NCBI RefSeq assembly: GCF_019931755.1
Contig: NZ_CP082918.1
Span: 2,708,001 to 2,772,000, forward strand
DNA length: 64,000 bases
Source: Sutcliffiella horikoshii
GTDB lineage: Bacteria > Bacillota > Bacilli > Bacillales > Bacillaceae_I
Direction: 5' to 3'
The notes under the pieces were generated by a model. The model had not been told where the DNA came from. It searched no databases and was given only the letters and a program-made list of their open reading frames with translations. Shown here one piece after another: positions 1-64,000 of this stretch; position 1 is the first letter of the stretch; the number at the start of each line of letters is the position of its first letter. The position numbers and the translations under genes were made by a program.

Positions 1-564
1 AACCACTACTTGATTAATCCAAGGCTCTTTCCTTTCACCATCACGGAAGTAATCATCTACAATCCAACTCCCACGTTTATCTCCAGCTTCCTTACTGGCA
101 AAAGATGAAGTTGTAAGTGGATGTTGAATGCTAAATACAAATCTGCCGTCCTCTTTTAGGGTTTGATAAACATTTTGAAACAGGCGGTTAATGTCTGATA
201 CATAATGAATGGCGAAACGAGAGGTTACGAGATCATAAGACTCACTAGGATAATCATACGATTCCATCGTTTCATTGAATATAGTGGCGTCTAATTCAAG
301 TAAGTTAGAGCGAGCTGCTTCTATCATTTGTTCAGAACCTTCGACTCCTGTGTAATGCCTTGCCCCTAATTGCATTAGTTCTTTACCAAACGAGGCATCT
401 CCACACCCTAAATCTAAGATGGTCTTATTTTGAATGTTCCCTACTAGTTCGGACATAATTGGACCTTCAATTGCATTGTTGGGACTGTCTTGTCTATTTC
501 TTCTTTTCATATAATTTGCATAAAAATCCGATTGATCGTAAACACTAGATCCTCTGAATTCCAT
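1..564 (-). CDS. Class I SAM-dependent methyltransferase, C-terminus outside window
   Basis: The gene begins at the ATG at 564, preceded by an AGGGAGATG ribosome site, and stays open to the window edge, so the C-terminus is missing. Residues about 49-60 read ILDLGCGDASFG, the glycine-rich SAM-binding motif I, followed by GVEGSEQMIEAA (motif II acidic position) and YDLVTSRFAIHYV, the usual Methyltransf_11/25 order. It would be a cytosolic small-molecule or unknown-substrate methyltransferase; nothing indicates the substrate. The start lies 15 nt from the stop of the upstream minus-strand gene, so the two are probably co-transcribed. Confidence 0.85.
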   Translation of the reverse strand, partial: MEFRGSSVYDQSDFYANYMKRRNRQDSPNNAIEGPIMSELVGNIQNKTILDLGCGDASFGKELMQLGARHYTGVEGSEQMIEAARSNLLELDATIFNETMESYDYPSESYDLVTSRFAIHYVSDINRLFQNVYQTLKEDGRFVFSIQHPLTTSSFASKEAGDKRGSWIVDDYFRDGERKEPWINQVVV

Positions 565-578
565 TGAAAAACATCTCC

Positions 579-1286
579 CTACCCTTTGTACGTATTACGA
601 ACACTCCAATATATTTCGGTATCATCATCACAATAAAAGCCTTCAAGATTACACCGCTCAATTATTCTATCTATCTTCTTTTTGTCATCTGAACAAATCA
701 TAGAAAAATGGCTATCCCAATGAGTGGTAATAAGGATGGAGTTATCATGAGTAAAAAGGTTATGTCTTGCTAAAGTATCTTGATTGATTAAGTCATCTAT
801 GTACTCTAACTTTCTTTCTGCACCAAATTCATCTCCTACCCAAATCCAATCATACTTCTCCTGTTTTATTGCACCTAACAGTTTATTTATCAAAAGAGCC
901 GGCAGCATTCCCTCTGTTGGTGGCACAAGATTGTCTTTCTCACTGACAGTGTTGATTTTCTCTTTAAATTCCTTATTCTCAAACTCCTTATTTAAACCAA
1001 GTATTCGTGTGCGAAGTCCAATATCTAACTCTTCATAACTTTTCAATCCACTAAGAGCTATGAATTCTTTCCACGTTACAATTTCACAATGATTTATAAT
1101 TTGAAATTTGTCTGGGTTTGTTTCTGAATTAAACAGTTCTGTATCTATGTTGACTGGTTTAATAAAGGGATGGAAGAAGATATAAACATCATTAAAAACC
1201 CCTTTATAAAATGCCTTGATTGATACGTCCTCATAGGCACAAACTGCAAATCTATGAGGTTCTGGAAGGACTCTATCTGCTTTCAA
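579..1286 (-). CDS. Uncharacterised cytosolic protein, possibly DUF2711-like
   Basis: This 235-residue protein has no signal peptide or membrane helix. It has a VYIFFHPFIKP stretch near the N-terminus and an acidic C-terminal half. Its layout resembles what I remember of DUF2711 Bacillus proteins, but I cannot confirm that. I place the start at the TTG at 1286, because AAGGA lies about 8 nt before it; the upstream in-frame GTG at 1295 abuts the AAGGA and leaves no spacing. It lies just upstream of the methyltransferase and just downstream of a GNAT gene on the same strand. Function unknown. Confidence 0.6.
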   Translation of the reverse strand: MKADRVLPEPHRFAVCAYEDVSIKAFYKGVFNDVYIFFHPFIKPVNIDTELFNSETNPDKFQIINHCEIVTWKEFIALSGLKSYEELDIGLRTRILGLNKEFENKEFKEKINTVSEKDNLVPPTEGMLPALLINKLLGAIKQEKYDWIWVGDEFGAERKLEYIDDLINQDTLARHNLFTHDNSILITTHWDSHFSMICSDDKKKIDRIIERCNLEGFYCDDDTEIYWSVRNTYKG

Positions 1287-1313
1287 ATGTAACACTCCTT
1301 ATTCTAAATCACT

Positions 1314-1769
1314 CTACCTATGCCCATCTCTCCTAGCTTGAATATATCCATAATACGCACAAGTCCCATTTTGGGTTAAGTCTTTTACCTCAAAACCGCA
1401 CTTCTCATAGAAACTGAAATTATTAGCGGAGGTGTGTGCAAACCAATCACCGTGAGGCAGTTTTTGAACACAAAGTTCTACAATTTTCTTCCCGATACCT
1501 TTCCCACGATATTCCGATAAAACAACTAAATCTACTATGTTAGCAACCATTATTTGGTCTGAGATAACCCTAACCATCCCAATCATCTTGTTTTGGTCCC
1601 ACACCGTAAATGCCCACGTAGAGTTTTTAAAGATAAGCGAGAACTTCTCTTTTTGCCAAGCCGGGGTATTCCTTGCCCATCCCGCATCCTCAAAAAGAGC
1701 TTCTACATATTCAGAAGGAACCCCTTCTGTTCCTTCCCTTATTACTAAACCGTTGTAATATTGGTACAT
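1314..1769 (-). CDS. GNAT family N-acetyltransferase
   Basis: This 151-residue protein carries acetyl-CoA-binding motif A as VVLSEYRGKGIGKKIVELC (about residues 84-102; R-G-K-G-I-G is the pyrophosphate loop) and a C-terminal FYEKCGFEV, typical of GNAT motif B. It should transfer acetyl from acetyl-CoA to an amine of an unknown substrate in the cytosol. The start is the ATG at 1769, six bases after AAGGGGGTG; an in-frame GTG nine bases upstream is part of that ribosome site. Neighbours are unrelated, so context gives no substrate. Confidence 0.8.
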   Translation of the reverse strand: MYQYYNGLVIREGTEGVPSEYVEALFEDAGWARNTPAWQKEKFSLIFKNSTWAFTVWDQNKMIGMVRVISDQIMVANIVDLVVLSEYRGKGIGKKIVELCVQKLPHGDWFAHTSANNFSFYEKCGFEVKDLTQNGTCAYYGYIQARRDGHR

Positions 1770-1793
1770 ATTTAACACCCCCTTATAATTAAA

Positions 1794-2015
1794 TCATTTT
1801 CCTTCCCTTACAACTTTAAAAGACAAACTCGACAGAACAAAAGCCAATATTATTAGCAAAGGCGCCACCACAAATAATCCTATTAAATCCGTTGTAAGAT
1901 TCCAAGGTACGAAAGCATTCCAGAATATCCCCATAACCTTCCATAATAGAACAAATATAATCACAGTAAATACAAGATATAATATTTTTTCTAATCCTTT
2001 TTTCAATATATACAA
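1794..2015 (-). CDS. Small two-helix membrane protein
   Basis: This 73-residue protein has two hydrophobic segments (about residues 11-35 and 44-67) and a positively charged end, so it should lie in the cytoplasmic membrane. I do not recognise a family. The start could be the TTG at 2015 (GAGGGG six bases before) or the TTG at 2006, which would give an N-terminus MKKGLEK. It is one of many small envelope genes in this part of the window. Confidence 0.55.
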   Translation of the reverse strand: MYILKKGLEKILYLVFTVIIFVLLWKVMGIFWNAFVPWNLTTDLIGLFVVAPLLIILAFVLSSLSFKVVREGK

Positions 2016-2052
2016 TCCCTTCCCCTCTTATTGGCGGCTATTATCAGCGTAT

Positions 2053-2340
2053 TTAAGGCCCATAAACAATCATAAAGACTATTAGACACAGGTTAAATAA
2101 AATCAATATCTTTCCAAAGATATTCCTGAAGGCTAGAACAGAAAAAAACATAGAAACTACAAATGATGGAATCGCTACTTTTGAGGGGAAATAGGTGAAA
2201 TCTAAAATTCCTACCATGGGAAATAGTAAGATAAGGATGCATACGCCTGTAAATATGCACGAGAAAAGACATGCAAGACTGAGGTAACTAAATGTAGCCA
2301 TACTTCTTATGTGTTGTTTTTCAGAAATATTATTAGACAT
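2053..2340 (-). CDS. Small three-helix membrane protein
   Basis: This 95-residue protein starts at the ATG at 2340, placed by a clear GGAG ribosome site 5-6 nt upstream; frames open further upstream look non-coding. A short polar N-terminus (MSNNISEKQHIRS) is followed by three hydrophobic segments (roughly 18-42, 48-66 and 69-93). The pattern is like small DUF4190-type or orphan Bacillus membrane proteins, but no signature allows a family call. Confidence 0.6.
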   Translation of the reverse strand: MSNNISEKQHIRSMATFSYLSLACLFSCIFTGVCILILLFPMVGILDFTYFPSKVAIPSFVVSMFFSVLAFRNIFGKILILFNLCLIVFMIVYGP

Positions 2341-2404
2341 CTTTATCTCCTTTTTATATAAATTTTTATTAAACGTTGCTTGGTGGGCAACTTCCATAAT
2401 GTAT

Positions 2405-2420
2405 AATACCAATTATTTCA
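2405..2420. repeat. Partial copy of the dispersed ATACCAATTATTTCA repeat end
   Basis: ATACCAATTATTTCA matches the conserved end of the repeat found complete near 19.24, 21.49, 23.69 and 33.11 kb. Here only the end is present; next to it lies a different terminator hairpin (2460-2487). Confidence 0.6.
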
Positions 2421-2451
2421 AATTTTTAATATTTACACAATATGAATTTCA

Positions 2452-2489
2452 TAAAAAATGAAGCTTACCTTTTTTCAGATAAGCTTCCA
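2452..2489 (-). terminator. Rho-independent terminator of lysS
   Basis: GAAGCTTA and TAAGCTTC form a stem (2460-2487) that on the minus strand is followed by ATTTTTTATG. It lies 13 nt after the lysS stop. Confidence 0.8.
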
Positions 2490-2499
2490 CAGGTATAAT

Positions 2500-3957
2500 T
2501 TATTTTCTAGTTAACGGAAACAATACGCAGTCTTTAATCGTTTCACAATCCGTAAGTACCATTAGTAATCGTTCAATCCCAAATCCCCACCCCGAAATTG
2601 GTGGCATTCCATACTCCATAGCCAATAAGTAATCTTCATCCATTTCCATGGCTTCTGTATCACCGCCATTTTTCAAGATGGCTTGGGCCTCTAATCGTTT
2701 TCTCTGTTCAACAGGGTCTACTAATTCTGAATAGGCATTGATGATTTCAGAACCATTTACTACTAATTGAAAACGGTCTGTAATTGCTGGATTGTCATCT
2801 TTTGCTCTGGCTAAAGGTGATAAATCAATTGGATGGTTAATTAAAAAGGTTGGTTCTATTAAATATGGGCGACACACTTTTTTGTATAGAAGGTCAATGA
2901 AATTCCCTCTTCCCAATGTCTCGATATCCTCGGCTTCTAAATAAATATTTCTTCGTTTTGTTTCCTCATGTAATCTTTTCACATCTGGATACAAATCAAT
3001 ATCTATGCCTGTATCTTTTAAAATTAATTCTCTAAACGACACTACATTCCACTCTAATGAAAAATCAATCGATTGTCCTTTTATCCTAATAACTGTTGAG
3101 TCAAATGTTTGTTTTAGGACATATACAATCATTTCACGCATGAGCTTCATCGTATCTTCATAATTCCAATAAGCTGCATAGCCTTCCACCATGGTGAATT
3201 CTTGAAGATGTTGAGGGCTAATCCCTTCATTTCTAAAGCATTTTGCAAATTCGAATACTTTTGTAAAGCCTCCTACAATAAGCCTTTTCAAATAAGTCTC
3301 TGGAGCAATTCGTAAATTTAGTTCCGTATCTAGCGAGTTATGATACGTTTTAAACGGGCGTGCTAACGCACCTGAGGAAGTATGTTGCAATACAGGGGTT
3401 TCCACCTCCAAGAAGTCTTTTTCCTCTAAAAATCTACGAACAGCACGCACTAATTTTGTTCGCATTAACATACGATTTTTTGTTTCTTTTGTCATCATCA
3501 AATCTATATATCGTTGTCTATACCGTGTGTCTATGTTGCTTAATCCATGCCATTTATCCGGTAGTGTGTGTAACGCTTTCCCAAGCAGTTCATATTTTTC
3601 AATACGCAGCGTTTTTTCATTTGTTTTCGTAGAATACATCTTCCCTTCTACACCGATAAAATCGCCTATATCCAAATAATCGAGGAAATCATTCAAAGCC
3701 TGCTCCCCAACCTCTTCTTTTTTTAGAAGAAGTTGCAACTTACCTTGTATGTCTGAAATAGTGATAAAACTGAATTTACTAAACTGACGAATCCCCATGA
3801 TTCTTCCTGCAACTCGAACACCTGCTGTTCCATCCTCAAGTGTAGAGGATTCGTAAAGTTCGTAATTTGTCTGGAACCTTTCAGGATATACTGGAATCCC
3901 CTTTGATCTTAAAGCCAATAATTTCTCTATTCTGAGGGCTGTTTGTTCTTGACTCAT
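2500..3957 (-). CDS. lysS: Lysyl-tRNA synthetase, class II
   Basis: This enzyme charges tRNA-Lys with lysine using ATP. The 485 residues carry an N-terminal OB-fold (about 50-150: VRVAGRIMGIRQFSKFSFITI) and the class II core: motif 1 around FLEVETPVLQ, motif 2 FRNEGISPQHLQEFTMVEG, motif 3 GWGFGIERLLMVLT near the C-terminus. The start is the ATG at 3957 with GGAG nine bases before; an upstream ATG at 3972 overlaps that site. Motif 2 differs from the usual Bacillus housekeeping sequence (which I recall as FRNEG-STRHNPEFT), and the gene has a T-box leader, so this may be a second, regulated LysRS rather than the housekeeping copy, which is not in this window. Confidence 0.93.
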   Translation of the reverse strand: MSQEQTALRIEKLLALRSKGIPVYPERFQTNYELYESSTLEDGTAGVRVAGRIMGIRQFSKFSFITISDIQGKLQLLLKKEEVGEQALNDFLDYLDIGDFIGVEGKMYSTKTNEKTLRIEKYELLGKALHTLPDKWHGLSNIDTRYRQRYIDLMMTKETKNRMLMRTKLVRAVRRFLEEKDFLEVETPVLQHTSSGALARPFKTYHNSLDTELNLRIAPETYLKRLIVGGFTKVFEFAKCFRNEGISPQHLQEFTMVEGYAAYWNYEDTMKLMREMIVYVLKQTFDSTVIRIKGQSIDFSLEWNVVSFRELILKDTGIDIDLYPDVKRLHEETKRRNIYLEAEDIETLGRGNFIDLLYKKVCRPYLIEPTFLINHPIDLSPLARAKDDNPAITDRFQLVVNGSEIINAYSELVDPVEQRKRLEAQAILKNGGDTEAMEMDEDYLLAMEYGMPPISGWGFGIERLLMVLTDCETIKDCVLFPLTRK

Positions 3958-4017
3958 TTTTATCAACTCCAATTTTTCATTTATCTAATTTCCAGCTGCC
4001 ATACTATTTTAAAAAAC

Positions 4018-4330
4018 AAAAAAACTCCCACCCCCAAGATTATTCATCTTGAGGACGAGAGTTGTTAACTTCGTGGTACCACCCCAGTTTGTTGACATGT
4101 TACCATATCAACCTCTTTAGGTACTTCTGTTTTTAACAAACAAGTATACCCTATCTCTATAACGGGAGATCCCGTCGCAGTATCACTAAGAAATCTTAGA
4201 TCCGTGCAAAGGCTCCGAGGCTTTTTTCATTAAAATCATTATTGCTTCTTCTCACCTACCGAAGCTCTCTGGAAACAATGAATCTTAATTACTCTTCTCT
4301 TCACAGCCGTACATTCCGTATGTTTTTTAG
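4018..4330 (-). promoter_or_regulatory. T-box riboswitch of lysS, Lys (AAA) specifier
   Basis: On the minus strand the leader holds the T-box core GGGTGGTACCACGA (about 4069-4085) followed by a terminator stem CAAGATGAATAATCTTG-type with a T run at 4022-4062. Upstream it has the AGAGAG and GGTAGGTGAGAA elements of Stem I. Aligning with the tyrS leader at 34.7 kb (TGAA-TAC) puts the specifier at 4223-4225, TGAA-AAA, a lysine codon. Uncharged tRNA-Lys should bind and favour the antiterminator. Confidence 0.9.
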
Positions 4331-4463
4331 AATATTAGCACAAATAAATACTTTAGGCAATCTCCTACCCCAATTTATTTCACTATTTGGGTTGAAATAG
4401 AGGAAATGATTAAATTGTTTAGAATTTATTATAGATGACAAAGAATAAAGGAGTAATGGAAGA

Positions 4464-5420
4464 GTGATTGATCAAATAATTCCAGCGCTAATTGCTTTTA
4501 TTATTGTTGCAATTTTATCTCCGCTATTTATTGACGCCTTGAGGAAGCTTAAATTGATACAACCAATAAGAAAAGAACTTCCTTCCGATCATCAATTAAA
4601 GAAAGGCACTCCGTTAATGTTCGGTATTATTCTGTTTGTAGGAATTATACTATCGATTCTTTTTTCACCTACTCCCTTGATGTACTTTTTGTGTATTACG
4701 TACATTCTATTTAGTTTTATTGGGTTTTTGGACGATTTTTGGAAGGCTTCGCGTCAAGATCCAGGGGGAGTATCAGGCAAGACTAAACTTATTCTTCAAT
4801 TTACTTTCACAGGTACTTTGCTTTATTACGTAATTGTCGAACTAGGCATAGGCACCCAGATTAATATTTTTAAAGACATTACTTTAGATTTACCGATGGT
4901 GTTATATGTCATTGTCATTACCTTATTTGTTGTGGGATCTGCAAACGCCATCAATTTCACTGATGGATTAGACGGTCTTTTAGGAGTAGTAGCAATCCCT
5001 ACATACTTTTTCTTTTTTGTGGTTTCAGACAGACCAGAGGTTCAACTTTTTAGTTTAATTATGATTGGATGTTTACTGGGCTTTCTCATCTATAATATAT
5101 ACCCTGCAAAAGCTTTTATGGGTGATACAGGATCATTAGCTATAGGTGGTTCCTTATCCTTTCTTGCCGTTCTCGAAAAGGTTGAAATTCTAATTCCCAT
5201 TTTGTTTTTCATATATTTTGCTGAGCAACTGTCGGTTATTTTACAGGTTTCCTCGTTTAAACTTACGCATAAACGCATCTTCAGAATGACACCGATTCAC
5301 TATCACTTTGGCTTAAAATATGGTTGGTCCGAAACGACTATTGTCACAGTGTTTGGATTAATATCTTGGATTTGCGTTTTTATTTGTTTAGCTTATTGGA
5401 GATTTCTTCTATATCCATAA
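4464..5420 (+). CDS. mraY: MraY-like phospho-N-acetylmuramoyl-pentapeptide transferase
   Basis: This 318-residue integral membrane protein has about ten helices and the full MraY motif set: GFLDDFWK (about 87-94, catalytic Asp pair), NAINFTDGLDGL (about 165-176), AKAFMGDTGSLAIGG and the C-terminal TPIHYHFGLKYGWSE loop with the HxHxE-type pattern. It should transfer phospho-MurNAc-pentapeptide to undecaprenyl phosphate, making lipid I. The start is GTG at 4464 with AAAGGAG ten bases before; an ATG inside the spacer reads to a stop after three codons. It stands alone, divergent from the lysS leader and away from any division/cell-wall cluster, so it is probably a second mraY. Confidence 0.88.
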   Translation: MIDQIIPALIAFIIVAILSPLFIDALRKLKLIQPIRKELPSDHQLKKGTPLMFGIILFVGIILSILFSPTPLMYFLCITYILFSFIGFLDDFWKASRQDPGGVSGKTKLILQFTFTGTLLYYVIVELGIGTQINIFKDITLDLPMVLYVIVITLFVVGSANAINFTDGLDGLLGVVAIPTYFFFFVVSDRPEVQLFSLIMIGCLLGFLIYNIYPAKAFMGDTGSLAIGGSLSFLAVLEKVEILIPILFFIYFAEQLSVILQVSSFKLTHKRIFRMTPIHYHFGLKYGWSETTIVTVFGLISWICVFICLAYWRFLLYP

Positions 5421-5568
5421 TTGAACTTAAAGCTATTCCAATGATTATTAGAGGTAACCAGGCAACGCAAAATGCAACGCAGAAATACCAAGGGCAAAAA
5501 TCTCCCACAAGATAAATGGAAGTACTAATCAATACCCCGATGATCACATAAATGGTGATAATCTCCAT
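5380..5568 (-). CDS. Small two-helix membrane protein overlapping mraY end
   Basis: This 62-residue frame has an AAAAAGGAG ribosome site about 12 nt before its ATG and two hydrophobic segments (about 3-22 and 27-47), ending in a charged tail. It overlaps the last 41 bp of mraY on the opposite strand. The ribosome site and membrane-protein composition support it; the antisense overlap lowers certainty. No family recognised. Confidence 0.45.
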   Translation of the reverse strand: MEIITIYVIIGVLISTSIYLVGDFCPWYFCVAFCVAWLPLIIIGIALSSIMDIEEISNKLNK

Positions 5569-5652
5569 TTTGCCATCGAACTCCTTTTTACTAGTATAAA
5601 AAGGTGTACTTGCAAGGGTTCTTCAATTAGGCGAAACAACTTGGAAATTCAC

Positions 5653-5690
5653 AAAAAAATAAATCCAGCCCCTTTTTTAGTGGCTGGATT
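5653..5690 (-). terminator. Strong rho-independent terminator after the structured RNA
   Basis: AATCCAGCC (5662-5670) pairs with GGCTGGATT (5682-5690), and on the minus strand a TATTTTTTT run follows. It ends minus-strand transcription that has passed the DIP1984 gene and the structured RNA. Confidence 0.85.
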
Positions 5691-5699
5691 CTTTACTAT

Positions 5700-5938
5700 T
5701 ACTCTTACATTAGTTCATAAGAAACTCCCCTACTCCACCCTCACGAATATGAAAATCAATACCAGGTTGTAAGTTGTTTATGTAAATTGTTCTGGTGTAA
5801 CATTAATGGGTATAAATTTTGACGGAGGACTCGAACCTCTTGGGGTCACCCCGAAACCCGTACCATTAATGACAACTTTGACCTGTTGCAAGGTTCGGTA
5901 TTCGCCTTTTCATTTTCGCTACCAGCTTATCTTATGAA
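5700..5938 (-). ncRNA. Candidate structured RNA with tRNA T-arm-like tip
   Basis: Minus-strand RNA between the DIP1984 stop and the terminator contains nested complementary segments. From outside in: 5930-5938 with 5714-5722 (9/9 pairs); 5907-5918 with 5744-5755 (11/12); 5897-5902 with 5758-5763 (6/6); 5881-5884 with 5764-5767 (4/4); 5872-5878 with 5771-5777 (7/7); 5863-5871 with 5801-5809 (9/9). The tip holds two hairpins: GGGGTGACCCC (5842-5852) and GAGG-TTCGAGT-CCTC (5825-5839), whose loop is an exact tRNA T-loop closed by G53-C61-type bases. A UUACACCA follows the inner stem. It is not a normal tRNA: no anticodon arm is visible and 14 nt separate the T-arm from the stem. It may be processed from the upstream mRNA or have its own promoter, which I cannot see. 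Confidence 0.65.
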
Positions 5939-6393
5939 GAAAGTAAATCGGTTTTCCAATTAAGCTCCTGGATCTTCACATCATATAATCGATATTTCTG
6001 TGACAGTTCATCCACATGCTTTTGCATTTCTTTTACACTGATAGTTGTGATGTATTTGATTTCTGCCCGTGAATAACGCTCAAGTTTCATGGATGCTTGG
6101 TCAAGAAGTTCGCTATGAATCTTCCGTTCCTGGCCAATCAAATCACGAGATGCCAATGCATCTGCAAGTGACTCCATTTTATCAAATTTCGTTTTTAAAT
6201 TGGTCTTGTTTATTTGCTGGATCAGAAGTCTTAACTTCTCTAATAGCTCCGTTAATTCCTTTAACAATATCTTTGGATCTTCGTTTGGTTCGTCCCCTTC
6301 CTGCACCCTCACATTCTGCAGCAACCTATTCTTCAATTGCTCCACACGCTTTTGATAATCTGCCCGTAGTATTAATGCCTCAGCTAATTTCAT
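5932..6393 (-). CDS. DIP1984 family protein (septicolysin-like)
   Basis: This 153-residue, highly charged, all-helical protein has the DIP1984 look: MKLAEALILRADYQKRVEQLKNRLLQN at the start, a middle NKTN segment, and a C-terminal DELSQKYRLYDVKIQELNWKTDL. It has no signal peptide, so the old name septicolysin (a cytolysin) is probably misleading. The start ATG at 6393 follows AGGAGGAGA. The gene's last codons form one side of the outermost stem of the structured RNA downstream, tying the two together. Function in the family is not established as far as I know; association with the tRNA-like RNA suggests an RNA-binding or RNA-repair-related role (inference). Confidence 0.85.
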   Translation of the reverse strand: MKLAEALILRADYQKRVEQLKNRLLQNVRVQEGDEPNEDPKILLKELTELLEKLRLLIQQINKTNLKTKFDKMESLADALASRDLIGQERKIHSELLDQASMKLERYSRAEIKYITTISVKEMQKHVDELSQKYRLYDVKIQELNWKTDLLSS

Positions 6394-6425
6394 TAAGATC
6401 TCCTCCTAGTCTACAAAAATAGTGA

Positions 6426-6902
6426 TTAATGCCAATAAGGTTGTTTCATCTCAATTACTTCACCAGTGCGAGGATTTACTAAAAAGAACCTATCGTCTGC
6501 CTCATAATGATAATCCCGATTATTAATGAAAAAGCGTATTTTTTCCGTATATATTGGCACCGTATTTCGATAGCTCTTTTCTTTGTATTCCACAATAGTA
6601 GATACATTATGGCTTTCATAAACCAATTGTTTCGCTTGATCGTAAGTATAGGTTGGCTTCCCTATCAAAAACAAAAGTATTGGTACGATAAAAAACAATC
6701 CTATAGCCTTCTTCTCCCACTGTTTCTTTAACTTTCCCTTCGTGTAGGTATAGACAACTACCATTCGAACGGTCATTACAGGGATTATCATACCTAAATT
6801 AAATACTCCCTTATAAAAGTGTGAGTTAAGCCAAATTATAATACCAAATTCTAAGAGGGTTGCACCTAGGGTGAAGAGGAAAAACTTATTCGACTTGGTC
6901 AT
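6426..6902 (-). CDS. Membrane protein with C-terminal PepSY-like domain
   Basis: This 158-residue protein has three hydrophobic segments (about 8-26, 33-50, 66-82) followed by an extracytoplasmic-looking domain of 75 residues that ends in DDRFFLVNPRTGEVIEM, a turn typical of PepSY/YpeB-like domains. The ATG at 6902 has GGAG six bases upstream. Substrate or partner unknown. Its stop is about 30 nt before the DIP1984 start on the same strand. Confidence 0.6.
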   Translation of the reverse strand: MTKSNKFFLFTLGATLLEFGIIIWLNSHFYKGVFNLGMIIPVMTVRMVVVYTYTKGKLKKQWEKKAIGLFFIVPILLFLIGKPTYTYDQAKQLVYESHNVSTIVEYKEKSYRNTVPIYTEKIRFFINNRDYHYEADDRFFLVNPRTGEVIEMKQPYWH

Positions 6903-6918
6903 TTATTTTCTCCTAAAA

Positions 6919-7239
6919 TCAATCTTCCTTGTTTAAAAGTATCTCTGCATGGGATTTAATCATCGCTATGTAGTGCCCTTTATCAAAGGGTTTTGTTATA
7001 TGAGATATACCTCTCAGACTGCCTTTTACAATTGTCTTATTCAACCCAACATCAACAGTCACTGTGAGATAAACCCTGTCATTATATTTAACAACACCAG
7101 TAACTTGTTTATTCTCTAAATCTATATTTGTATACTCCGGTGCAATTCTCAAAGGGGCAAAGTTAGTATACCCTTTACTTGGCTTGTTACCTAAACGGAA
7201 TATTATATGTCTAACAAACTCTTTTGTTTTGGTAAACAC
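6919..7239 (-). CDS. Uncharacterised small protein
   Basis: This frame encodes about 106 residues, N-terminus MFTKTKEFVRHIIFRLG with a basic, amphipathic segment, then beta-rich sequence (VTGVVKYNDRVYLTVTVDVG). I chose GTG at 7239 because AAGGGAG lies six bases before it; an in-frame TTG at 7266 has no clear ribosome site. It is 16 nt upstream of the membrane gene and could be translated with it. No family recognised. Confidence 0.5.
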   Translation of the reverse strand: MFTKTKEFVRHIIFRLGNKPSKGYTNFAPLRIAPEYTNIDLENKQVTGVVKYNDRVYLTVTVDVGLNKTIVKGSLRGISHITKPFDKGHYIAMIKSHAEILLNKED

Positions 7240-7302
7240 ACTACTTCTCCCTTCATCCTTTTTCAAAGCCCCTTACTACTTGAAGGAATTCTTCATCCAA
7301 AA

Positions 7303-8268
7303 TCATACCTTAATCAAAATCTTCCCTTCATAGTTACGACTCTCGATTAGTTTGTGCGCCTGTGCTGCTTCCTCTAAATCAAACACCCGGGCAATAGGAA
7401 GCGTGATTTTTTCTGAAGCAAAAAGTTCTAAGACTTTCTCTGCTACACCAGCTAATCTTGCCGGATCATGTTTTCTTGTAGTGCCTAAGCTAAATCCTTT
7501 AATATTTCTACAACTGCTATGAACATCACTTGTTTTAAAGTTTCCTGGTTTGCCGCTGCTATTCCCAAATTGAACAAGAGTGCCATAGAGGGCTAAACAC
7601 TCTAAGCTTTTACTTGTAACCTCACCAGCAACAGAATCAAAAATCACATTAGCTCCTAAATTACCGGTTAACTTTAAAATTTCCTCTACAAACGTTTCAT
7701 AGGTACACACAACGTCTGCACCTAGATTTTTCACGTAATCTTCTTTATTAAGATTTCCAACTGTTCCGATAATTTTCTTCACACCAGCTAGCTTGGCTAA
7801 TTGTACTAACATGGAACCTACTCCACCTGCTGCACTATGTATCACAATGGTATCCGTTTTTTTCACTTGGCCAATTTCATGGATTAGTATATAAGCTAAA
7901 ATAGATACGGTGGGTGCTGTTGCAACTTGCTTAAAAGAAAGACTATCTGGAATTTTAAAAACTAATTGTTCATTTGCTACTACATACTCCGCATAGGAAC
8001 CCGCTTTCGGAAAAGCTATAACCCGATCACCCTTTGAGAATGGTGAATCACCGGAAACTTCTTCAATTGTCCCAGCAACATCCAATCCAAGTGTTAATGG
8101 AAAATCACCTGCCCCTTTATTCCCCATGCGTTGTTTAATATCTGCATAATTTACACTCGTATATTCTGTTTTAATTAAAACTTCTTTTTCGTGAATCTTT
8201 GGTAATTCGACTTCCGTATATAAAAGTACATCTGAATTACCGAATTCATTTTGAATGACTGCTTTCAT
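7303..8268 (-). CDS. Zinc-independent MDR quinone oxidoreductase
   Basis: This 321-residue medium-chain reductase has a GroES-like N-terminal domain and a Rossmann domain with HSAAGGVGSMLVQLAK (about 143-158), the NADPH-binding AxxGVG motif of quinone oxidoreductases. The zinc ligands of alcohol dehydrogenases are absent: no GHE motif and no structural Cys cluster. It should reduce quinones or alpha,beta-unsaturated carbonyls with NADPH in the cytosol. The start ATG follows AAAGGGGGAG. It is 24 nt downstream of an alpha/beta hydrolase on the same strand. Confidence 0.88.
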   Translation of the reverse strand: MKAVIQNEFGNSDVLLYTEVELPKIHEKEVLIKTEYTSVNYADIKQRMGNKGAGDFPLTLGLDVAGTIEEVSGDSPFSKGDRVIAFPKAGSYAEYVVANEQLVFKIPDSLSFKQVATAPTVSILAYILIHEIGQVKKTDTIVIHSAAGGVGSMLVQLAKLAGVKKIIGTVGNLNKEDYVKNLGADVVCTYETFVEEILKLTGNLGANVIFDSVAGEVTSKSLECLALYGTLVQFGNSSGKPGNFKTSDVHSSCRNIKGFSLGTTRKHDPARLAGVAEKVLELFASEKITLPIARVFDLEEAAQAHKLIESRNYEGKILIKV

Positions 8269-8292
8269 TTTACTCCCCCTTTCAAATTCACT

Positions 8293-9015
8293 TTAGGCAT
8301 GCAGCCGATCCAACTTCACTAAAAAATCAGTGACAGTCTTAATGAATCTATTATAATCAGGTTTCCATAATTCGTGACCTGAATCTGAGAACTCAACCAC
8401 GCTCACATTACTCAAATGATTCTTGTACTTTTCTGTAGCATTTTCTTTTAATAGAGAGTTGTTTGTCCCTCCCTTTATAATAAGAACCGGACACTGTATC
8501 TGCTGTAGATCCTCCCATAATTCAACTTCTTTTGAGTCTCTTAGGATTGCTCTAACGACGTATTGACGATCTTCCTTAATAAATCCGTTTGATAAAACCG
8601 TATCAACCCATGACTCTGGAATGGAAGGATACTTAGCTGGATAATCGCATAAGATCATTCCTTTTATATGGTCAGGGGAATTAGATGCATAATGAATGGC
8701 GTATGGTACTCCCATAGAGTACGCCATTAAACAATAGTCTTTAAGATGACTTTCTTTTATGACTGCTTCTATGTCTGAAGCGTGATCTTCCAAACTATAA
8801 GCTGAAAGCGGAGCATCGCTTTTGCCATTTCCCCTGAGACTTAGTGATAAACAGTGTCTAGGTGATAGAATGCTCATCTCATCTTCAAAATGTTCTGCAA
8901 ATCCCAAAGCTCCAGGAACATATACTAATGGTGTCAGGTCAGGAGAGTAATCAGTCGATTCTAGGTAATGAATAGATATATCTTTGTTTTTAGCATAACG
9001 ATCCTTCACAGGCAT
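8293..9015 (-). CDS. Alpha/beta hydrolase
   Basis: This 240-residue protein has the alpha/beta-hydrolase order: oxyanion stretch VYVPGALG (about 31-38), nucleophile elbow AYSMG (about 98-102), acid on the strand near VLIIKGG, and catalytic His in DSGHELW (about 212). There is no signal peptide; substrate unknown. The ATG at 9015 has AGGGGAGA seven bases upstream. The stop of a small overlapping frame falls in that ribosome site. Confidence 0.85.
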   Translation of the reverse strand: MPVKDRYAKNKDISIHYLESTDYSPDLTPLVYVPGALGFAEHFEDEMSILSPRHCLSLSLRGNGKSDAPLSAYSLEDHASDIEAVIKESHLKDYCLMAYSMGVPYAIHYASNSPDHIKGMILCDYPAKYPSIPESWVDTVLSNGFIKEDRQYVVRAILRDSKEVELWEDLQQIQCPVLIIKGGTNNSLLKENATEKYKNHLSNVSVVEFSDSGHELWKPDYNRFIKTVTDFLVKLDRLHA

Positions 9016-9016
9016 A

Positions 9017-9154
9017 TTATCTCCCCTTGTAATTTAGAAGTTCTTCTAAGAGCTCAGCAATAAGGTTTCCCATTTTAGATTTAGTAACCACTATAATCAA
9101 GTAGATAGGAAGCGCCAAAACCATTGGTAACCCCAAAATAGTAATACGGATAAT
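9017..9154 (-). CDS. Candidate 45-residue membrane peptide with AUU start
   Basis: A frame from ATT at 9154 to TAA at 9017 encodes one hydrophobic helix followed by an amphipathic KSKMGNLIAELLEELLNY tail. GGTGGAGG ends six bases before the ATT, an ideal spacing. An internal ATG at 9124 with GGGG upstream would give 35 residues. It overlaps the end of the 9097 gene in another frame and its stop overlaps the ribosome site of the hydrolase, a coupling-like layout. Short, so uncertain. Confidence 0.35.
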   Translation of the reverse strand: MIRITILGLPMVLALPIYLIIVVTKSKMGNLIAELLEELLNYKGR

Positions 9155-9309
9155 GTTAAACCTCCACCTATTGAAGAGGAGATTAACACTAAATACTTAC
9201 TAAAATTTATTTCTTCTTTTTTGTAGGCTATTGTAAATAATCTAGTAAGATAGAAAACGGTCATAAAAATAATTAGGGTCGTCACAAAAGATACAAACAC
9301 CACTTCCAT
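9097..9309 (-). CDS. Small two-helix membrane protein
   Basis: From the ATG at 9309 (GGATGTG seven bases before) this encodes 70 residues with hydrophobic segments about 2-24 and 37-62 joined by a KKEEINFSK loop. It should be an inner-membrane protein of unknown function. A start further upstream at 9333 lacks a ribosome site. Confidence 0.55.
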   Translation of the reverse strand: MEVVFVSFVTTLIIFMTVFYLTRLFTIAYKKEEINFSKYLVLISSSIGGGLTLSVLLFWGYQWFWRFLST

Positions 9310-9377
9310 AATAAAACACATCCTTTGCTCCAAAAATGAAACATACTTTCTCCATCGATTTCTTAGAACGGCACCGT

Positions 9378-9794
9378 TTAGGTGAATTGTATATTCCTTA
9401 AGTTATCTAATGAGATCCCTGCTTCTATATGACTTCTTATAAGTTTCCATTTTCCAAAGCTTTCTTTCCTAAAGGTTTGGAAAAATAAGTGTGCAGAATT
9501 TATACTTTTACCTTTTAAAGTCATAGTTGCAGATATAATTACCATTATTTCGTCTGTCCTCAAAGGAATAATAGAAACCTTTTTTAATTCCCACTTTGCA
9601 TTATTTTCTTCTGCAAAAAGGAAGCCTTGTTCCCACCCATTTATTGATTCTTCAAATCCAAAATCAATAATGTTTCCATCTCTAATCTCTCTAGCTTTAT
9701 AATCTTTTGATATTAAATCCCTCATCCTATTTATAGACGAAGAACGCCACGCTTCTAAATATAAATCCAGGAACTTTCTAAATTGATTATCCAT
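9378..9794 (-). CDS. NTF2-like (SnoaL-type) protein
   Basis: This 138-residue protein starts FRKFLDLYLEAWRSSSINRMRDLISKDY, the helical opening of NTF2/SnoaL-like alpha+beta folds, and ends in beta strands with a W-K-L-I-R-S-H pattern common to DUF4440-type members. It may bind a small molecule or act as an immunity or accessory protein; no catalytic residues can be assigned. The start ATG at 9794 has AGGGG about seven bases upstream. Confidence 0.6.
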   Translation of the reverse strand: MDNQFRKFLDLYLEAWRSSSINRMRDLISKDYKAREIRDGNIIDFGFEESINGWEQGFLFAEENNAKWELKKVSIIPLRTDEIMVIISATMTLKGKSINSAHLFFQTFRKESFGKWKLIRSHIEAGISLDNLRNIQFT

Positions 9795-9825
9795 AAAAAA
9801 ACCCCTACCAGTTTGTAAAGTAATA

Positions 9826-10044
9826 TTATTTCTTAAGCATGTAAACACCTATTAGAGCTGTTGCTAAAATAAGCAGTGATGGTATAAGAGGAAGACTTGT
9901 TTCGCTTACACTCAAAGATCCACCTGCTTTAATAAAACTTGCAGATTCTATTATTGAATTAGACAGTTGATTGAATCCAAAAACAAGTGCTGCTGTTAAA
10001 GAAGCTAAACCTATCAGTAGTAGTCCGGATATTTTATTACTCAT
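9826..10044 (-). CDS. Small two-helix membrane protein
   Basis: This 72-residue protein has a first hydrophobic segment (about 7-24) and a second (about 51-70) separated by a Ser-rich loop, with a KK end. The ATG at 10044 follows GGTGTTTAT preceded by AAAGG. No family recognised. Confidence 0.55.
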   Translation of the reverse strand: MSNKISGLLLIGLASLTAALVFGFNQLSNSIIESASFIKAGGSLSVSETSLPLIPSLLILATALIGVYMLKK

Positions 10045-10105
10045 ATAAACACCTTTCCCTAAGTCCAGAAGTAAATTAGTTCATTCTCTCGTCCAATCTT
10101 AAAAT

Positions 10106-10555
10106 CTAGAATTCAATCTCAAATTCCTCTCTTAGAACACCGCCATAGCCTGATGCAGAACTAATTTGAATTTCATACTTTCCCTTTGGAATATTAGTTA
10201 TCAATAATCTATATTCAAATTTCTCATTTGGTTCTAATAGTAATAATCTACCGTTTCTGTTTTCCTCGTTTAAATCCAAGTGCTTCATTATAATTTCGCC
10301 AGATTCAATCTCTTTGTTGTCTAAATTAGAAATACTCACATTGTATTCTAACCAAGTAGGAAATGTTAAGGTTGTCTCTTCTTTACCGACATTAGTAATA
10401 CTAAAAATAAACTCTCTTTTTCCCTTCTCATTTTCTTTACTCTCCAGTTGAGAAAGGATCTTTGGTTCTTCTGGTTTTTGGCTAACAAAAAAGTATATAT
10501 AGAGTAGACCGCTAGCTAGAATTATTCCAAAAGCAATCAAAAGAACCTTTTTCAA
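10106..10555 (-). CDS. Membrane-anchored BsuPI-domain protein
   Basis: This 149-residue protein has an N-terminal membrane anchor (KKVLLIAFGIILASGLLYIYFF) followed by a beta-sandwich domain. FSITNVGKEETTLTFPTW matches the BsuPI (intracellular proteinase inhibitor, PF12690) pattern of V-x-N-x-x...-T-L-x-F-P. The start is TTG at 10555, seven bases after GGAGG. Family members may inhibit proteases or serve as secretion chaperone-like domains; here the domain would face outside. Confidence 0.65.
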   Translation of the reverse strand: MKKVLLIAFGIILASGLLYIYFFVSQKPEEPKILSQLESKENEKGKREFIFSITNVGKEETTLTFPTWLEYNVSISNLDNKEIESGEIIMKHLDLNEENRNGRLLLLEPNEKFEYRLLITNIPKGKYEIQISSASGYGGVLREEFEIEF

Positions 10556-10623
10556 ATTTCTCCCTCCACTCGCAAATAGAATAGCTATACCGCTTTTATA
10601 CTCCATTATCTTATTGCTGAACT

Positions 10624-10825
10624 TTAATCTTTCTCGTGAACTTTCACAAATACCGAACCAAATAGGTTATCACTTACATACGCGTCTAATTTCCACATCC
10701 TACTTTAGTTGCCCCACCTACAGTGCACTTTCTTTCCAATCTGTCTCTGTTTCTATTGCACAACCTAGCAGAGAAGTGGCAAATACAACAATTAAGCTAA
10801 GTAACAAAAATTGTTTTCTTTTCAT
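10624..10825 (-). pseudogene. Decayed lipoprotein gene
   Basis: A perfect GGAGG ribosome site precedes an ATG at 10825 and a lipoprotein signal peptide (MKRKQFLLLSLIVVFATSLL then GC), but the frame stops at 10718 after 35 codons. Coding-like sequence resumes in another frame as KLDAYVSDNLFGSVFVKVHEK and ends at 10624. I read this as a frameshifted, shortened lipoprotein gene. A functional 35-residue lipopeptide cannot be excluded. Confidence 0.5.
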
Positions 10826-10855
10826 CTGATACCTCCAATTTTCTAACCTTTTGGT

Positions 10856-11317
10856 TTAATTTTGATTCAACTTTTCAGCAATCTTTTTTAATTCCTTTGC
10901 ACGCGAAACAATGAATTCTCTCATATATCTCTCTAAAAACAACTTGTCGGCAGCAACTCCAATCAGACCGAAAGGCGACTTGTATTGGAAATTGTCTATC
11001 ATTATGGTCCCACCATCTGCTTCCAAAAATTGATGAGTGTGGGTAAAAGACTGGAAAGCTCCCTTCACCATAACATCCACAAACTTATGAGGTGGTTCCA
11101 TTAATGTCACTTTAGCTGTCAACCTTTGTTTAATACCAAAGTGAATAGCTTCCCATGTGACAGTTTCTCCCTGTTCTAGTAACCCTTTTGTCACTCCACC
11201 AACAGCTCTTTCCTTTGTTTTCGAAGTAGTCTGAGTATGAATATCTACATTCCTTGCTAGATCAAAACATATCCCAACAGGTGCTTTGATATATTGACGA
11301 TGCTCAATCAGAGGCAT
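10856..11317 (-). CDS. SRPBCC family protein
   Basis: This 153-residue protein begins MPLIEHRQYIKAPVGICFDLARNVD, the typical opening of START/SRPBCC polyketide cyclase-type folds, and ends with a long C-terminal helix (LERYMREFIVSRAKELKKIAEKL). It should bind a hydrophobic ligand in a cavity; ligand unknown. The start ATG at 11317 follows AGGAGAAGG; an upstream in-frame TTG belongs to the leader. Confidence 0.75.
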   Translation of the reverse strand: MPLIEHRQYIKAPVGICFDLARNVDIHTQTTSKTKERAVGGVTKGLLEQGETVTWEAIHFGIKQRLTAKVTLMEPPHKFVDVMVKGAFQSFTHTHQFLEADGGTIMIDNFQYKSPFGLIGVAADKLFLERYMREFIVSRAKELKKIAEKLNQN

Positions 11318-11359
11318 TAAACCTTCTCCTTTTTGCAAGTATTCACAAACACTATAATT

Positions 11360-11542
11360 TCATTTTATGTTTTTAATTCTTGTTAAAATCTCTGAAACAC
11401 ACATTGCTATACTTGCATTCAACATTATTAACACAGAACCTATCATTGCTGTACTGTCATAATCAGTAAAAAAATTCATTATAAAGAATATAAAACTAAA
11501 GAAAAATACGATGATGCCAAATACAAATAAAAGCCTTTCCAT
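11360..11542 (-). CDS. Small two-helix membrane protein
   Basis: This 60-residue protein (ATG at 11542, TGGAG seven bases upstream) has segments about 4-25 and 33-52 and a basic end. Its ribosome site lies close behind the stop of the lipoprotein gene at 11560, suggesting one transcript. No family recognised. Confidence 0.5.
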   Translation of the reverse strand: MERLLFVFGIIVFFFSFIFFIMNFFTDYDSTAMIGSVLIMLNASIAMCVSEILTRIKNIK

Positions 11543-11559
11543 AAACTCACTCCAGCTAA

Positions 11560-11991
11560 TCAATCTTCGTTTTTCACTTCAACCACAAACAAATAATTCC
11601 TTGCGACCCTTGAATTCCATTTAGTAGCTATTTTATAGACATATACCCCGTCAGTATCAGGCGCAGTAAGTTCAACATTACTCAACACTACATTCTCTTC
11701 CTGAAGAATTTCATCCTTCCAATACGATAAATAAACCTTCTTTGGCATGTCTTCATAATTTATGTTGATGATTTGTTTTGGCTTTACAACCACCCGATCT
11801 AAATCTTTATAAATTTCAGGAGGTTTGTTAGTGTCTATCTCCTCTATTGGTATACCAGAAAAACCTATGTAATCTATATTTTCACCATCAATGGTTATAT
11901 CTGAACTTACACTAATATCCGAATTACATCCTATCAAGTTGATAAAAATAACAAGTAATAAAAAGATCCGAAGAAAAGAAGATATTCTCAT
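11560..11991 (-). CDS. Lipoprotein, paralogue of the 25418 gene
   Basis: This 143-residue precursor has a signal peptide with lipobox LIGC (Cys about 22). The mature part is short and beta-rich and ends VYVYKIATKWNSRVARNYLFVVEVK. The protein at 25418-25852 ends VYYYEIDARWN then SFYAFVIEVK with the same spacing, so the two are paralogues from the accessory region. It should sit on the outer face of the membrane. Function unknown. Confidence 0.7.
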   Translation of the reverse strand: MRISSFLRIFLLLVIFINLIGCNSDISVSSDITIDGENIDYIGFSGIPIEEIDTNKPPEIYKDLDRVVVKPKQIININYEDMPKKVYLSYWKDEILQEENVVLSNVELTAPDTDGVYVYKIATKWNSRVARNYLFVVEVKNED

Positions 11992-12016
11992 TCACTTCCC
12001 TCATTTTGTAAAGAGT

Positions 12017-12739
12017 TTACTTCCCAGTAGTTATAGCCGTTTCACTTATAATGGAACTAAGTTTTAAACGCCCCATCCACTTTTCCGATTCACTTATACT
12101 TCTTGTAATTCCGTTTATTTCTTCGCAGTACTCTAAACCTTCAACTGGAGCGTAACCGATTTCTAGTTTTGCGATTCTATGAACAATCATTACCCATTCA
12201 GCATCCGTCATTTTTTCTTTCGAATAGTCATTTATATATTCTGCACTTTCTCTAGAAAACAAGCAGGAACCAGCTGTTATATCAACGTTCATCCCCAACT
12301 CAAGGGAACAAATTTTGTTTGTAATTTTTTCTGTTTCAATCCATGCCTCTGGGTGTGTGTTCATTGCTCTTTCTGAACGCCCTAAAATAAGGTAGTCGCA
12401 ACTCGGTAGACTAGAGGTTAATAATTTCAGTTCATCAATATGATTTTTCCCCCAAGTTAGAAGTCTGTCCAGGTCGCAATAATGATAGTAATAACTATGA
12501 CCAGATAGTCCTAAGCTGACCACTTCTCTTCTTGCTGAAGCCGCTCCTTTTTTTGGGATTACTTTTACTTTAAATTTGCTTTTTTGAATTTGTTCCAAAA
12601 GTGTTAGGGAGGATTCATCACTTATAGTGATATATAGTTCTGTATAGATATTCTCAAATTGTTTTTGTAATTCCTTAAACAGCTTAATATTTTTCCCAGA
12701 TGGATCATGTGTAACTGTTAGAAGTCCTATATTTGGCAA
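12017..12739 (-). CDS. Predicted GT-A fold glycosyltransferase-like protein
   Basis: About 240 residues. The N-terminus IGLLTVTHDPSGKNIKLFKELQKQF and a CDLDRLLTW segment (about 90) resemble a GT-A nucleotide-sugar fold with a DxD metal motif, followed by ITAGSCLFSRE and MTDAEWVMIVHR, which would fit the acceptor half. I see no membrane segment. The start is TTG at 12739 (GAGGTGA five bases before) or GTG at 12748. The sugar and acceptor are unknown and the family call is tentative. Confidence 0.5.
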   Translation of the reverse strand: MPNIGLLTVTHDPSGKNIKLFKELQKQFENIYTELYITISDESSLTLLEQIQKSKFKVKVIPKKGAASARREVVSLGLSGHSYYYHYCDLDRLLTWGKNHIDELKLLTSSLPSCDYLILGRSERAMNTHPEAWIETEKITNKICSLELGMNVDITAGSCLFSRESAEYINDYSKEKMTDAEWVMIVHRIAKLEIGYAPVEGLEYCEEINGITRSISESEKWMGRLKLSSIISETAITTGK

Positions 12740-12792
12740 TTTGTTCACCTCAATTTTTTAACTAATCAGCCCGTTCATGTTATAAAAAGCCC

Positions 12793-13323
12793 TTACCCTA
12801 CTCTCACATACCCTCTGCAAAAAAGCGTGTTCTTTGGTTTAAGTGCAATAAGAAATGAATTGATGATATCTGAGGCAGAAATCAACGTGTTGAACCAACT
12901 AATAAATAATAAGATTAACTTCAAATCTCCTGAAACATAGAACGATAGAATGAAAGGAACAACTGATAACACAATAAAAGGCAAGCTCATAAAGACCCAA
13001 AACCTACTTTTAGAGAGGATGGCATTTGTATTGATCCAAAAAAATATACCGCTAAAAGTTAGGCTTATATCGCCTTTATTATTTATGACAAATATGTGGA
13101 GAAATTCATGAAGGATAAATACTAAGATGCCTGTTAAGATGAGTGCAAAAGTATGTAAATGAGAGAATCGTGTACTGAAGATAGTTGGTATGATTAAAAG
13201 GCTTACCTGAAGCAGGTATACAAATTTCATATAATGCTCTCGGAACCAAGTGTTTTTTATAAAAGGAGTCCATACTGTCGAATCTAAACTAACTTGTGGT
13301 AATTGTTTAAACCATATCATCAT
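12793..13323 (-). CDS. DUF3267 membrane metalloprotease-like protein
   Basis: This 176-residue protein has about four hydrophobic segments and the motif ILHEFLHIFVI (about 70), an HExxH zinc-protease signature inside a membrane helix, with a later SDIINSFLIALKPKNT; this is the DUF3267 arrangement. It could be an intramembrane zinc protease, though activity in this family is not shown to my knowledge. The ATG pair at 13320-13323 follows GAGGAAG. Confidence 0.75.
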   Translation of the reverse strand: MMIWFKQLPQVSLDSTVWTPFIKNTWFREHYMKFVYLLQVSLLIIPTIFSTRFSHLHTFALILTGILVFILHEFLHIFVINNKGDISLTFSGIFFWINTNAILSKSRFWVFMSLPFIVLSVVPFILSFYVSGDLKLILLFISWFNTLISASDIINSFLIALKPKNTLFCRGYVRVG

Positions 13324-13380
13324 AGATATCTACTTCCTCGCCGCATTATGTAAATTTGATAAAATGTTCATTAGCAATAG

Positions 13381-13557
13381 TTAAACTTGATTTTTCTTTT
13401 CTTTATTCTGGATATAGATTTGTTGTAATGTTAGATGAATGTCATTCAAAATGAAAAATATAAACAACAACATAACAAACGTAATGATCTCACCAGTAAA
13501 AAAAGAAACTGCCCCAATAATTATAAAGAAAACTCTATACATCCAATTAATTTCCAT
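13381..13557 (-). CDS. Small membrane protein
   Basis: This 58-residue protein has two hydrophobic stretches (about 6-20 and 23-40) then a basic coil (QNKEKKNQV). The ATG at 13557 has AAGGGGA six bases before. Function unknown. Confidence 0.5.
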   Translation of the reverse strand: MEINWMYRVFFIIIGAVSFFTGEIITFVMLLFIFFILNDIHLTLQQIYIQNKEKKNQV

Positions 13558-13589
13558 AACCAATCCCCTTTATATAGTAAGAAACTTAG

Positions 13590-14060
13590 TCATTCTTTAT
13601 CCTTCTGTTCTTCTTGATTATGTTTCTCTAATTCTAGCTCCTTTTTATTTTCTTCCTCTATTTCTTCTTTTGTCTTAGGAGAAGCTGAAGTAAGTGGAAC
13701 ATTTGGTAAGGAGATGTCAACCTTGTATCTAATGCTGTTTTCATAATCCATAAAATGAGCCTCATCTTTAGTTTGGTCAAAACCCAATTCCAATATTGTT
13801 TCTTCTTTGTTTTTGAAATGAGCTTTATACGGCAGCATTGCAATATCTGCCGTGTCGGATATCTTTTCGCCGTTTGCCTTATTTAACTTAGTAACCAGGT
13901 CTTCAATGAAGGAAGCATCCTCAATAGTATGTATAAGGTCCTTATTCTCCCAATTATAAATATCAATTTGGGTTGCGCCCCCCAAATCCAGCTTATTGTG
14001 TCCGCATCCTATTAACACAAACGTTATTAAAAGTGCCAGAGAAATCATTTTTATTTTCAT
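13590..14060 (-). CDS. Lipoprotein, uncharacterised
   Basis: This 156-residue precursor has signal peptide MKIKMISLALLITFVLIGC with the lipobox LIGC at Cys19 and an acidic, Lys/Glu-rich C-terminal tail. The mature domain alternates beta strands and helices (ATQIDIYNWENKDLIHTI). The ATG at 14060 follows GGAGGGGGG. No recognised family; probably a surface lipoprotein. Confidence 0.7.
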   Translation of the reverse strand: MKIKMISLALLITFVLIGCGHNKLDLGGATQIDIYNWENKDLIHTIEDASFIEDLVTKLNKANGEKISDTADIAMLPYKAHFKNKEETILELGFDQTKDEAHFMDYENSIRYKVDISLPNVPLTSASPKTKEEIEEENKKELELEKHNQEEQKDKE

Positions 14061-14110
14061 GATCCCCCCTCCTACCTTAACAGTCATTTTATTGAGGCTA
14101 GAGGTTACAG

Positions 14111-14716
14111 TCACTTCACATAATTTGCAACCAACTCATAGCATCTTTCTTCTGTTAAATTTGCCAGCACAGCCACGTATTCCAGATGTTCTTGGGTACC
14201 ACCTTTAAATTTGTGCGATGCTTCCAATGCACTATCATCTCTAAATTTTATCCAGTTCCGCTGTTTCTCTCTTAATTCGACCATCTCTTCTGTAGACAGT
14301 TGTTCCTCTAATACGCCATAAATCTCATTTAATAATTCATCCCAAAGTTCCCATCTGTCATTTTCCACTTTTTTCAAAGCATATGTAGATGAATCTGTTG
14401 GTTCCAATTCTTCCGATTCTTTTTTAGTATCATCTAATTGTTGAAGATACTTTTCTTTTAAACTAGTAGAAGCTTCTTCTTTTACTTCAGCTGGCTCACT
14501 GGTTGATGTATCCTCTTTTTCGTTTGGTTCCTTATTGTCTTGAATGTCTGTCTCAACACTGTCATTATTATTTTCCTTTTCGGTTGTTACTTCATTTGAA
14601 GAATTGCCATGTGTGTTTTGAATAGCACCTGCTTCATCAGATGTGTTTCCACAAGCAGCCATTAAAAGCATTCCAACTGTAATCATTGCTGTACATAACT
14701 GTTTATTTTTTTTCAA
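14111..14716 (-). CDS. LprI-type (DUF1311) lipoprotein
   Basis: This 201-residue lipoprotein has lipobox LMAAC (Cys22), a long low-complexity linker rich in Glu, Thr and Asn (about 24-85), then a helical domain with the DUF1311/LprI N-terminal pattern: NDRWELWDELLNEIYGVL, LREKQRNWIKFRD and GGTQEHLEYVAVLANLTEERCYEL. Family members include a mycobacterial lysozyme inhibitor; here the role is unknown. The start has a GGAGG-like site upstream. Confidence 0.8.
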   Translation of the reverse strand: MKKNKQLCTAMITVGMLLMAACGNTSDEAGAIQNTHGNSSNEVTTEKENNNDSVETDIQDNKEPNEKEDTSTSEPAEVKEEASTSLKEKYLQQLDDTKKESEELEPTDSSTYALKKVENDRWELWDELLNEIYGVLEEQLSTEEMVELREKQRNWIKFRDDSALEASHKFKGGTQEHLEYVAVLANLTEERCYELVANYVK

Positions 14717-14758
14717 TTTTTAAATCCTCCTATTTTTACAAGAAATCACTTGAATCTG

Positions 14759-15316
14759 TTAATCTTCGTTTTCAATCAACTTACCATTCTTATCGTAGTA
14801 TTTATAATCGAATGAAAAATTCTTTTCCTCGTTAGGCATCTCTGTCCAAGTTGCTGAGTTTTTGTATAAAGCAAACTCTTCAACGAATAAGTGTTGATTG
14901 GCAAGCAACTCCATTTTTGAGATTTCGTTATCATAAGTAGCAATGGTAAGAATAAATAGATTGGTATGATTGTCCATCCTAATACTTAAGGGGATTAAAA
15001 AGTGAGATAGCGGCTCTTCTCTTTTTTCTGCAGAACTCCATTTATAATTGCCATACTTATCTTTTATAAAATGAATGTATGCTGAAAGGTTATTGCTTAA
15101 AAATGCAACTAACCTCTCATCTCCTACATCTTCGATATCTATAATTTCTATCGAAGTCTTCTTAAACATATCTATCGACTGGATTGTTTGGACAATCGAT
15201 TCCTCGTCATTTCCATTTATGTAAAAGGAACTATTAAGGTAGCTAAAAGCTAAGAAGATTACTCCAATCACCAAGGCCAAAAACCATAAAGAAAGCTTTC
15301 TATTTTTAATTTGCAT
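14759..15316 (-). CDS. Membrane-anchored extracellular protein, unknown
   Basis: The 185-residue product has one N-terminal transmembrane segment (about 8-28) and an extracytoplasmic domain of 155 residues, beta-rich, with KYGNYKWSSAEKRE in the middle and a YYDKNGKLIENE end. The ATG at 15316 follows TTAGGGGGAG. No family recognised. Gene order and strand suggest it belongs to the run of envelope genes at 13.4-16.1 kb. Confidence 0.6.
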   Translation of the reverse strand: MQIKNRKLSLWFLALVIGVIFLAFSYLNSSFYINGNDEESIVQTIQSIDMFKKTSIEIIDIEDVGDERLVAFLSNNLSAYIHFIKDKYGNYKWSSAEKREEPLSHFLIPLSIRMDNHTNLFILTIATYDNEISKMELLANQHLFVEEFALYKNSATWTEMPNEEKNFSFDYKYYDKNGKLIENED

Positions 15317-15354
15317 GTTGCTCCCCCTAAAAATAACAAACCCATAATAATTTT

Positions 15355-15885
15355 TTAGCGATTAATTTCATTGATTGAAATAAATATTCTTGAATACATT
15401 GCTTTAAGATGCTCATCACTCTTTATGTCATTGTGCAGACCAAACCCCCAATGTTTCAAAGTATCATCTTCTTTTGAGGTAAGAACACCAACCGCATAAC
15501 TCATGCCAGCTGTCCATTCTGATGTATTGTCGTACTCCAAATCTTTTTCCGTAAAAGGGACAAAATTATCCGTTCCTATAAAGTAAAATGGAATATTAGA
15601 ATCTGAGTAAACGTCTGCAAATTGGTCTGCAGCAGCCTCTGAAAGATTATTCTCTCTAATAAATACTGCATCATAAGAGGTCAGATCTTCAGGTGTCATT
15701 TCATCAAAAGAAATTTCCGTAAATATTACTTGTTCTTCTTTTACTTCTGGTGGTTCTCCTACCACTGCTATGTCTAACGTTCTTCCTTCATACGATTTAA
15801 TAACTGAATTTTGTTTACAAGCTGTTAGTGCAAATACTAGTACTAGCAAAATCAAACAATATGATTTCATTTTATCTTTACTCAC
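15355..15885 (-). CDS. Lipoprotein, uncharacterised
   Basis: From GTG at 15885 (AAAGGAG seven bases before) this encodes 176 residues, with lipobox ALTAC near residue 23. The mature domain reads LDIAVVGEPPEVKEEQVIFTEISF then YDAVFIRENNLSEAAADQFADVY, an alternating Rossmann-like strand-helix pattern. It should be lipid-anchored on the cell surface. Function not recognised. Confidence 0.65.
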   Translation of the reverse strand: MSKDKMKSYCLILLVLVFALTACKQNSVIKSYEGRTLDIAVVGEPPEVKEEQVIFTEISFDEMTPEDLTSYDAVFIRENNLSEAAADQFADVYSDSNIPFYFIGTDNFVPFTEKDLEYDNTSEWTAGMSYAVGVLTSKEDDTLKHWGFGLHNDIKSDEHLKAMYSRIFISINEINR

Positions 15886-15952
15886 CTTCAATCTCCTTTG
15901 CTGTAAATACTCCATTCATCCCATACTTCATGGCTTCCACCAATAAACCTCC

Positions 15953-16135
15953 TTATTTAACCTCCCTCTTTTTTATGGTTATAAGTTTTGCCATGACAAA
16001 ATGAATCACTGCAATAGTAAGTAAAAAGTCTCTATAGGCCTCGTTTGTCCCTTCGAATAAATGAACAACCGTATAAAAAAATATAAACGAAACCGTTATT
16101 AACATAAGGACATAGTACTCCATTTTCAGTTCCAT
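15953..16135 (-). CDS. Small two-helix membrane protein
   Basis: This 60-residue protein (ATG at 16135, AGGGGGAAG before it) has segments about 8-26 and 35-52 with a KKREVK end. No family recognised. Confidence 0.5.
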   Translation of the reverse strand: MELKMEYYVLMLITVSFIFFYTVVHLFEGTNEAYRDFLLTIAVIHFVMAKLITIKKREVK

Positions 16136-16169
16136 TTTACTTCCCCCTAGAAACAGCTTTAAGTTAAAT

Positions 16170-16283
16170 TCATAACAATCATCTCAAATTCCCAGTATTT
16201 CCACAATAAGTAATTAATTATATGGCCCAAAAATAAAAATGAGCACTCATCCCGGTTCTAGGATTGCACCCATCTTTAAAATA
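16170..16283. repeat. Diverged copy of the dispersed hairpin repeat
   Basis: CCACAATAAGTAATTAATTA then AAAATAAAAATGAGCACTC and a GGATTGCACCC arm match, imperfectly, the copies at 19.24, 21.49 and 23.69 kb. On the minus strand the hairpin is followed by ATTTTTATTTTTG, so it can also terminate transcription. Confidence 0.5.
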
Positions 16284-16318
16284 TAAGTATTTAATTAAAG
16301 CTGCCTTTAATCATTACA

Positions 16319-16627
16319 CTAACTTACTTCCATAATGAATTCAGATGGTGTGAATAGAAGAATGGTGATAATAAAAATAATTATTGGTAAAATGAGGCCC
16401 AAAAAACTGCATATTAGCCCTGCCAAAGCCAGAGATCCTCCAGGCTGGTTGGTAGTACTAGTTTTTCTAAGCCCTATTATTCCAAGAATAAATCCAGGTA
16501 AAGCAAAAACAATACCAAATATCAAAGTAAACATCATTCCCAGAAGCGACATTATCCCGAAAATCAGAGATAAGATTGCTTGAGTATTAGTTTCTTCCCG
16601 TTTGGTGGTTATGATATTTTCGTTCAT
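16319..16627 (-). CDS. DUF4190-type membrane protein
   Basis: This 102-residue protein has a polar N-terminus, then AILSLIFGIMSLLGMMFTLIFG and GLRKTSTTNQPGGSLALAGL followed by LGLILPIIIFIITILLF: the DUF4190 (two or three hydrophobic blocks with a G-x-x-GL-K turn) layout. It resides in the membrane; function unknown in the family. The ATG at 16627 has GGGGGA seven bases before. Confidence 0.75.
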   Translation of the reverse strand: MNENIITTKREETNTQAILSLIFGIMSLLGMMFTLIFGIVFALPGFILGIIGLRKTSTTNQPGGSLALAGLICSFLGLILPIIIFIITILLFTPSEFIMEVS

Positions 16628-16673
16628 CTGGGTTTCCCCCTTTCCTGTTTTAATAAATAGCGATTCACTTCAA

Positions 16674-17378
16674 CTAGAGTGTCACATCCAATTTCCGAAT
16701 CTCTGAGTGGGAAATTAAATATACATTACCAAAAATGTCGACTTTGCCTCCCTTTACACGGACAGCGCAATCTTTGTTTGATGCGTAAATATTGATTTCT
16801 TCCGATAAAGGAGATAATTCGTTTTGAACCTGCGCAATGTTATTTTCAAGATCAAAATGAGACAAGACAGAAAAGTCGTCAAGACCGATTCCTTTGTATA
16901 CAGAGCTTGTTTCAACTTTAAATCCAAGTTTTTTTGAGCATAACCATTTTGCGGACATATTGATCGCACCAGCGCTTGCTCCCATCACAACGGCTCTGCT
17001 TTTTTTAATCAAATCCGACAATTCAAATTCCATCAAAAGATCATTTTGTTTAAGCGTATTTCCACCCAATAAGAAAATGGCTGAAGCATTTTGAATTAAA
17101 TTGTGGGTATCTTCCTTCTGTACGCGATAATTAATTAGATGGTATTCATCAAATATAATGCCGGCCCGTTCAAGCCACGAGCGTTCAATAGCGCCATCAT
17201 CTTCATATATAGAAGGATTTGAGCTAATCATAACTAGCGATTTTCTATCTGTAATATCCTCCTGTAAAACCCTGCCCAGATTCTCAGGAAAAAACTTGCT
17301 GAACCAACCTAAATAATAGTGAGTTTTCATAGCCCCCCGTAGCAAAATAAAATAACATTCAATTTCTGCGTTAATCAT
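16674..17378 (-). CDS. Peptidase S51-type protein (PepE/cyanophycinase-like)
   Basis: The 234-residue product has the S51 nucleophile elbow VMGASAGAINMSA (about 134-146), preceded by AIFLLGGNTLKQNDL, and GIGLDDFSVLSHFD after it, matching aspartyl dipeptidase-like Ser peptidases. It is likely a cytosolic peptidase of unknown substrate. The ATG at 17378 has AAGGA six bases before. An internal ATG at 17330, which would begin MKTHYYLGWF as in relatives I recall, has a G run too close to it, so I kept the upstream start with some doubt. Confidence 0.75.
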   Translation of the reverse strand: MINAEIECYFILLRGAMKTHYYLGWFSKFFPENLGRVLQEDITDRKSLVMISSNPSIYEDDGAIERSWLERAGIIFDEYHLINYRVQKEDTHNLIQNASAIFLLGGNTLKQNDLLMEFELSDLIKKSRAVVMGASAGAINMSAKWLCSKKLGFKVETSSVYKGIGLDDFSVLSHFDLENNIAQVQNELSPLSEEINIYASNKDCAVRVKGGKVDIFGNVYLISHSEIRKLDVTL

Positions 17379-17461
17379 TCTGTATCCTTGTTACCAACAC
17401 AATTCTCTCAATATGGGATATAACTCTATTAAAGAATACCTCCATTTTACGGAATGAATAG

Positions 17462-17692
17462 CTAATTCCTTTTTTTTATCAACAAAAAGAGAATGGTTCC
17501 ACTTAAAGTGAAGATAATTGTACCAACAATAACCTTTACCAATGATACACCTACATCAACAGTATCTTCAGTTTTATGTTTTATGTCATTGACTGTCCAC
17601 CAGTCATTTATTGAAGATTCATATATTGCAAGATATAGCCATGTTAAATAACAAAAAAAAATCAATAAAAAAAGGCTAATTATTCTATTCAT
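17462..17692 (-). CDS. Small two-helix membrane protein
   Basis: This 76-residue protein has a first segment at about 4-24 and a second at about 50-71, joined by a polar WWTVNDIKHKTEDTVD loop. GGAGATTCT precedes the ATG at 17692. No family recognised. Confidence 0.55.
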   Translation of the reverse strand: MNRIISLFLLIFFCYLTWLYLAIYESSINDWWTVNDIKHKTEDTVDVGVSLVKVIVGTIIFTLSGTILFLLIKKRN

Positions 17693-17757
17693 AGAATCTC
17701 CTTTTCACTATGGGCATTTATGCAAAAAGCTAACTTTTCTTTATCTCAACTGCCCTA

Positions 17758-17803
17758 TACTTATGTAAGGAACAATCCATTATGCTGCAATCGCTCCAGA
17801 TTG
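17758..17803. repeat. Short repeat shared with 21051-21092
   Basis: TTATGTA, CAATCCAT, GCTGCAATC and CTCC occur here in the same order and nearly the same spacing as at 21051-21092. Read on the minus strand both look like decayed coding sequence. The rest of 17693-17847 shows nothing I can assign. Confidence 0.4.
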
Positions 17804-17847
17804 TTTAAGATAGTAAGGTTATTAAGAACTGCTTATTTATATCATTA

Positions 17848-18060
17848 TTATTTATATATAAAAATAACTAAATTACAGTTTTCACATCTAAATGCTGGAG
17901 TTTTACTAATTTTGAAGATTGCATCTTTTATTAATATTTCACTTTCTAAATCAGCGATGATTGAATCAGCCGAATCTGACCAACAAATTCTGCGAGGAGA
18001 AAAAATATATCCCTGCTTCCCCTCATTACTGCATTTAGGACATTTAACAATTTCGTTCAT
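17848..18060 (-). CDS. PF20097-type zinc-ribbon protein
   Basis: This 70-residue protein has CPKCSNEGKQGYI at the start and FRCENCNLVI near the end, four cysteines in two CxxC knuckles as in the small PF20097 (DUF6487) family. The middle IICW-type stretch carries the family's SPRRICW segment. It should bind one zinc. Function unknown; GGGGGACCAATT precedes the ATG. Confidence 0.7.
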   Translation of the reverse strand: MNEIVKCPKCSNEGKQGYIFSPRRICWSDSADSIIADLESEILIKDAIFKISKTPAFRCENCNLVIFIYK

Positions 18061-18153
18061 AATTGGTCCCCCATTTTCTCTCTTATGTATTCCTTATCGA
18101 AGCAACTTGCCCCATTAGCACAATAAGAGAACTGCCTTCTTCTACAATAGCTC

Positions 18154-18245
18154 CTATTTTATGGAATAAGCCGGTAATAATTTTTCTATCTTCTCTTCTG
18201 TTGCTTGTGAAAGCTCTGGTTCAATTTCAACAATTTTTGAGTAGC
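18154..18245 (-). pseudogene. 3' fragment of a lost coding sequence
   Basis: One frame reads KIVEIEPELSQATEEKIEKL then LPAYSIK and stops at 18154, strongly coding-like with regular helix periodicity. Upstream the frame hits a stop and has no start codon or ribosome site. I infer a remnant of a gene whose 5' part is gone. The rest of 18061-18297 shows nothing clear. Confidence 0.35.
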
Positions 18246-18297
18246 ATTATACACTAAATAGAAAGAAATCTAGAGTGCGATAGAAATTCTACTAATA

Positions 18298-18753
18298 CTA
18301 ATAGGTAAATTCGATTGGAGAGTTTATTTTCTCTTCTGTAACAATATAAAAAATTGTGTAATTCTCGAAATCTAAGTGAAGAAATTTCATATCATTATTG
18401 GATAATCCCACTGGAACCTCTTCGTTTTCATGAACAATCCCCCATACATGGGAATCACCTTCTATTTCTGTTCCAGCAGTCCACCAAATACCTTCCTTAT
18501 CAACAAGCTCTAAAAAAATCCTATGATGGTTTCTTAACGTATTATCCAAAAAGTAAAAGAAGTAAATTGTCTCATCCACCTCATATATAATAACTTCACT
18601 ATTGTCTTTTGATTGAGTTTTTAATACGTTTTCTTCTGAATATTTACTGTTTATAATGTTTTCTATATCTTCAACATTATCTTCTACATTTGATGTACAG
18701 CCAAGAAGTAGAGTAATACAAAATAACTGAATAATTGTTTTTTTAAATTTGAT
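18298..18753 (-). CDS. Lipoprotein with no normal start codon (AUC candidate)
   Basis: A 151-residue lipoprotein reads KFKKTIIQLFCITLLLGC (lipobox LLGC) and then acidic sequence to a stop at 18298. Its signal peptide begins directly after ATC at 18753-18751, which sits seven bases from a perfect AGGAGG (18761-18766); ATT at 18756 is nearer. No ATG, GTG or TTG is available at this position. In-frame upstream starts would bury the signal peptide 40 residues deep and overlap the next gene. Either AUC/AUU is used or the start has been lost. Confidence 0.55.
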   Translation of the reverse strand: MKFKKTIIQLFCITLLLGCTSNVEDNVEDIENIINSKYSEENVLKTQSKDNSEVIIYEVDETIYFFYFLDNTLRNHHRIFLELVDKEGIWWTAGTEIEGDSHVWGIVHENEEVPVGLSNNDMKFLHLDFENYTIFYIVTEEKINSPIEFTY

Positions 18754-18820
18754 AATAACTCCTCCTGTTAGAGATACAGACCTACTTATTCCGTTAAAGC
18801 TCCTAGATTCTTGAAGAAAG

Positions 18821-19147
18821 CTATTCTTTAGTAATTTTAATTTTTTTCGCAATGTACTGCCCTTCAAATACTTCTATCCAAACTTTAATCTCTTGTTTTT
18901 CATCCAAATCTTTAATGCTACTTATTTTTCCTGATACTTTAGTATTCTTCAAAAAATAAATTTCAGGAGTAAACGGTTCCTCGTCTGGATTTACTTTCGT
19001 AGGGTATAAGATGAATTTATTCTCTTCTAATTCTCCTACTATACCATGATGATCTGGTTTAATTACATACCATCCTGATAGGAAAGAAACAACAACAATT
19101 AAGAATATGGAAAGTGAAATTAATTCTTTTTTCACTCTGTTTGTCAT
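18821..19147 (-). CDS. Membrane-anchored YobA-like (DUF3221) protein
   Basis: This 108-residue protein has one N-terminal transmembrane helix (about 8-28), then an OB-like small domain: HHGIVGELEENKFILYP, TKVSGKISSIKDL, EIKVWIEVFEGQYIAKKIKI. The pattern fits DUF3221/YobA-type proteins, but is not conclusive. The ATG at 19147 follows GGGAGGGAGA. Role unknown. Confidence 0.55.
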   Translation of the reverse strand: MTNRVKKELISLSIFLIVVVSFLSGWYVIKPDHHGIVGELEENKFILYPTKVNPDEEPFTPEIYFLKNTKVSGKISSIKDLDEKQEIKVWIEVFEGQYIAKKIKITKE

Positions 19148-19234
19148 CGCATTCTCCCTCCCTTATTCTTGAAACCTTCCCTATTCTTAAGTATGTAAAA
19201 AGCGTTTACATTGGAAATATGCTTCCTATTGCTT

Positions 19235-19335
19235 CCTACCAATTATTTCATATTCTAAAAATTCCTACAATAAGTTATTTATCATTCAGGTCCGAAATAA
19301 AAATGAGCACTGACCCTTGAAAGGATCGCGCCCTA
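19235..19335. repeat. Dispersed ~100-bp hairpin repeat, copy 19.2 kb
   Basis: It begins CTACCAATTATTTCATATTC, continues TAAAAATTCCTACAATAAG, and ends with a hairpin GAGCACTGACCC...GGATCGCGCCCT. On the minus strand the hairpin comes first and is followed by ATTTTTATTTC, so it should terminate the DinB transcript. The rest of 19148-19486 shows nothing assignable. Confidence 0.75.
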
Positions 19336-19486
19336 CTGTTGAGCAATGAAACACGCTCTGTATATACGTTCTAATTTATTTATACACACGTTGCCATGCA
19401 TTAAGCAGCAAGATAACCCTTTTCACTCTGGAGAATGAAAATGAATGCACACCCTAATGCTTGAAAGGTCGATGAAGTATGATGTT

Positions 19487-19984
19487 TCAAGACCAATCAA
19501 CGCCACCCCAAGAGGATTGCAATTTTCGCAACAGGACAATTTGGCCGATATGGTACGTATCGTGCATCATAATATTACTTAGTAAACGCTCAGTAGAGGA
19601 GCTGTTAGTTGCATACGGAGCTTTTAACTTTTCATCGTCAAGGTCCTCAATGACCCTTTTTAATTTATTTATGACTTCATTAAGACGCTGCACTGTCTGG
19701 GTCCACCCAACTTCGTCTTCTGGATCCCCCTGACTCCCAAAGGTTTCTTCATTGTCTTTTGCCTTATGAGGATTCTCTGTGCCCTTCATTCGATGGATTA
19801 CATCTTCATTCCAAAATATCAAGTGGTTGACAATCTGCCAAATCGAATTGCTGATTCCAGAACTTGTCCATGATGCCTCTGCTGCAGTGACTCCTTGAAG
19901 TGCCTGATCCATAGACGCAAACCACTCATTCTCATGGCAATGCATGTCCAGTTGTTCTAAAAACATTTTGCTTACAACTTGCAT
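19487..19984 (-). CDS. DinB superfamily protein
   Basis: From the ATG at 19984 (GGGGAT before it) this encodes 166 residues with the DinB/YfiT four-helix bundle pattern: IWQIVNHLIFWNEDVIHRM carries the first metal His, and MMHDTYHIGQIVLLRKL carries the last pair. Family members bind a divalent metal; many are thiol-transferases, but the reaction here is unknown. Translating further upstream gives an aromatic-rich leader without a ribosome site, so the shorter start is preferred. Confidence 0.8.
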   Translation of the reverse strand: MQVVSKMFLEQLDMHCHENEWFASMDQALQGVTAAEASWTSSGISNSIWQIVNHLIFWNEDVIHRMKGTENPHKAKDNEETFGSQGDPEDEVGWTQTVQRLNEVINKLKRVIEDLDDEKLKAPYATNSSSTERLLSNIMMHDTYHIGQIVLLRKLQSSWGGVDWS

Positions 19985-20207
19985 ACAACCAATCCCCTCA
20001 CTGTTTAATTGCTTCCCAAGGAAAAAAAACCATTCTTTATTTTGAAAATACAACCAATCACGCACTATGAATTATTCGACTTAACCACCGTTGATTCCTT
20101 CATAATGATAAGCAGCAACTTATAGGCAGGGAATTTTTCATTAAAAAGAGAACCTCCCAAATAGTTAATGACTTAAAATCGCGATACCAAAAAGATTAGA
20201 TAGAACA

Positions 20208-20236
20208 TTGACAGCCCTTTCAATTTCCGATATCCT
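20208..20236 (+). promoter_or_regulatory. Sigma-A-type promoter for the 20288 gene
   Basis: TTGACA (20208-20213), a 17-bp spacer and TATCCT (20231-20236) lie 50 bp before the AAAGGGGAT ribosome site of the small plus-strand gene. Confidence 0.65.
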
Positions 20237-20287
20237 TTATTATTCTGAATTTAAAAATACATTAAGTTATAAAGGGGATGTACTCCG

Positions 20288-20494
20288 ATGGATATTAACG
20301 TATCTGACTTGGTTGAAGCAAAACGTCAAATTGACTCTACACTTAACAAATTAAGAGAAACTGTAAAAACTCTTGAAACTAAAGAGAATCCTAATAGATA
20401 TAAATCTCAGATTACTTTAGCCAAAAGAAGAATTGAAGCATTTGAGATTTCAGTGTTTCTTATTGAAAGAAAAATAATTGATCTTGGTGAATAA
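20288..20494 (+). CDS. Small coiled-coil protein
   Basis: This 68-residue soluble protein is all-helical and charged: DLVEAKRQIDSTLNKLRETV and ITLAKRRIEAFEISVFLIER give two heptad-like helices, so a helical hairpin or dimer is likely. It is one of the few plus-strand genes here and has its own promoter and AAAGGGGAT site. Function not recognised; small regulators or antitoxins can look like this, but no partner is present. Confidence 0.65.
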   Translation: MDINVSDLVEAKRQIDSTLNKLRETVKTLETKENPNRYKSQITLAKRRIEAFEISVFLIERKIIDLGE

Positions 20495-20519
20495 GATGAT
20501 TTTCAAGAATAAAAAGAAG

Positions 20520-21017
20520 CTATAATAACTTTGACATATAATACTCATCATAAGCTCTATTATTTATCATAAGTGAGTTTCTTTTCGTTCCTTCTATATC
20601 AAAACCACTTTTCTTGTAAAGTGCTACACCTGACTCATTTTCGGTGACAACTGTTAACTCTAATCGTGAAATGTTATGCTTTGAAGCCCAATTTGTAGCA
20701 TGATTAAACAGTTTTGTACCTACTCCTTTCCCTCTATAATCCTGTAAAATACCTATTACAAGATAAGCGGAGTGCTTTGTTCTTTTAACGCTTCCACCTA
20801 TAACAAATAAGTATCCAATTAATTTGCCATTTTCTTCTGCTACAAATACCGTTGAATTTTTTTGCTTGTCTATTATTTCTATCCGTTTTTGCTGTTGTTC
20901 AAGAGTCATTTCTCGTTCCCCTGGCTCCATAAGCATAAAAGCAGATGTACTCTCAACTTCCTTTATTAGGAGTAGTAAATTTTCTGCATCTTCCATTCTA
21001 ATTTCTCTAATTAGCAT
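20520..21017 (-). CDS. GNAT family N-acetyltransferase
   Basis: This 165-residue GNAT has motif A LVIGILQDYRGKGVGTKLF (Q-x-x-R-G-K-G-V-G, about 87-105) and LTVVTENESGVALYKKSGF near the C-terminus, the sequence typical of RimI/PhnO-like acetyltransferases in Bacillus. Substrate not inferable. The ATG at 21017 follows GAGGAG. Confidence 0.88.
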   Translation of the reverse strand: MLIREIRMEDAENLLLLIKEVESTSAFMLMEPGEREMTLEQQQKRIEIIDKQKNSTVFVAEENGKLIGYLFVIGGSVKRTKHSAYLVIGILQDYRGKGVGTKLFNHATNWASKHNISRLELTVVTENESGVALYKKSGFDIEGTKRNSLMINNRAYDEYYMSKLL

Positions 21018-21050
21018 TCCAAAAACTCCTCATCCCTAGTCCAGTCCAAT

Positions 21051-21092
21051 TCTTATGTATGCAGCAATCCATCGCGCTGCAATCACTCCTAG
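21051..21092. repeat. Short repeat shared with 17758-17803
   Basis: This is the second copy of the TTATGTA...CAATCCAT...GCTGCAATC...CTCC sequence. It lies directly upstream of the GNAT start on the minus strand side. Confidence 0.4.
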
Positions 21093-21136
21093 TTATTAAT
21101 ATTAAAAGACTTATTAAGTGATTTAATACTAAGTCA

Positions 21137-21421
21137 TTATTTCTTACCTCTTCGTTCTAAAAATATAGGTGCTATATTTAGTAAGATAGAAACAATTGTC
21201 AAAAACCATAATGCCCTTTCCATACCAGGTACTACATCCATTAACGCAGCCCAATCTTCCACTTCTACCCACATCGATACAAGACTGTATTCTGCACAGA
21301 GTGTTAATGCTGTAAATGATAACCCCATTGCCATAGCGAGCTTATAATCCTTTCCTGCCGCATACATATAAAGATTTATAAAAGTTACAACTATTGCAAT
21401 AATCCCTAATATTACCCACAT
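21137..21421 (-). CDS. Three-helix membrane protein
   Basis: This 94-residue protein has three hydrophobic segments (about 2-20, 28-50, 70-88) and a basic LERRGKK end. Short hydrophilic loops place it in the cytoplasmic membrane. GGAGGAATAGTT precedes the ATG. I do not recognise the family. Confidence 0.6.
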   Translation of the reverse strand: MWVILGIIAIVVTFINLYMYAAGKDYKLAMAMGLSFTALTLCAEYSLVSMWVEVEDWAALMDVVPGMERALWFLTIVSILLNIAPIFLERRGKK

Positions 21422-21489
21422 AACTATTCCTCCATATATTTTAATAAAATAATGCGAAATTGCTTTATGTCAATTTCTTTGCAGTTTGC

Positions 21490-21592
21490 ATAATTCCAAT
21501 TATTTCATATTCTAAAAATTCCTTCAATAAGATATTTTCCTTGACCAATATAAAAACGAGCGCTAATCCTTGTTAAAGGGTAGCGCCCAATT
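21490..21592. repeat. Dispersed ~100-bp hairpin repeat, copy 21.5 kb
   Basis: TCCAATTATTTCATATTC, TAAAAATTCCTTCAATAAG and the hairpin GAGCGCTAATCC...GGGTAGCGCCC match the 19.2 and 23.7 kb copies. On the minus strand the hairpin is followed by GTTTTTATATT. It lies between the AlkD-like gene and the three-helix membrane gene. Confidence 0.8.
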
Positions 21593-21680
21593 TCTTTCGG
21601 TCCAAGCCTATTACAATTTTCATATTGAGGTTTAATTCCTTTATTTTCACATTAAACCATTATGATTTTTTCAATGGAAA

Positions 21681-22349
21681 CTAATTGGTAATTCGTTTGT
21701 TAACTTCAATCGTAATGAATTCCGGCAAATAATTTGGTGTACATCCTTTTGATACCATTTCATCTTTGTAGAGTCCCGTTTTCTCACCAAGTTTAATACA
21801 ACGTGCTCGATACTTTTCATCATAGACGCCTATCCAGCCTGCAGTGAAATTCATAGCCCATTGAACTTCGGGTTCTTCCTGCTTAATATTAGCTTCAATT
21901 GCAGATAGTAAGTCTGCTGTGTTAACAGGCGGTGTTTGTCCAGTCCATCTCAATCTCCCTTGATAATACCAGAAAGCACGCCTTTGAAGTGCAGAAGGGC
22001 TATTTTCCCATGACACCATCAATGCAATGTTCTTCTTGTCTTTGGTGAGTTGATTAGCCATTAACCAATCCATTAGGTTATTTCGCTCATCAAAAGTGTG
22101 AATCTGCATATCCTTATCAAGCTTATTTAGCACATCTTGTGAAAGAAGTTTTTTGTCCATAAGTAAGATTGCTAATAGTCTGGGCAGAAACTCTTCGGTT
22201 GACCAAAGTTCCATAGCTAGTTCGTGATCTTTTTTAATGTCCTTTGCGATTTTTCGTAAATCGCCTAGCTTAGTTTTACTATTGATCTGCAGTAGAATGT
22301 TTTCTGATTTTGAAGTGCGTTTTATTTTTGTTTCTTTTTTTTCATCCAT
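21681..22349 (-). CDS. AlkD-like DNA alkylation repair protein
   Basis: The 222-residue protein is helical throughout, with the HEAT-repeat order of the AlkC/AlkD-type DNA alkylation repair family: LGDLRKIAKDIKKDHELAMELW, PRLLAILLMD and WENSPSALQRRAFWYYQGRL, then EPEVQWAMNFTAGWIGV. AlkD excises N3- and N7-alkylpurines without base flipping. This is a divergent short member, so activity is only inferred. The ATG at 22349 has GGAG nine bases before. Confidence 0.75.
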   Translation of the reverse strand: MDEKKETKIKRTSKSENILLQINSKTKLGDLRKIAKDIKKDHELAMELWSTEEFLPRLLAILLMDKKLLSQDVLNKLDKDMQIHTFDERNNLMDWLMANQLTKDKKNIALMVSWENSPSALQRRAFWYYQGRLRWTGQTPPVNTADLLSAIEANIKQEEPEVQWAMNFTAGWIGVYDEKYRARCIKLGEKTGLYKDEMVSKGCTPNYLPEFITIEVNKRITN

Positions 22350-22402
22350 TTTATACAACTCCTTTTTTGAAGAATGTATCTGTTTTGAAAATTAGATGCT
22401 AG

Positions 22403-22423
22403 TTCTTGTTCCAGGATAGCGCA
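22403..22423. repeat. Fragment of the dispersed repeat hairpin
   Basis: CTTGTTCCAGGATAGCGCAC matches the inner arm of the repeat hairpin (compare CTGTTCGAGGATAGCGCTC at 23.78 kb). The partner arm is missing. Nothing else is clear in 22350-22574. Confidence 0.4.
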
Positions 22424-22574
22424 CTTAAGTGGAATAACTAACATATTGCCTTGATTGAATTTCTTTTTCACTTTTTGTCACCTGCTAGTCCCCTCCAATT
22501 GACGTACGAAACCAGAAAAAAACTATGGAAAAAATGCCCCTAGTTTAAGAAAGGACCAATTATATTCTTTAAGC

Positions 22575-22859
22575 CTAACAATTTGATTCCTCAGCTTCGA
22601 GCAACTCACCATTTTGGTCATCTACTTGAATATTTCCAAACTCACAAGACTCGTCGATTTTCCATTCAACGATGTACTTCCCAAAACTTTGGCTCACCGA
22701 TTTTATTTTAATTTGATCTTTGTCCTTGTTGAGGTCTTCGATTAGATGTTGTAAAACAATAGACTCTGCTTCCACTTGAGTAATTTCAGAGTCAGAATTC
22801 CCACAAGCAGCCAATATTAAAAGTAGTAAAACAGGTAACATAGAGCCTATCTTTTGCAT
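22575..22859 (-). CDS. Small lipoprotein with PepSY-like C-terminus
   Basis: This 94-residue lipoprotein has lipobox LAAC (Cys19). The mature part is 75 residues: a helix (VEAESIVLQHLIEDLNKDKD), then strands IKSVSQSFGKYIVEWKID and IQVDDQNGELLEAEE, a PepSY-like fold in one copy. Two further cysteines (CEFG and the last residue) could form a disulfide outside the cell. The ATG follows GGTGGGGGA. Confidence 0.65.
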   Translation of the reverse strand: MQKIGSMLPVLLLLILAACGNSDSEITQVEAESIVLQHLIEDLNKDKDQIKIKSVSQSFGKYIVEWKIDESCEFGNIQVDDQNGELLEAEESNC

Positions 22860-22942
22860 ATTCCCCCACCTTTTTCAATTTAAATTTTTTTATGTAAACT
22901 AATATACTATTAAACAGAAGCTCCCATTTGATAAAATAAACC

Positions 22943-23314
22943 TTACTCTGTTGGGACATATCCTATAACTTCTTTTTCCAGAAGGTCAACAAATATCTGA
23001 GGTAACTCATTGGTAAGGTTTTCTTTAGACTCAAAAGTAACCATTAACACTTTAACTCTGTGAGGTTCGCCCTCAAGCATATGACCAAAACTAGTGTCCG
23101 TAACCTCCACTGAAGCATTTCTCCAATCCCCTTTAGCTAACTCATCCCATCCTTCTTTCTTAACGAATTCCCAAGCAACCTTTTTTAAAGATTCGTATTC
23201 TTCATTTTTAACGATTTCTTCTTCAAATTCAGCACTCTCTTCAGCTTGAGGTGAACAAGCGATTAATCCACAACATAAAATAGTGATAGTTACACCGATT
23301 GTTATTCTGTTAAT
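22943..23314 (-). CDS. Intact lipoprotein gene starting at AUU
   Basis: An unbroken 124-codon frame encodes a complete lipoprotein: NRITIGVTITILCCGLIAC at the start with lipobox LIAC (Cys20), then a mature alpha/beta domain (VAWEFVKKEGWDELAKGDW, HRVKVLMVTFESKENL). It ends at TAA 22943. The first codon that fits the signal peptide is ATT at 23314, eight bases from a perfect AGGAGG (23323-23328). No ATG, GTG or TTG is in frame before residue 69 (GTG). The frame, signal peptide and ribosome site all agree, so I infer AUU initiation. Confidence 0.75.
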   Translation of the reverse strand: MNRITIGVTITILCCGLIACSPQAEESAEFEEEIVKNEEYESLKKVAWEFVKKEGWDELAKGDWRNASVEVTDTSFGHMLEGEPHRVKVLMVTFESKENLTNELPQIFVDLLEKEVIGYVPTE

Positions 23315-23468
23315 AGCAAGAACCTCCTAATATATATTTAGAAGATTAGACGGATTATTTCCTGTCTTGTTTCAATTTTTATAAATCAAAACTAACGGGT
23401 CTCTGGTTATTCCATTTAACTGCCCTTAATTTGAACAAAGGTGACCTGCCATTCAGCAAACGCTCTTG

Positions 23469-23630
23469 TTAGCTTAACAACGAGGTTATATAAACTGTTC
23501 CCCAATAAAGAAAACTCATAGTTAAAAACACAGATCCAAATACAGTGATTGCTTTTGGTATTTTTCCATACAAATAAATTATTGCTATTCCTATAAATAT
23601 ATGAAAAATTATAAAAAGAAAAATACTCAC
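23469..23630 (-). CDS. Small two-helix membrane protein
   Basis: From GTG at 23630, six bases after AGAGGTG, 53 residues read SIFLFIIFHIFIGIAIIYLY then GKIPKAITVFGSV and FLTMSFLYWGTVYITSLLS: two transmembrane helices joined by a short basic loop. A longer overlapping frame on the same strand has poor composition and is a shadow. No family recognised. Confidence 0.6.
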   Translation of the reverse strand: MSIFLFIIFHIFIGIAIIYLYGKIPKAITVFGSVFLTMSFLYWGTVYITSLLS

Positions 23631-23687
23631 TCACTTCACCTCTACCAAATAAATTATAAGATTTTGTATTCAATAAACTGCCCAATC

Positions 23688-23791
23688 ATAATACCAATTA
23701 TTTCATAAACTGAAAATTCCTACAATGAAATATTCCTCATCATGCATAATATAAAACGAGCGCTGATCCCTGTTCGAGGATAGCGCTCTAA
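23688..23791. repeat. Dispersed ~100-bp hairpin repeat, copy 23.7 kb
   Basis: ATAATACCAATTATTTCATA, GAAAATTCCTACAATGAAAT and a perfect-arm hairpin, GAGCGCT and AGCGCTC with GATCC/GGAT inside. On the minus strand the hairpin precedes GTTTTATATTATG. This is the cleanest copy. Confidence 0.8.
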
Positions 23792-23842
23792 TGATAAATA
23801 AAATTAACATATTCCCTTTCTCTATTTGAGTGAACGCAGGAT

Positions 23843-24313
23843 TTAGAGACAGAAAAAACCTCTATAATCAAACTCGTACGGAGGTACTGACTTTACTTCT
23901 CTAATATCAACTTTTATCCACTTTTTTTCTGTCTTAATTACTTTTTCCATATTATTGTTGCCGTTTTTGTCTTTGAAGACAATGTAACCTTCAGTCTGAT
24001 TTTTGTTAATGTATACAAATTTCACACCGTAGTATTCACCTACAAACATATCCGTTAAACCAGAAGTTCTTTTATCGGAACTACCTAAATCTTGATAAAG
24101 TTTTTCAGTATCATCATGGGAATTATATTCACTATAATTAGATACATCCAAATTAAAGCTTTTGATTAAATCTTGTTTAATTTCATTAATGTATTGATCT
24201 CTGAACTTATTGGAAATTTCTATACAAGTGTCACTGGCTTTAAACTCCAAAGCATTTGTACCACCTGGATCTAATACATTCAATAAGGAAAAAAACATCA
24301 CTAAATGAATCAT
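23843..24313 (-). CDS. Secreted protein, uncharacterised
   Basis: This 156-residue protein starts with a hydrophobic segment (IHLVMFFSLLNVL) that could be a short signal peptide, then a charged domain with helix KFRDQYINEIKQDLIKSFNL and a C-terminal beta part (GEYYGVKFVYINKNQTEGYI). One Cys near residue 30 and one at the penultimate position could pair. The ATG follows GGGGGGGAT. No family recognised. Confidence 0.55.
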   Translation of the reverse strand: MIHLVMFFSLLNVLDPGGTNALEFKASDTCIEISNKFRDQYINEIKQDLIKSFNLDVSNYSEYNSHDDTEKLYQDLGSSDKRTSGLTDMFVGEYYGVKFVYINKNQTEGYIVFKDKNGNNNMEKVIKTEKKWIKVDIREVKSVPPYEFDYRGFFCL

Positions 24314-24403
24314 TTAATCCCCCCCTATATATTTATAGGGTTATCTTGTCACAAGAGATAAATAACAATACTTTACTTGGACTAGCTTCTAAAATCGCAC
24401 AAG

Positions 24404-25336
24404 TTAATTAAGACATTGGTAAGGATCAATTCTGATGGATTCCCAGATTCCTTCAGCACTCTTTTTGTATTGAGAAATTAATACATCTGTATCGTTTGTT
24501 AATTGATAAAAGATGAAGCGATAATCGGCTCCATCCGTACCGATATAATCAATCGTTTTAACGTAACCTTCTTGTTTTGCAGGTAGCTGTTTTTTTATTA
24601 ATTTACACCATTCTCCATACATAATAGCAACCACGGCTTCCGCATCATGCTGCCAGAGATGATAGGCTGCACAGAGGAAGTCCTCTCCATACAATTTCAT
24701 CTGGTCAATTTTATACAGGTTTTGTTCTTTTTTTAATTGGACATAGCCATAATAATAAGCAAAATAGGTAACACCTTTTGATGAACCTTCGATGCTTTCC
24801 AACTCAATGAAATAAGGACCCATGCCGTTTTCATCTGGCAGTCTGTTCATCTTAATTAAATTTAGATGTCCAATTCCAGCAAACGATTGAAGATATTCAT
24901 TATAGGAAACCCTTCTTTGATAGTCTTTAGTAAAAAAGTTATAAGCAATTGGAAATGGCAATTTTGCCATCCCTACAGTTCCGCACCCACCCAACTGGTT
25001 TTGGTTGAGGTTTTCTGCCTCTCTTAAAATACTAAAGTAGTTTAAAATAGTTTCGTCAGGATTCCGGGTTAATGTTGCAGGCAGTTTTATCTCTTTGTAG
25101 TTTAATTCATAATAGGGATCAAAAAATTGGGTGTTCTCGAAAAGGGTGTTTTTTATAGGGAGGGAGGAAGGACGAAAATATTTTTCGGCATCACTGTTAG
25201 TTATTAAAGAGGTTTGGTTGCGTTCAACTGGCTGTCCAAATGTTTGCGGTTCGTAATGGGATCCCATAAGGAGAGTCATTTCTTTTCTTGGATATTGTTT
25301 GAATGCCCTATTTAACCACTTTGTAAAGTGTTTCAA
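24404..25336 (-). CDS. Uncharacterised 310-residue cytosolic protein
   Basis: The protein has no signal peptide or membrane helix and is rich in aromatic residues. It contains LGGCGTVGMAKLPFP, FAGIGHLNLIKMNRLP and YFAYYYGYVQLKKEQNLYKI, which look like conserved blocks, but I do not recognise the family. The start is TTG at 25336, six bases after GGGGGAG. It is the longest orphan in the accessory stretch and stands alone between two lipoprotein-type genes. Confidence 0.6.
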   Translation of the reverse strand: MKHFTKWLNRAFKQYPRKEMTLLMGSHYEPQTFGQPVERNQTSLITNSDAEKYFRPSSLPIKNTLFENTQFFDPYYELNYKEIKLPATLTRNPDETILNYFSILREAENLNQNQLGGCGTVGMAKLPFPIAYNFFTKDYQRRVSYNEYLQSFAGIGHLNLIKMNRLPDENGMGPYFIELESIEGSSKGVTYFAYYYGYVQLKKEQNLYKIDQMKLYGEDFLCAAYHLWQHDAEAVVAIMYGEWCKLIKKQLPAKQEGYVKTIDYIGTDGADYRFIFYQLTNDTDVLISQYKKSAEGIWESIRIDPYQCLN

Positions 25337-25417
25337 TTAGTCTCCCCCTACAAGAATATACTGTTTTACCTTATTCACTTTCTTGTAGGTTTATTAACAT
25401 TCATTTTTGTATAAAGA

Positions 25418-25852
25418 CTATTTGACCTCTATTACAAACGCGTAGAACGAGTCAGCTTCTAAATTCTCATAGTTCCATCTTGCATCTATTTCATAATAGT
25501 ATACACCTTGTTCAGAAGGCGTTACCAAAGACTGGTTATACAATTTCTCTTCACCTTGTTTCATTCTAGCTATTGAAATATTGCTTGGTCTAGGCGTGTA
25601 ATGAAAACTGATGTTAAATTTAGAATTTCCAGGAACTACTGTTGGTTCTATTTCTTCAACAATTTCTGGAATAGAAGGATAGTCAGCACATTCATACCAA
25701 CAATACGTCCCCCTTACAACAGGAATATCGACTGAATCTATATAAATTTCAGGAATTGGTGGTTTAGTTCCCTCTAACTTGTTGTTCCCTGAACAACTTG
25801 CAGTTATTGTAAGAGTATTAATCGCTAACATTAACAACATTATCTTTCTCAT
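25418..25852 (-). CDS. Lipoprotein, paralogue of the 11560 gene
   Basis: This 144-residue lipoprotein has signal peptide MRKIMLLMLAINTLTITASC. The mature domain ends GVYYYEIDARWN...SFYAFVIEVK, parallel to the ending of the lipoprotein at 11560-11991. It also has a Tyr-Trp-Cys-rich insertion (GTYCWYECADYPS) with two extra cysteines that its paralogue lacks. The ATG at 25852 follows GGGGGTTGGTG. Confidence 0.7.
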   Translation of the reverse strand: MRKIMLLMLAINTLTITASCSGNNKLEGTKPPIPEIYIDSVDIPVVRGTYCWYECADYPSIPEIVEEIEPTVVPGNSKFNISFHYTPRPSNISIARMKQGEEKLYNQSLVTPSEQGVYYYEIDARWNYENLEADSFYAFVIEVK

Positions 25853-25913
25853 TCACCAACCCCCTATCAACATGCCAAAAATGTAAAACTCCTCGATAAT
25901 CCTACCCTAAAGC

Positions 25914-25932
25914 TCAATACCAATTATTTCAA
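25914..25932. repeat. Partial copy of the dispersed repeat end
   Basis: CAATACCAATTATTTCA is present without the usual 100-bp body; as at 2405, a different hairpin-like segment follows (GTAGCCTACCTTATTCCAG). Confidence 0.55.
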
Positions 25933-25991
25933 CCAAAAAAGTAGCCTACCTTATTCCAGATAAACCCCTGTTTATTAAATCACGACGATCA

Positions 25992-26309
25992 CTAAAAGAC
26001 AGCCCATACATTCTTCTTAATGTAATCTTCTTCGCTTATCTCCTTTCCATTTACCATAAGTGACTGGAACTCATCAAATAGCTTCTTCATTTCTTCCTCT
26101 TTGTTGATTAAAGTAATACTTTTGTTATACTCCACCTCGTTCCTATAAGTTGATATTTCCATCCATTTCGTATTATCATCTTTACTCTGAAGATATACCG
26201 TATTAACCTCCAAATACTTTCTATATATGTATGAAGCTCTTTTTTGAATACTTATATACTCAGCAACTTTATCACTTTGAATATGATATTGATAAACCTT
26301 TACAAACAT
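25992..26309 (-). CDS. Small protein, possible dimeric alpha/beta-barrel
   Basis: From the ATG at 26309 (TTGGAG seven bases before) this encodes 105 residues: FVKVYQYHIQSDKVAEYISIQKRASYIYRKY then WMEISTYRNEVEYNKSI. The strand-helix order with a W-M-E-I-S strand resembles antibiotic-biosynthesis-monooxygenase-like (ABM/NIPSNAP) folds. That is a shape-level guess only; no active-site residue can be assigned. Confidence 0.5.
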   Translation of the reverse strand: MFVKVYQYHIQSDKVAEYISIQKRASYIYRKYLEVNTVYLQSKDDNTKWMEISTYRNEVEYNKSITLINKEEEMKKLFDEFQSLMVNGKEISEEDYIKKNVWAVF

Positions 26310-26369
26310 AAAGTTCACTCCAATTAAAAACAAATTCATTGAATTATTTCACCGACTTAATAAGATGTT

Positions 26370-26534
26370 TTATAATCCCACTAAACTAACCGTAACTAAT
26401 ATCGATGAAGAAGCCCAAATAATAAACAGAATAGCTACGAGATGATGAGATACTTCGTCTTTCATAGCTTTTAATAATGATAGGATAAAGAAATAACCAA
26501 ACAATAAAAACAAAATTGCAAATAAGAAAAACAC
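26370..26534 (-). CDS. Small two-helix membrane protein
   Basis: From GTG at 26534, five bases after AAAGGAAGG, this gives 54 residues with segments about 2-21 and 32-52 around a KAMKDEVSHH loop. A longer start at 26558 would place the ribosome site inside the gene. Function unknown. Confidence 0.5.
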   Translation of the reverse strand: MFFLFAILFLLFGYFFILSLLKAMKDEVSHHLVAILFIIWASSSILVTVSLVGL

Positions 26535-26716
26535 AAGAACCTTCCTTTCAATTAACAAAAAATCACTTTAATATATTCAGTCACAATTTATTATTTCAAA
26601 TGAAAGACATTTACTCAAGGTGTATTTCCCATAAAAAAGGAAGCGTACCTTAGTTGAATTCAAGCCATAATCGTGGTTGATATCAATAAATATTTTATTT
26701 GATGGAGTGGCTGAAT

Positions 26717-26753
26717 AGTAAATGACCCCGGTCCAGTACCGGGGTCATTTACT
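26717..26753 (-). terminator. Terminator after the subtilase gene
   Basis: AGTAAATGACCCCGG pairs exactly with CCGGGGTCATTTACT around a TCCAGTA loop, a 15-bp stem 18 nt past the subtilase stop. The T run is better on the plus strand (ACTTTTTC) than the minus strand, so it may act mainly as a 3' stabiliser or bidirectionally. Confidence 0.7.
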
Positions 26754-26770
26754 TTTTCATAAGTTAAAAA

Positions 26771-29700
26771 TCAATGATTATGCCCATGCCCTTCTTCTTC
26801 CAGCAAGTGCGTTAGTCCTAATTCCTCTAGAATGCTTAGTAGGTTTACACCATCTACTTCTTCTTTGGGTTCAGGTGCATTTTTCAACAACGTATTTTGT
26901 TCTAAATAGTTTCTTACGACGAACCTCATGTCGTTTTCACCCACAGTACCGTCGTGGTCAAGATCGGCTGGACGTTCATTTAAGCCGTAATGCTTCTTTA
27001 TTTCTAGAGCATCGATGATATCAATGACTCCATCCTGATTTACATCTCCAGCAAGTGTCATGGCATAGAAGATGTATGTCATTCTACCGACGTCTACTCC
27101 GTTGAACTCATCTCCAAGGTGGCTTATTTCCACTACACGCTCAAAGTGACCTGGTAGTTTAACAGAAAGTGTATATGGTTCATCTGTAGTTGGAAGGCCT
27201 TTGAAGATATATCTTGCTGCACTATTTACAGTACCTTCATATACGGTTCCATCTTTTGAAGTCAGAGTAGCTGTAATTCCTGCGCTAAGCATGTCTTTCG
27301 TATAATCTAACCAAACACCGCTCATAAATGCTTCCGGTAGAATTCCGCCTTCAAGTTGCGAAACAGTTGGCAAGATGTTGAATCCTTGACCAAACCTTTG
27401 CACATCACTAGAACCGTTTTCATCATGAACGGTTGCCTTAGTTATATTCATATTCTGGATCCACTTTGCATAAGAAGTGTGATTTTCCTTTACACTAAGT
27501 GAAAGATCAAGTAAAGGCATTTCATGAATACCTTCTATTTGACTATTTAATTCAAGCTGAATTCCTAACACTGCATTTGTACCAATGGTAGAAGAAGTAG
27601 TACTGATTATCCCATCTACTCCTTTGTCATCTAGTAATTGTTGCAATTCACTACTAATCTTCACATCTTCAAGCGTAAAAATATTTTGTGGGAATCGCAA
27701 TTCGAAATTTGCTTTTTGCATCTGTTCTATATGTTGTGCAGATAGCTTAACAGAAACATCATCTCCATATTTTACATCAATATTTTCAGAAGCAAGCTTT
27801 ACGTAAGGTATGCCTGCTTTAATTAAATGATACGTTGAGTGCGGATGCTCTTGCATACCATTCATCGCTAAGTCTAATGTTCTAAGTGTAAACCTTGTCA
27901 TATTCGTTCCTTCATTCAACTTCAAATCCGTAGTAAAACTTCCGTCAGCTGCTACCTCTAAATTTTTCGCGTTATAACGTGTAAGGTTTAAAAGTGTTAC
28001 TTCGTTAGAAGCTTGGGATGTTTCCATACCATATTGATTTAATACATCTACGTGTTCATCAAATACTTTCCCAGAAATAGTTAGCCCGTTCTCATCTACT
28101 TCATATACTCCACCAAGATTGCTCATTTTTAATCCTGGCAATGTATTTTCAATAAATAATGGCTGGCTTTTACTGAATACTTTCCCATTTTCAGCTCTTG
28201 AAATTGCCTCAATCTCATAATTCCCAGGAGGTGCTAATTGTTTTGCATATTCTACCGGATGATCTTGATCACCGGTAAACGGGAAGTATAATCCCACAAA
28301 TCCAAATTCCATCCCGAATAATGTGTCTTCGTTTATATCTCCTTGATAGGATTCAATAATGCCTAACGCCTTACCAGTATCTCTTTCTTTAAGAACCAGG
28401 TCTAGGGCTACCATCGGGCTATTAAACGAGAATAAGACAGGAGTATAACCCATATAGCCATGATTATAGTCTCTTCGCGTTGTAAAACTCGTGTATGGAA
28501 CAATTAATTCTTTAATCCCTTGTTTCATTAAAACAGTACCAAATGGCACATAATATTGTTCGTTCTCGTCTTCCCTATTTGTCAAAACAACCATTCCTTC
28601 ATAGTAACCAGGCTCTGCATCTTTAGAAAATTCGAGCGTCACATCTCTTGTCATTGATTTTTTATGAGGCACAGTAATGTTGTTAGGTAAAGTTAGTTTC
28701 ACTCCGTTTTCATCTAGTTTCTTTGAACCATTTGTATGGTTTTCTATAAAAGAAACCGAGTATTTCTTAACCTTGTTACTATTGTTGGAAACTGTAATTG
28801 GCAACTTATATTTCATTTCCTTTTCAGATGTATAGTAACTGCCAAAGCTTAAGCTGCCGCCATTTTCTACTAAAAGCTCTCCTTGGTGATTTTTTGTTTC
28901 CTGCCTAACTGAAATTGAGGTTTCAGTTTGTACCGCTTCATAAATATTGATTCTACCGGCACCACTTTCCCAAACACTTGTATTTCCATTCAATTTTTCT
29001 GAGGTATTCATCAATGTTGCTTTTACTTGCTCTGGAGTAAGATCTGGTTTAGCTTGAAGTAGTAGGGCAACTGCGCCAGCTACATGCGGTGCCGCCATAG
29101 AAGTACCTGATGCTCTTCTATAGGAAGAGGTATAATCTTCTGTGTTAGTTGGATCCACTGTAAAGGCAGGAACCGTAGAGAAAACGTCCACTCCTGGAGC
29201 TACCACTTCCGGCTTGATGTCGTAAGTAAGTCGACTTGGCCCTTTTGAACTGAATCCTGCAAGTACGTCCCCATCGGTTTTCACTGAAGCTTCATCATGA
29301 AAAGATAGTTTTGTTGTCTCTTTTTCTAGTAGCTGTTTAATGATCAAACCTTGGTCATACGTTAATGAAAAACTAGGAATATAAGCATTTGCTTCTCCTA
29401 AGTAAAACGGTATATGGCCTTCTTCCTGGTTGTTATTGTACATAATAACTGACTTGGCACCATTTTCTTTCGCAAAAACAACCTTGTCATGTAGCGCAAA
29501 ATCACCTCTGGCTACTAAAACAACTTTTCCTTGCACATCTTTCCCTTCATAATCTTGCCTTGTCCCCTTTTGCACATAAACTATTTCTGTAGGGCTTTTC
29601 AAGAAGGACTGTAAATCTGTCGTATAATCTTTACCTAGTAAAGGTAATTGTGAAAAAGTGTCCATGGCTGTTCCAGACTCATATGTTGCGTCCATTGTCG

Positions 29701-30904
29701 GCCTTGTGATGGAGTAGCTGGATGCACCAACTGCTATTCCCAGCGTGGAAGTCGCTGGAGAACCAATAGAGAACGAGCCTAATGAACCCGAATTCCCGGA
29801 AGCTATTACTGCTACAACGCCCGCTTTTACCGCATTATCAATTGCCACTGCACTAGGATCAAATGGGTGATTAGCTGTAGAACCTAATGATAGATTTATA
29901 ACGTCCATTCCATCTTCTACAGCTTTCTCAATACCATCAATGACAATTGACATCATTCCTGATCCATATGGCCCTAAAACTCTATAACCATATAAATCTA
30001 CTTCTGGTGCCACCCCTGTTACAGCGTATTCCGATTCATTTGCCCCGTTTCCTGCTATTGAACCTGCAACATGTGTTCCATGGGATGTATAATATGTGGA
30101 ATCCGACATCGGGTTTCTTTCCGGTTGACCTGAATTCAGCCAATCTTCATATGTTGTTTCCATTGGATCGGCCTCATTGTCAATTAAGTCATAGCCTCCT
30201 TTGTACACTTCACGCAAATCAGGGTGGTTATAGTCAATTCCTGTGTCAAGGACCCCTACCTTGATTCCTTTACCTGTAATTCCTTCTTCATGTAATCTGT
30301 CTGCATCGATTTGTTTAATACTATCAAGGGCAGGAGATTCATTCGAAACTTCGGGAGATGCTACCGGCTCTATCTTCACCTCAAAATCTTCCCAAATCGC
30401 TTTTACGTATCCTAACTCCGATATTTTTTGTACATCTTTAGAAGGTAAAGTCATCGAAACTCCATTAAAAGTTAAATCATAATTTCTTTTAATCTTCACT
30501 TCCGAAAATTTAGCTTTTCCGACATTTTTTTGAACGAAGCTTTTAAATTTATGATGTGTTTTACTTATTTTTTCTCTTTCTTTACTTAAGGTTGTAGAAA
30601 TTCCTTTTGCTTTCTTATTTTCGACTTCAACGATTGATGGCTCATCAGTGAATTGAACAATAATATTCACATCTTGGTCAGAGTGAATATTCAAATCAGG
30701 AAATAATATTTTAGACTGAATACCTGTTGTTCCAGAGACTTCTCTCATTTTTTCACGTTCATAACCTGTTACATTTTTTAAGTATTCTTCCACATCATCA
30801 ATCTGTTCACTTGTTGCTCTAACTTCATGTTGTCCAGGAAATACACTGCTAATTACCAATAAACATACGAATAAAACGGATAATAGATACCTAAACCTTC
30901 TCAC
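26771..30904 (-). CDS. Secreted subtilisin-like (S8) protease with PA domain and dockerin
   Basis: The 1377-residue precursor has a signal peptide, an I9-type propeptide (about 60-160), then an S8 catalytic domain with Asp in GVLDTGIDYNHPDL, His in SHGTHVAGSIAGNG and Ser in GTSMAAPHVAGAVALL. A PA insertion lies between His and Ser (GKVVLVARGDFALHDKVVFA). Fn3-like/beta-sandwich regions follow. Near the C-terminus two Ca-binding repeats, GDVNQDGVIDIIDALEIKKH and ADLDHDGTVGENDMRFVVRN, form a type I dockerin-like domain; the protein ends EEEGHGHNH. It should degrade extracellular protein. The start is GTG at 30904 after AGGAGG; an overlapping ATG reads straight into a stop. Confidence 0.93.
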   Translation of the reverse strand: MRRFRYLLSVLFVCLLVISSVFPGQHEVRATSEQIDDVEEYLKNVTGYEREKMREVSGTTGIQSKILFPDLNIHSDQDVNIIVQFTDEPSIVEVENKKAKGISTTLSKEREKISKTHHKFKSFVQKNVGKAKFSEVKIKRNYDLTFNGVSMTLPSKDVQKISELGYVKAIWEDFEVKIEPVASPEVSNESPALDSIKQIDADRLHEEGITGKGIKVGVLDTGIDYNHPDLREVYKGGYDLIDNEADPMETTYEDWLNSGQPERNPMSDSTYYTSHGTHVAGSIAGNGANESEYAVTGVAPEVDLYGYRVLGPYGSGMMSIVIDGIEKAVEDGMDVINLSLGSTANHPFDPSAVAIDNAVKAGVVAVIASGNSGSLGSFSIGSPATSTLGIAVGASSYSITRPTMDATYESGTAMDTFSQLPLLGKDYTTDLQSFLKSPTEIVYVQKGTRQDYEGKDVQGKVVLVARGDFALHDKVVFAKENGAKSVIMYNNNQEEGHIPFYLGEANAYIPSFSLTYDQGLIIKQLLEKETTKLSFHDEASVKTDGDVLAGFSSKGPSRLTYDIKPEVVAPGVDVFSTVPAFTVDPTNTEDYTSSYRRASGTSMAAPHVAGAVALLLQAKPDLTPEQVKATLMNTSEKLNGNTSVWESGAGRINIYEAVQTETSISVRQETKNHQGELLVENGGSLSFGSYYTSEKEMKYKLPITVSNNSNKVKKYSVSFIENHTNGSKKLDENGVKLTLPNNITVPHKKSMTRDVTLEFSKDAEPGYYEGMVVLTNREDENEQYYVPFGTVLMKQGIKELIVPYTSFTTRRDYNHGYMGYTPVLFSFNSPMVALDLVLKERDTGKALGIIESYQGDINEDTLFGMEFGFVGLYFPFTGDQDHPVEYAKQLAPPGNYEIEAISRAENGKVFSKSQPLFIENTLPGLKMSNLGGVYEVDENGLTISGKVFDEHVDVLNQYGMETSQASNEVTLLNLTRYNAKNLEVAADGSFTTDLKLNEGTNMTRFTLRTLDLAMNGMQEHPHSTYHLIKAGIPYVKLASENIDVKYGDDVSVKLSAQHIEQMQKANFELRFPQNIFTLEDVKISSELQQLLDDKGVDGIISTTSSTIGTNAVLGIQLELNSQIEGIHEMPLLDLSLSVKENHTSYAKWIQNMNITKATVHDENGSSDVQRFGQGFNILPTVSQLEGGILPEAFMSGVWLDYTKDMLSAGITATLTSKDGTVYEGTVNSAARYIFKGLPTTDEPYTLSVKLPGHFERVVEISHLGDEFNGVDVGRMTYIFYAMTLAGDVNQDGVIDIIDALEIKKHYGLNERPADLDHDGTVGENDMRFVVRNYLEQNTLLKNAPEPKEEVDGVNLLSILEELGLTHLLEEEGHGHNH

Positions 30905-31093
30905 TCATTATGACCTCCTAGTTTTCGAAATCTTCTTTCTACTTAAGGCTATAATAGAGAAGTTTTTTTGTCAGTTGGGGTTTTTAATTAATTCTTAAGA
31001 CCTAATCATTGAAAATTTCCCATATGGAATATCGTTGTAAGAAAACGGTAGAAACGTTACACTTTAGGAAGAAATTTGAGTGAGGTGAATGAT

Positions 31094-31627
31094 ATGAAGA
31101 AATGGTGGATTCTAGTGCTCGCTTCATTAGTTGCACTAACTGTTTATTTTACACTTGAAAGAAATGATTTATTTTATGTCGAGGTAACCATTCCTTCGTC
31201 ATTATTTATTAGTGATATTAATGAGGAGGAGCTAATTTCCAGCTCAGAAAAAGAAGGAATCCTGGTTACCAAACATGAGGATGGATCCATGACATATAGA
31301 ATGAATAGATTAAAACATTACGAGAAAAAGGCTGAATATAAAAATATCATTTTACATACCATCCAAGACATCATAGCCGACGATGAGTACTATGAACCTA
31401 TATATGATGTGACCCATAATAAATCCCTTAACCAATTTACCTTTTTTATAGACAAATCCAAGAGTGAGGGGAGTCTTGGTTTAGATAGAATTGTATCTTT
31501 GTTAATTGGAATGAATGCTGCTCTGTACCAATTGTACAATGGAGCCTCACTGGACAATTATCACGTAAATGTCCGCCTGCAAGACAAGGACACGGATGAA
31601 ATCATTAGTGAAACAACTCTTCCATAG
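31094..31627 (+). CDS. Membrane-anchored extracytoplasmic protein, unknown
   Basis: This 177-residue protein starts MKKWWILVLASLVALTVYF, one N-terminal transmembrane helix, then a soluble outside domain with DLFYVEVTIPSSLFISDINEEE and LLIGMNAALYQLYNG. The start at ATG 31094 has GAGGTGA five bases before; upstream in-frame TTG lacks spacing. It is divergent from the subtilase, sharing a 190-bp promoter interval. No family recognised. The following 31628-31808 shows no gene. Confidence 0.65.
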   Translation: MKKWWILVLASLVALTVYFTLERNDLFYVEVTIPSSLFISDINEEELISSSEKEGILVTKHEDGSMTYRMNRLKHYEKKAEYKNIILHTIQDIIADDEYYEPIYDVTHNKSLNQFTFFIDKSKSEGSLGLDRIVSLLIGMNAALYQLYNGASLDNYHVNVRLQDKDTDEIISETTLP

Positions 31628-31808
31628 AGTGGACTGTTCTCTACTTGAACATACTTAGTCCGTAATAGTCAAGCTCCCCTGTGTGCTAGAATTAAAGAAT
31701 CACTTAGTTTTTTTGTGACTTAATAATAATAAAAGACGGTCTTTTCATTAATTAAATCTGGCATTTTTTCTATACCTGTCAAAGTTGATTCAGGTTCGAT
31801 AATCTTAA

Positions 31809-32099
31809 TTATTCTTTAAATTCTAAACCAGCCTCTTCTAATGATTTTTTCATAGTTGGTAAAGAAGCGGGTCCAATACCGTGGAGCTTTAGTATTTCTT
31901 TTTCGGTGTACATAGAGAGTTTTTGTAAAGTATTTATCCCTTCGTGAACTAAGGCGCTTCTAGCAGGTGAACTTAATTTTGTTAAGAAGCCGCTACCGGG
32001 TTTATTCTCTTTATTGCAAGTAGGGCAACTTGGGCATTCGCTACTTTTGAAATATTTATGCCCTTTTTCACAAACTCTTAAAGTTTTTACTGCTTTCAA
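31809..32099 (-). CDS. RNA polymerase alpha-CTD-like helix-hairpin-helix protein with zinc knuckle
   Basis: The 96-residue protein has CEKGHKYFKSSECPSCPTC at the N-terminus, a four-Cys knuckle likely binding zinc, and a C-terminal domain LSSPARSALVHEGINTLQKLSMYTEKEILKLHGIGPASLPTMKKSL, which has the helix-hairpin-helix layout of the RpoA C-terminal domain. It may bind DNA or a transcription partner. The start is TTG at 32099 after AGGAGGG. It stands alone rather than next to rpoA. Confidence 0.75.
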   Translation of the reverse strand: MKAVKTLRVCEKGHKYFKSSECPSCPTCNKENKPGSGFLTKLSSPARSALVHEGINTLQKLSMYTEKEILKLHGIGPASLPTMKKSLEEAGLEFKE

Positions 32100-32157
32100 G
32101 GTAATCCCTCCTATGTAATTCCAACAAATTTATAATGATTATAATATTTGGTCAGGT

Positions 32158-33030
32158 TCAAGCGATACAAAATGTACGTGATTTAAGGAACCTAATAAGT
32201 ATTTCATCTGTCTCTTTTGATGATTTACCTAGCCAAATTAGATGTCCCCATGTATCGAGGAGACATAATTCAGAAGTAGGGATTTTTTCATGAGCAAGAT
32301 AAGGGTGTTCTAATGGTACAGAGCCATCATGTTTACTGTGCATAATAAGCGTTGGACAACTTATAGCTTGTAAATTTTCAATAGCTACCTCATTAATCTG
32401 TGCTAAGTCGATAAAAAAACCTTCCCCTGATCGTTGTCGATTATTCATTTTTCTTATTGCTTCCACATCATCCTTACTTAACATTTTCTTTGCTTCATTA
32501 TGTGTTAATTTACTAAAGGAAGGAAACATTTGATTAAAGATAAATCGTGGAAATAGATTATTCATAAAAGATATTAACTTCCATGTGTATTTTTCTGTTT
32601 TAGGACGAAATAATACCCTTGCCGCTTTTAATTCTTTATCCTTGGGAGTGAGCCATTCTTTCGTAACAGCAGATTGTAAAGTCAGCGAGCAAACCTTTTC
32701 AGGATACTTAGAAGCAAAATATATACCACTTGGACCACCTGCGGATATTGCCACAAGGTGGACCTTTTTTATATTCAAATGATTTAATAGCTTCATATAA
32801 TGCTCACAGGCAGTAGATAGACTTTCTCCTATTTCTTTCGACGTACCTCCATACCCTGCTCTTGAAGGAGTAATAATAGAAAACCCATTTTCTATTAATG
32901 CTTTATACCCGAACTCTTCTTTACAATTTGAATGTCCTCCATGCATGACAAATATAGGTTCACCGTCACCCATAATAGAATATTCTAGCGTTAACCCATT
33001 TGTAGAAAATTTCTCTATTCTTCTCTCCAT
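32158..33030 (-). CDS. Alpha/beta hydrolase
   Basis: This 290-residue protein has FVMHGGHSNCKEEFG (oxyanion region, about 28-42), nucleophile elbow AISAGGPSG (about 95-103), a helical cap, CPTLIMHSKHDGSVP with the Asp (about 231-245) and the His in DTWGHLIW. It fits a 2-hydroxy-6-oxo-dienoate hydrolase-like or lysophospholipase-like enzyme, but substrate is not inferable. The ATG at 33030 follows AAAGGAGG. Confidence 0.88.
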   Translation of the reverse strand: MERRIEKFSTNGLTLEYSIMGDGEPIFVMHGGHSNCKEEFGYKALIENGFSIITPSRAGYGGTSKEIGESLSTACEHYMKLLNHLNIKKVHLVAISAGGPSGIYFASKYPEKVCSLTLQSAVTKEWLTPKDKELKAARVLFRPKTEKYTWKLISFMNNLFPRFIFNQMFPSFSKLTHNEAKKMLSKDDVEAIRKMNNRQRSGEGFFIDLAQINEVAIENLQAISCPTLIMHSKHDGSVPLEHPYLAHEKIPTSELCLLDTWGHLIWLGKSSKETDEILIRFLKSRTFCIA

Positions 33031-33103
33031 AAAACAGCCTCCTTTTTCACAGAAAAAAATCCTATTCAGATAATCTTCTAGTTCAATAAAAAATAGCCGT
33101 TAG

Positions 33104-33202
33104 CCTAATACCAATTATTTCATAATCCTAAAACCCCTACAACATTAATTTCATTCTAAAAAAATAAAATGAGCGCTGATCGATTCCAGTTATAGGTGTG
33201 AA
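33104..33202. repeat. Dispersed ~100-bp repeat, copy 33.1 kb
   Basis: TAATACCAATTATTTCATAA, CCCCTACAACATTAATTTC and AAATGAGCGCTGATCGATTC match the other copies; the far hairpin arm has decayed. The interval 33031-33269 holds nothing else I can assign. Confidence 0.65.
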
Positions 33203-33269
33203 AGTTAAGTCAACGAAAGAAGAAGCGATAACTTCAAACTCAAGTTAACGCTTCTCAACATAGTTAAAA

Positions 33270-34484
33270 TTATTTTATGAACCTAATAAATCTCTTTTTA
33301 CCAATTTGCAGTACTTCATCGTTCATTAATACCCGGTCCAGTTCATCAATGCTTAGTTTTTCTTTGTTGAGCTGGACTCCTTTTTGCTTGATTAAGCGCA
33401 TGAATTCGCTTTTGCTTTTAACAAAGCCTTGCTCGACTAATTGTGGAATGATAGCTAAAACTGTTTCCGCTCCGATTTCGATCAATAACTCTGGGATGTC
33501 ATCTGGTATTTCTTTTTTGCTAAAGGCCGTTTCGTAGAATGTGATGGCTCTTTTCGTTTCTTCCTCTCCACAGTATAGATTCGTAATGATTCTAGCCAAA
33601 TCAAGTTTGATATCTCTAGGATTTGCTCCCTGTTCTAACTGTTGGATCCACTTCTGAATCTCTTTTGGATGTTCATCCGTTGCCAGTTCAAAGTATTTGA
33701 TAATGAGTTCGTCTGGAACCTCCATCACTTTTTTGAACATTACTTCAGCTGGCTCATTGACACCGATGTAATTACCAAGGCTCTTACTCATTTTTTCTAC
33801 TCCGTCCAACCCTTCAAGCAATGGCATGAAAATGGCAACTTGCTTTTCTAATCCCCATTGTTTTTGGAGAGTGCGTCCCATGAGAATATTAAATGTTTGG
33901 TCTGTTCCACCTAGTTCAATATCTGCTTTTATTTCGACGGAATCGTATGCTTGCATTAATGGGTAGAAAAATTCATGAATGCCGATCGGCACTTGGTTAT
34001 TGTATCTCTTTTGGAAATCGTCACGCTCTAGTATTCTTGCTACAGATGTGCTGGCTGCTAGTTTGATTACTTCCTCAAATGTTAGTTTAAATAGCCACTC
34101 ACTATTGAATCGGACAGTCGTTTTTTCTGCATCTAACACTTTAAAGATTTGCTCACAGTATGTTTGTGCATTCAGTTTTACCTGCTCATCACTTAACGGT
34201 TTTCTCCCCTTTGCTTTTCCAGTCGGATCTCCGATACGCCCTGTGAAATCCCCAATGATGATAACGATTTTATGGCCTAGGTCTTGCATTTGCTTCATTT
34301 TTCTAAGCACCACTGCATGACCCAGATGAATATCAGGTGCGGAAGGGTCAAGCCCTAGTTTAACAATCAGAGGTGTCTTTGATTCATAGGACTTCTCCAA
34401 TTTTGCCAATAGCTCTTCTTTGTTTACTATTTCTTGAGCACCTTTCATGATAATGGTCAATTGTTCTTCTGGTTTTACTAACAT
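33270..34484 (-). CDS. tyrS: Tyrosyl-tRNA synthetase (TyrZ-type)
   Basis: This 404-residue class I synthetase charges tRNA-Tyr. It has LGLDPSAPDIHLGHAVVLRK with HLGH as the HIGH signature (about 54-57), a KMSKS loop in GVEKMSKSLGN (about 230-240) and a C-terminal S4 RNA-binding domain (KSEFMRLIKQKGVQLNKEKL). The HLGH variant and length (about 404, against about 420) fit the TyrZ branch. The ATG at 34484 follows AAGGAGATG. The T-box leader upstream controls it. Confidence 0.95.
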   Translation of the reverse strand: MLVKPEEQLTIIMKGAQEIVNKEELLAKLEKSYESKTPLIVKLGLDPSAPDIHLGHAVVLRKMKQMQDLGHKIVIIIGDFTGRIGDPTGKAKGRKPLSDEQVKLNAQTYCEQIFKVLDAEKTTVRFNSEWLFKLTFEEVIKLAASTSVARILERDDFQKRYNNQVPIGIHEFFYPLMQAYDSVEIKADIELGGTDQTFNILMGRTLQKQWGLEKQVAIFMPLLEGLDGVEKMSKSLGNYIGVNEPAEVMFKKVMEVPDELIIKYFELATDEHPKEIQKWIQQLEQGANPRDIKLDLARIITNLYCGEEETKRAITFYETAFSKKEIPDDIPELLIEIGAETVLAIIPQLVEQGFVKSKSEFMRLIKQKGVQLNKEKLSIDELDRVLMNDEVLQIGKKRFIRFIK

Positions 34485-34544
34485 ACTAACATCTCCTTGG
34501 AATATTATTTCTAATATTGCAAGCTCTATAAGAACCAAAGGGAA

Positions 34545-34860
34545 TAAAAAAAACGCCCTTTTGGATTAACCAAAAGGACGATTATCTCGTGTTACCACCT
34601 TTAATTCATAAGCAATTCACATTGCCTACCTTTGAAAGTACAGTCATATGACGATACTCCAGCACATGATTACGGGTGCTTCACCGGCGTAGCCTACTCA
34701 AGTCTTCACTTTTCGGTACACAGCTCCAAGACGTATTCACAATCGTTCAACATGCACCTCTCATCAGCCGGTAACTTTCTGTCTGTTTACGTGATTGCTA
34801 CTCTTTCTTATCATAGCCTTTGTTCTTATACTCCGAAATGTTTATAACAAATCTTCGTTA
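34545..34860 (-). promoter_or_regulatory. T-box riboswitch of tyrS, Tyr (TAC) specifier
   Basis: The minus-strand leader contains GGTGGTAACACGAG (about 34589-34602) and a terminator of CCTTTTGG/CCAAAAGG with a T run at 34548-34580. Stem I has AGAAAGAGTAGC at the 5' side, and the specifier loop TGTGAATACGTC places TAC at 34733-34735. Uncharged tRNA-Tyr should switch on tyrS. Confidence 0.92.
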
Positions 34861-34910
34861 TGCAGATATTACTAGTTATTTTATCTATTTCATTCCAAAT
34901 GTCAATAGTT

Positions 34911-35912
34911 TTATTTTTGCTTATAATACGTAATCCCCAACGCAAAGGCAAGCACAAGGCCTTTGACAATATCCATCGCATAATAAGGAACGGACATCAT
35001 GACGAGGCCATTTTGAAGGATCCCGATTAATACTGCACCGATAAATGTGCCGAATGCATTCGGTTTTCCTGCTCCAAGGACGGCAAAACCAATGAATGCT
35101 GCCGCAACTGAATCCATTAAGTATGGTGTGCCCGCATTTATTTCTGCTGTCATAATCCGTGAAGCAAGGACCATCCCTCCGATTGCTGCTAATAAGGCGG
35201 AAAATAAATAAGCCGCTACTTTGTATTTGTTCACCGCTATTCCCGAAAGCTTGGCCGCTTCAGCATTTCCTCCAATGATGTACATGAATCTTCCGTGCTT
35301 GGTGTAGGTGAGGAAAATATGAACCACCACCACAATCGTTAACATGATGACGATGATCCATGGGACCTGTCCAAATTTCTGAAATAGCGGGCTGATGGTT
35401 CCCGTTGCAAACGTTCCATCAGCCATGACCATATTTTGCGAAATTGTAGAGCCTTTTGTATAAGTCAATGCAATGCCCTGGATGATGAACATGGTCGCAA
35501 GAGTCATCAGCATATCAGGAATTTTCAGTTTTACAATCATAAAAGAGTTGAAAGCCCCGACTACCAGTGCTGCCGCTATTGCTGAAAAGATTGCCACTGC
35601 AGTATTTTGCGAAAACCAGACAAACATGGAGATAACGATAGCATTGGACAGGGATGCAACAGACCCCACGGATAAGTCGAAGCCGTTTACTGTTAGGGAG
35701 ATGGTGATGCCGATTGCGATAATCGTAACGATCGAGATCGACCTTAAAATATTGATGACATTATTAGATTGGATGAATGCTGGGTTTGCAAGGGCAAACA
35801 CGGCAATCAACACAAAAATGGTAATGATGGTCCCGTATTTATATAAAAAATCGAACAGTTCAAAGCGGAAGGCCTGTTTGGCGTTCTCCTGCACTGGTAT
35901 GTCAGTTTTCAT
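34911..35912 (-). CDS. Ribose-type ABC transporter permease
   Basis: This 333-residue protein has eight to ten hydrophobic segments and the RbsC-type pattern: GFDLSVGSVASLSNA (about 72-86), LVVGAFNSFMIVKLKIPDMLMTLATM and GGNAEAAKLSGIAVNKYK, the EAA-like coupling loop. It forms the membrane channel for the sugar-type importer with the ATPase and binding protein beside it. The ATG at 35912 overlaps the ATPase stop by 11 bp with GGGGGA upstream, indicating translational coupling. Confidence 0.92.
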   Translation of the reverse strand: MKTDIPVQENAKQAFRFELFDFLYKYGTIITIFVLIAVFALANPAFIQSNNVINILRSISIVTIIAIGITISLTVNGFDLSVGSVASLSNAIVISMFVWFSQNTAVAIFSAIAAALVVGAFNSFMIVKLKIPDMLMTLATMFIIQGIALTYTKGSTISQNMVMADGTFATGTISPLFQKFGQVPWIIVIMLTIVVVVHIFLTYTKHGRFMYIIGGNAEAAKLSGIAVNKYKVAAYLFSALLAAIGGMVLASRIMTAEINAGTPYLMDSVAAAFIGFAVLGAGKPNAFGTFIGAVLIGILQNGLVMMSVPYYAMDIVKGLVLAFALGITYYKQK

Positions 35913-37416
35913 TTCCTTGTCCCCCTGTTGAAAAGTATAGAAGCTCTTGTTCGTCTGTATCTGCGGTGGATAGTTCTTTTGTAACCTTGCCGTCGTAAAG
36001 GACATACACCCTATTGGTCAGGCCGACAATCTCTGAAAGCTCAGATGATGCGTAAAGGATGGCCTTACCGCGTTTCGCAAGGGCGGCAATCAGTTCAAAA
36101 ATGTCCCTTTTAGCGCCAACATCGACCCCTTTTGTTGGCTCATCAAAAATGTAGATATCCGCTTCAGAGACCAGCCATTTGCCTATGGCGATTTTTTGCT
36201 GATTTCCTCCTGAAAGTGTGTGGACACTTGTGTCAGGTGATGGCGTTTTAATGCCCAGTGCTTGGATGATCTCTTGTGATTTGCTTTTCTGTGCTTTGTT
36301 ATCAAGGAAATGCAGGGCCTTTGTGAATGCATGGAGATTAGCGGAAACCAAATTAGTTTGCACGGATTCGTGGAGGATGAGACCTTCCTTTCTCCGCTCC
36401 TCTGGAATAAATGCCAGCCCGTTTTGTACTGCTACATGGGGTGTTTTTACTTTGACTGTATTTCCTTTGATTTTTATTGTCCCTGTCGTTTTAGATGACC
36501 CAAACAATGCCTTGCAGAGCTCCGTTTTCCCCGCTCCAACAAGACCGGCTATTCCCACTACTTCACCAGCTTTTACGTGGAGACTTACATCTTTCACTAT
36601 AGTGTTGTCGCTGAGTCCTTCTACTTCTAGCAGGGACTCACCTATGGTTGGATTGTGTTCCGGAAACTGCTGTTCTAGTTTCTGACCTAGCATCCACTCT
36701 ACTATCTTTTCAGGAGTAAGGTTTGCCACGTTGTCCCGATTGACTACCTGTCCATTTCTCATAATCGTTATTTCATCACAGATTTCCACGATTTCAGGAA
36801 TCCTATGGGAGATAAAGATGACCCCTACCCCTTCCTCTTTCAATCTTTTGATGACAGAAAACAGTTTTTCTGTCTCTCTGTTGCTAAGAGGCGCTGTTGG
36901 TTCATCTAAAATCAAAAACTTACAATCTGTTGAAATAGCTCTTGCCAAGAGGACCATTTGCTTCTCTGCTAATGTCAGCGAGCTTACTAGACGCTTGGTA
37001 GAAATATTACTATTCAATTTTTTCAAGTGTTCGGCCGCTTTCTTATGTACATTTCTCCAACGAATCCACTGCTTGCTTCCGGAGTGCTGCACCGTCTCTT
37101 GAAGCATGATATTCTCCGCTACCGTCAGTGTCGGAATCAATGCTGCATCCACTTCCTGATAAACGATTTGTACGCCTGCCTGTTGGGAGTCAGTTGGATT
37201 AGAAATAGAAAGTGGATTTCCTCCGAGTTTGATTTCCCCGCTAAAATGATCGTACGCTCCAGCCAGTACTTTCATCAACGTCGATTTCCCAGCACCATTG
37301 GCTCCTATTAAAGCATGGACACTTCCGGGTTTTGCGGTAAATGTTACTTGGTCAAGAGCCTTTACCCCAGGGAATTCGATGGATATATCTTTCATTTCAA
37401 GTGTTGTGTTTGTCAT
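35902..37416 (-). CDS. Ribose-type ABC transporter ATPase (double NBD)
   Basis: The 504-residue protein carries two fused nucleotide-binding domains, as in RbsA/MglA. First: Walker A GANGAGKST (about 38-46), LTLAEKQMV signature, Walker B FLILDEPTAPLS. Second: GLVGAGKTELCK (about 290), LSGGNQQKIAIGKW and IYIFDEPTKGVDVGAK. As usual, the second Walker A lacks a canonical Ser/Thr pair and is probably weak. It powers uptake through the adjacent permease. Confidence 0.93.
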   Translation of the reverse strand: MTNTTLEMKDISIEFPGVKALDQVTFTAKPGSVHALIGANGAGKSTLMKVLAGAYDHFSGEIKLGGNPLSISNPTDSQQAGVQIVYQEVDAALIPTLTVAENIMLQETVQHSGSKQWIRWRNVHKKAAEHLKKLNSNISTKRLVSSLTLAEKQMVLLARAISTDCKFLILDEPTAPLSNRETEKLFSVIKRLKEEGVGVIFISHRIPEIVEICDEITIMRNGQVVNRDNVANLTPEKIVEWMLGQKLEQQFPEHNPTIGESLLEVEGLSDNTIVKDVSLHVKAGEVVGIAGLVGAGKTELCKALFGSSKTTGTIKIKGNTVKVKTPHVAVQNGLAFIPEERRKEGLILHESVQTNLVSANLHAFTKALHFLDNKAQKSKSQEIIQALGIKTPSPDTSVHTLSGGNQQKIAIGKWLVSEADIYIFDEPTKGVDVGAKRDIFELIAALAKRGKAILYASSELSEIVGLTNRVYVLYDGKVTKELSTADTDEQELLYFSTGGQGNEN

Positions 37417-37445
37417 TCTGCTCCCCCTCTCTTCAAAAATACAAA

Positions 37446-37469
37446 CACTCTCTCCTGATGAAGAGAGTG
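37446..37469 (-). terminator. Intra-operon hairpin between binding protein and ATPase
   Basis: CACTCTCT pairs with AGAGAGTG around TCATCAGG, without a good T run. It is likely an mRNA-stabilising or partial terminator that allows more binding protein than ATPase and permease to be made. Confidence 0.6.
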
Positions 37470-37476
37470 CCGTCTA

Positions 37477-38589
37477 TTATTTTTTGTAATGCTCTTTCAA
37501 TGTGTTCATCCACTCTTCTAAGAAGGAGTCAGATTCACCCCAGCCCTCCACGACTGATGAAAGGTTGCCCATGTTTACCGCTTCGTTTGATTGTTTTAAA
37601 TCTTCTTGAGAGATTAAGGAAGCTTCCAAGTCATAAGTTTGCGGCGTTTCTTCCCCTGCAAGCTTTTTAGCAAGTAAACGCAGATTTACAGCACCGATCA
37701 ATTTCGGATCCACAGCTGCTGTGTATTTCCAAGGGCTTCCTTCCGTACTGATTTCCTGAAGGTCGGCATTGGAAACATCGATTCCGTATATCTTGATTTC
37801 TTCTCGACCTGCCTCTTTTAAAGCACGAGCCGCTCCTACTGCGAATGCATCCCATGTTGCAAAGATAGCATCAATGCTTCCTTTAGGGTGCTTGTTCAAC
37901 ATTGCCGCAACCGCGTTCTGTGTTTGAACGGAAGTATCTGCCGCTGCAACTCCAAAGCGTTCCACTTCATTCAGTCCGGGATTGTTTTCTAATGTCTCCT
38001 TATAAACATTGTTACGTCGAACCATCGGAGGGAAACCGTCAACCCACAGATACACCACATTTGCTTCCCCATTGAAATCGTTAACGAGTTGGTCAAGTGC
38101 CAACTTTGCCAGCTCCTCATCATCTTGAGAAGTTAGTGTAACTCCTTCAATGTTCGCTAAATCTCCGTTGGAATCGAATGTCACCACTTCTTTGCCGCTG
38201 TCGACAAGCTGCTGAACCCCTCCCACTGTTGCCGAATCATCACCGTGTGAAATAATCACTCCGTCATAATCTTGGTTAACCGTCTGGTTGATAGCATCAT
38301 GAAATTTGGCACTGTCACCATTTGCAGTAAACACATCCACTGTAAACCCTAGTGACTCCCCTTCCTCTTTAGCCCCAGCTAAAAATTGAGCCGTATGATC
38401 ATCTCCGCCAATCTTTCGTATCACCTTAATTTTTGCACCTTCTCCATCAGCAAACTTCTCTGGTACGTTCTCAATCGGCCCAGTCGGCTTACTGCTCGCC
38501 GCAGAATCGCCTCCTCCACTACAACCTGTCAATAATAAAGTCGCTGTTGTTAATGCCACAATTCCTTTTTTAAAAATGTTTTTAGTCAT
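37477..38589 (-). CDS. Sugar-type ABC transporter substrate-binding lipoprotein
   Basis: The 370-residue precursor has lipobox LLTGC (Cys22) and a periplasmic-binding-protein type 1 fold (RbsB-like): GDDHTAQFLAGAKEEGESLGF, GVIISHGDDSATVGGVQQLV, DSNGDLANIEGVTL and IDAIFATWDAFAVGAARALKEAG. It captures the ligand outside the membrane for the ATPase/permease next door. It is first in the operon, behind a SAM-I riboswitch, so the ligand is probably linked to the methionine cycle (methylthioribose-like sugar is plausible) rather than ribose. Confidence 0.9.
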   Translation of the reverse strand: MTKNIFKKGIVALTTATLLLTGCSGGGDSAASSKPTGPIENVPEKFADGEGAKIKVIRKIGGDDHTAQFLAGAKEEGESLGFTVDVFTANGDSAKFHDAINQTVNQDYDGVIISHGDDSATVGGVQQLVDSGKEVVTFDSNGDLANIEGVTLTSQDDEELAKLALDQLVNDFNGEANVVYLWVDGFPPMVRRNNVYKETLENNPGLNEVERFGVAAADTSVQTQNAVAAMLNKHPKGSIDAIFATWDAFAVGAARALKEAGREEIKIYGIDVSNADLQEISTEGSPWKYTAAVDPKLIGAVNLRLLAKKLAGEETPQTYDLEASLISQEDLKQSNEAVNMGNLSSVVEGWGESDSFLEEWMNTLKEHYKK

Positions 38590-38633
38590 TCTTTTTACTC
38601 CCCTTTTTGCTTTATTGCTTTAATAAAATAAAA

Positions 38634-38658
38634 AAACCTCTCCAAGAAAGAGAGGTTT
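38634..38658 (-). terminator. SAM-I riboswitch expression-platform terminator
   Basis: AAACCTCTC pairs with GAGAGGTTT, followed on the minus strand by TTTTTTTATT. Formed when SAM is bound, it stops transcription before the ABC operon. Confidence 0.85.
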
Positions 38659-38689
38659 GAGCGCTAATTGAAAACAAAAAGACTTGTCC

Positions 38690-38800
38690 CTCTCTTATCT
38701 TTCAAAACATCACTGTTTTGCAGGATTTAGCACCAATTCCAAACGGAACGGTTGCTGGGCGTCATAGGGCCAGTCCCTCTGCCACTCTTGATAAGAGATC
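38690..38800 (-). promoter_or_regulatory. SAM-I (S-box) riboswitch
   Basis: On the minus strand, CTTATCAAGAGTGGCAGAGG, GACTGGCCCTATGACGCCC, AGCAACC, GGTGCTAAATCC and TGAAAGATAAGAG appear in the S-box order; P1 is formed by 38791-38798 with 38691-38698. SAM binding should repress the binding-protein, ATPase and permease operon. Confidence 0.95.
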
Positions 38801-38887
38801 GAAATATTTAGTTTATTAAAAGAATTAAGTATTACTTTACCGCCTTAAAGGGGAAGTGTCAATGACTTTTTCGAAATTTTTTTGTCA

Positions 38888-38919
38888 AAAAGAAAAAGCC
38901 CCACCCTTAAGTGAGACTT
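38888..38919 (-). terminator. Terminator of the alpha-glucosidase gene
   Basis: AAGTCTCAC and GTGGGGCTT pair with two wobble pairs, followed by TTTTCTTTTT on the minus strand. Confidence 0.75.
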
Positions 38920-38933
38920 TCCCAACATATATA

Positions 38934-40604
38934 TTACTTCGCAACTACATAAACACGAGTTTCATAAGGCTTTAATGTCAATTCAGACACACCTTCATGT
39001 GCAGCAACTTCATAGTTTTGAAGACGAAGGTCTGCAGAAGCTACCTCAAGATCTTCAAGCTCTACTGTTACTTCTTCCTCACTCAAGTTACATAATACAA
39101 CCGCCACTTTGTTATCAAGTGTTCTTGTATAACCGTAAACTTGTGTGTCATCTTCAAGAATCAGATTGTATTCGCCATAGACAAATACTTCCTCTTCTTT
39201 ACGAATTTTGATCATGTCGCGATAGAAGCTTAATACGGAATTCGGGTCATTCCATTGCTTTTCCACATTGATGGTTTTGTAGTTTTCATTCACGCCCATC
39301 CATGGAGTACCAGTGGTGAAGCCTCCGTTTGGCTCGTCGTTCCACTGCATAGGAGTACGGGAGTTGTCACGGCCTTTAGCCCAGATGATTTCCATCACTT
39401 TTTGAGCATGCTCTTCCCCTTTGGCACTCTCAATGTCGTAAAGGTTTTTCATGCCAACATCATCATAATCGTTAATGCTGTCAAACTTCACATTTGTCAT
39501 ACCAAGTTCTTGACCTTGGTAGATGAAAGGAGTTCCTTGCATTAAGAAATACAATGCACCAAGCGATTTCGCACTTTCCACTAGGTACTCTTTATCATTT
39601 CCCCATGTAGAAACAGAACGAGCCTGGTCATGGTTTTCAAGGAATAAGGCATTCCAGCCATTCCCTTCCAACCCTTTTTGCCATTTCGTCAATGTTTTCT
39701 TCAGTTGAAGAAGGTCTACGCCGCCTTCTGTTCCTTTTTCCCAAAGACCAAGATGTTCAAATTGGAAAATCATATTGAACTTCCCGTTCTCTTCGCCAAC
39801 CCACTCATCTGCTTGGTTCAGCTTCACACCATTTGCTTCCCCGACCGTCATGATGTCGTAACGCGCAAACGTTTGCTCTTTCAATTCCTCAAGATGCTTT
39901 TGAATTCCTTCAACATTCATCATGTAGTCAAAAGATGGAACATAATCTAAACCTTTTGGATTCGGCAAGTCCGGGAATCCAGGCTCTTTTTTGATATGAG
40001 AAATAGCATCCACACGGAATCCGTCAATTCCTTTGTCCAACCACCAGTTGATCATGTCGTACAACGCAAAGCGAACATCTTTATTTTCCCAGTTTAAGTC
40101 AGGCTGTTCTGTTGCAAAGATGTGCATGTAATACTGGCCAGTCTTCTCGTCCAACTTCCAAGCAGGACCATTGAAAATACTTTCCCAGTTGTTCGGCTCT
40201 TTGCCAGCTTTTCCATCTTTCCAAATGTACCAATCACGTTTTGGATTGTCTTTAGAAGATGCAGATTCAATGAACCACTCATGCTGATCAGAAGTATGAT
40301 TGATTACCAAATCAATGATAAGCTTCATGTCGCGGTTATGCACTTCTTCTAGTAACTCATCAAAATCCGCCATGTTCCCGAAGTCTTCCATGATATCTTG
40401 ATAATCACTGATGTCATAGCCATTATCAACATTCGGAGACTTATACATCGGACAGATCCAAATAACATCTATACCCATATCTTTTAAATAATCTAATTTA
40501 GAAATAACTCCTCGTAAATCACCAATACCGTCCCCATTGGAATCCATGAAACTTCTAGGATATACCTGATAGGCAACTGCTTCTTTCCACCATATCTTTT
40601 TCAA
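38934..40604 (-). CDS. malL: GH13 alpha-glucosidase (oligo-1,6-glucosidase type)
   Basis: The 556-residue enzyme has GH13 blocks: DVIWICPMYKSPNVDNGYDI, LIIDLVINHTSDQH (region I), GFRVDAISHI with catalytic Asp (region II, about 199), VGEANG with catalytic Glu (region III) and LENHDQARS (region IV). It cleaves alpha-1,4/1,6-linked oligosaccharides to glucose in the cytosol. No signal peptide is present. The closest functional relatives are the malL/treC-like oligo-1,6-glucosidases; the symbol is tentative. No sugar transporter or regulator lies beside it. Confidence 0.9.
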   Translation of the reverse strand: MKKIWWKEAVAYQVYPRSFMDSNGDGIGDLRGVISKLDYLKDMGIDVIWICPMYKSPNVDNGYDISDYQDIMEDFGNMADFDELLEEVHNRDMKLIIDLVINHTSDQHEWFIESASSKDNPKRDWYIWKDGKAGKEPNNWESIFNGPAWKLDEKTGQYYMHIFATEQPDLNWENKDVRFALYDMINWWLDKGIDGFRVDAISHIKKEPGFPDLPNPKGLDYVPSFDYMMNVEGIQKHLEELKEQTFARYDIMTVGEANGVKLNQADEWVGEENGKFNMIFQFEHLGLWEKGTEGGVDLLQLKKTLTKWQKGLEGNGWNALFLENHDQARSVSTWGNDKEYLVESAKSLGALYFLMQGTPFIYQGQELGMTNVKFDSINDYDDVGMKNLYDIESAKGEEHAQKVMEIIWAKGRDNSRTPMQWNDEPNGGFTTGTPWMGVNENYKTINVEKQWNDPNSVLSFYRDMIKIRKEEEVFVYGEYNLILEDDTQVYGYTRTLDNKVAVVLCNLSEEEVTVELEDLEVASADLRLQNYEVAAHEGVSELTLKPYETRVYVVAK

Positions 40605-40639
40605 TCTTGATACACTCCCTTATTAACGACGCTCTTTGC

Positions 40640-40680
40640 TATGATAACGGTTGCACGATTTTGCGTAACCGTTTGCACAA
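40640..40680 (-). promoter_or_regulatory. Two LacI-family operator-like sites upstream of the alpha-glucosidase
   Basis: On the minus strand GTGCAAACGGTTACGCA and, 21 bp on, GTGCAACCGTTATCA form direct, near-palindromic repeats of the LacI/GalR/CcpA type, 35-75 bp upstream of the alpha-glucosidase start. They suggest repression by a MalR- or CcpA-like protein. Confidence 0.6.
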
Positions 40681-40832
40681 ATCTACAAAAAAAATATAAC
40701 TTGGAATAATTCCACTACTTTACTATACCATCTTTTTCACTAATTTCAACTCAAATTCTGATTTTGTTTTATTCATGAAATGGTGGTAGCTGGTAACACT
40801 AAAGGGTAGGAATATTTTAGGAGGATTTTACC

Positions 40833-42080
40833 ATGAAATATTTATTGATATGCCTATTGGCTGCATCCGTTGTTTTCTCCCCACTATCTAGTTACGCTAC
40901 AACCACGGAACAACCAAAAGCGGCTTTTACGAGGTACCATTCTTTATGGATGTTTGATGGTACCAAGGAAGTTCCCTTGCATGAGAACATTGAAGTGGGA
41001 AAATTCAGTTGGTCAAGTGATGGCAAGTGGCTTGTTTATGAAGCCAAGCAGGTGGATACGCCATCAGAATTAGAAGAATATGACATTTGGTTATATAATA
41101 CCGAAACAATGAGTTCTACCAAACTAAAGATTGCGGGACATGATCCACAGTGGAATCCCGTTGACCGTTCATTTGGATTTCTGACTGGTTCCATACTTTG
41201 TGTTGTGGAACTTGCTTCTGGAACTCCGATCATTCACCAGCTTACAGGTGGTGTTTCTAATTTCACTTGGGATGCAGAAGGTGTCAACTTAATTGCCTCT
41301 GCCAGTGCGACTTTGTTTCCGGATGGTTGGAGCCACCCAAGACTTTACGAGGTTCATTGGGGGATAGAAAAGGAAGCTCATGAGATGGATGTAAAAGTAA
41401 CACCGCTTCACACGGTTTCGTCTCCTCTAAAATACGAGGACATATCCATTCTAGCAGTAGATGTAGATGATTTCTCCTGGTCACATGACGGAAAAAGCTT
41501 ATCAATGGTGGTTGCGCCAACTGCTTCGTGGTCTGCTGACAGCAATATGCTGAGTGTCTATGTAAAAGAGAACAAGCTTTTTATTCCACTTGGGGAAATG
41601 TTGCTTGATCCCAACTGGATAAAGTGGGCCCCGACTAAGCCTCTCCTTGCCTCCATTCAGGGTGGCGGCAGGATGACCAGTGGCGGAGTTAAAAATAAAG
41701 TACTGACGACAAGTACCATTATCCCAAATTATAAAAAGACGCATACGCCTAAAGGGTTTGCGGATGTGGATTTTGATTGGGTGGATGATGAGAAGATTGT
41801 AGTGGCGCGTGGTCGGGAAACAAGTGGTGAGAATCAGGATAAATTTAAGTCGTCTTTGTATTTGGTAGGTTTGAAGGAAAAAGAGGCTGTTATGATTGTG
41901 GAAACGCCTGAGGGTTCTTCTGATGGTGAGCCTGTGGTTTTGAAAGAGGGTTCTGAGTTGATGGCTTGGGTTCGGGTGGATGCGGATGGAAGAAGGCATA
42001 TTTGGATGAGTAAGGTGGATGGATCTGACGGTAGAATGGTAGTGGAGAATGTGTTTGATGTGGTTTGGTTTGGGGACTGA
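40833..42080 (+). CDS. Secreted TolB-like beta-propeller protein
   Basis: This 415-residue protein has a signal peptide (MKYLLICLLAASVVFSPLSSYA) and WD40-like TolB repeats: SWSSDGKWLVYEAKQVD, PQWNPVDRSFGFLTGS, SWSHDGKSLSMVVAP and a C-terminal GRRHIWMSKVDGSDGRMVVE. It should be an exported propeller that binds a partner or ligand; I know of no fixed role for Bacillus members. GGAGG precedes the ATG at 40833. It is convergent with efp, with a repeat array between. Confidence 0.85.
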   Translation: MKYLLICLLAASVVFSPLSSYATTTEQPKAAFTRYHSLWMFDGTKEVPLHENIEVGKFSWSSDGKWLVYEAKQVDTPSELEEYDIWLYNTETMSSTKLKIAGHDPQWNPVDRSFGFLTGSILCVVELASGTPIIHQLTGGVSNFTWDAEGVNLIASASATLFPDGWSHPRLYEVHWGIEKEAHEMDVKVTPLHTVSSPLKYEDISILAVDVDDFSWSHDGKSLSMVVAPTASWSADSNMLSVYVKENKLFIPLGEMLLDPNWIKWAPTKPLLASIQGGGRMTSGGVKNKVLTTSTIIPNYKKTHTPKGFADVDFDWVDDEKIVVARGRETSGENQDKFKSSLYLVGLKEKEAVMIVETPEGSSDGEPVVLKEGSELMAWVRVDADGRRHIWMSKVDGSDGRMVVENVFDVVWFGD

Positions 42081-42129
42081 GGTTGGGTGAGATTGTATTG
42101 GATAGTTTGAGTGAATTTGATTGCTGTTT

Positions 42130-42640
42130 GGGTGGAGAGAGGGCTTCTCTTTGACCGTTTTTATGATTTTGTTTGCTGTTCGGGTGTAGAGAGGGCTTCT
42201 CTTTGAGCGTTTTTATGAATTTGCTCGCTGTTTGGGCGTAGAGAGGGCTTCTCTTTGACCGTTTTTATGAATTTGCTCGCTGTTTGGGCGTAGAGAGGGC
42301 TTCTCTTTGACCGTTTTCATGAATCTGTTCGATGTTCGGGTGTAGAGAGGGCTTCTCTTTGACCGTTTTCATGAATCTGTTCGCTGTTTGGGTGGAGAGA
42401 TTCCTTTTATTTCCTTCTATTGAACAGTTCATTCGGATTTTGTTGCCGTTCGGGCGTATAGAACCCTTCTATTGGACAGTTCACTCGGATTTTGTTGCCG
42501 TTCGGGCGTATAGAACGCTTCTATTAGACATTTCACCACGATTTCTCTGGTGTTCGGGCGTATAGAACCCTTCTATTAGACAATTCACACCGTTCTCCCT
42601 ACCGTTCGGGCATATAGAATCCTTATATTGGAAACCGTAC
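42130..42640. repeat. Array of ten 52-bp tandem units
   Basis: Units begin GGG at 42130, 42182, 42234, 42286, 42338, 42390, 42452, 42504, 42556 and 42608; nine of the ten are 52 bp and one is 62 bp. The first six read GGGCGTAGAGAGGGCTTCTC and the last four GGGCGTATAGAACCCTTCTA. A short hairpin is kept in both, AGAGA/TCTCT or ATAGA/TCTAT. Fifty-two is not a multiple of three, and no coding frame is sensible. Confidence 0.85.
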
Positions 42641-42663
42641 ACTCCCCCCCCGCTCACCCAACA

Positions 42664-42705
42664 ACAAAAAGGAGAAGCTCCCCCACCAACAAGGGAACTT
42701 CTCCT
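42664..42705 (-). terminator. Terminator of efp
   Basis: AGGAGAAG pairs with CTTCTCCT (42670-42705) with a TTTTTGTTG run on the minus strand; it lies 18 nt past the efp stop. Confidence 0.8.
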
Positions 42706-42722
42706 ATTTTTAAAAAATCAAA

Positions 42723-43280
42723 TCAAGCTCTTGAAACGTAAGAAGAATCAGTTGTATTGATGATCAATACGTCTCCTTCATTTACGAAGAACGGTACGTT
42801 AACTGTTACACCAGTTTCCATCACTGCTGGCTTAGATCCGCCGGAAGCTGTGTCGCCTTTGATTCCTGGCTCTGTTTCAGCTACTTTTAGTTCTACTGTA
42901 TTTGGAAGCTCGACTCCAAGCGTCTCGCTTTGGTACATCATGATGGCAACTTCCATGTTTTCTTTCAAGAATTTCAATTCGTATTCGATTTGAGCAGATG
43001 GAAGCTCCAACTGGTCATAGGACTCGTTGTCCATGAATACGTGCATGTCGCCGTTTGCATAAAGGTACTGCATTTTGCGGTTGTCGATCTGTGCTTTTGC
43101 TACTTTTTCGCCAGCACGGAACGTTTTTTCTTGGATAGCACCATTACGTAGGTTACGTAATTTAGAACGTACGAATGCTGCTCCTTTTCCCGGCTTAACG
43201 TGTTGGAAATCCATTACACGCCAAATGCCGTTGTCTACTTCGATTGTTAAACCTGTACGAAAATCGTTTACTGAAATCAT
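42723..43280 (-). CDS. efp: Elongation factor P
   Basis: The 185-residue EF-P binds stalled ribosomes at polyproline runs and stimulates peptide-bond formation. Domain I has the loop [10 protein letters not shown] with Lys32, the residue modified in Bacillus, followed by two OB domains ([40 protein letters not shown]). The ATG at 43280 has AGGAGGA eight bases upstream. It follows papA on the same strand as in B. subtilis. Confidence 0.97.
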
Positions 43281-43374
43281 TTATTAGTTCCTCCTAAAGC
43301 TATGTAAAATAATGCCCTACACGTATTGTATCCTTGAGTGACTTACTCTAGTCTACACCACGCTAGATACATTT

Positions 43375-44436
43375 TTACAGTATAATAAGTTCTTTGGTAG
43401 AGAAGGAAAGTGTTTCGTTACCTGTTTCTGTAACGATTGTATCGTCTTCGATACGCACTCCGCCTAATCCGGCAACATAAATACCAGGCTCTACTGTTAC
43501 AATCATTCCCGGTTCTAAAACTGTTTCTGATTTCACAGATAGAGAAGGACCTTCATGCACTTCCATTCCAAGTCCGTGACCTGTAGAATGTCCGAAGTAC
43601 TCTCCATATCCTTTTTCCGTAATGTAATCACGAGTCAGCGCATCAGCTTCACGGCCGGTAATACCTGCCTTGATGCCTCTCATGCCTCGTAACTGTGCTT
43701 CCAATACGATATCATAGATCGTTTTCAGCTCATCGCTTGGCTCACCTACAGCTAGTGTTCTTGTAATATCAGAGTTGTAGCCTTTATAGTAAGCTCCAAA
43801 ATCAAGTGTTACAAACTCACCTTTTTCAATCACTTTATCGGAAGCGACGCCATGAGGCAGGGCTGAGCGGTAACCAGAAGCGACGATAATGTCAAAGGAT
43901 GAAGAAACAGCGCCTTGCTTTCTCATGAAGAATTCCAACTCATTGGAAACATCCAATTCTGTCAGACCTGGCTTGATGTATGTAAGAATATGTTCAAAAG
44001 CTGCGTCAGCAATCTGTGTAGCTTCCTTTAATATCTTAATCTCTTGTTCACTCTTAATCAAGCGTAACTTTTCAATAACGCCAGAAACAGGGACAAGATC
44101 TGCTTTTATCGTTGTTTTGTAGTTTAAGTAAGTAGAAAAAGTAACATGATCTTGCTCGAAACCAAGCTTTGCTACTCCGAGGTCTTTTACGACATTTGCA
44201 ATTTCATCTACTAGTCCACCTTTGTGTTGGACGATTTCAAAGCCTTCACACTGTTTGGCAGCTTGTTCGGTGTAACGGAAGTCCGTGATGAATACTGCTT
44301 TGTCTTCTGTTACGACTGCCACACCTGCTGAACCGGTGAAACCTGTGATGTATTGGCGGTTTTTGCCGCTTGTAATTAGTAAAGCATCGATACCTGAAGC
44401 TTGAAAGCTCTCTCTAAGTTTTGTTAATTTTGTCAT
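43375..44436 (-). CDS. papA: Xaa-Pro aminopeptidase (M24B)
   Basis: This 353-residue metallopeptidase removes N-terminal residues before proline. It has a creatinase N-terminal domain and the M24 pita-bread metal ligands in order: Asp in LDFGAYY, Asp in NSDITRT, His in GHSTGHGLGMEVHEGP, Glu in VTVEPGIY and Glu in VRIEDDT. The ATG at 44436 follows AAGGGGGA. It is the YqhT/PapA type and lies between aroQ and efp as in B. subtilis; proline-rich peptide turnover and EF-P fit together. Confidence 0.93.
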   Translation of the reverse strand: MTKLTKLRESFQASGIDALLITSGKNRQYITGFTGSAGVAVVTEDKAVFITDFRYTEQAAKQCEGFEIVQHKGGLVDEIANVVKDLGVAKLGFEQDHVTFSTYLNYKTTIKADLVPVSGVIEKLRLIKSEQEIKILKEATQIADAAFEHILTYIKPGLTELDVSNELEFFMRKQGAVSSSFDIIVASGYRSALPHGVASDKVIEKGEFVTLDFGAYYKGYNSDITRTLAVGEPSDELKTIYDIVLEAQLRGMRGIKAGITGREADALTRDYITEKGYGEYFGHSTGHGLGMEVHEGPSLSVKSETVLEPGMIVTVEPGIYVAGLGGVRIEDDTIVTETGNETLSFSTKELIIL

Positions 44437-44440
44437 CTTA

Positions 44441-44878
44441 CTATTCCCCCTTGTTCTGATTCAATAAAGCTTGTAGTGCCAGTTCGTATCCGTAAAAGCC
44501 AAGGCCTACAATCTGGCCTATTGTTACAGGTGCGGTGACGGATGTATGTCTGAATTCTTCCCGCTTATGTATGTTGGAAATGTGCACTTCCATTACCGGT
44601 ACAGTTATGCTTGCAATCGCATCGCGGATCGCATAGCTGTAGTGGGTGAAGGCCCCCGGGTTTATGACAATCCCGTCAAAACTGCCTTCCGCATCGTGAA
44701 GCTTATCGATAAGCTCTCCTTCGTGGTTGCTTTGGAAACAAGTTAGTTCACACGAATTTTTGCCTGCGAATGCTTGAAGTTGCGCTTCTAGGTCCTGCAA
44801 TGTTTGACTGCCGTATACTGCGGGTTCCCTAAGTCCTAATCGGTTTAGGTTAGGGCCGTTGAGAACAAGTAAGCGCAT
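44441..44878 (-). CDS. aroQ: 3-dehydroquinate dehydratase, type II
   Basis: The 145-residue enzyme converts 3-dehydroquinate to 3-dehydroshikimate. The type II signatures are present: LLVLNGPNLNRLGLREPAVYG with catalytic Tyr, NPGAFTHYSYAIRDA, and EVHISNIHKREEFRHTS with the catalytic His. The start is the ATG at 44878 with GGAG upstream; sequence in frame further upstream comes from the mobile-type repeat and is not part of the protein. Confidence 0.95.
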   Translation of the reverse strand: MRLLVLNGPNLNRLGLREPAVYGSQTLQDLEAQLQAFAGKNSCELTCFQSNHEGELIDKLHDAEGSFDGIVINPGAFTHYSYAIRDAIASITVPVMEVHISNIHKREEFRHTSVTAPVTIGQIVGLGFYGYELALQALLNQNKGE

Positions 44879-44902
44879 TCTGCGATCTCCTCTTTTTTTA
44901 CT

Positions 44903-45031
44903 CTTGTCAATTTCCGTTACAGGTGCTCGCTTTCCGCGGGCGGTCCGGAAGCCTCCTCGGCTTGCGCCTGTGGGGTCTTCCCTGTCCCTTCCTCCCGCAG
45001 GAGTCTCACACCTTGCACTACAATCGACAAG
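44903..45031. mobile_element. GC-rich palindromic Bacillus repeat (MITE/REP-like)
   Basis: CTTGTC and GACAAG bracket a 129-bp GC-rich element containing GCTCGCTTTCCGCGGGCGGT, GCCTCCTCGG, TCCCGCAGGAGTCTC and CACTACAATC. I recognise this as a member of the dispersed palindromic repeat family common in Bacillus and related genomes. It differs strongly in GC content from the flanks. It sits between yqhR and aroQ in the leader of aroQ. Confidence 0.8.
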
Positions 45032-45103
45032 GAAAACACTCCAATTCAATAAGAAAAAGAATGTCCAATTACTGAACATTCTATCACATTCTGCTATTCC
45101 CTA

Positions 45104-45634
45104 CTACTCATTCGATGAGGATTGTGTTTGTTGTTTTTTGTGCTGATTCTGGTGTTGCATTTCATTGTGCTCAAAGGATATGGAATAGCCCACAAAAACG
45201 CCGAACAATATGTATAAGCATACATTTGTCACATTTGTATCAAGGGTTAGTTCGCCGACAGTTTTTATGGAAGGAAACATTGGATTCAATAAAAAGAAAA
45301 CAAGACCCCACAGGGCAATTCCGTAAACAATCCCTATCCAGAACTGTTGAAACTTCTTTAATATGGCTGCATATATGAGTGCAGCGCCTATGCCAAACAA
45401 ACCAAGTAAGATGATACTAATAATATGACCCAGCCATCCTTTTTTCCAATCTCCAAGCGCCCATGGCTGAAGCACAACATTCGGGCTGATTTCAGTGAAG
45501 CTGAAGATGTAGGCGAAATATCCGATTAAACTCCATAGCACCCCACCGACAAACCCGGTAACGATAACTTTAGTCATAAACCCCATCGGTTGTTCTCTTT
45601 GGTCCTGCTCCAATTTCTTTTTGTCACTCATCAT
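45104..45634 (-). CDS. yqhR: YqhR family membrane protein
   Basis: The 176-residue protein has four hydrophobic segments (about 19-42, 70-93, 97-115 and 134-153) and a Gln/His-rich C-terminal tail, like YqhR next to aroQ in B. subtilis. It resides in the cytoplasmic membrane; function unknown. The ATG pair at 45631-45634 follows AAGGAAG, so either could be used. Confidence 0.8.
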   Translation of the reverse strand: MMSDKKKLEQDQREQPMGFMTKVIVTGFVGGVLWSLIGYFAYIFSFTEISPNVVLQPWALGDWKKGWLGHIISIILLGLFGIGAALIYAAILKKFQQFWIGIVYGIALWGLVFFLLNPMFPSIKTVGELTLDTNVTNVCLYILFGVFVGYSISFEHNEMQHQNQHKKQQTQSSSNE

Positions 45635-45813
45635 TTGGCTTCCTTTCTTCTGCATCTTTACACATATCTTTCCATAAGAACGACAGAACCATACAAAACT
45701 AACCAACTTTTTAAAACAAAGAATCTCAGGGAGTAGAGGTTTTTTGAAGATTCGGGTAGAATATTAAGTAATAGAAATTTTTTCTTCTTAGAAAAGTTAG
45801 GTTGGTGCTATTT

Positions 45814-46761
45814 ATGTCAAAAGATTCGAAACCTGTTTATGGTGGGCAGGCTGTGGTAGAAGGTGTGATGTTTGGCGGAAAACGCCATTATGTTACAGCA
45901 ATCCGCAGAAAAGATGACTCCATTGAATATCTTCATGTACCAAGAAAAGTAAATCCGACATTACAGTCTTTAAAGAAGATTCCTTTTATTCGAGGAATTG
46001 TTGCTATAGTGGAAGCAGCCGGGAATGGATCTAAGCACTTAAATTTTTCCACAGAGAGATACGATGTAGATCCTAGTCAAGATGAGGAAGAGATCTATAA
46101 CAAAAAAGAGCCTTCCAAGCTTGAAATGATTCTTAGTGTAGCAGCAGTTGGGGTTTTATCCTTTATTTTCGGGAAATTCATCTTTACGCTAGTGCCTGTT
46201 TTTTTGGCAGAACTCACAAAGCCCATTTTCCCGAGTGATTTTGCTCAAGTTTTAGTAGAAACTGTTTTTAAATTGATGCTTTTGTTGGCATACATATATT
46301 TCATCTCTTTTACCCCGATCATTAAAAGGGTATTTCAATATCATGGTGCGGAACATAAAGTGATTAACGCTTATGAAAACGGGAAAGAATTAACTGTAAG
46401 CAATATTCAAGCTCAATCGAGATTGCATTATAGATGTGGCAGCAGTTTTATCCTGTTCACAGTTGTTGTAGGCTTCTTTGTATACCTTCTTGTACCGACA
46501 GATCCTTTATGGGTGCGTGTACTGAACCGTTTAGCACTCATTCCTGTTGTTTTAGGTATCTCTTTTGAAGTATTACAGCTTACGAACAAAGTCCGCGATA
46601 TTCCTGTTTTAAAAGTTTTAGGGTATCCCGGCCTATGGTTGCAACTGCTAACCACGAAGGAACCAACGGACGACCAAGTAGAGGTCGCTATCCTTTCCTT
46701 CAACAGACTATTGGAGCTAGAACAAGATTCAGAGAAAAAGATTACCGAAGAAATAGTATAA
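45814..46761 (+). CDS. yqhQ: YqhQ (DUF1385) membrane protein
   Basis: This 315-residue protein has PVYGGQAVVEGVMFGGKRHY near the N-terminus, the DUF1385 start, and three to four membrane segments, with the conserved YHGAEHKVINAYENG and QSRLHYRCGSSF cores. The role is unknown; the H-G-A-E-H stretch looks metal-binding. It is divergent from yqhR. The ATG at 45814 follows AGGTTGGT; an in-frame GTG lies 12 bp upstream. Confidence 0.9.
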   Translation: MSKDSKPVYGGQAVVEGVMFGGKRHYVTAIRRKDDSIEYLHVPRKVNPTLQSLKKIPFIRGIVAIVEAAGNGSKHLNFSTERYDVDPSQDEEEIYNKKEPSKLEMILSVAAVGVLSFIFGKFIFTLVPVFLAELTKPIFPSDFAQVLVETVFKLMLLLAYIYFISFTPIIKRVFQYHGAEHKVINAYENGKELTVSNIQAQSRLHYRCGSSFILFTVVVGFFVYLLVPTDPLWVRVLNRLALIPVVLGISFEVLQLTNKVRDIPVLKVLGYPGLWLQLLTTKEPTDDQVEVAILSFNRLLELEQDSEKKITEEIV

Positions 46762-46861
46762 AAATCCGCAACAAGCCTTATCCTAGAAAATATACTATTA
46801 AAACAATCAGTGGTGGTAACCATCGAAAACAAGCATACTGGTTACCTGGGAGGTGGCGAAG

Positions 46862-47254
46862 ATGAAAAGAAGCTATCGAAAACTAATTTTTTATGCACTC
46901 GTTTCCTTAGCAGCTTTTTATTTGATCATTCAATTATTTACTAATCCTGGAGGGTTATTTACGAGTCTACTATTAATTGTAGGGGGCGCAACCGTATTTT
47001 ATCTGATTTTCCGCTATTTTATCCAAGGGAAAATCGGAGCAAAAACGGATGCCCGGTATAGTAAAGCTGTGAAACAGTCTAAAAAGAAATACGCAGCTAC
47101 AGGAAACGCAAAACCAACCATCAGTCCTATTACCAGCAGAGACCGCGCAAGCTCTAAGCCGTCAAAACCGGCGGTACCAAAACGCAAAGCCCCATCCCAT
47201 TTGACCGTCATTGAAGGGAAAAAGGGCAAAAAGAAAAACCGTGCTTTCTTTTAA
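46862..47254 (+). CDS. yqhP: SA1362/YqhP family membrane protein
   Basis: The 130-residue protein has two N-terminal membrane helices (about 8-24 and 30-51) and a basic, low-complexity C-terminal tail ending KKGKKKNRAFF, as in YqhP/SA1362. It follows yqhQ by 100 bp on the same strand with GGGAGGTGG before the ATG. Function unknown. Confidence 0.8.
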   Translation: MKRSYRKLIFYALVSLAAFYLIIQLFTNPGGLFTSLLLIVGGATVFYLIFRYFIQGKIGAKTDARYSKAVKQSKKKYAATGNAKPTISPITSRDRASSKPSKPAVPKRKAPSHLTVIEGKKGKKKNRAFF

Positions 47255-47275
47255 ATAAGGAAGCTCGGTTTTTCT
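47235..47275 (+). terminator. Terminator of yqhQ-yqhP
   Basis: AAAACCGTGCTTTC pairs imperfectly with GGAAGCTCGGTTTT, followed by TTTCTATTTT. One stem arm lies in the last codons of yqhP. Confidence 0.65.
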
Positions 47276-47278
47276 ATT

Positions 47279-48163
47279 TTAGTAACACCACTTCATCAGA
47301 AATGCCTCTGCTCTTTTTCTCCCAATTTCCACTAGTCCCCTCTTCCTCTCCTCTGTTAACGCAAATTCCGTCACAGCAATATGATCCATCGGGATAAAGA
47401 TAACATCCTTCTCATGACGGCTTGAGATATGTTTGGCATCATGGGCATCCTTCATCGTTTCAAACAACGCACCAAACATCGTGATGGCATTATTGATCTT
47501 GTTGACCGGCCGATCCTCTTGCTTTGCACTTAATTGGATACCAAGAACAGGGCGCACTTTTGGAATACGATCATTATCAAATAACCAAATAGGAAAGTTG
47601 CTCAATACCCCGCCGTCCACAAATAGGAAGGTCACTCCCTTCCCCTTGATTTTGACAGGTTCAAAAAAATACGGAATGCTGCAGCTCATCCGGACCGCCT
47701 TGGCAACCGAAAATTTCTTCGAATCCATATTATATTTGGGAAGGTCATCAGGAAGGATGGCAATGGTTCCACTTGTTAGATCGGAGGCAATGATTCTAAG
47801 ATGGTCCTTAGGAAGATCTCCAAATGTCCTTATCCCCTTTTCAGCAAGTTTCTTTTCTAGCCACTTCTCCAACACGTCTCCCTTATACAAACCAAGTCTC
47901 CAATATAAAAGCAGCCATTTGGTAATGGGTGATGGCAGCATTGTTCTCCTCTGGTCCAAAAAATTCATGATATCTGTCTCATCAAGCATGTTACGGATTT
48001 CATTTGCCGTGTATCCTGCCGCTGTAAACGCAGCTACAATAGAGCCCGCACTTGTCCCTGCCAGCCGTTGGAACTTTAATCCCCTTTCCTCCACAGCTTG
48101 CAGCGCTCCGATAAGCGCAAATCCTTTAATTCCGCCTCCCGAAAATACACCATCTATCTTCAA
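47279..48163 (-). CDS. yqhO: Patatin-like phospholipase
   Basis: The 294-residue protein has the patatin oxyanion FSGGGIKGFALIGAL at its start, the nucleophile elbow GTSAGS and the dyad Asp in VDGGVLSNFP. It should be a lipid acyl hydrolase (YqhO/RssA-like). I set the start at the TTG at 48163, five bases after GGAGGGG; the long upstream frame adds a hydrophobic leader without support. It is convergent with yqhP. Confidence 0.9.
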   Translation of the reverse strand: MKIDGVFSGGGIKGFALIGALQAVEERGLKFQRLAGTSAGSIVAAFTAAGYTANEIRNMLDETDIMNFLDQRRTMLPSPITKWLLLYWRLGLYKGDVLEKWLEKKLAEKGIRTFGDLPKDHLRIIASDLTSGTIAILPDDLPKYNMDSKKFSVAKAVRMSCSIPYFFEPVKIKGKGVTFLFVDGGVLSNFPIWLFDNDRIPKVRPVLGIQLSAKQEDRPVNKINNAITMFGALFETMKDAHDAKHISSRHEKDVIFIPMDHIAVTEFALTEERKRGLVEIGRKRAEAFLMKWCY

Positions 48164-48254
48164 TGGAACCCCTCCATCACATTGAACCGGATAACTTCCT
48201 TTTACATCTTTAATAAGGAAGAAGGGGAAATATACCGTTTTCCTTGTTGAGAGC

Positions 48255-48300
48255 AAAAAAAGAGACAGACCTCATCGCCAAATGGCAAGGTCTATCTCTT
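48255..48300 (-). terminator. Terminator after mntR
   Basis: AAGAGATAGACCT pairs with AGGTCTGTCTCTT, followed on the minus strand by TTTTTTTGC. One arm overlaps the mntR stop. Confidence 0.8.
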
Positions 48301-48725
48301 TACTGATTATCTTCATTCTGCTTTTGAATGGTTTGTAATGCTTCCACTCTTTCTTTTTCTTCTTCAAAATATTGAACAAGATCACCAATGCGATCGATAG
48401 CATTCCAACTCAAGTGATGTTCAATACCTTCCACATCTTCATAAATATTTTCCTCATCTACACCTATCACACGCAAAAACTGCTCGAGTAATTCATGTCG
48501 ATATACTAATCGCTTGCCGATTTTCTTTCCTTTAGAAGTAAGGACTAGGCCGCGATATTTTTCATAGATTAAGTACTGGTCCTTATCAAGTTTCTGGACC
48601 ATTTTAGTTACAGAAGAGGGATGTACCGCCAATGCTTCGGCAATGTCTGATACCCGTGCATATCCTTTATCTTCAATCAACATGTAAATCTGTTCTATGT
48701 AATCTTCCATACTTGGGGTAGGCAT
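48300..48725 (-). CDS. mntR: Manganese-responsive regulator MntR
   Basis: The 141-residue DtxR-family repressor senses Mn2+ and represses Mn uptake genes. It starts [20 protein letters not shown] with the metal ligands Asp8 and Glu11, has the winged helix [20 protein letters not shown] and the ligand cluster [10 protein letters not shown]. The ATG at 48725 follows GGAGGGATA; the longer frame upstream is a leader. Neighbours yqhO and yqhP match the B. subtilis order. Confidence 0.97.
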
Positions 48726-48835
48726 AATATCCCTCCGTTTCCAATCCACGTTCTAAGCCGTCATATAAAATGATACCCTAACTCATTAGGGATGACAAGT
48801 TAGGGTTTTGTTACACTAAAAGAGGAACAAAACAT

Positions 48836-49981
48836 TTAATTCTTTTCGTATTCATAGCTATTAAAATGGAAGATTTGAATATCGACTTTGACTTTTTTTA
48901 AGGAATCTTTTTTGAGATAAAAATGTTTGGAGTCTTCTAATTCCTTAAAAGCCTCTCGATCTTTTCGGTACCATTTCTCTCCTGCATTTAATAAATCAAG
49001 TTTGCTATCTACCCCTTTTTCATAGAGATGTATGATTTGCTTTTTTAAATCTTCTTCCAATAGTGTTTTTAGCTCGTCTGCAGATATATCCCTTAATTTT
49101 TCCAGCAAATCGGCTCGGGCAGAAATTTCTAGGGAGAAGACGGGTTCGGATTTATCTTTTTCGTAAGTAATCTTCATTTTCGGACTGGATAGCTTTACTG
49201 CCGCGATTAATTCTTCCTTATCTTTAACAGGTCGATTTAAAGCTATATTCTTTTCCACCATCCAATCGAGAAGTACGGCATCTTCCAAAGGAATATTTTT
49301 AACAAACGATTGCTGTTGAAAAACTGAGTATCCATCATAAAAAAGAACAGGAAATTCCTTTTCTGATACCCATGAGCTTGTATCGATGGTTACAGTAGGT
49401 ATTTTCGCCACTCCCATTGGTTCATAATAGGACCTTAAGAAAAGTAAAAGTGAGGTTGGTTGCAACTCATCCTGTGCCAACCCATTTGCCTTATCTTTAA
49501 AAAGAACTGTATAAACTGCGGGATAATTGAAAAGTGCTTTTATGTTAAAAATTTCTTCAATACTCTCTTCTGTCGTTACAATCCTCAATCTATGTCTAAG
49601 TGATCTGTTTCTGGCAACCTCCTCTAAAACTTCCTTTGATTTGCTATTTATTAATCGTTGACTAAGAACGAGTGTTTTCACATGACCGAAATAGATAGGA
49701 GGATCGGACTTACTATATAACTCACTAACAGCAAGATTTAACGTTTTACCTCTTGCCGTTCCAACAAAGCTAGGAATTTTTTCAACAGGCTTCCCTCCTT
49801 CTTGCTTTGCCACATTTGCAAAGTTCAGCCCTTGAAGATACACGATATACTCCTCTTCCACTTCATCATAGTCCATTCCAATTGCCACAATGTAAGTTAG
49901 ATCTTGGATATTTTTTATGCCCCCACACCCCGTTAGCAAAAATATACACAACAAAATGGAGATTGCTCCTTTACAGTTCAA
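48836..49981 (-). CDS. gerC: Spore germination lipoprotein GerC (Ger(x)C)
   Basis: The 381-residue lipoprotein has lipobox LLTGC (Cys19) followed by GGIKNIQDLTYIVAIGMDYDEV, the Ger(x)C start, and the three-domain C subunit layout to the end. It is the C subunit of a GerA-type nutrient germinant receptor in the spore inner membrane. It starts at TTG 49981, overlapping the gerA stop by 4 nt, so translation is coupled. Confidence 0.93.
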   Translation of the reverse strand: MNCKGAISILLCIFLLTGCGGIKNIQDLTYIVAIGMDYDEVEEEYIVYLQGLNFANVAKQEGGKPVEKIPSFVGTARGKTLNLAVSELYSKSDPPIYFGHVKTLVLSQRLINSKSKEVLEEVARNRSLRHRLRIVTTEESIEEIFNIKALFNYPAVYTVLFKDKANGLAQDELQPTSLLLFLRSYYEPMGVAKIPTVTIDTSSWVSEKEFPVLFYDGYSVFQQQSFVKNIPLEDAVLLDWMVEKNIALNRPVKDKEELIAAVKLSSPKMKITYEKDKSEPVFSLEISARADLLEKLRDISADELKTLLEEDLKKQIIHLYEKGVDSKLDLLNAGEKWYRKDREAFKELEDSKHFYLKKDSLKKVKVDIQIFHFNSYEYEKN

Positions 49982-51195
49982 TTATGATCCCCCCTTGTTG
50001 CATCATCAGGACTAGTTGAGGCAGTTCTTGATTTGTAGAATTGGACCGGTGCCTTTAAAAAGGATTTCACGATCTCTGTCATGCTAATAGGTGCCAACGA
50101 TCCAAAGTATGGTGCCCCAAATGAATTTAAGGTGGAAAAATAGAAAACAGTCAATATAAAGCTTAAGATCACTCCAAATAACCCAAAAAATGTACTTATC
50201 AAAATAACACCAAATCGAATGATGGTAATGGCTGAACTTAAAGACTGGTTCACTAATGTAAAGGAAGCAATATATGTGGTAGCAGCAACCACCAACATGG
50301 TTGGGGATGTCAAACCTGCTCTAATAGCGGCATCTCCGACAATTAAACCTCCAAGTACCGCTACCGTCTGACCAATGGCTCGTGGAAGGCGTACTCCTGC
50401 TTCATTAAATAATTCAAACAGGAATAAGATGATAAACATTTCAATGGGAGCAGACAATGGCAACCCAAAACGTGAAACCGATATGGTAGCAACAAGTAAA
50501 TATGGTATTTGCTCAATATTAAAAGCGGAAAAAGCAATCCAAATACCAGGCAAAAAACCCGAAACCATAATCCCAAACATTCTTATTAACCGCTCAATCG
50601 AAACAAAAGCATAACTTATATAGGTATCTTCTGGAGATTTTGTTTGCAATAACAAATTTACCGGTGCAAACGAAACAGTCGGGTTTCCGTCCACTAATAA
50701 TGCAAATCTCCCTTGATTCAAGACTTGTACAACAAAGTCAGGCCTTCCCGAAAAGTCCATCGTCGGAAAGACGGAGTAAGGACGATCACGAACAGAAGAT
50801 TCCAATTCATAAGCACTTGTTAAAATGTCCAGTTCAACTCCATTTAGTCTAGTTCTTATTTCATGAAGAACCTTCTTATCAATAACATCATCAAGATACA
50901 TCAATACTACTTTTGTCTTGCTCCTTTTCCCTATCGTAAATTTCTCCATGCATAATGACGGGGTATTGAGTCTCCTTCTTATCAACGAAACATTTGTTTT
51001 AATGTCCTCTACAAACCCGTCTTTGGGTCCTCTGATTGAAGTTTCTAATGCTGATTCTTCTGGTTGACGCTTTGGAAACTCACCAGCCTTAAGACTTAGT
51101 AAACTATCCTCTGCATTGAAAATTACATTTCCTTCAAAAAGCAAAGAAGCCACATCTTCCATCGATTTGGAGGTGACCTCTTCTATCTGAAACAA
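49978..51195 (-). pseudogene. gerA: Spore germination receptor GerA-type A subunit, part after an in-frame TAG
   Basis: This 405-residue part has the soluble-domain end (RLNGVELDILTSAYELESSV, RPDFVVQVLNQGRFALLVDG), then five or six hydrophobic segments and PRAIGQTVAVLGGLIVGDAA, the GerA signature. The frame continues without shift from the 51199-51429 piece: 51429 to 49978 is one 484-codon frame with a single TAG at 51199-51201. Total length then fits GerA family A subunits (about 480). The nominal start TTG at 51195 has no ribosome site. So one nonsense codon splits the gene; sequencing error or readthrough is also possible. Confidence 0.85.
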
Positions 51196-51198
51196 TGC

Positions 51199-51429
51199 CT
51201 ACAAGTGTGACTTGATGGAGACATCCTTACATTCGCTAAGCTTAGGTAAAATATATTGATCCAAATATTGTAAGTTAATAAGGCTGTCTATGTATAGTAA
51301 TTCAAATAATTCGCCGTCGTTTTTATGTTCTTTGTAAACAAAATCCTGGCTTTGACTGAATAAAGTTTTAATTTGTTCCACTTTCTCACAGATATTTTCC
51401 TTACAATCCAGGTGTGTTTTGTTTTCCAT
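51199..51429 (-). pseudogene. gerA: N-terminal piece of the split gerA
   Basis: This piece gives MENKTHLDCKENICEKVEQI then LFSQSQDFVYKEHKN and LLYIDSLINLQYLDQYILPKL, which are the GerA N-terminal helices and the start of the soluble domain. It ends in TAG at 51199 and the same frame resumes in the next codon. The start overlaps the end of gerB by 29 bp, the usual coupling in these operons. GGAAAAGAGAGG-like sequence precedes the ATG. Confidence 0.85.
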
Positions 51430-52522
51430 GTGAATCCTCTCTTTTCCTCATAACTAGTATCAGTAAGGCTGATATTAGTATTTGGAAAAGAAAAAATGCC
51501 ATACATGCTGGTAAAAAATAACGATAGATAAACTCATAGAAATAAAAAGTCTCGATTTCCATCCACATCACACCGAAGAAAATAAGGTAAATTCCTATAA
51601 CTAAAATAGTATTTAACTTATAATGCTTTTTCTTTTTGGTAAAGAAAGCAGCTGCCAGATAAATAAATAAGCCTATTCTTATAATTGCCCCACTAAGCCA
51701 TTGATAGAGGGCAAAAAAATCCATGTGTGAAATATAATCACCTATGTTCAAGACCCGCCATTGTTCATAGGCAGGATAGCGGAAATTTGCCGATTCAACA
51801 GGGCCAAACTCCATAATTGCAGCAGTCAATGGACCAAGGATTAATCCCATTAGTAAGGTGAGTAAAATGAAAAGATGCCTGAATTTAATTGGAGATTGTG
51901 AATAAGGTTGCAATAAAACGATAAGGTAGATTTCAAGAAGTCCTGAAAGAGAATAAATAATCGCTTCTATCACAGGTGTGTATCCTTCACTAAACAACGG
52001 AAACAACAAGCTTGGGTCTTTAATGGAAGTATTGGTAATGGCGATGAAAATGCCAAAAATCATCACTAATGGAAGCAAAAAACCGCTAGAAATAGCCATA
52101 TATTTTATTCCACCAAGTGTCACTACACAGCAGACTAATATCATAATGAAATTAATCATCGTAACCGAAGCATCAGCTAGAAAGTAAGCATTAAGCCAAA
52201 TCATTAAATCTCTAAAGGTGACGTAAGCACTCAAAAATAAATAAAGAACGACCGGCAGTGAAATGATTGCAGATACAACTTTTCCAAATCGCTTTTCAAC
52301 CATTGAGAAAAATCCCTTATCAGAGCAGTTTTTCGTTATAAAATAAACTAACCATAAAAAGAAGAGGGCGATTGGGTAAGCTATAAGCACACCTAACCAG
52401 CTGTCCCTGCCTGCAGCATTTAATAGATTCGGAATCAGGATAACGTGGTTGAGTAACCCAGTTGATAATATCAGCATCATGAACAGCTGTCTTGGGATTA
52501 GGATTTTCGTAACGTTCTGCAT
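51401..52522 (-). CDS. gerB: Spore germination receptor B subunit
   Basis: This 373-residue membrane protein with about ten helices is a GerB-family member of the amino-acid/polyamine transporter superfamily: ILIPRQLFMMLILSTGLLNH, GVLIAYPIALFFLWLVYF and MIFGIFIAITNTSIKDP. It forms the membrane part of a germinant receptor with the A and C subunits. Order here is B-A-C. The ATG at 52522 has GGAG seven bases before. Confidence 0.92.
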   Translation of the reverse strand: MQNVTKILIPRQLFMMLILSTGLLNHVILIPNLLNAAGRDSWLGVLIAYPIALFFLWLVYFITKNCSDKGFFSMVEKRFGKVVSAIISLPVVLYLFLSAYVTFRDLMIWLNAYFLADASVTMINFIMILVCCVVTLGGIKYMAISSGFLLPLVMIFGIFIAITNTSIKDPSLLFPLFSEGYTPVIEAIIYSLSGLLEIYLIVLLQPYSQSPIKFRHLFILLTLLMGLILGPLTAAIMEFGPVESANFRYPAYEQWRVLNIGDYISHMDFFALYQWLSGAIIRIGLFIYLAAAFFTKKKKHYKLNTILVIGIYLIFFGVMWMEIETFYFYEFIYRYFLPACMAFFLFQILISALLILVMRKREDSHGKQNTPGL

Positions 52523-52628
52523 GGGTCATCTCCAGGTTCATAAAGGTATTTTTATGATGACCATAATTTGATAAAATATGCCAATTTGACTTTTTATATA
52601 AAGGGTTCTTGGTTATGGGAGTGGTTAT

Positions 52629-52962
52629 GGATTGTGAGAAGTGGTCTCTGTTACCGTTTTGATTTCTCCTGAGGGGTTTTGGGCGTAGAGGGGAATTCTC
52701 TCTTACCATTTTTGAATTTCCTTAGTCGTTTCGGGCATAGAGAGGCCTTCTCTCTTACCGTTTTTGCTTTTCCTGAGTCGTTTCGGGCGTAGTGAGGCCT
52801 TCTCTCTTACCATTTTGGAATTTCCTTAGTCGTTTCGGGCGTAGAGAGGCCTTCTCTCTTACCGTTTTGACCTTTCCGGAATCATTTCGGGCGTAGAGAG
52901 GCTTTCTCTCTTACCGTTTTGACCTTTCCGGAATCATTTCGGGCGTAGAGAGGCTTTCTCTC
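52629..52962. repeat. Array of seven 52-bp tandem units, related to the 42.1 kb array
   Basis: Units of exactly 52 bp start at 52681, 52733, 52785, 52837, 52889 and 52941, with a degenerate one at 52629. They read GGGCGTAGAGAGGCCTTCTC then TCTTACCGTTTT, against GGGCGTAGAGAGGGCTTCTC and TTTGACCGTTTT in the 42 kb array, so the first 33 positions are shared and the last 19 differ. The array lies upstream of gerB and downstream of the nrdJ stop. Confidence 0.85.
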
Positions 52963-52987
52963 CTAATATACACCGAGACAAACTAAA

Positions 52988-53021
52988 CGAGTATGGAATA
53001 AACTAATATTCCATACTCGTT
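52988..53021 (-). terminator. Terminator of nrdJ
   Basis: ACGAGTATGGAAT pairs perfectly with ATTCCATACTCGT; TTTAGTTTG follows on the minus strand. Confidence 0.8.
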
Positions 53022-53030
53022 ACATTTACA

Positions 53031-55598
53031 TTATAATCCGCACTTCAACTGCGCACCGCAATCGGTGCAAGTGTTGCAGCCGCCAATCTCTTTAACCGTA
53101 CCGATTCGGCATACTGGGCAGGTGTTCCCTACTTCTGATCCGTATTGAACATTGGTAGAGCGTAAATCGTTGATTGTTTCAACGAGGACTACCGGCTTTT
53201 TTACCACATCTTCCATTTGAATCTGTTCGCCTTCATCCATCGTGTTCTCTTCTGCTTTTAACGTTAGTACCTGGGAGTCTCGACTACCGTCTACATAAAC
53301 GGTTCCGCCTTTTGCTCCACCTTTGTAAAGGCGTTCGTACACTTTTTTCACTTGATCAACTGTATATCCTTTCGGTGCGTTTACCGTTTTGGAAATGGAG
53401 CTGTCAATCCAGTTTTGGATGATGCATTGAACATCTGCATGTGCTTCAGGAGCAAGTTCCATTGCGGAGATGAACCAGTTTGGAAGGTTCTCTGCATTAG
53501 CTTCTGGGTTAGCATCCAAGTACTCTTGTACGATGTCTGCTTTTACTTCAATGAACTTCCCTAGACGTCCACTGCGGAAGTAGGAGAAGGAGAAGTAAGG
53601 CTCAAGTCCAGTTGATACCCCTACCATTGTTCCTGTAGATCCAGTTGGAGCTACTGTTAACAGGTGAGAGTTACGGAGACCTGACGTCATAATGCCTTCT
53701 TTAATATCTTCCGGCATTTTGCTCATGAAGCCTGTTTTCGTGAATGCTTCACGAAGGCGATTCGTTTCCTCTTCTGTTGCACCTTCTAAGAACGGGAAGC
53801 TTCCTTTTTCTTTTCCAAGTTCCACAGATGCACGATATGCAGTAACCGCAATCGTTTCAAATACTTTATCTACAAGCTCATTTCCTTTTGCAGAGCCGTA
53901 TTCTGTTTCACAATAGATTAGTAGGTCGTGAAGGCCCATAACACCTAAACCAACACGGCGCTCTCCTAGTGCTTGTTTTTTATTTTCTTCTAAGAAGTAA
54001 GGCGTCGCATCGATAACGTTATCTTGCATTCTAACGCCAACTTCTACTGTTTGTTTTAGTTTTTCAAAGTTTACTGTTTTCGTTTCCTTGTCTGCAAATT
54101 GAGCCAAGTTAACGGCTGCTAAGTTACAGACAGAGAATGGTGCGAGGGGTTGTTCCCCACATGGGTTGGTTGCTACAACCTTTTGTCCGTATGCTTTGGC
54201 ATTTGTCATATCGTTGGCATTGTCGATGAAGAAGATTCCAGGCTCGGCTGAGTATGTTGCACAGATATTGACTAGGTTCCAAAGTTCTTTTGCCTTAATT
54301 TTTCTGTACACTCTTACCTTGTGACCAAGTTTCTCCCACTCTCGCACGTCTCCAACTTCTGACCATTGTTCATTATAGATGGCCATTTCATCTTTATCGT
54401 ATGCTTCCACATCAGGGAAACGAAGATCAAAGTCTGCGTCGTTTTCAACAGCTTCCATAAACTCTTTCGTTAGAGTAATAGAGATGTTGGCTCCTGTTAG
54501 GAACTCTGAATTATGAACTGTGTAAGTTCCGCCTACTTTCAATTTCTGCTCTGCATCCTTGATGATGGCTTCTGTAAATCCGCCGTATCCAGGGATGTGT
54601 TTGAAGTTTGTAACAGATTGGTACATCGTGATTTCTTGATCTGTTAATGGTGTAAACTTCAGCTTATCCTCTGCCGCTTTTTTGATGCTTTCGTCATTTG
54701 TATTTTCAATGAGGTAGCGCAGAATTCTAGGGTTTTGCATTTTGGAGATGATGAATTCTACGATATCAGGATGCCAGTCTGCTAGCATAATCATTTGAGC
54801 TCCACGTCTTGATCCACCTTGTTCCACAAGATGCGTCAATTTTGCAATGTCATCCAACCAGGAGACACTTCCAGAGGATTTACCGTTAACCCCTCTTGCA
54901 AGCGCGTTTCGTGGACGAAGTGTTGATCCGTTTGTACCAACTCCGCCTCCGCGGCTCATGATTTCCATCACTTGCTTACGGTGTTCCGAAATTCCTTCAC
55001 GGGAATCTTGTACAAAAGGCATCACATAACAGTTGAAGTAGGTTACATCTGTGTCTGCCCCAGCTCCATACAACACGCGTCCTGCCGGTACGAAATTCAT
55101 GTTTACCAATTCATGATAGAACTTTTCAAACCATTCCTGGCGCTTCTCTTCTGTCGTTTCTACTGCTGCCAAGCCTTTTGCGTTACGTTTGGCAATTTGC
55201 TCGTAGAAGACTTCTAGAGGCTTCTCAATAACATCCAGGGAACGAACGACAACGCCCGTTTCGGCTTCACCTTGCTTTGTCAAAACTCCACGATACTCTT
55301 CTTCAATTAGTACAGAAGCCTTCTTGGTAGACCAGTCTATATCTTGTATAAAACCAAGACCTCTTGCAGGGAATTTAGGATCTTCTTTTATCGTTAATAC
55401 AACAAAATCTCCAGCTGTAAGGGTTACTTTCTCTGTATCTTTGAATGCGTAACGATCAAGCATGACCAGGCGGGAAACACCTTTATGTGTGGTGGTCATG
55501 TCCTCTGTGATGGGGTGTACTTGAGGAAACAAGCCGATGTCCTTGTTCAAGCGTTCTACATTGATTTTCAATTTGGATTCATTAATTGCGATCGTCAT
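53031..55598 (-). CDS. nrdJ: Vitamin B12-dependent (class II) ribonucleotide reductase
   Basis: This 855-residue enzyme makes deoxyribonucleotides using adenosylcobalamin. The ten-stranded barrel has NPCGEQPLAPFSVCNLAAVN (the catalytic Cys/Glu region), the loop TYFNCYVMPFVQDSREGISEH and TGSTGTMVGVSTGLEPYFSF, and it ends CPVCRIGTVKEIGGCNTCT-type cysteines, the usual C-terminal redox/zinc tail. The ATG at 55598 follows GAGGAG; the frame opens upstream without support. Class II enzymes need no oxygen. Two NrdR-like boxes lie upstream. No cobalamin riboswitch is seen. Confidence 0.95.
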   Translation of the reverse strand: MTIAINESKLKINVERLNKDIGLFPQVHPITEDMTTTHKGVSRLVMLDRYAFKDTEKVTLTAGDFVVLTIKEDPKFPARGLGFIQDIDWSTKKASVLIEEEYRGVLTKQGEAETGVVVRSLDVIEKPLEVFYEQIAKRNAKGLAAVETTEEKRQEWFEKFYHELVNMNFVPAGRVLYGAGADTDVTYFNCYVMPFVQDSREGISEHRKQVMEIMSRGGGVGTNGSTLRPRNALARGVNGKSSGSVSWLDDIAKLTHLVEQGGSRRGAQMIMLADWHPDIVEFIISKMQNPRILRYLIENTNDESIKKAAEDKLKFTPLTDQEITMYQSVTNFKHIPGYGGFTEAIIKDAEQKLKVGGTYTVHNSEFLTGANISITLTKEFMEAVENDADFDLRFPDVEAYDKDEMAIYNEQWSEVGDVREWEKLGHKVRVYRKIKAKELWNLVNICATYSAEPGIFFIDNANDMTNAKAYGQKVVATNPCGEQPLAPFSVCNLAAVNLAQFADKETKTVNFEKLKQTVEVGVRMQDNVIDATPYFLEENKKQALGERRVGLGVMGLHDLLIYCETEYGSAKGNELVDKVFETIAVTAYRASVELGKEKGSFPFLEGATEEETNRLREAFTKTGFMSKMPEDIKEGIMTSGLRNSHLLTVAPTGSTGTMVGVSTGLEPYFSFSYFRSGRLGKFIEVKADIVQEYLDANPEANAENLPNWFISAMELAPEAHADVQCIIQNWIDSSISKTVNAPKGYTVDQVKKVYERLYKGGAKGGTVYVDGSRDSQVLTLKAEENTMDEGEQIQMEDVVKKPVVLVETINDLRSTNVQYGSEVGNTCPVCRIGTVKEIGGCNTCTDCGAQLKCGL

Positions 55599-55691
55599 TA
55601 TTACAACTCCTCTAAAACTAGTAGTTCTACCAAAAATTACTTCTGTAAAATTTGTTTGTACAGATAAGGTAACATATCTCACACCAAAGTA

Positions 55692-55737
55692 TCAACATAT
55701 AGTATATGAAATATTTTCGACACTACTATATATTGAT
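55692..55737 (-). promoter_or_regulatory. Pair of NrdR-box-like sites upstream of nrdJ
   Basis: CAATATATAGTAGTGT on the minus strand (55720-55735) and CAACATATAGTAT on the plus strand (55693-55705) resemble the NrdR consensus acaCwAtATaTwGtgt and are spaced about three helical turns apart. NrdR would repress nrdJ when dATP is high. In 55738-56000 I see only AT-rich sequence. Confidence 0.6.
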
Positions 55738-56004
55738 TTTCTGCAGAATGAATCTAAATTTGTCAAATTGTAAAAGCGTCAAATTAAGGAGGAATATCAA
55801 GAGAAACGAAGATTATAATCTATTTTCAAGGCAGAATGACTTTTTTTGTCGCTTGCGCATTTTTACGAAATATAGCGAGCCTATTATACCAACGTTTTAA
55901 GAAAATCCTTCCTTTTTGACGAAAAAAATTTTTTTATTTCCGATTCTTGACTTTTACATATCTAGTCGACTCTTTACACTACCCTACTACATGTAGTGCA
56001 AAAC

Positions 56005-56041
56005 AAAAAGATAACGAGAATTTACATCCTCGTTATCTTTT
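56005..56041 (-). terminator. Terminator overlapping the lipM stop codon
   Basis: AAAGATAACGAG (its TAA is the stop of lipM) pairs with CTCGTTATCTTT around GATGTAAATT, then TTTTGTTTTG on the minus strand. Confidence 0.8.
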
Positions 56042-56869
56042 ATAATTCCACTCATCTGTGGAATATTTCTTTTCCATTATGGCATAAACTTCAGCCAGTT
56101 CCGCTTCCGTCAGCTCATGTGGTTCTAGCGTAATGTTTAATCCTTTTTCAAATCCTTCATAAAATGCTCTCTTTGCTTCTTCGATGGTAACCGGAGTTTC
56201 GCGCAGGGCATTGATCGCCACTGCTTTATTCTTGAAATTCTTCTGCATCCGTTCTTTCACTCGTTCACTTGGATAATTGAACAGACTAAAAAGCAAGTCC
56301 TCATCAATATCTAGGAGAATGGAACCGTGCTGCAAGATTACACCCTTTTGGCGTGTCTGTGCACTGCCGGCAACCTTTCTTCCCTCCACTACAAGTTCAT
56401 ACCATGATGGGGCATCAAAACATACGGAAGAACGTGGATTCTTCAACCCTTGCTTTTCCTCTTCTGTTCTTGGAATCGCAAAGTATGCATCAAGTCCTAG
56501 TGCCTTGAAACCTTCCAAAATGCCTTCTGAAATAACTCGGTAAGCCTCTGTGACAGTTTGAGGCATTTCTGGATGTTCTTCTGAAACGATGACACTATAT
56601 GTTAGTTCCTTGTCATGAAAGACTCCACGTCCGCCTGTGGGTCTTCTAACAAAACCCAAGCCTAGTTCTTTTACACGATCCAGATTTATTTCTTTTTCTA
56701 CTTTTTGAAAATAACCGACAGATAGAGTCGCAGGATTCCATCCGTAAAAGCGGATCGTCGGTGGAATTAACCCTTCACTGTGCCATTCTAATAATTTTTC
56801 ATCAAGCGCCATATTAAATGCTGGAGATTGATTTTGTGAATCAATAAATCTCCAAGTTTCCTTCGTCAT
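56033..56869 (-). CDS. lipM: Octanoyltransferase LipM
   Basis: This 278-residue enzyme transfers octanoyl from octanoyl-ACP to the GcvH lipoyl domain; lipoyl groups then serve glycine cleavage and 2-oxoacid dehydrogenases. It has [20 protein letters not shown], the nucleophile Cys in [16 protein letters not shown] and [20 protein letters not shown] with the Lys. The ATG at 56869 follows GAGGTA; a start at 56932 would add a leader only. It is placed near the glycine cleavage operon as in B. subtilis (yqhM). Confidence 0.95.
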
Positions 56870-57041
56870 ATTATGTACCTCATTTATCTTTATATGATGA
56901 ATTAGTCTACCAAAAGTGGACGAGGATTTCAAAGTTAAAGCTTGGCAGTTTTTTATGATGAATAGTAGAAAAGGATGACATTTCTCTTAACCTTTTATAT
57001 AATATACTTTGGTATAAAAAGAAAAAGAGGGGTTGTCTAGT

Positions 57042-57422
57042 TTGGTTTTATACGTAACATTAGGAATTTTGGCAGCATTTATTGTCTATTCAGTGATCAT
57101 GTTCATTTACCAACGTAAAATTCTAACAACCTTAACGGAAGAAGAATTTCGCGCAGGTTATCGTAAAGCGCAACTGATCGATGTCCGTGAACCAAAAGAG
57201 TATGAAGGCGGACACATCCTTGGCGCAAGAAACATTCCTCTTTCTCAAATGAAAATGAGAATTAGAGAGGTTCGTCAAGACCAACCTGTCTATATTTATT
57301 GCCAGAACACCATGCGCAGTGGTCGTGCAGCTCAAATGTTAAAGCGTAAAGGGTATACTCAGCTTTATCAACTTAAGGGCGGCTTCAAGCAATGGGGCGG
57401 TAAAATTAGAACAAAGAATTAA
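57042..57422 (+). CDS. yqhL: Membrane-anchored rhodanese YqhL
   Basis: The 126-residue protein has one N-terminal transmembrane helix (about 3-22) and a rhodanese domain: FRAGYRKAQLIDVREPKEYE, GGHILGARNIPLSQM and YIYCQNTMRSGRAAQML with the active-site Cys (about 85). It probably transfers sulfane sulfur at the membrane. The start is TTG at 57042 with GAGGGG nine bases before; an in-frame TTG at 57033 sits too close to the G run. Confidence 0.9.
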   Translation: MVLYVTLGILAAFIVYSVIMFIYQRKILTTLTEEEFRAGYRKAQLIDVREPKEYEGGHILGARNIPLSQMKMRIREVRQDQPVYIYCQNTMRSGRAAQMLKRKGYTQLYQLKGGFKQWGGKIRTKN

Positions 57423-57427
57423 TAGAT

Positions 57428-57466
57428 AAGAGCACTTGCGGTGTGAGTAACTGCAAGTGCTCTTTT
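57428..57466 (+). terminator. Terminator of yqhL
   Basis: AAGAGCACTTGC pairs with GCAAGTGCTCTT, followed by TTTGTGTT. It also separates yqhL from the convergent DinB gene. Confidence 0.85.
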
Positions 57467-57469
57467 GTG

Positions 57470-57964
57470 TTATTGAACGGTATTGTTTAATGTTTGGTTG
57501 ATCTGCTCAATGTGACGCCGCTCATGGAATCCAATCAATTGTACCCATTGTTGTGCGGAAAGGTCCCCGATCCAACGATGATTGAATCCGTATTTATGTA
57601 GTGCTTCATCGTCCACTTCTTGGATGAATGTGTTCAAGTTGTTTCTGGATTGCTCCAACAGCTCAACTAATTCTGCTTTCGTGTAGGGATGTTCGGATGG
57701 TACGATGTCCTCTGGCGCTTCCACTTTATATGTTCTATTGGCAAGCATTTTTGAAAGTGGCAATTCTTTTTCTTCTACTTCGTTTTTCACTTCAATCGCT
57801 TTTCTTAGGCCGTTGGTGATTTTGTTTTCAATTAGGTATAAGTGCTCTACGTTTTGAGAGACGGTCCAGAGGTTTTCGTGCTTTTGGTGCAGTTGTTCTT
57901 CTGAGATTCCCTTTAGTAGTTCAAGTAGTTCTTCTCTTGCTTTGTAGGTTTGCTCATAGTACAT
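57470..57964 (-). CDS. DinB superfamily protein
   Basis: The 164-residue protein has the DinB_2 metal His pattern: TVSQNVEHLYLIE (first His), then VQLIGFHERRHIEQINQTL (last two). A four-helix bundle metal protein is likely; the reaction is unknown (some members are bacillithiol- or mycothiol-dependent transferases). GGGAGGGAACG precedes the ATG. It is convergent with yqhL and does not resemble the 19.5 kb DinB closely. Confidence 0.85.
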   Translation of the reverse strand: MYYEQTYKAREELLELLKGISEEQLHQKHENLWTVSQNVEHLYLIENKITNGLRKAIEVKNEVEEKELPLSKMLANRTYKVEAPEDIVPSEHPYTKAELVELLEQSRNNLNTFIQEVDDEALHKYGFNHRWIGDLSAQQWVQLIGFHERRHIEQINQTLNNTVQ

Positions 57965-58090
57965 TTGCGTTCCCTCCCTTTGGTTCTAATTATATCTTAA
58001 GGGTTTTTGGGGAGTTTGAGAAGTGATAAGCGGTCATGTGTGCTGAATTAGGGCACTATTGCGATAGAATGGAGTCGGCATGCTGCGGAT

Positions 58091-58210
58091 ATCAATAAAA
58101 AATGAAATATATCAAGAAAAATTTCGGTATATCAATAAAATCTGGGATATATCAATAATTTTCGAGATATATCAAGAAAAAACAGATTATATCAAGAAAT
58201 CTACATACCT
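58091..58210. repeat. Six 20-bp tandem units
   Basis: Units beginning ATCAATAAAA or ATCAAGAAAA and ending in TAT or GATAT occur at 58091, 58111, 58131, 58151, 58171 and 58191, each exactly 20 bp. The whole block is over 75% A+T. It lies between the DinB start and the gcvPB terminator. The rest of 57965-58240 shows no gene. Confidence 0.85.
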
Positions 58211-58240
58211 CGTCAAAATCCGACACCCCCACCCACACCA

Positions 58241-58270
58241 CAAAAAAGAGAACAGGTCGCCCTGTTCTCT
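58241..58270 (-). terminator. Terminator of the glycine cleavage operon
   Basis: AGAGAACAGG pairs exactly with CCTGTTCTCT around TCGC, followed by TTTTTTGTGG on the minus strand. Confidence 0.85.
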
Positions 58271-58290
58271 CTCCAATCAAATCCTAATAA

Positions 58291-59757
58291 TCAAGCTTCC
58301 TTCTTATAACGCAACACTGGCTTACGCGCTGCCAACGTCTCATCCAATCTCTTAATCACGGTTGTATGAGGTGCTTCTTGCACCACTTCCGGATTTTCTT
58401 CCGCTTCACGTGCAATCTGGATCATCGCTTCAATGAAGGAATCCAACGTTTCTTTTGATTCCGTTTCTGTCGGCTCAATCATGATGCACTCTTCTACATT
58501 CAATGGGAAGTAGATCGTTGGCGGATGGTAGCCGAAGTCAAGCAGGCGTTTGGCGATATCCAAAGTACGGACGCCAAGTTTCTTCTGACGCTTACCGCTC
58601 AATACGAATTCATGCTTACAATGTCTGTCAAACGGCAGGTCATAGTGCTCTGCCAGACGGCGCATCATGTAATTCGCATTCAGTACAGCATATTCCGTTA
58701 CTGCTTTCAATCCATCTGGACCCATAGAACGGATATAGGTGTAAGCACGAACATTAATGCCGAAGTTACCGTAGAATGGCTTCACGCGGCCGATAGATTC
58801 TGGACGGTCGTAATCAAATCCGAACGTGCCGTCTTCTTTTTTCACCACAAGTGGTTTTGGCAAATAAGGAATTAAATCAGCTTTTACGCCGACTGGACCG
58901 GAACCTGGGCCACCGCCACCGTGAGGGCCTGTAAATGTTTTGTGCAAGTTCAAGTGAACCACATCAAAGCCCATGTCACCAGGACGCGCTTTGCTTAGTA
59001 CAGCATTCAGGTTCGCTCCATCATAATAAAGTTTTCCGCCTGCATCGTGGACAATGCGGGCCATTTCTAAAATATTCTCTTCAAAAAGACCAAGTGTGTT
59101 CGGGTTCGTCAGCATCAAGGCAGCTGTGTCTTCCCCTACCACTCTGCGAAGATCCTCTAAATCTACCAAGCCGTTTTCGTCCGATTTTACCGTAATGGTT
59201 TCAAGTCCAGCTACCGTTGCAGATGCCGGATTTGTTCCGTGTGCGGAGTCAGGAACGATAACTTTTGTACGGTTATGGTCATTGTTTGCCTCATGGAAAG
59301 CACGAATCATCATTAAACCTGTCCACTCACCATGTGCTCCCGCAGCGGGTTGCAAGGTTACTTCGTCCATTCCCGTAATTTCAATCAAATGCTCTTGCAA
59401 GTCGTGCATCAATTCCAACGCACCTTGGACAGTTGACTCATCTTGCAACGGGTGAATATGTGCAAAGCCTGGGAAGCGTGCTACGTTTTCATTGATTTTC
59501 GGGTTGTATTTCATCGTACAAGAACCTAGCGGGTAAAAACCAGAGTCCACACCGTGGTTACGATTACTTAATGCTGTATAGTGACGCATAATATCAAGCT
59601 CAGAAACTTCCGGAAGTTCCGGTGCTTCCTCGCGGATGTATTCAGCCGGGAAAAGTTCTGCTAAATCTACTTCTGGTACATCGTTTTCAGGCAGGCTGTA
59701 TCCGATACGACCTTCTCTGGACATTTCAAAAATGAGTGGTTGATTTTGCTTTTTCAT
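58291..59757 (-). CDS. gcvPB: Glycine dehydrogenase (decarboxylating) subunit 2
   Basis: The 488-residue subunit of the P protein decarboxylates glycine and passes the methylamine to lipoyl-GcvH. It carries the PLP Lys in [34 protein letters not shown] and [11 protein letters not shown]. Together with GcvPA it replaces the single-chain P protein. The start overlaps the gcvPA stop by 4 nt, so translation is coupled. Confidence 0.96.
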
Positions 59758-61100
59758 TGTTGATGAGCCCCCATTTCTCTCGCTAGTGTGTCGATTTCCT
59801 CTTTCGTGCGCAGTTCCGTAACCGCAAGCAGCATATGGTTTTCAAGTTCTGGATAGTACGTTCCTAAGTCGTAGCCACCAATCAATCCTTTTTCAAGAAG
59901 CTTGCGATTGACTTCCTTGATTGGAGTGGAAAGCTTTACAACAAATTCGTTGAAGAATGGACCGCTGAATGTTACTTCAAGTCCGGCCGCTTCCAATGAA
60001 CGCTTCGCATATTGCGCTTTTTGGATATTTTGTACTGCCATCTCTTTGACACCCTTTTTACCAAGTGCAGTCATGGCAACAGAAGCAGCCAGTGCATTCA
60101 ATGCCTGATTGGAACAAATGTTGGAAGTTGCTTTGTCGCGGCGAATATGTTGTTCACGCGCTTGAAGCGTCAGAACGAATCCGCGTTGGCCTTCTTCATC
60201 CACCGTCTGACCTACTAATCTACCAGGAACTTTACGCATTAATTTAGATGTGACAGCAAAATAACCACAATGCGGTCCGCCGAATTGTGTCGGGATACCG
60301 AATGGCTGTGCATCACCTGTTACGATATCAGCTCCAAATTTACCCGGAGGAGTCAAAGCACCAAGAGCCATTGGATTAGAAGATACGACGAACATTCCTT
60401 TGTCTGTATGTGCTAATTTTTCAATTTCTTGTAGAGGCTCGATCTGACCAAAGAAATTTGGATATTGAACCATAACTGCCGCAACGTCAGATGACATCAT
60501 TTCTTCTAGTGCAGCTACATCGGTTACGCCGTTTTTCGTTGGAATTTCCACCACTTCGACATATTGACCTTTCGCATAAGAAGTTACAACTGCTTTTGCT
60601 TCAGGATGTACAGCCCCTGAGATAAGCACTTTTTTCTTTTTCGTATGACCGCATGCAAGCATCGCTGCTTCTGCAAAGGCTGTTGGGCCATCATACATAG
60701 AGGAGTTTGCAACGTCCATGCCTGTTAGTTCACATATCATTGTCTGGAATTCAAAGATTGCTTGCAGTTCCCCTTGTGAGATCTCAGGCTGGTATGGTGT
60801 GTATGCTGTATAAAATTCTGAACGGGAGATAACATGGTCTACAATGACCGGCATGTAATGATCGTAAACTCCAGCTCCCAAGAAGGAAGCGTGCTTTCGT
60901 AAGTCTTTATTTTTAGCAGCAAGCTCACTTAACTCGCGCATCAATTCTGATTCGGATTTTGCTTGTTTGATTTTCAGTTCTCCATCAAAACGTACGCTTT
61001 CCGGGATGTCTGAAAATAGTTCGTCAATATTTTGTACTCCTATTACTTGCAGCATTTCCTGAATGTCTTGATCTGTCATCGGTAAATAACGATGTTTCAT
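59754..61100 (-). CDS. gcvPA: Glycine dehydrogenase (decarboxylating) subunit 1
   Basis: The 448-residue subunit forms the P protein with GcvPB. It starts [20 protein letters not shown] and has [40 protein letters not shown] and [14 protein letters not shown], the family blocks. It lacks the PLP Lys, which is in the partner. It follows gcvT by 18 nt with a GGAGAGGGG-type ribosome site. Confidence 0.96.
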
Positions 61101-61118
61101 GTGAGTTCCCCTCTCCGG

Positions 61119-62222
61119 TTAGTTTTTCGGACGTTGATAGAATGGTGCTTTGACCACTTTTGCTTTCAGACGTTTTTTACGAACTTGCACTTCCACTTCT
61201 GTATCAAGTTCCGTGAATTCTTTCTTTAAAAGTGCCAGGCCGATATTTTTCTTTAGCGTTGGAGATTGAGTACCTGTTGTAACTTCCCCTACTTGCTCGT
61301 CACCAACAAATACTTCATAGCCATGTCGCGGGATTCCTTTGTCTATCATTTCAATCCCAACGATGCTGCGTGGTGCTCCGTTCTCTTTCTGCTCTTTTAG
61401 TACTTCTTTTCCAAAGAAATCTTCTTCTTTGTTCGTTTTTACCGCGAAACCGATACCAGCTTCAATTGGCGTAATGTCTTTTGAAAGTTCTTGTCCGTAT
61501 AGAGCAAGTTTTGCTTCAAAGCGCAAGGTGTCACGGGAACCTAATCCGCATGGAACTAGCCCGTCTTCTTTTCCAGCTTCAAGCAGCGTGTTCCAAAGCT
61601 GAACCGCATCTTCCTGTTGGCAATAGATTTCAAAACCGTCTTCCCCTGTGTAGCCGGTTCTGGAAACCAGTGCAGAGACTCCATCGATATCTACATTTTC
61701 TTTAAATTTGAAAAACTTAATCTCTGAAAGGTCCGTGCTTGTTAGCTTTTGCAAAACTTTCTCCGCTACTGGGCCTTGAATAGCCAGTTGTGCAATGCTT
61801 TCAGAGATATTTGTTACTTCTACTTCTTCTATAGCATGGCTTTTTAACCAGTCAAAATCTTTTTCAATATTGGATGCATTGACAACAAGCAGGTAATCCT
61901 CATCTGCTTTTTTGTATACAAGCAAATCGTCTACCGTCCCGCCGTCTGGATAGCACATAGCTGTATATTGTGCGCCACCGTCTTTGAGTTTGGAAACGTC
62001 ATTTGTCATCATTTTCTGTAGGTAAGCAAGACTGTCTTTTCCTTTCACTTCAATTTCTCCCATATGAGAAACATCGAATAATCCAGCTTTCGTACGAACC
62101 GCTTCGTGCTCTTCTTTGATGCTTGAAAATTGAACAGGCAGATCCCATCCGCCAAAATCGATTGTTTTCGCACCATGTTCTTTGTACACATCATATAATG
62201 GTGTTTTTTTAAGTTCAGTCAT
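61119..62222 (-). CDS. gcvT: Aminomethyltransferase (glycine cleavage T protein)
   Basis: This 367-residue enzyme moves the methylene unit from aminomethyl-GcvH to tetrahydrofolate. It has [43 protein letters not shown] and [16 protein letters not shown], then [22 protein letters not shown], the GcvT folate-binding blocks. AGGAGGAG precedes the ATG. It is first in the riboswitch-controlled operon. Confidence 0.97.
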
Positions 62223-62289
62223 TACTTTTTTCTCCTCCTTTTACTAACCAAAAGAATGTCAACCTACTCTTTTCCCTTTTCGCTCCAAA

Positions 62290-62336
62290 AAAGGACAGAG
62301 AAACTCCTTTTTTAAAAAAAGAGTTCTCTGTCCTTT
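62290..62336 (-). terminator. Terminator in the glycine riboswitch expression platform
   Basis: AAAGGACAGAGAA pairs with TTCTCTGTCCTTT, followed by TTTTTTGG on the minus strand; part of the stem overlaps the aptamer's 3' end, as expected for a switch that opens when glycine is bound. Confidence 0.85.
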
Positions 62337-62515
62337 GCACCTGAAAGTTTACCTTATGTAGAAGGCTTTCCCCTTTGGTGGTTTATTCTAAAATAATTGG
62401 AATAAACACTCTCCAGAGTTGCGTCCAACAAGAGTCTTTTTGCCTGAGAGATTCACAGTCATTCTGCTTGCTCCTTCGGCGCTGCCGTATTCTAGATGGC
62501 AGTCTCTCCCCTTGT
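62333..62515 (-). promoter_or_regulatory. Tandem glycine riboswitch
   Basis: On the minus strand the first aptamer reads GGAGAGACTGCC, GCGCCGAAGGAGCAA and ATCTCTCAGGCAAAA; the second reads CTCTGGAGAG, ACCACCAAAGGGGAAAGCC and ACTTTCAGGTGCAAAGGAC. It should activate gcvT-gcvPA-gcvPB when glycine is high. Confidence 0.95.
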
Positions 62516-62789
62516 TCTCATTCGCAATATAATATTTTCTTCAAACATGGTCATACTAATAGGAAGCTACAACATTCATGTTCATATTGCCAGGCAAACT
62601 GCCTTAAAAAGCTCACTATTATCCTACCATTAGACAAAGGATTCTGGCAATACAAAAACACTTATCATTATTATTTTTATATAGCTAAACGTTCGTGTTT
62701 AAACAAGTAGATTATCAATATTTTCTAATGAAAACGCTATCCTTTTTCAACATACTATAAATTGGATAATTCAGAAAGGATGCACAACA

Positions 62790-64000
62790 ATGAATGTAGA
62801 GGTTGTTTTTGATAATGAATGGCAGGACGAACTGCTTAAAAGGATGACGGATGATGGCCCTTGGGCTAATTACGAATTATTCAAGCTTGCATTAGAAGTG
62901 GAGAACCATCTTAGCATCCCAGAATTTGAAGGCTTGCTTGCTCCATCCCATCTGCCGCAACTCACTCCACTTCCCCATCAGTTGGAAGTTGCCAGAAACG
63001 TGGTCGAAGAGATGAATGGAAAAGCGATACTTGCCGATGAGGTGGGTCTTGGTAAAACCATTGAAGCAGGGCTAATTCTTAAAGAATATATGATTCGCGG
63101 ACTAGTGAAGAAGGTTTTGATATTGGTTCCAGCATCCCTTGTTTCACAATGGGCCATTGAATTGAACCAAAAATTCTATATCCCTGCCATCGGTCAGAAA
63201 AAGAGTTATGTATGGGAGCAATGCGATGTAGTGGTTTCTTCTATCGATACGGCAAAAAGGAGCCCGCACCGCGAGATCATCAATAGCTTGGAATATGACA
63301 TGGTCATCATTGATGAGGCTCATAAACTGAAAAATAACAAAACCAAAAACTATGAATTTGTACAGAATTTAAAGAAAAAGTTTTGTCTTTTGTTAACGGC
63401 CACTCCCATTCAAAATAAAGTGGAAGAGATTTTCAACCTGGTGTCCCTTCTTAAACCAGGCCACCTTGGCAGCGAAAGCAATTTCACCGAGGTGTTTCGT
63501 GCAAAAAACCGAAAGCTTGAAAATGATGATTATTTAAAAGAACTTGTCAATAAAGTGATGATTCGAAACAGGCGCGGGGACACGGGAATCGATTGGCCAA
63601 AACGGAATGTGGAGTCTTGTATCATTGAATTTTCAAAAGAGGAACAAGATCTTTATGATGCCATTAATGAGCTAAAGACAGATCCTTACCTGCCGATTAC
63701 GAGTCAGTTCTCCATCATGACTTTGCAGCGAGAAGCATGCAGCAGCAGAGAAGCCGTCTATTATACCGTTAAAAATATGATTGAACGGAAGCAGCAGGAA
63801 AATCCACATTATCAGCCTTCACAGGGGCTGTTGAACATTTTTGAAAAGATTGATTTGGTTGGACGGAACTCTAAGGCAGAGAAAGTGCTAGAGCTGATCC
63901 AAAAAGTAGGTGATAAGGTCATTGTTTTCACCGAATATAGAGCAACACAAATGTATTTGCAATGGTTCTTAAAGCAAAATGGTATTACCTCCGTTCCATT
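62790..64000 (+). CDS. yqhH: SNF2-family helicase YqhH, C-terminus outside window
   Basis: From the ATG at 62790 (GAAAGGAT seven bases before) the frame is open to the window edge, 403 codons. It has Q-type LTPLPHQLEVARNVV, Walker A ILADEVGLGKTIEAGLIL, DEAH in MVIIDEAHKLKNN and LLTATPIQNK, followed by a start of helicase domain 2 (VIVFTEYRATQMYL). This is an SNF2/HepA-like DNA translocase, matching YqhH, which is also divergent from gcvT in B. subtilis. The rest of the protein is outside. Confidence 0.93.
   Translation, partial: MNVEVVFDNEWQDELLKRMTDDGPWANYELFKLALEVENHLSIPEFEGLLAPSHLPQLTPLPHQLEVARNVVEEMNGKAILADEVGLGKTIEAGLILKEYMIRGLVKKVLILVPASLVSQWAIELNQKFYIPAIGQKKSYVWEQCDVVVSSIDTAKRSPHREIINSLEYDMVIIDEAHKLKNNKTKNYEFVQNLKKKFCLLLTATPIQNKVEEIFNLVSLLKPGHLGSESNFTEVFRAKNRKLENDDYLKELVNKVMIRNRRGDTGIDWPKRNVESCIIEFSKEEQDLYDAINELKTDPYLPITSQFSIMTLQREACSSREAVYYTVKNMIERKQQENPHYQPSQGLLNIFEKIDLVGRNSKAEKVLELIQKVGDKVIVFTEYRATQMYLQWFLKQNGITSVP

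Follow-up and report, generated by a model that had tools for sequence, protein, structure and literature searches.

A structured RNA lies 3′ of the DIP1984-family gene of Sutcliffiella horikoshii, in a 64,000-nucleotide stretch of DNA (contig NZ_CP082918.1, positions 2,708,001 to 2,772,000; hereafter the window). Its core occupies positions 5727-5924 on the minus strand, and an optional outer stem extends it to 5714-5938 (all features of the RNA and its gene lie on this strand). Comparison with relatives shows a real, covarying fold, and strong DIP1984 genes hardly ever occur without the RNA. Both the RNA class and its pairing with DIP1984 appear to be undescribed so far. No paper on this RNA was found by title or abstract in a literature search, to which subscription papers were mostly out of reach. 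A protein family without known function gains an RNA partner open to direct test, an ornate RNA outside Rfam shows a T-arm that is gained or lost as a module, and the company that the RNA keeps on viral contigs, namely tRNA arrays, RF-1 and RtcB, suggests a step of tRNA or ribosome maintenance that has so far gone unrecognised. A preliminary description of the window had proposed a structured RNA carrying a tRNA T-arm and forming a stand-alone pair with DIP1984, and these proposals hold; the view of the whole RNA as a tRNA mimic and several stem details do not.

The energy of the single sequence says little about the fold. Its MFE of -58.1 corresponds to a z-score of -0.48 and 64 of 200 dinucleotide shuffles fold equally well; single-sequence folding was therefore rejected as evidence, and it is only by comparison of relatives that the fold rises above chance. 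A covariance model, R1, was built from 24 sequences (alignment A3), including that of the window, whose core matches the 196 model positions with 198.8 bits, and 71 RNAs were aligned to it (alignment A4). The 38 proposed pairs are standard in 88.5% of cases in A4 and both sides change in 37 of them; the covariation score is 0.545, compared with 0.178 after shuffling and 0.04-0.08 when the partners are slid, and none of 500 shuffles reaches any of the structure measures. As an alignment fitted to the nested helices, A4 is biased in favour of the structure; stem 2 of the H-type pseudoknot and the loop pairing described below are not part of the model behind it. A count restricted to the nested pairs of 53 RNAs comprises 28 pairs, all with changes on both sides, and finds 92.9% of cells paired, and an independent MAFFT alignment of 23 RNAs, with the structure predicted from it, shows double changes in 12 of 18 pairs. 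This strong covariation and the T-arms of four phyla, described below together with the gene-RNA linkage, bear out the earlier proposal of a structured RNA that belongs to the DIP1984 gene and carries a T-arm. The RNA is a member of none of the RNA families tested: not one of the 4227 Rfam 15 families scores above its gathering threshold at the RNA, in the window or in 20 diverse loci, where the search returned tRNAs only, all outside the RNA, and with permissive settings two stretches yielded nothing better than matches far below threshold.

The shared core is, judged from the alignments, a rod (P1 and P2) with two pseudoknots, one of the H-type and one formed between a loop and a strand. P1 pairs 5907-5919 with 5743-5755; the two model helices that make it up, helices 1 and 2, are paired in 94.4% and 90.9% of cells and 12 of 12 pairs change on both sides. 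P2 pairs 5897-5901 with 5759-5763 (98.2% paired, five of five pairs changing on both sides). Between the two helices, the conserved GGCGA (5902-5906), in which the second and fourth G are found in 100% and the A in 94% of 53 RNAs, forms the 5′ side of an internal loop facing UGA (5756-5758), and by eye this loop resembles a k-turn. Motif and H-type pseudoknot counts refer to those 53 of the 71 RNAs that have an anchor score of at least 33. In this set, chosen by anchor score, P1 has near-invariant flanks, with GGUARY at its base on the 5′ side (5918-5923; G-G-U-A 98-100%) and GAGGGYGGG following it within the G-rich 3′ motif GUGAGGGUGGAGUAGGGG (5727-5744; GAGGG 100%). The two flanks may contact each other, for instance in a G-quadruplex.

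In the H-type pseudoknot, stem 1 pairs ACCU (5891-5894) with 5881-5884 and stem 2 pairs GCAAC (5885-5889) with 5872-5876. This arrangement parses in 45 of the 53 RNAs (score of at least 8; shuffled mean 1.8, maximum 5), and in relatives stem 2 takes forms as different as CCGGCG/CGCCGG, UAUAACU/AGUUAUA and CACGU/ACGUG. It replaces the nested pairs of the single-sequence fold at 5872-5894. The nested complementary segments of the preliminary description are present in the sequence. A second correction concerns the D-arm-like hairpin P4 (5843-5859, loop UUCGGGGUG), which had been drawn as GGGGTGACCCC with a GGGG/CCCC stem. The conserved stem is GGGU/ACCC, 5856-5859 with 5843-5846 (90.7% paired, four of four pairs changing on both sides), and the GGGG sits in the loop. 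From this loop, GGGU (5848-5851) pairs with ACCC (5808-5811). An exact complement of the four bases that start the CCC motif is found in a hairpin loop of 39 of the 46 RNAs with a recognisable anchor (seven of the 53 were dropped), where 23.3 are expected after permuting the partners (maximum 30 in 200 trials); the matching loop is P4 in most RNAs, the script having picked a match elsewhere in a few. The pair sets comprise GGGC/GCCC, GGGU/ACCC, GGGG/CCCC, GAGC/GCUC and GGAC/GUCC. The inner stem around AAUGG/CCCAUU that had also been proposed is doubtful: of five columns tested, three pair in most RNAs (47/57, 47/57 and 40/58) and two in few (9/57 and 4/57), and the P4 loop pairs with the CCC strand of this stem.

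Large ribozymes have compact pseudoknotted cores with near-invariant unpaired motifs. The compact double-pseudoknot core seen here, with its near-invariant unpaired GGUARY, GGCGA, UGUNACA and GAGGGYGGG, would fit a catalytic RNA that acts on tRNA or another RNA with DIP1984 as its protein cofactor. However, forms from the Moraxellaceae (L021, L022, L033, L034, L064 and L065) lack both G-rich flanks, GGUARY and GAGGGYGGG, and yet keep P1 and P2 by eye, and no cleavage or ligation site is evident; we regard a ribozyme as very unlikely. Among these forms are the RNAs of the three Acinetobacter plasmid loci that were read (L033, L034 and L065). A divergent second RNA type (GGYGUAGC ... GCUGAGRGC ... 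GAGGGYGGG) is found behind DIP1984 in several Bacillota (L045, L046, L047, L049, L051 and L052), where R1 matches weakly or at the ends only.

Outside the core, the outer stem P0 pairs TTCATAAGA (5930-5938), which overlaps the last codons and the stop codon of the DIP1984 gene, with TCTTATGAA (5714-5722) in nine of nine positions. The stem described for the window is thus present and does reach into the gene, but it is not general: among 34 loci with an anchor score of at least 33, a helix of at least nine pairs (G-U allowed) flanks the core in 12, compared with 9.0% among shuffles (binomial p 2e-5). The window's genus supplies four of the 12, which are closely related and not independent. P0 is thus an optional element. 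The median distance from the DIP1984 stop codon to the start of the RNA is 11 nt across 47 loci; by the anchor search, 43 of these distances fall between 7 and 39 nt and one is 135 nt, the remaining three being misplaced Acinetobacter anchors. A stop-codon readthrough element was rejected by inference from these gaps. At the other end, an intrinsic terminator-like hairpin with a U run (5653-5691; MFE -17.1, z -3.6) is the probable end of the transcription unit. The terminator with which the preliminary description closed the unit is accordingly backed by a hairpin and T run, though a pattern scan did not list it. Given the short gap after the stop codon and the terminator-like hairpin, gene and RNA probably form one transcription unit.

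The same proximity, the inclusion of the stop codon in the outer stem of the window and the hairpin that follows the RNA would also be expected of a cis-acting 3′ element that only controls the stability or translation of the DIP1984 message, for example with DIP1984 feeding back on the message that encodes it. On some viral contigs, however, the RNA stands apart from the gene or occurs in two copies, and its size, two pseudoknots and motif conservation across phyla go beyond what feedback elements usually need; a purely cis-acting role is in our view quite unlikely. No third conserved gene was found with the pair: none of the Pfam families exceeds three occurrences in the 93 ORFs that neighbour it at 47 loci, and TROVE/Ro60 is not among the 25 commonest of the 113 Pfam families of these ORFs. 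RtcB is absent from all 16 genomes of the genus, and a tblastn search of 178 loci with one viral RtcB found it only on its own contig. The scarcity of recurring neighbours and the absence of RtcB from the genus agree with the stand-alone, two-part unit suggested earlier. In the window, a class II lysyl-tRNA synthetase gene (2500-3972) with a T-box leader (4048-4313) lies near the unit on the minus strand, and a gene for an MraY-type glycosyl transferase (4464-5420, plus strand; TIGR00445, 240 bits) is located between the synthetase gene and the RNA.

The tRNA-like part of the RNA is a T-arm, GAGG-UUCGAGU-CCUC (5825-5839, loop UUCGAGU), which is exact in the window, as had been reported. By a rule requiring a stem of 4-5 bp, a G53-C61-type closure and a 7-nt loop UUCRANN, a T-arm is present in 36 of 71 RNAs, against a shuffled mean of 0.055, and these come from four phyla, Bacillota, Chloroflexota, Actinomycetota and Bacteroidota. 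Where it is present, its stem cells are 96.0% paired; in five further RNAs the T-loop is present and the stem is shorter than the rule demands or imperfect. The T-arm is missing from L032, L041, L043, L044, L063 and others, so that it is a module on the core and not the essence of the RNA. It is thus a genuine tRNA T-arm and an optional one. Among 39 RNAs with a found loop match, an extra G precedes the pairing tetramer of the P4 loop in 20 of 27 with a T-arm and in three of 12 without (Fisher p 0.006), as would be expected for a contact between this G and the T-loop like that in the tRNA elbow; the association is suggestive only, the script having mis-assigned some loops. The proposal that the RNA as a whole mimics a tRNA was given up. 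Roughly one relative in two has no intact T-arm, and there is no acceptor-like CCA end: UUACACCA, the candidate acceptor mimic, lies within a conserved UGUNACA motif, and ACACCA occurs in only four of 53 RNAs, so that this segment is no acceptor end. Moreover, neither ARAGORN nor Rfam calls a tRNA here, ARAGORN finding no tRNA gene in the window and no cloverleaf with an anticodon, and the core is a rod with two pseudoknots.

A protein scan of genome contigs gave 23 loci, with the same RNA motifs in the DNA behind nearly every gene, and further loci were drawn from plasmids, viral contigs and additional genomes. A search of 65 sources with R1 located the RNA in 59 of them (E 0.01 or better), on the same strand as the gene; 24 were R1 seeds and several are near-duplicates. 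Six sources gave no match. In L019 and L021, inspection by eye reveals P1 and P2; in L055 and L056, the protein match itself falls short of the Pfam cut-off; and L070 and L071, both taken from a single viral contig that carries DIP1984, show no RNA. The RNA is found in Bacillota, Chloroflexota, Bacteroidota, Pseudomonadota, Actinomycetota and Cyanobacteriota and on viral contigs; the examples from Chloroflexota and Bacteroidota come from metagenome-assembled genomes (L015, L016 and L020), and those from actinobacteria, cyanobacteria and Paracoccus from plasmids.

Gene and RNA also come and go together. Within the genus, both are found in the same seven of 16 genomes, and the best RNA score in the nine genomes without the gene is E 0.0079. 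In a sample of 299 genomes of the phylum, the RNA is detected in 14, each time beside a DIP1984 gene; 20 genomes have a PF20935 match, 18 of them over the cut-off, and all 14 RNA genomes are among the 20. Four further genomes make up the 18 over the cut-off: in one the RNA was found with laxer filters (G235, locus L054), and three (G043, G238 and G310) carry the divergent second RNA type, of which R1 matches the ends only (E 0.001-0.002). For 398 Bacilli genomes, with thresholds of E 1e-10 or better for the RNA and E 1e-19 or better for a strong gene, the RNA is present in 24 and a strong gene in 24, with 23 in common. Each strong intact gene of this class sample has the RNA, in one genome under laxer filters only (G549, E 3.7e-5). 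In G628, the RNA is truncated and has at its start what appear to be the 15 N-terminal residues of DIP1984 (E 0.027), and this locus is probably a deletion relic; G613 and G661 give marginal further RNA matches (E 0.003 and 0.008). Twenty more Bacilli genomes have weak PF20935 matches, and in the ten of these that are over the cut-off no RNA match was obtained, nor with laxer filters in the three examined in this way (L152-L154). The weak matches (L152-L157 and others) are longer Bacilli proteins of about 170-200 aa, with no RNA seen, and may be another family. The large genome searches scored few candidates per genome, so that weak RNAs can be missed, and orphan RNAs of the divergent types were searched for with R1 only.

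This distribution has a bearing on whether the pair is toxin-antitoxin-like or a defence system, in which DIP1984 would be harmful or active alone and restrained by its own RNA, as in type III systems, the restraint accounting for its spread on plasmids and phages. The pair is indeed patchy (seven of 16 genus genomes and a strong gene in 24 of 398 Bacilli) and frequent on plasmids, with DIP1984 on 371 records, 342 of them from Acinetobacter. In addition, damaged DIP1984 genes retain the RNA in G423, G391 and G491, while the strong intact genes of the class sample all have it; the damage may be sequencing error, and the longer, coding part of such a pair would decay first by chance too. Against such a role, the RNA lies behind the gene with no repeat array in front, PADLOC gave no convincing match for three DIP1984 proteins (capH at E 0.02 for one), the structure search was clear for a single protein without known function (see below), four viral copies lie within tRNA arrays, and the viral contig represented by L070/L071 has DIP1984 without visible RNA. 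On balance, we consider a toxin-antitoxin or defence pair unlikely.

The presumed protein partner is encoded at 5932-6393 and has 153 aa. It falls clearly within the DIP1984/DUF6847 family, with 178 bits for PF20935 (E 1.3e-52, cut-off 27) and 183.4 bits for NF038048 (E 2.7e-54, cut-off 70), a family of at least 3,073 clusters at E 1e-3 in a set of candidates capped at 8,000. Its AlphaFold2 model (pLDDT 94.6) has four helices, which can be read as two antiparallel hairpins. The only clear Foldseek match to the model is 3KDQ (44% identity over 151 columns), a solved Corynebacterium diphtheriae protein released in 2009 as 'functionally unknown'. Weak matches of each hairpin include the arms of seryl-tRNA synthetases; helical proteins commonly give matches at this level, and the similarity of the modelled hairpins is a lead only. 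Several database entries name DIP1984 proteins 'septicolysin', including one DIP1984 row (H28) noted alongside the Acinetobacter plasmids (H2-H26, L033, L034 and L065). Two proteins of 268-273 aa (P0001 and P0002) contain two DIP1984 halves in tandem; the viral contig of L070/L071, on which no RNA is visible, has a sequence similar to these. In L041/L057 and L042/L058, two tandem DIP1984 genes are situated about 2 kb apart with an RNA behind each, and the RNAs of L057 and L058 lack the 3′ G-rich motif.

Hints at function come from viral contigs. On four of six RNA-bearing IMG/VR contigs, the DIP1984-RNA pair lies amid tRNA genes, of which there are seven (L066/L171), 42 (L069/L174), ten (L072/L177) and 41 (L073/L178); L067/L172 has no tRNA gene and carries two RNAs, both behind the gene, and L068, an Acinetobacter-type viral copy, has no tRNA gene within the flanks examined. 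The 42 and 41 tRNA genes of L174 and L178 are spread over about 12-17 kb and include one odd four-base anticodon call. In L069 and L073, a gene with an RF-1 domain directly follows the RNA, and in L066 a gene for RtcB (E 3.5e-62) follows about 360 nt on, with a tRNA-Met gene between. Searches of 178 loci with RF-1 and RtcB queries gave matches only on those contigs, so that the tie to RNA repair is seen on viral contigs only, with RtcB on one and RF-1 on two. The RNA stands apart from the DIP1984 gene in L066 (about 300 nt) and L073 (about 140 nt), and this detachment, like the duplication in L067, speaks for a role in trans. Pattern-based scanning of viral contigs gave 11 stretches, among which the RNA (E 0.003) and DIP1984 were found only in L166, again the contig of L069. 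A possible second RNA copy is located on an Acinetobacter-type viral contig (L173, 14933-15082, minus strand, E 0.002).

We tentatively favour the reading, to which we give slightly less than an even chance, that DIP1984 and the RNA constitute a free-standing, horizontally moving RNA-protein unit in tRNA or translation maintenance. Gene and RNA would be transcribed together, DIP1984, which is built of two antiparallel helical hairpins, would bind the RNA, and the resulting particle would have tRNA or the ribosome as its target in trans. Together, P4 loop and T-arm could form an elbow-like face recognised by tRNA-handling enzymes or by DIP1984 itself, and the particle might help to repair or protect tRNA and stalled ribosomes, be it as scaffold, decoy or chaperone. 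Tethered to tRNA or the ribosome as target by the T-arm module and by the viral contigs, with their gene contexts and detached RNAs, the proposal is limited by cellular loci, which have no tRNA neighbours. A bolder version, which is conceivable and which we rather doubt, is a new class of RNA-protein particle in six phyla, plasmids and phages, in which DIP1984 joins an RNA with two pseudoknots and a tRNA-elbow module that can be detached. Cells, and phages with large tRNA sets, would use it to guard, repair or recycle tRNA and stalled ribosomes, alongside RtcB- or RF-1-type enzymes where these are present.

Several known systems invite comparison. ToxIN is a mobile RNA-protein pair with a pseudoknotted RNA, as the DIP1984 pair appears to be; the DIP1984 RNA, in contrast, has about 200 nt, lies behind its gene and is not a repeat array. 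The type III layout, with tandem RNA repeats before an endoribonuclease gene, was not seen in the loci read, and no ToxN-type nuclease fold is in the Foldseek list, in which 3KDQ is the sole significant match and absence is no proof. OLE is a conserved, ornate bacterial RNA linked to a binding protein, and in being ornate, conserved and tied to a protein the DIP1984 RNA is similar; however, it is smaller, has another fold and no Rfam match, and occurs in several phyla, on plasmids and in phages. With tmRNA and SmpB it shares a T-arm, a D-like arm, pseudoknots, a small protein and, on two viral contigs, an RF-1-type neighbour, whereas it has no visible acceptor stem or CCA end and receives no ARAGORN or Rfam call. 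A tRNA-like RNA was reportedly linked by Burroughs and Aravind in 2016 to SPFH/Band-7 RNA-repair systems with a scaffold-type protein. These systems reportedly resemble the present one in having a tRNA-like element in an RNA linked to such a protein, and differ in that neither RtcB nor a recurring neighbour family was found beside bacterial DIP1984 loci. Finally, YrlA, the bacterial Y RNA of Ro60/Rsr, is a small RNA encoded beside its protein and has a tRNA-like module (PMC7790460). DIP1984 differs from Ro60/Rsr as a helical protein of 153 aa with a clear structural match to 3KDQ only, and its RNA has a core outside every Rfam family and a T-arm that is optional. Nevertheless, in both cases a protein has its own neighbouring small RNA with a tRNA-like module, and the DIP1984-RNA pair lies close to RtcB on one viral contig; by analogy, it may work somewhat like the Ro-Y RNA pair.
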